A model generated the notes under the pieces. The model saw only the letters and a list, made by a program, of their open reading frames with translations, was not told the DNA's origin and did not search any database. A stretch of DNA of 9,036 bases from Ruminococcus sp. UBA3800 (GTDB lineage Bacteria > Bacillota > Clostridia > Oscillospirales > Ruminococcaceae): positions 1-9,036 of the forward strand of contig DFEO01000165.1 in NCBI GenBank assembly GCA_002368715.1, written 5' to 3'. The first letter of the stretch is position 1, and every line of letters starts with the position of its first letter. Below are positions 1 through 9,036 of the stretch, in pieces. Made by a program: the position numbers and the translations under genes.

Positions 1-24
1 GTCTAACTTTTTGGGGTCAGTTCA
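1..24. mobile_element. Probable terminal inverted repeat of an IS3-family (IS150-type) element, body outside window
   Basis: Read on the minus strand from 24 to 1, the sequence begins TGAACTGACCCC and continues with AAAAAGTTAGAC. It resembles the terminal repeats I recall for IS150-group IS3 elements (TG at the tip, then a run like CTGACCCC-AAAAGTT-GAC). The tip would be the CA ending at 24, so the element would extend leftwards out of the window. The transposase and the other end are not visible, so this rests on similarity to remembered IS ends only. A chance match in the spacer after the lipoprotein gene cannot be excluded. Confidence 0.5.
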
Positions 25-57
25 CTCCCTTAGAGCGGTTTTCTTATGCTGTATATT

Positions 58-681
58 TTATTCCTGCTCTTCCGCTGCGGATGTTTCAGCTCCTGCTTCT
101 GTGCCGCCGTCGTTCTCGGTGCTCACAAGCAGGCTGTCAAGGACAGCTTTTGTCTCCGGGCCGTCAAAGGCAAAGCCGGCGCTTGAAACTCTCAGATACT
201 TGTCGCCGCTTTTGGCATAAAGCTCAAAGCCGCCGCCGAAGTCGTTTCCGTAGGAGAAGCCGTTCCACTCGATACCGCCGAAGGTGGTGGCAGGCAGATC
301 CTGCTGTTCGTTGGTATAGGTGTTTTTGTTATACTCATACTGCTTCTTCTGAACTTCCTCGGTCTCGCTCTTGATATCGAAATACTTGAAATCAGATTCC
401 TTGACCGATACTACATCGGGGTCGTTCTCGTCAAGAAAGTCGCCGCCCTTTAGTGTCCAGCCCTCGGGCACGAGAACAGTGAACACTCCCCAGGTCCGGG
501 TCTCGCCTGTTATCTCCGCAGGCTCAGCTTCGGAAGGCTCCTCGGTCACTATGTCTACTGCTGCGGTAGTGGTCTTTTCTTCCTTTGAGGAGCTTTCATT
601 ATCACCGCAGGAAGCAAGCGCCAGTGTCATTGATGCCGCAAGGATAAGAGCTGCGGCCTTGATAGTCATACTGTTTTTCAT
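58..681 (-). CDS. Secreted lipoprotein of unknown function
   Basis: A 207-residue protein with a lipoprotein signal: basic start (MKNSMTIK), hydrophobic core to about residue 21, and lipobox L22-A-S-C25, so Cys25 should be lipidated and the mature protein held on the outer face of the membrane. Residues 26-60 form a Ser/Thr/Glu-rich linker. Residues 62-195 form the folded part, with GVFTVLVPEGWTL near 66-78 and a later W/F/G-rich stretch (GGIEWNGFSYGNDFGGGFEL). The tail is again Glu/Ala-rich. The start is set by a good ribosome site (GGAGG, minus strand, complement of 689-693) seven bases before ATG at 681. I do not recognise a named family; similar 'VPEGW' lipoproteins are common in Clostridia. 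It is divergent from the lar operon. No clear terminator lies between its stop and the IS-like end at 24. Confidence 0.85.
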   Translation of the reverse strand: MKNSMTIKAAALILAASMTLALASCGDNESSSKEEKTTTAAVDIVTEEPSEAEPAEITGETRTWGVFTVLVPEGWTLKGGDFLDENDPDVVSVKESDFKYFDIKSETEEVQKKQYEYNKNTYTNEQQDLPATTFGGIEWNGFSYGNDFGGGFELYAKSGDKYLRVSSAGFAFDGPETKAVLDSLLVSTENDGGTEAGAETSAAEEQE

Positions 682-715
682 AATAAGACCTCCGTTCGTT
701 TAACAGGTTATATTA

Positions 716-744
716 GTTATACACTATCCATCTGATTTTGTCAA
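716..744 (-). promoter_or_regulatory. Sigma-A promoter of the lipoprotein gene
   Basis: On the minus strand, TTGACA (complement of 739-744) and TATAAC (complement of 716-721) are separated by exactly 17 bases. Transcription would start near 709, giving a leader of about 28 bases before the ATG at 681. Confidence 0.7.
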
Positions 745-803
745 CATCAGCAAGGCGGCTTTTATTATGATAGGATCGGTTTTGACTGTGCGATGATTTG
801 TTA

Positions 804-832
804 TTGACATACCGGGCGGAATATGTTAAAAT
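804..832 (+). promoter_or_regulatory. Sigma-A promoter of the lar operon
   Basis: TTGACA at 804-809 and TAAAAT at 827-832 are 17 bases apart. TGT immediately before the -10 makes it an extended -10 promoter. Expected start is near 839. The leader to larE is only about 45-55 bases, too short for a nickel/cobalt (NiCo) riboswitch, and contains the dyad at 851-867. Confidence 0.7.
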
Positions 833-850
833 TAACTAAAATCAGAGAGG

Positions 851-867
851 TATCCGGCCTGCGGATA
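851..867. promoter_or_regulatory. Dyad symmetry in the lar operon leader
   Basis: TATCCG (851-856) and CGGATA (862-867) are perfect inverted repeats around a 5-base centre. The element lies between the predicted transcription start and larE. It could be an operator or a small leader hairpin. An isolated GAGAGG sits just before it at 845-850, with no start codon at a usable distance. Function is inferred. Confidence 0.35.
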
Positions 868-893
868 GTAAATTCTGTAAAATGGTGAGCCTT

Positions 894-1700
894 ATGGATA
901 GTTTGGATATTAAATATGAAGAGCTGAAACAGTGGTTCATAAACCAGGGCTCGGCGGCGGTGGCCTTTTCGGCAGGTGTCGATTCGACGCTGCTGCTTTA
1001 TGCGGCACACGAAGCACTGGGCAGCAGTGCTCTGGCGCTCAGCGCAAGGTTCTGTCTTGTGCCTGAGGAGGAGAGCAGAGCAGCCGAGGAATTCTGTGAG
1101 GAGCTTGGGATAAGACATATAGTTGTTTCGGGCGATGAACTTCCGATAGATGCTTTCAGGGACAACCCCCGTAACAGATGCTATCTCTGTAAGCGTCAGC
1201 TTATGAGCAGGCTTCTGGCGGCCGCAAAAAAAGAGGGTGCGGCTTGTCTTGCCGAGGGATCCAACACGGACGACCTCGGAGCTTACCGGCCGGGTATGAA
1301 GGCCGTGGAGGAGCTGGGGATAGAAAGCCCGTTTCTGGAGCTTGGGTTTTCAAAGGACAGTATAAGGGAGCTTTCAAAAAGGCTTTCGCTTTCCACAGCG
1401 GATAAGCCCTCGCTTGCCTGTCTGGCATCACGCTTTGCCTATGGGTATGAGCTGACGCCGCAGCGACTGAAGGCGGTGGAAATGGCAGAGAGGTTCCTTC
1501 ACAGGCTGGGCTTCGGTCAGCTGAGGGTCCGCATAAGTGAAGAGGGCGCACGCATAGAGGTGCTGCCGCAGCAGTTTGAAAAGCTGTTTTTGCTGGCCGA
1601 TGAGATAACCGAAGGCCTGGAAATGCTCGGGTTTGAAAGAGTGACCGCCGACCTCAAAGGTTACCGCAGCGGCTCTTTTGATAAGCAGACACAAGAATAG
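894..1700 (+). CDS. larE: LarE, ATP-dependent sulfurtransferase of nickel-pincer cofactor synthesis
   Basis: LarE adenylates pyridinium-3,5-biscarboxylic acid mononucleotide and replaces carboxylate oxygens with sulfur, in the cytosol. With the start at 894 the protein is 268 residues, close to the family norm. The PP-loop ATP motif is SAGVDS at residues 26-31. EGSNTDD (about 121-127) and the conserved PSLACLASRFAYG block (about 172-184) follow. Cys176 in that block matches the sulfur-bearing Cys176 of Lactobacillus plantarum LarE. This protein also has the CYLC pair Cys96/Cys99, giving the three-cysteine set that in Thermotoga maritima LarE binds a [4Fe-4S] cluster. Start choice: ATG 894 follows GGTGAG (885-890), and its N-terminus fits the family; ATG 882 in the same frame has no ribosome site and would add MVSL. 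First gene of the lar operon. Confidence 0.93.
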   Translation: MDSLDIKYEELKQWFINQGSAAVAFSAGVDSTLLLYAAHEALGSSALALSARFCLVPEEESRAAEEFCEELGIRHIVVSGDELPIDAFRDNPRNRCYLCKRQLMSRLLAAAKKEGAACLAEGSNTDDLGAYRPGMKAVEELGIESPFLELGFSKDSIRELSKRLSLSTADKPSLACLASRFAYGYELTPQRLKAVEMAERFLHRLGFGQLRVRISEEGARIEVLPQQFEKLFLLADEITEGLEMLGFERVTADLKGYRSGSFDKQTQE

Positions 1701-1734
1701 AACAACATAAAAACAGGTTAAGGAGGACGCATTT

Positions 1735-2109
1735 ATGGCTTGTTTTACAGTACCCGCTGCTGAGGCAGTTGTGACGACTATCATTGCAAAGAAGGCAAAG
1801 AAAAACGAACAGGGCAGCAGCCATGCTCAGACGGAGGATATCCGTTTTTCCGAAAAGCTCGGCTGGCTCAATAAGATGCTGTGGGGCGGCTCGGGGCTTC
1901 TGGCCTTCGAGCATCTTTGGCACGGAGAGATCACTCCGTGGCCGCCGTTTCTGACATGGGCCGAGGATCCTGCCGGGATGTTTGCCGAGATGGCGACGAA
2001 CGGTGTTGGCATGGCGGCGCTGGTGACTCTTGTCTGGGCAGGAATGGTCGCAGTGACATCGAGGATATCGAAGGGCAGCCGTGAAAAGACCGGGGAGGTG
2101 GCACAATGA
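1735..2109 (+). CDS. Small membrane protein of the lar operon, first of a pair
   Basis: A 124-residue protein with no family I can name. Visible parts: N-terminal hydrophobic stretch VPAAEAVVTTIIA (6-18), a basic/polar region (19-45), a hydrophobic stretch around LWGGSGLLAFEHLW (49-62) running into HGEITPWPPFL, and a clear C-terminal membrane segment (about 91-108), then a charged tail. His60, His63 and Glu65 (the EHLWHGE stretch) sit at the end of a probable membrane segment and could bind a metal or proton. The ribosome site AAGGAGGA at 1720-1727 is the strongest in the operon, eight bases before ATG. It lies 34 bases after larE, and its stop overlaps the next start (ATGA). The setting suggests a role tied to nickel-pincer cofactor metabolism, such as transport; that is inference. 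Confidence 0.85.
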   Translation: MACFTVPAAEAVVTTIIAKKAKKNEQGSSHAQTEDIRFSEKLGWLNKMLWGGSGLLAFEHLWHGEITPWPPFLTWAEDPAGMFAEMATNGVGMAALVTLVWAGMVAVTSRISKGSREKTGEVAQ

Positions 2110-2435
2110 CCCTGCTTATCTCGACGATAGCTGCGGTCACAGCCACGGCCGTGTGGTATGCAAGCGAAAAGGCGAGAAAGCTGAGAGTCGGAACGCTTGC
2201 GCTCATGTATTGGGGAGCTTCGCTCATGTGGCTCGTCGATGCGGTGATCGAGTATGTCGAAGTTAAGGACAAGTATTTCACACCTGCTGCGAAGGATATG
2301 CTCAATGACGCTTTCCTTGGGCTCAGTGTTGCTGCTCTCGGGCTGGTCATATGGATCGTCATCGTTCTGGTCAATGACCCCTCGGGCGTTGTGAGAGCAG
2401 CGCTGGTCAGAAAGGGACAGGATGGAAAGAGATGA
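2106..2435 (+). CDS. Small membrane protein of the lar operon, second of a pair
   Basis: A 109-residue protein with three likely membrane helices: residues 2-19, 29-49 (LALMYWGASLMWLVDAVIE) and 68-89 (AFLGLSVAALGLVIWIVIVLV). The second helix carries acidic residues Asp45 and Glu49 near its end. KARK (22-25) after helix 1 and the basic C-terminus (VRKGQDGKR) suggest parts facing the cytosol. It starts by a four-base ATGA overlap with the previous membrane gene and overlaps larB by 14 bases, so all three are probably translationally coupled. The coupling to its neighbour suggests the two small proteins work as a hetero-oligomer. I cannot name a family. Nickel, lactate or cofactor-precursor transport are possible but not shown by the sequence. 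Confidence 0.85.
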   Translation: MTLLISTIAAVTATAVWYASEKARKLRVGTLALMYWGASLMWLVDAVIEYVEVKDKYFTPAAKDMLNDAFLGLSVAALGLVIWIVIVLVNDPSGVVRAALVRKGQDGKR

Positions 2436-3177
2436 GCTGAGAGCTCTGCTTGAGAGCGTGGCAGAGGGCAGGCTTTCGGCGGACGACGCCTTTATGAGCC
2501 TGCGTCTTGATCCGATAAAAGAACTGGGATATGCAAACATCGACACTCACCGCTCTCTCAGACAGGGGGCGGCAGAGGTCGTTTTCGGTGAGCCTAAGAC
2601 AGCACAGCAGATAAGAGGTATCCTGGAGGCTATGGCACAGAGCGGACAGAAGCGTGTGCTTATAACAAGGCTCTCCGAAGATAAGGCGGAGGAGCTTTGC
2701 GATATCGAGGGATTTTGCTATGACAAGACATCACGGACAGCCATGACAGGCCCCTGCAAAAAGGCGGACGGTATAGGAAAGATAGTCATTGCGACAGGCG
2801 GAACAGGAGATATCCCCGTGGCCGAAGAGGCCGCAAAAACAGCGGAGTTTCTGGGCAACGAGGTCGAGCGCCTGTACGACGTGGGAGTTGCCGGCATACA
2901 CAGGCTGCTTTCTCATGCTGATATGATAATGAGAGCAAGTGTCATTATCGCCGTTGCAGGAATGGAGGGGGCGCTTGCAAGCGTTGTGGGCGGTCTTGCC
3001 GATTGCCCTGTCATCGCTGTTCCGACAAGTGTCGGTTACGGTGCAAGCTTCGGCGGTGTTTCGGCGCTGCTGTCCATGCTCAACAGCTGTGCCTCGGGAG
3101 TATCGGTGGTCAATATCGACAACGGCTTCGGAGCAGCCTTTCAGGCAAGTATGATAAATCACATCGGGAGAAAATGA
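2422..3177 (+). CDS. larB: LarB, nicotinic acid adenine dinucleotide carboxylase/hydrolase
   Basis: LarB carries out the first step of nickel-pincer cofactor synthesis: it carboxylates the pyridinium ring of NaAD at C5 and cleaves the phosphoanhydride, giving pyridinium-3,5-biscarboxylic acid mononucleotide and AMP. The 251-residue length is normal. The N-terminal part has the family pattern LGYANIDTHRSLRQGAAEVVFG (about 35-56). The C-terminal half is PurE-like (AIR carboxylase): IVIATGGTGDIPVAEEA (121-137), the VAGMEGALASVVGGL block (178-192), PTSVGYGASFGG (201-212) and NSCASGVSVVNIDNGFGA (221-238). Cys223 in the last block is the probable counterpart of L. plantarum LarB Cys221, which forms an adduct with the substrate ring. 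It starts inside the end of the preceding membrane gene, and larC begins one base after its stop. Confidence 0.95.
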   Translation: MERDELRALLESVAEGRLSADDAFMSLRLDPIKELGYANIDTHRSLRQGAAEVVFGEPKTAQQIRGILEAMAQSGQKRVLITRLSEDKAEELCDIEGFCYDKTSRTAMTGPCKKADGIGKIVIATGGTGDIPVAEEAAKTAEFLGNEVERLYDVGVAGIHRLLSHADMIMRASVIIAVAGMEGALASVVGGLADCPVIAVPTSVGYGASFGGVSALLSMLNSCASGVSVVNIDNGFGAAFQASMINHIGRK

Positions 3178-3178
3178 T

Positions 3179-4423
3179 ATGAAAACACTTTTTCTTGACT
3201 GCTCGATGGGCGCAGCGGGAGATATGCTGACTGCTGCACTTTGCGAGCTTATAGACGACAGGGAAGCTTTTTTTGAACAGCTGAATGCTCTGCTGCCGCA
3301 GGCGGTCAGCGTCAGTGCAGACACTGTCACAAAGCAGGGCATAAAGGGCACCTCGGTAACGGTCCTTGTGGGCGCAAAAGAGGAGCACAGCGAGGATGTT
3401 CACCACCATGAGCATTCCCACGGTCACCACGAACACCACCACGAGCACGAACATCATCACGAGCATCACCATACATCCATGCAGGATATCGAGGAGCTTA
3501 TAAACAGCTTTGACGTTTCAGAGAAGGTCAGAAACGATGTGCTGGCTGTATACAGCCTTATCGCTGAGGCCGAGAGCGAAGCCCACGGCAGACCTGTCAG
3601 CGAGATACATTTTCACGAGGTCGGCACTCTTGATGCGGTGGCGGATGTTACCGCAGTCTGTATGCTTATGGAGAGGATAGCCCCCGAAAGGGTGGCAGCA
3701 TCGCCCGTGTGTGTGGGCAGCGGTCACGTTCACTGTGCCCACGGCATACTTCCTGTGCCTGCGCCTGCAACGGCGCATATCCTGCGTGGGGTGCCTGCAT
3801 ACAGCGGAAGCATCGAAGCTGAGCTTTGCACACCCACAGGTGCGGCTCTGTTAAAGCATTTTGTCACCGAGTTTTCCGATATGCCGGTCATTGCAGCAAA
3901 ACGCATCGGCTATGGGTTCGGAAAAAAAGATCTTGAGCGTCTTAACTGTGTCAGGGCCTTTCTTGGGGAAAGCTCTGACAGCAGCACCGAGGTCGCAGAG
4001 CTTTGCTGCAACATCGACGATATGACAGCCGAGGCTCTTGCGGCAGCACAGCGCAGGCTTTATGAGCTGGGGGCGCTGGAGGTCTACACAACGGCAGCGA
4101 ATATGAAAAAGGGCAGGGCAGGCATCGTTCTTACCTGTCTTTGCGAAGCAGATGTGCGCAAGCAAATGGCAAAGGCGATCCTTGTCCACACCACCACCAT
4201 AGGTGTGCGTGAAAGGCTTTGCAAAAGGTATACCCTTTCAAGACACACTGAAACCGTCAGCACTGCTTACGGCGATATAAGGGTGAAGGTATCGGAGGGC
4301 TTCGGGATAACAAAAGCAAAGCCCGAGGCCGATGACATCGAGCAGGCAGCAAAAACAAGCGGGGCGGCCTTTGAAGAGGTCAGAGAAGAAGCTCTGAGGT
4401 GTTTTTACAGCAAAAAGGGCTGA
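3179..4423 (+). CDS. larC: LarC, CTP-dependent nickel cyclometallase, single-chain form with His-rich insert
   Basis: LarC inserts nickel into pyridinium-3,5-bisthiocarboxylic acid mononucleotide using CTP, completing the nickel-pincer cofactor. The 414-residue chain has the LarC1 opening LDCSMGAAGDMLTAAL (6-21), EIHFHEVGTLDAVADV (142-157), GSGHVHCAHGILPVPAPAT (180-198) and CTPTGAALL (217-225). The LarC2 half follows, with CNIDDMTAEALAAA (277-290), NMKKGRAG (308-315) and TTTIGVRE (338-345). The two halves are in one frame; in L. plantarum they are split and joined by ribosomal frameshifting. Residues 70-98 hold 18 histidines with Glu, Gly and Ser between them, a likely nickel-binding loop. 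The ribosome site GGGAG (3166-3170) lies inside larB, eight bases before ATG. Last gene of the operon. Confidence 0.95.
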   Translation: MKTLFLDCSMGAAGDMLTAALCELIDDREAFFEQLNALLPQAVSVSADTVTKQGIKGTSVTVLVGAKEEHSEDVHHHEHSHGHHEHHHEHEHHHEHHHTSMQDIEELINSFDVSEKVRNDVLAVYSLIAEAESEAHGRPVSEIHFHEVGTLDAVADVTAVCMLMERIAPERVAASPVCVGSGHVHCAHGILPVPAPATAHILRGVPAYSGSIEAELCTPTGAALLKHFVTEFSDMPVIAAKRIGYGFGKKDLERLNCVRAFLGESSDSSTEVAELCCNIDDMTAEALAAAQRRLYELGALEVYTTAANMKKGRAGIVLTCLCEADVRKQMAKAILVHTTTIGVRERLCKRYTLSRHTETVSTAYGDIRVKVSEGFGITKAKPEADDIEQAAKTSGAAFEEVREEALRCFYSKKG

Positions 4424-4445
4424 CAGAGTATTTTTCAGACAAGAG

Positions 4446-4482
4446 AAAAAGCTCACACACCGTTTTTGGTGCGTGAGCTTTT
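4446..4482. terminator. Hairpin terminator between convergent larC and the GGDEF gene
   Basis: An 11-base-pair stem (4451-4461 with 4468-4478) encloses loop GTTTTT. T4 follows on the plus strand, and A5 precedes the stem, giving T5 on the minus strand, so it can act both ways. The single mismatch is A-C in plus-strand RNA but G-U in minus-strand RNA, so the hairpin is stronger for the GGDEF transcript, whose stop codon is one base away. Confidence 0.85.
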
Positions 4483-4483
4483 G

Positions 4484-5671
4484 TCATTGTTTCAGGTGAG
4501 AGGTCTGTCCTTTTTCCTTGCGAGCTTTTTTGTCAAGATACATCAGCTCATCCGCCTTGCGGTAAAGCTCGTCATAGTCATAATCGCCCTCTCCGAACTG
4601 CATACCGCAGGCAATAACACACTGTATATTGCCGCTTCTGTTTTGTTCATCAAGAGCCTGCTCCCAGCGCCTGCGTATCCGGAGAGCTTCTTTTTCGCTG
4701 ATATCCACGGCGACGATAAGAAATTCATCTCCGCCCATACGAAAGCCGTATACCTTGTCCGATACCACACGGTGGATGCTCTTTGCCGCATTGATTATAA
4801 GCTCGTCGCCACGCTCGTGGCCGTAGCTGTCATTTATGTTTTTCAGGTTGTTGACATCTAAATTGAATATCGCTATGCTTTCGGGGCGGCCAAAGGCAGC
4901 TGCTTTCAGGGCTATATACTTTCCTTTGTTATAAAGCCCGGTCAGTCCGTCGTGCTCGCTTTCATAAACTATCCTCTCACGAAGTATGCTGTTTTCGATA
5001 AAGAGTTTGAGCACATTGTAGGCGGAGATGTCAAGAAAGTTGTCCGGCTTGAAGGAGGGGGTGAGCTTTGCAAACACGCAGTATCTCCTGTTGTCTGTGC
5101 TGGATGACAGCATACACAGATATCCGCCTCTTTTTTCATTACGGTGACACGAAAACACATCCTCGGTCTCAGAGGTGTTTTCGAGCCTGGTGCGAGTCAT
5201 GGTGCCGCTGAAAACGCTCTTGGTGATGTATCCGTCAGTGTCGCAGTACATCATAAGCTCTTTTGCGCCGCAATACTGTGCCAGTGCGGGCATGAACGAA
5301 TCATATTTGTCGGACATCAGCTGAACTATCTGAGTCTGGAATGCAGAGATCTCAGCAAGGCTCTTGGTGTATGAAAGAGCTTCCTTTGTGAGCAGGGAGA
5401 ACTCTGTCACATCAGTGAAATGAAAGCAGATGTATTCCTTGCCCTCATACTCTGTTCTCATCCTGCGTGCTTTCAGGCTGACACGCTGTTCGGCATCAAC
5501 AAGCTCCCACTCCTCGACGTCTTCATGGTGAGCCCTTATATCCCTGAATATCTGGTCGAAGGAATAAGGGAAAAACTCACTTTTCCAGACAAGATCTCCG
5601 TTTGTGTCGGTTATTATCATGTGTTCCTTTTCACATTCAAAAAACTTTCCGATCAGCTTGTCTATTATCAT
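4484..5671 (-). CDS. Cytosolic diguanylate cyclase (GGDEF protein) with N-terminal sensory region
   Basis: The protein should make cyclic di-GMP from two GTP. From the chosen start it has 395 residues and no membrane segment. Residues about 10-92 look PAS-like (HMIITDTNGDLVWKS near 17-31, ICFHFTDVTEFS near 81-92). Residues about 100-230 form a second, perhaps GAF-like, region rich in Cys and aromatic residues. The GGDEF domain starts at HDGLTGLYNK (240-249), with FNLDVNNLKNINDSYGH (269-285) and an intact GGDEF at 313-317. The inhibitory RxxD site normally five residues before GGDEF is absent (SDKV). Start: ATG at 5671 follows a GGGGGTG ribosome site. An upstream in-frame ATG at 5794 would place the promoter inside the gene and is rejected. 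No EAL or HD-GYP partner is in the window. Confidence 0.92.
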   Translation of the reverse strand: MIIDKLIGKFFECEKEHMIITDTNGDLVWKSEFFPYSFDQIFRDIRAHHEDVEEWELVDAEQRVSLKARRMRTEYEGKEYICFHFTDVTEFSLLTKEALSYTKSLAEISAFQTQIVQLMSDKYDSFMPALAQYCGAKELMMYCDTDGYITKSVFSGTMTRTRLENTSETEDVFSCHRNEKRGGYLCMLSSSTDNRRYCVFAKLTPSFKPDNFLDISAYNVLKLFIENSILRERIVYESEHDGLTGLYNKGKYIALKAAAFGRPESIAIFNLDVNNLKNINDSYGHERGDELIINAAKSIHRVVSDKVYGFRMGGDEFLIVAVDISEKEALRIRRRWEQALDEQNRSGNIQCVIACGMQFGEGDYDYDELYRKADELMYLDKKARKEKGQTSHLKQ

Positions 5672-5708
5672 ATCCGCACCCCCTGTTTCGTGAAAGTCGA
5701 TTTTTGTT

Positions 5709-5737
5709 ATTATAGCACAGATGATGCTGTTTTTCAA
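5709..5737 (-). promoter_or_regulatory. Sigma-A promoter of the GGDEF gene
   Basis: On the minus strand, TTGAAA (complement of 5732-5737) and TATAAT (complement of 5709-5714) are 17 bases apart, with TGC directly before the -10 (extended -10). Start near 5702 gives a leader of about 30 bases to the ATG at 5671, which supports the shorter start of the protein. Confidence 0.72.
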
Positions 5738-5813
5738 GAGGCTCCCAAGCGATGTGTAAGAAATTTGCATTGCTGTAAATATATGTAAATACAATTGATC
5801 TATTCATTTTCTA

Positions 5814-5842
5814 TTGACAATGTGATAATTATGTGATATAAT
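5814..5842 (+). promoter_or_regulatory. Full-consensus sigma-A promoter of the surface protein gene
   Basis: TTGACA at 5814-5819 and TATAAT at 5837-5842 match consensus exactly, with a 17-base spacer and TGA before the -10 (extended -10). This should be a very strong promoter unless repressed. Expected start is near 5849, with a leader of about 48 bases. Confidence 0.85.
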
Positions 5843-5855
5843 GACTGGGAAAAGG

Positions 5856-5869
5856 TGTAAGCGTTTAAC
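5856..5869 (+). promoter_or_regulatory. cre-like operator in the leader of the surface protein gene
   Basis: TGTAAGCGTTTAAC matches the catabolite-response element pattern TGWAARCGYTWNCW at 12 of 14 positions. Its centre belongs to the perfect dyad GCGTT-T-AACGC (5861-5871). Placed a few bases after the predicted transcription start, a bound CcpA or other LacI-family repressor would block the strong promoter just upstream. Assignment to CcpA is inference. Confidence 0.45.
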
Positions 5870-5896
5870 GCCTAGAAAAATATGGAGGAATTTATT

Positions 5897-6850
5897 ATGA
5901 AGATCACAAGAATAATGACAGCTTCTGCTGTTGCACTGACACTGGCTTTCGGCACTGCTATCTCTGCAAGCGCTGCGACCTTTGACATGAACACACCTGC
6001 TATCACAGGTGAGGGCATCGTTCTCGAGAACCCCGGCGATTCTATCACCACCGAGGGAACAAGCAAGGAACTGCAGTTTGATTCGGACTTTACATTCCGC
6101 TGGGAAGACAGTTATTATGATGAGGACGAGTATAGCTATATGTATGATGGCGACTCCTGGGGTGGTGTTAAAGAATTCTTTATTGACGACAACGGAATTT
6201 ACCGCATTTCCGAATATGGTGATACTGACTATTTCTATCCCGATGAGGGCTGCATTTTTGTTGTAACTTATGAGCCTGCTACATCAGGCGATGACAGCTC
6301 AAGCTCCGGCTATGATGAATCTTATGATTATTGGCATATCGAGCAGGTAGAAGACGACAGAGTTGACCTTTCCACTGCTGACGTTCAGGTAAACACCACA
6401 GACAAGACTATCACAGTTGTTGATGCTGACGGCAACCCTGTTGACAGCGGCTGCTACACTGTTGAATTTGTTAAAGGCGACAGCTCCTCTACTGAGTTCC
6501 CCACAGAAGTCGGCGAATACACCGTAGTTGTTACAGCTACACCCGGCGCAAGACACGCAAAGGGCGTAAACGACAACGCTACATTCACTATCACTCCTCC
6601 GGAAGAGAGTGAGTCCGAGAGTGAGAGCACTTCCGAGAGCGAGGCTGAGAGCCAGGCAGACGAGTCTTCCGAGGCCGAGAGCACCGCTGATACAAGCTCA
6701 AAGGCAGATTCCAGCTCGAAGGCTGACGCAAGCTCCAAGGCTGCAAGCACAGCTTCCACAACTAACCCCGGCACGGGTGCAGCTGCCGCTATGGGCATCG
6801 TTGCTATCGCAGCAGCCGGTGTTGCTGTAAGCAAGAAGAAGTCCAGATAA
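5897..6850 (+). CDS. Secreted, probably sortase-anchored surface protein of unknown function
   Basis: A 317-residue protein. The signal peptide spans residues 1-26 with an ASA|A cleavage site (MKITR basic start, then AVALTLAFGTAISASA). The mature N-terminal domain (about 27-130) is unusually rich in Tyr, Asp and Glu (SYYDEDEYSYMYDGDSWGG near 72-90), with one Cys at 119. Residues about 156-233 look like a bacterial Ig-type beta domain, with VDADGNPVDSGCYTVEF and FPTEVGEYTVVVTATPG. A low-complexity Ser/Glu/Ala stalk (236-289) includes SSKAD units. The end is NPGTG (290-294), a hydrophobic helix and KKKSR, the layout of a sortase signal. Start: ATG 5897 lies eight bases after GGAGG (5884-5888); the in-frame ATG 5882 overlaps that ribosome site and is rejected. 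No partner gene or sortase is nearby. Function is not recognised; a cell-wall-displayed binding or adhesion role is possible. Confidence 0.88.
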   Translation: MKITRIMTASAVALTLAFGTAISASAATFDMNTPAITGEGIVLENPGDSITTEGTSKELQFDSDFTFRWEDSYYDEDEYSYMYDGDSWGGVKEFFIDDNGIYRISEYGDTDYFYPDEGCIFVVTYEPATSGDDSSSSGYDESYDYWHIEQVEDDRVDLSTADVQVNTTDKTITVVDADGNPVDSGCYTVEFVKGDSSSTEFPTEVGEYTVVVTATPGARHAKGVNDNATFTITPPEESESESESTSESEAESQADESSEAESTADTSSKADSSSKADASSKAASTASTTNPGTGAAAAMGIVAIAAAGVAVSKKKSR

Positions 6851-6865
6851 GACATCCGGGTGCCG

Positions 6866-6894
6866 GCAGGATAGCGAAAGAAAGCTGTCACTGC
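6866..6894 (+). other. Hairpin in the 3' region of the surface protein transcript
   Basis: GCAGGATAGC (6866-6875) can pair with GCTGTC-A-CTGC (6884-6894) around the loop GAAAGAAA, with one bulged A and one G-U pair. No T run follows, so it is not a terminator. It may protect the mRNA 3' end or be part of a small RNA. The rest of 6851-6940 shows no gene. Confidence 0.4.
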
Positions 6895-6940
6895 GTTCCC
6901 CGGTCCTGCGATCAGGCGCAAAAGTGAAAACATAATAAAC

Positions 6941-6978
6941 ATAGCCGAGTGTCATACCGAACACCCGGCTATTTTTTT
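6941..6978 (+). terminator. Terminator after the surface protein gene
   Basis: ATAGCCGAGTGT (6941-6952) pairs with ACACCCGGCTAT (6961-6972) around an 8-base loop with one A-C mismatch, followed by seven T residues (6972-6978). It ends the transcript about 90 bases after the stop codon. On the minus strand the mismatch becomes G-U, and a T-rich stretch follows, so it could also back up the tRNA terminator. Confidence 0.82.
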
Positions 6979-7093
6979 GACATGGTTTTTCCAAAGCTCC
7001 CGCACCTTGCCCGATCCCGTGTTTTTGTTAATTAGCGGCGATCGTTTTACATCCTCGTGACAGCCCCGCACAGACCTCCGTCCCGAGCCGAAC

Positions 7094-7133
7094 AAAATGA
7101 AAAACCCTCGCCAAAGCTGTTGACGAGGGTTTT
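7094..7133 (-). terminator. Terminator of the tRNA-Ser gene
   Basis: A perfect 10-base-pair stem joins 7101-7110 (AAAACCCTCG) and 7124-7133 (CGAGGGTTTT) around a 13-base loop. On the minus strand it ends in five T residues, then CATTTT. It lies about 18 bases past the tRNA 3' end. The stretch 6979-7093 shows no gene or other clear element. Confidence 0.8.
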
Positions 7134-7150
7134 CGTGCGGCTGCTGCCAC

Positions 7151-7240
7151 TGGCGGAGACGGTGAGATTCGAACTCACGAGCCCGGTATGGGCTAACGCA
7201 TTTCGAGTGCGCCCCGTTATGACCACTTCGATACGTCTCC
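7151..7240 (-). tRNA. tRNA-Ser, anticodon CGA
   Basis: The minus strand gives a class II tRNA. The acceptor stem is GGAGACG/CGTCTCC, with G as the unpaired base and an encoded CCA (7151-7153). The anticodon stem-loop is CGCA-CTCGAAA-TGCG with anticodon CGA, reading the serine codon UCG. The long variable arm is AGCCC-ATACC-GGGCT, and the T arm is GTGAG-TTCGAAT-CTCAC. The long variable arm and CGA anticodon make serine certain. It has its own promoter and terminator, so it is a single-gene transcript. Confidence 0.97.
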
Positions 7241-7255
7241 ATAAGTTACTATGGT

Positions 7256-7284
7256 ATTATACACTATATGAGCCCAAAAGTCAA
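7256..7284 (-). promoter_or_regulatory. Promoter of the tRNA-Ser gene
   Basis: On the minus strand, TTGACT (complement of 7279-7284) and TATAAT (complement of 7256-7261) are 17 bases apart. Start near 7249 leaves only about eight bases before the mature tRNA end at 7240, a usual arrangement for tRNA genes. Confidence 0.75.
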
Positions 7285-7331
7285 GTCCTTTTTGTAAACA
7301 ATCGTTTTTTTGAAAATGAAGTGCGTTTTAT

Positions 7332-7431
7332 AAGCGCCAAAAGCAAAAATTTACCTGCTATTGTGCTCAAAACTACTTTACATTTCCGACTTTTTGTGGT
7401 ATACTTTTATTTGTTTAAAGCTTTTGCGCTT
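7332..7431. repeat. Inverted repeat flanking the acyl-CoA synthetase promoter
   Basis: AAGCGCCAAAAGC at 7332-7344 and GCTTTTGCGCTT at 7420-7431 are reverse complements except for one extra base. One arm lies upstream of the -35 and the other just after the predicted start, about 75 bases apart. This could be a pair of operator half-sites or chance in AT-rich DNA. Confidence 0.3.
7377..7405 (+). promoter_or_regulatory. Promoter of the acyl-CoA synthetase gene
   Basis: TTTACA at 7377-7382 and TATACT at 7400-7405 are 17 bases apart, with TGG directly before the -10 (extended -10). Start near 7412 gives a leader of about 49 bases. Confidence 0.65.
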
Positions 7432-7460
7432 TTATCCATTAAAATGAAAGGACGATAATA

Positions 7461-9036
7461 ATGCCTATAACCGAGCTTCTTGAAAGAAATGCGAGAGAAT
7501 ATCCAAACGATGTGAGCCTTGTGGAGGTGAACCCCGAGATCACCGAGAAGAGAAATGTTACATGGAGAGAGTATGAGCTGATAGAGCCTAACCCCGAGTA
7601 TCATTACAGACGTGAGATCACCTGGAGCGTGTTTGACGAAAAGGCCAACCGCTTTGCAAATCTGCTCCTTTCAAGGGGAGTGAAGAAGGGTGACAAGGTG
7701 GGTATCCTGCTTATGAACTGTCTCGAATGGCTGCCGATCTATTTCGGTATCCTCAAGACCGGTGCGCTGGCTGTCCCTCTCAATTTCAGATACGCTTCCG
7801 ACGAGATCAAGTATTGTCTTGACCTTGCCGAGGTCAATGTGCTTATGTTCGGACCCGAGTTTATCGGAAGGGTAGAGGAGATAGCTGAGGAGATAAGCCG
7901 CAACAGGCTTCTGTTTTATGTAGGAGAAAACTGTCCTACCTTTGCCGAGCACTATGACAGGCTGGTGGCAAACTGCTCAAGCACATCGCCCGACATAAAG
8001 CTGACAGACGAAGATGACGCAGCTATCTATTTCTCTTCGGGAACGACAGGCTTCCCGAAGGCGATACTTCACAACCACGAAAGCCTTATGCACTCCTGCA
8101 AGGTCGAGCAGAACCACCACGGCCAGCAGAAGGACGATGTGTTCCTGTGCATACCGCCGCTTTACCACACAGGTGCAAAGATGCACTGGTTCGGAAGCCT
8201 TATCTCGGGCGGAAAGGCTGTTCTTTTAAAAGGCGTCAAGCCAAAGTTCATTCTTCAGACAGTTTCGGACGAGAAGTGTACTATCGTATGGCTGCTTGTT
8301 CCGTGGGCGCAGGATATACTGGATGCTATTGACAGAGGAGAGATCGACCTTTCCGAGTATGAGCTTTCCCAGTGGAGACTTATGCACATAGGCGCACAGC
8401 CTGTGCCGCCTTCTCTGATAGCACGCTGGAAGAAGGTTTTTCCGAACCACAAGTATGATACGAACTATGGTCTTAGCGAGTCGATAGGTCCCGGCTGTGT
8501 CCATCTTGGTGTCGAGAATATCGACAAGGTCGGCGCTATCGGCAAGGCAGGCTTTGGCTGGGAAACAAAGATAATCGACGAGGAAGGCAATACTGTTGAG
8601 CGTGGACAGGTCGGCGAGCTTGCAGTCAAGGGTCCGGGAGTTATGACCTGTTACTATCGTGACCCCAAGGCCACAGCCGAGGTGCTCCACGGTGACTGGC
8701 TCTATACAGGAGATATGGCTCAGGAGGATGAGGACGGCTTTATCTATCTTGTTGACCGCAAGAAGGATGTTATCATCAGCGGCGGTGAAAACCTTTATCC
8801 TGTACAGATCGAGGACTTCCTCAGGAGCAACGATGCTGTCAAGGATGTAGCTGTTATCGGTCTGCCTGACAAGAGGCTTGGCGAGATAGCTGCAGCTATA
8901 ATCGAGCTGAAGCCCGACCACCCCTGCACAGAGGAAGACATAAACGAATTCTGTCACAAGCTCCCGAGGTACAAGAGACCTCACAAGATCATCTTTGCCG
9001 AGGTGCCGAGGAACCCCACGGGCAAGATCGAAAAGC
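7461..9036 (+). CDS. Acyl-CoA synthetase / AMP-forming ligase, cut by the window edge
   Basis: This is an ANL-superfamily adenylating enzyme that activates a carboxylic acid with ATP and should then transfer it to CoA, in the cytosol. The open frame from ATG 7461 gives 525 residues without a stop, and AAAGGA (7447-7452) lies eight bases upstream. Motifs are complete: SSGTTGFPKA (192-201) for ATP phosphates, YDTNYGLSES (332-341), YTGD (415-418), DRKKDVIISGGENLYP (432-447) and PRNPTGKIEK (516-525). The last holds the catalytic Lys522 of the C-terminal domain. The family usually ends soon after that lysine, so only a few residues are missing. The N-terminus (residues 20-60) has two similar elements, TWREY (34-38) and TWSVF (54-58), longer than in most relatives. 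A medium- or long-chain or aromatic acid are all possible substrates; motifs alone do not tell. Confidence 0.92.
   Translation, partial: MPITELLERNAREYPNDVSLVEVNPEITEKRNVTWREYELIEPNPEYHYRREITWSVFDEKANRFANLLLSRGVKKGDKVGILLMNCLEWLPIYFGILKTGALAVPLNFRYASDEIKYCLDLAEVNVLMFGPEFIGRVEEIAEEISRNRLLFYVGENCPTFAEHYDRLVANCSSTSPDIKLTDEDDAAIYFSSGTTGFPKAILHNHESLMHSCKVEQNHHGQQKDDVFLCIPPLYHTGAKMHWFGSLISGGKAVLLKGVKPKFILQTVSDEKCTIVWLLVPWAQDILDAIDRGEIDLSEYELSQWRLMHIGAQPVPPSLIARWKKVFPNHKYDTNYGLSESIGPGCVHLGVENIDKVGAIGKAGFGWETKIIDEEGNTVERGQVGELAVKGPGVMTCYYRDPKATAEVLHGDWLYTGDMAQEDEDGFIYLVDRKKDVIISGGENLYPVQIEDFLRSNDAVKDVAVIGLPDKRLGEIAAAIIELKPDHPCTEEDINEFCHKLPRYKRPHKIIFAEVPRNPTGKIEK

Follow-up and report, generated by a model that had tools for sequence, protein, structure and literature searches.

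Two small proteins, ORF1 and ORF2, predicted to be membrane proteins, are encoded between larE and larB in the 9,036-nucleotide stretch of Ruminococcus DNA analysed here (the window), and their relatives stand beside genes for four nickel systems. Nickel is what links the lar genes, CO dehydrogenase, urease and [NiFe] hydrogenase, so that nickel supply is the common theme, and a role of the pair in nickel handling, of whatever form, is in our view highly probable. Since the two proteins lie beside all four systems and occur together in every genome tested, they are likely to be two subunits of a nickel importer; we infer transport itself, and hold this reading to be probable. The task would be a known one, and the protein family that probably performs it an undescribed one.

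In the window, larE, ORF1, ORF2, larB and larC follow one another on a single strand with short or negative spacings, and the operon (882-4423) holds these five genes only. It opens with larE (882..1700, + strand), encoding an ATP-dependent sacrificial sulfur transferase (TIGR00268, 285 bits, over cut-off). Next come ORF1 (1735..2109, +; 124 residues) and ORF2 (2106..2435, +; 109 residues), each predicted from charge distribution and AlphaFold to be a three-helix membrane subunit, and then larB (2422..3177, +; NF033503, 284 bits, over cut-off) and larC (3179..4423, +; PF01969, 430 bits; TIGR00299 and NF052512 over cut-off), a nickel insertion protein with a His-rich stretch. An earlier sequence-only reading of this DNA had placed both ORFs, with these lengths, between larE and larB, joined to each other by an ATGA overlap and to larB by a 14-base overlap; the coordinates agree, and both overlaps are seen in the sequence, at 2106-2109 and at the larB start at 2422. 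It had also ranked the ribosome site of ORF1 above all others in the operon, a place that belongs instead to ORF2. Calculated as a duplex with the 16S 3' end over the 20 bases upstream, the ORF2 site (2092..2101, +) reaches -16.1 kcal/mol and the ORF1 site, TAAGGAGG (1719..1726, +), -12.1 kcal/mol; both are strong, and the lar gene sites lie between -3.3 and -7.4 kcal/mol. An Rfam search at gathering scores, run on the window together with ten loci, gave no riboswitches, only tRNAs and a 6S RNA. Elsewhere in the window are a lipoprotein-like protein with no Pfam match (58-681, -), a GGDEF diguanylate cyclase (4484-5794, -), a secreted-looking protein rich in serine and glutamate (5882-6850, +) and a tRNA-Ser (CGA) gene (7151-7240, -).

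The description of the pair as unrecognised holds, in that neither ORF passes the cut-off of any Pfam or NCBIfam model. A Pfam-A scan at E <= 1 gave no more than two matches for ORF1, DUF7038 (E 0.012) and a holin (0.13), neither of which reaches the cut-off, and ORF2 matched none of the Pfam-A models. The ORFs are not chance reading frames, because 4260 database clusters match ORF1 and 5391 match ORF2 at E <= 0.001; among the best 120 relatives listed for each, the named ones are hypothetical or uncharacterized proteins. In the literature searched, which covered few subscription papers, we recognised no report describing the ORF1-ORF2 pair.

ORF1 searches found it in 23 of the 295 genomes of the window's order and in 42 of 391 of its class; the class figure includes G304, which is a fragment, and the genome of the window itself. 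That the two genes are coupled, as had been proposed, is borne out by the presence of ORF2 in all 59 ORF1-positive genomes tested and in none of 80 ORF1-negative ones, 56 of which have LarB; the 59 positive genomes, run with the identical alignment, served as the positive control. Gene neighbourhoods, taken as the 6 kb around ORF1, were compared in three sets that overlap in genomes and species: the 80 loci in named genome records closest to the window's ORF1, an order sample of 22 loci other than the window, and a class sample of 51 ORF1 copies. ORF2 immediately follows ORF1 at 78 of the 80 closest loci and lies within 6 kb of it in 39 of the 51 class-sample copies; the other 12 copies have no ORF2 at this distance, some of them standing at contig ends. 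Five genomes of one genus (g165) carry two or three copies of ORF1 and a single ORF2. At one locus (L242:2955-3482; also L085 and L132; genome G091, counted as ORF1-positive) an in-frame TGA interrupts ORF1, so that this copy may be broken or misassembled. ORF1 and ORF2 have similar motifs (WGGS and WGAS) and matching predicted topology. An internal duplication or common ancestry of the two was considered and is not claimed, because the hhalign probability is 5.7%.

Among the most strongly conserved residues of ORF1 are several of a kind that could bind metal. Counts are of full-length matches, 7 of 209 locus matches to ORF1 having been dropped as partial. In 256 ORF1 sequences, Met1, Cys3, Glu10, Gly51, Gly52, Glu59, His60, Trp62, His63, Gly64, Glu65, Pro71, Gly90, Met93 and Trp101 are invariant, and the EHxWHGE motif is kept in all 145 distinct locus ORFs. 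The sequence-only reading had singled out His60, His63 and Glu65, each of which is present in 256/256 sequences, together with Asp45 and Glu49 of ORF2, which are kept in 247/247 and 240/247 sequences, respectively. Invariant in the 247 ORF2 sequences, besides Asp45, are Trp17, Trp36, Gly37, Met41 and Trp42. Most ORF2 sequences begin Met-Thr-Leu, and ORF1 begins Met-Ala-Cys in 254 of 256, a start that may resemble nickel-binding N-termini such as those of NiSOD, ATCUN-like motifs and NikM.

In both proteins positive charge is concentrated in loop 1 and the C-terminal tail and negative charge in loop 2, a distribution which predicts an external N-terminus and would thus have both Cys3 and the EHxWHGE motif facing outwards. 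A joint AlphaFold model of ORF1 and ORF2 from a relative has three helices in each chain (pLDDT 80.2, pTM 0.67); the window's ORF1 modelled alone gave pLDDT 67.6 and pTM 0.40, from a sequence and an alignment that differ from those of the joint model. Taken with the charge distribution, the models predict three membrane helices per subunit, N-terminus out and C-terminus in, and a 1:1 complex would have six (3+3). In comparison with the PDB no fold stands out.

Why does one pair of membrane proteins recur beside such different enzymes? The proposed link to the lar genes is well founded: a lar gene lies within reach of the pair in 54 of the 80 closest loci, 15 of the 22 order-sample loci and 21 of the 51 class-sample copies. 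Homologues found mostly away from lar genes had been named in advance as an outcome that would refute the proposal, and here the result is mixed: most of the closest relatives are beside lar genes, and 30 of the 51 class-sample copies are not. The further proposal, that the pair is an accessory specific to the nickel-pincer cofactor, is not supported. We dropped it because CO dehydrogenase, urease and [NiFe]-hydrogenase-like contexts were found as well, and some genomes with the pair are without LarC. Beyond the 54 lar loci, 11 of the 80 closest have CO dehydrogenase and 15 have neither; in the order sample, three loci are beside or within 6 kb of urease and one has a HypA-like gene.

These other contexts are identified to differing depth. 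For CO dehydrogenase, one locus was tested (TIGR01702, 497 bits, cut-off 478) and the others were assigned by similarity; the enzyme is over cut-off in 11 of 295 order genomes and in 0 of the 23 that have ORF1, so that this context comes from the 80 closest loci, mainly of Ruminococcus. The pair lies within urease operons at L147, assigned by similarity, and L150 (UreC, TIGR01792, 962 bits; UreG, TIGR00101, 354 bits), and about 5 kb from one at L151. At L234 it is directly upstream of an operon that we read, by sequence, as a probable group-4-like [NiFe] hydrogenase. The large subunit (359 residues) has complex I subunits as its best NCBIfam matches, below cut-off; PF00346 and PF00374 are both over cut-off, and it keeps RICGIC and ends in DPCISCTER, which we take to supply the four nickel-binding cysteines of [NiFe] hydrogenases. 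A HypA gene follows that of the large subunit (PF01155 over cut-off); against the NCBIfam model, with its cut-off of 88 bits, the HypA proteins of L148 and L234 score 80 and 73 bits.

The CO dehydrogenases have features of their own. All 11 catalytic subunits (L004:6880-8982, L005, L007, L008, L009, L017, L019, L033, L042, L045 and L069) have a His-rich N-terminus and carry DVQD where a solved relative has the cysteine of DYQC; five other cluster motifs are kept in all 11, except for one not found in L009. An ABC transporter with sulfonate/taurine-like subunits adjoins the enzyme in L004, and related genes occur in most of the other ten.

Of the class-sample copies, 29 of 51 have none of the tested nickel genes within 6 kb, some being on short contigs; a DUF362 protein lies within this distance in 12 of these 29 and an ArsP_1 permease in 11. 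Across the whole class sample a DUF362 protein, likely exported, is near ORF1 in 21 of 51 copies (L190:726-2168, L193:6423-7880 and 19 others), often together with ArsP_1, and the two of these proteins that were tested also have copper-amine-oxidase N-terminal domains. Three DUF362-associated genomes with ORF1 are without LarC. DUF362 belongs to the Pfam clan of LarA (PMC11770544). A DUF3842 gene also recurs just upstream of the pair (L010:6974-7414, PF12953; L040, L199, L201, L237, L242 and others). The position of the pair relative to the lar genes varies, lying before larE, before larB or after larC, which argues against a single inherited block, and on a poorly resolved tree seven changes among nickel contexts are needed.

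Nickel markers follow the pair across genomes, in comparisons of ORF1-positive with ORF1-negative genomes that ignore kinship. LarB is over cut-off in 14 of 23 ORF1-positive and 56 of 272 ORF1-negative order genomes (p = 8e-5), and LarC is found in 52 of 63 ORF1-positive and 4 of 17 ORF1-negative genomes, one of the four being marginal. Some nickel marker is present in 60 of the 63. Eleven ORF1-positive genomes have no LarC. Urease genes adjoin the pair or lie close to it in G159, G279 and G288, and G365 carries the hydrogenase-like operon. In G019 and G116 the contig with the pair also bears HypA-like and HypB/UreG-like genes, and LarB is present in two more, over cut-off in G156 and as a contig-edge fragment in G051. 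In the stretches searched of three genomes of one genus (G323, G355, G472), no nickel marker was found. The window's own genome (G000, 80% complete) has larB, larC and larE, with no LarA (PF09861) and no DUF362 found. A link running through LarA was considered and dropped, LarA being over cut-off in 20 of the 63 ORF1-positive genomes.

Among known systems, one close parallel is the CbiM/NikM-CbiN/NikN core of the ECF nickel/cobalt importers (PF01891), which like the pair consists of small membrane subunits encoded beside nickel enzyme genes. In CbiM/NikM the Met1-His2 region is a metal ligand, and in ORF1, too, the N-terminal segment is a likely one. The two also differ. CbiM/NikM begins Met-His-Ile, in place of Met-Ala-Cys in ORF1 and mostly Met-Thr-Leu in ORF2; its energisers CbiQ/CbiO are absent from the window's operon; and the pair, unlike CbiM/NikM, is predicted to be two three-helix subunits. 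Neither ORF matches PF01891 at E <= 1, and hhalign comparison with three CbiM sequences gave probabilities of 0.1-0.3%. NiCoT, HupE/UreJ and UreH proteins, which are single polypeptides and some of whose genes adjoin hydrogenase or urease genes, probably have a function in common with the pair; neither ORF matches the NiCoT/NicO, HupE-UreJ or UreH Pfam models at E <= 1. All three are listed as secondary nickel transporters in one paper (PMC2667541). With NikABCDE and other ABC nickel importers the pair again probably shares the function of nickel uptake, but the window's operon encodes no binding protein, ABC permease or ATPase of that type. LarD, the lactic acid channel of lar operons, belongs to the aquaglyceroporin family and like the pair is a membrane protein encoded with lar genes; neither ORF matches that family in Pfam, and the pair, unlike LarD, also occurs with other nickel enzymes. 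By sequence the pair falls outside all the Pfam nickel transporter families.

CbiM/NikM was the one importer family profiled across genomes, and its occurrence is inverse to that of the pair. Strong CbiM/NikM, for which we drew the line at E < 1e-30, is found in 0 of 23 ORF1-positive against 44 of 272 ORF1-negative order genomes (p = 0.03) and, within genomes that have LarB, in 0 of 14 against 22 of 56 (p = 0.003). When order and class genomes with ORF1 are taken together it occurs in 2 of 63 (G441 and G547), against the same 44 of 272 from the order. At the curated Pfam cut-off the corresponding order counts for CbiM are 1 of 23 against 56 of 272 (p = 0.09) and, within LarB-positive genomes, 1 of 14 against 22 of 56 (p = 0.03), the sole ORF1-positive genome being the window's own (E 6e-7). 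The contrast, weaker at the curated cut-off, suggests that the pair replaces CbiM/NikM.

Could the pair handle nickel without importing it? It might be a membrane nickel sensor, store or docking site, relaying metal brought in by another importer to LarC, CO dehydrogenase, UreE or HypA and carrying none across the membrane on its own account. The small size of the proteins, the invariant metal-type ligands of ORF1, the lack of an ATPase in the operon, of a family match or of a PDB fold that stands out, and the His-rich neighbours (LarC and the CO dehydrogenase N-termini, with 5-17 His in 11/11) would all suit such a role. We nevertheless think it unlikely, for the predicted topology turns the invariant ligands outwards, away from partners in the cytoplasm, and the inverse relation to CbiM/NikM, though weaker at the curated cut-off, suggests replacement rather than cooperation. 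Export of surplus nickel, protecting cells that accumulate the metal and switched on by a metal-sensing repressor, would account for the CsoR/RcnR-type metal-sensitive repressors, His-rich at the N-terminus, that adjoin the pair at L153:8982-9323 (PF02583) and L070:5025-5348 (by similarity). Regulators of this type are usually tied to efflux, and these two are the best evidence for it. Such a repressor is present, however, in one of the 80 closest loci (L070) and in one order- or class-sample genome (L153/L103), and import fits better both with the frequent position of the pair inside or beside nickel-enzyme biosynthetic operons and with its tendency to be missing from genomes that have strong CbiM/NikM; efflux thus seems distinctly unlikely.

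Two further explanations would take nickel itself out of the foreground. The pair might move other or broader metals, such as Co or Zn, the nickel contexts being simply its commonest use. An ArsP_1 permease, whose best NCBIfam match is a Cu/Zn efflux family, below cut-off, does accompany ORF1, at no more than 6 kb, in 18 of the 51 copies of the class sample, but all four enzyme contexts identified are nickel systems, and we regard this broader role as very improbable. Location in a lar operon would suit a LarD-like carrier for lactate or some other hydroxy acid on which a LarA-type enzyme acts. The urease, CO dehydrogenase and hydrogenase-like contexts share nickel and no substrate, though, and LarA is over cut-off in so few of the genomes with ORF1, the 80% complete genome of the window itself yielding none, that we give this idea scarcely any credence.

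A nickel importer is the simplest explanation that covers the nickel contexts, the inverse occurrence of CbiM/NikM and the invariant residues of the predicted outer face. Counting against it are the 29 class-sample copies with no tested nickel gene nearby, the three genomes in which no nickel marker was found, the two genomes that have both ORF1 and strong CbiM, and the two CsoR/RcnR-type repressors. As for nickel transporters as a functional class, gene association with nickel enzymes was found, here in four contexts. We infer the direction, metal site, route and driving force as follows. Ni(II) would be caught on the outer face by ORF1, with ligands from the free N-terminus with Cys3 and from the invariant stretch Glu59-His60...His63-Gly64-Glu65, where helix 2 reaches the outside, and may then follow the paired helices, passing Asp45, Glu49 and Met41 of ORF2. 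It would be handed to a cytoplasmic nickel protein, which in the window would be the His-rich LarC and elsewhere the His-rich N-terminus of CO dehydrogenase, UreE/UreG or HypA, so that the importer would supply whichever nickel cofactor or enzyme the neighbouring genes make. As the window's operon has no ATPase gene, the driving force may be the membrane potential, or an energiser encoded elsewhere.

On balance, and a shade less firmly than for import as such, we lean towards the view that the pair represents a new importer family for nickel. Its members would consist of two three-helix proteins with an external nickel site formed by Met-Ala-Cys and EHxWHGE of ORF1; they would be widespread in gut and rumen Clostridia, stand in for CbiMNQO/NikMNQO, and be shuffled among the nickel enzymes that the cell makes, whether nickel-pincer enzymes, CO dehydrogenase, urease or hydrogenase. 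Nickel enzymes shape the chemistry of the gut and rumen through urea hydrolysis, CO and H2 metabolism and the isomers of lactate. If the pair is an importer, it would supply the missing step of nickel acquisition in those of these Clostridia in which no CbiM/NikM is found, and would serve as a genome marker for nickel-dependent metabolism. It would also offer a small two-subunit model for metal transport, and could help in making active nickel-pincer enzymes in laboratory hosts.
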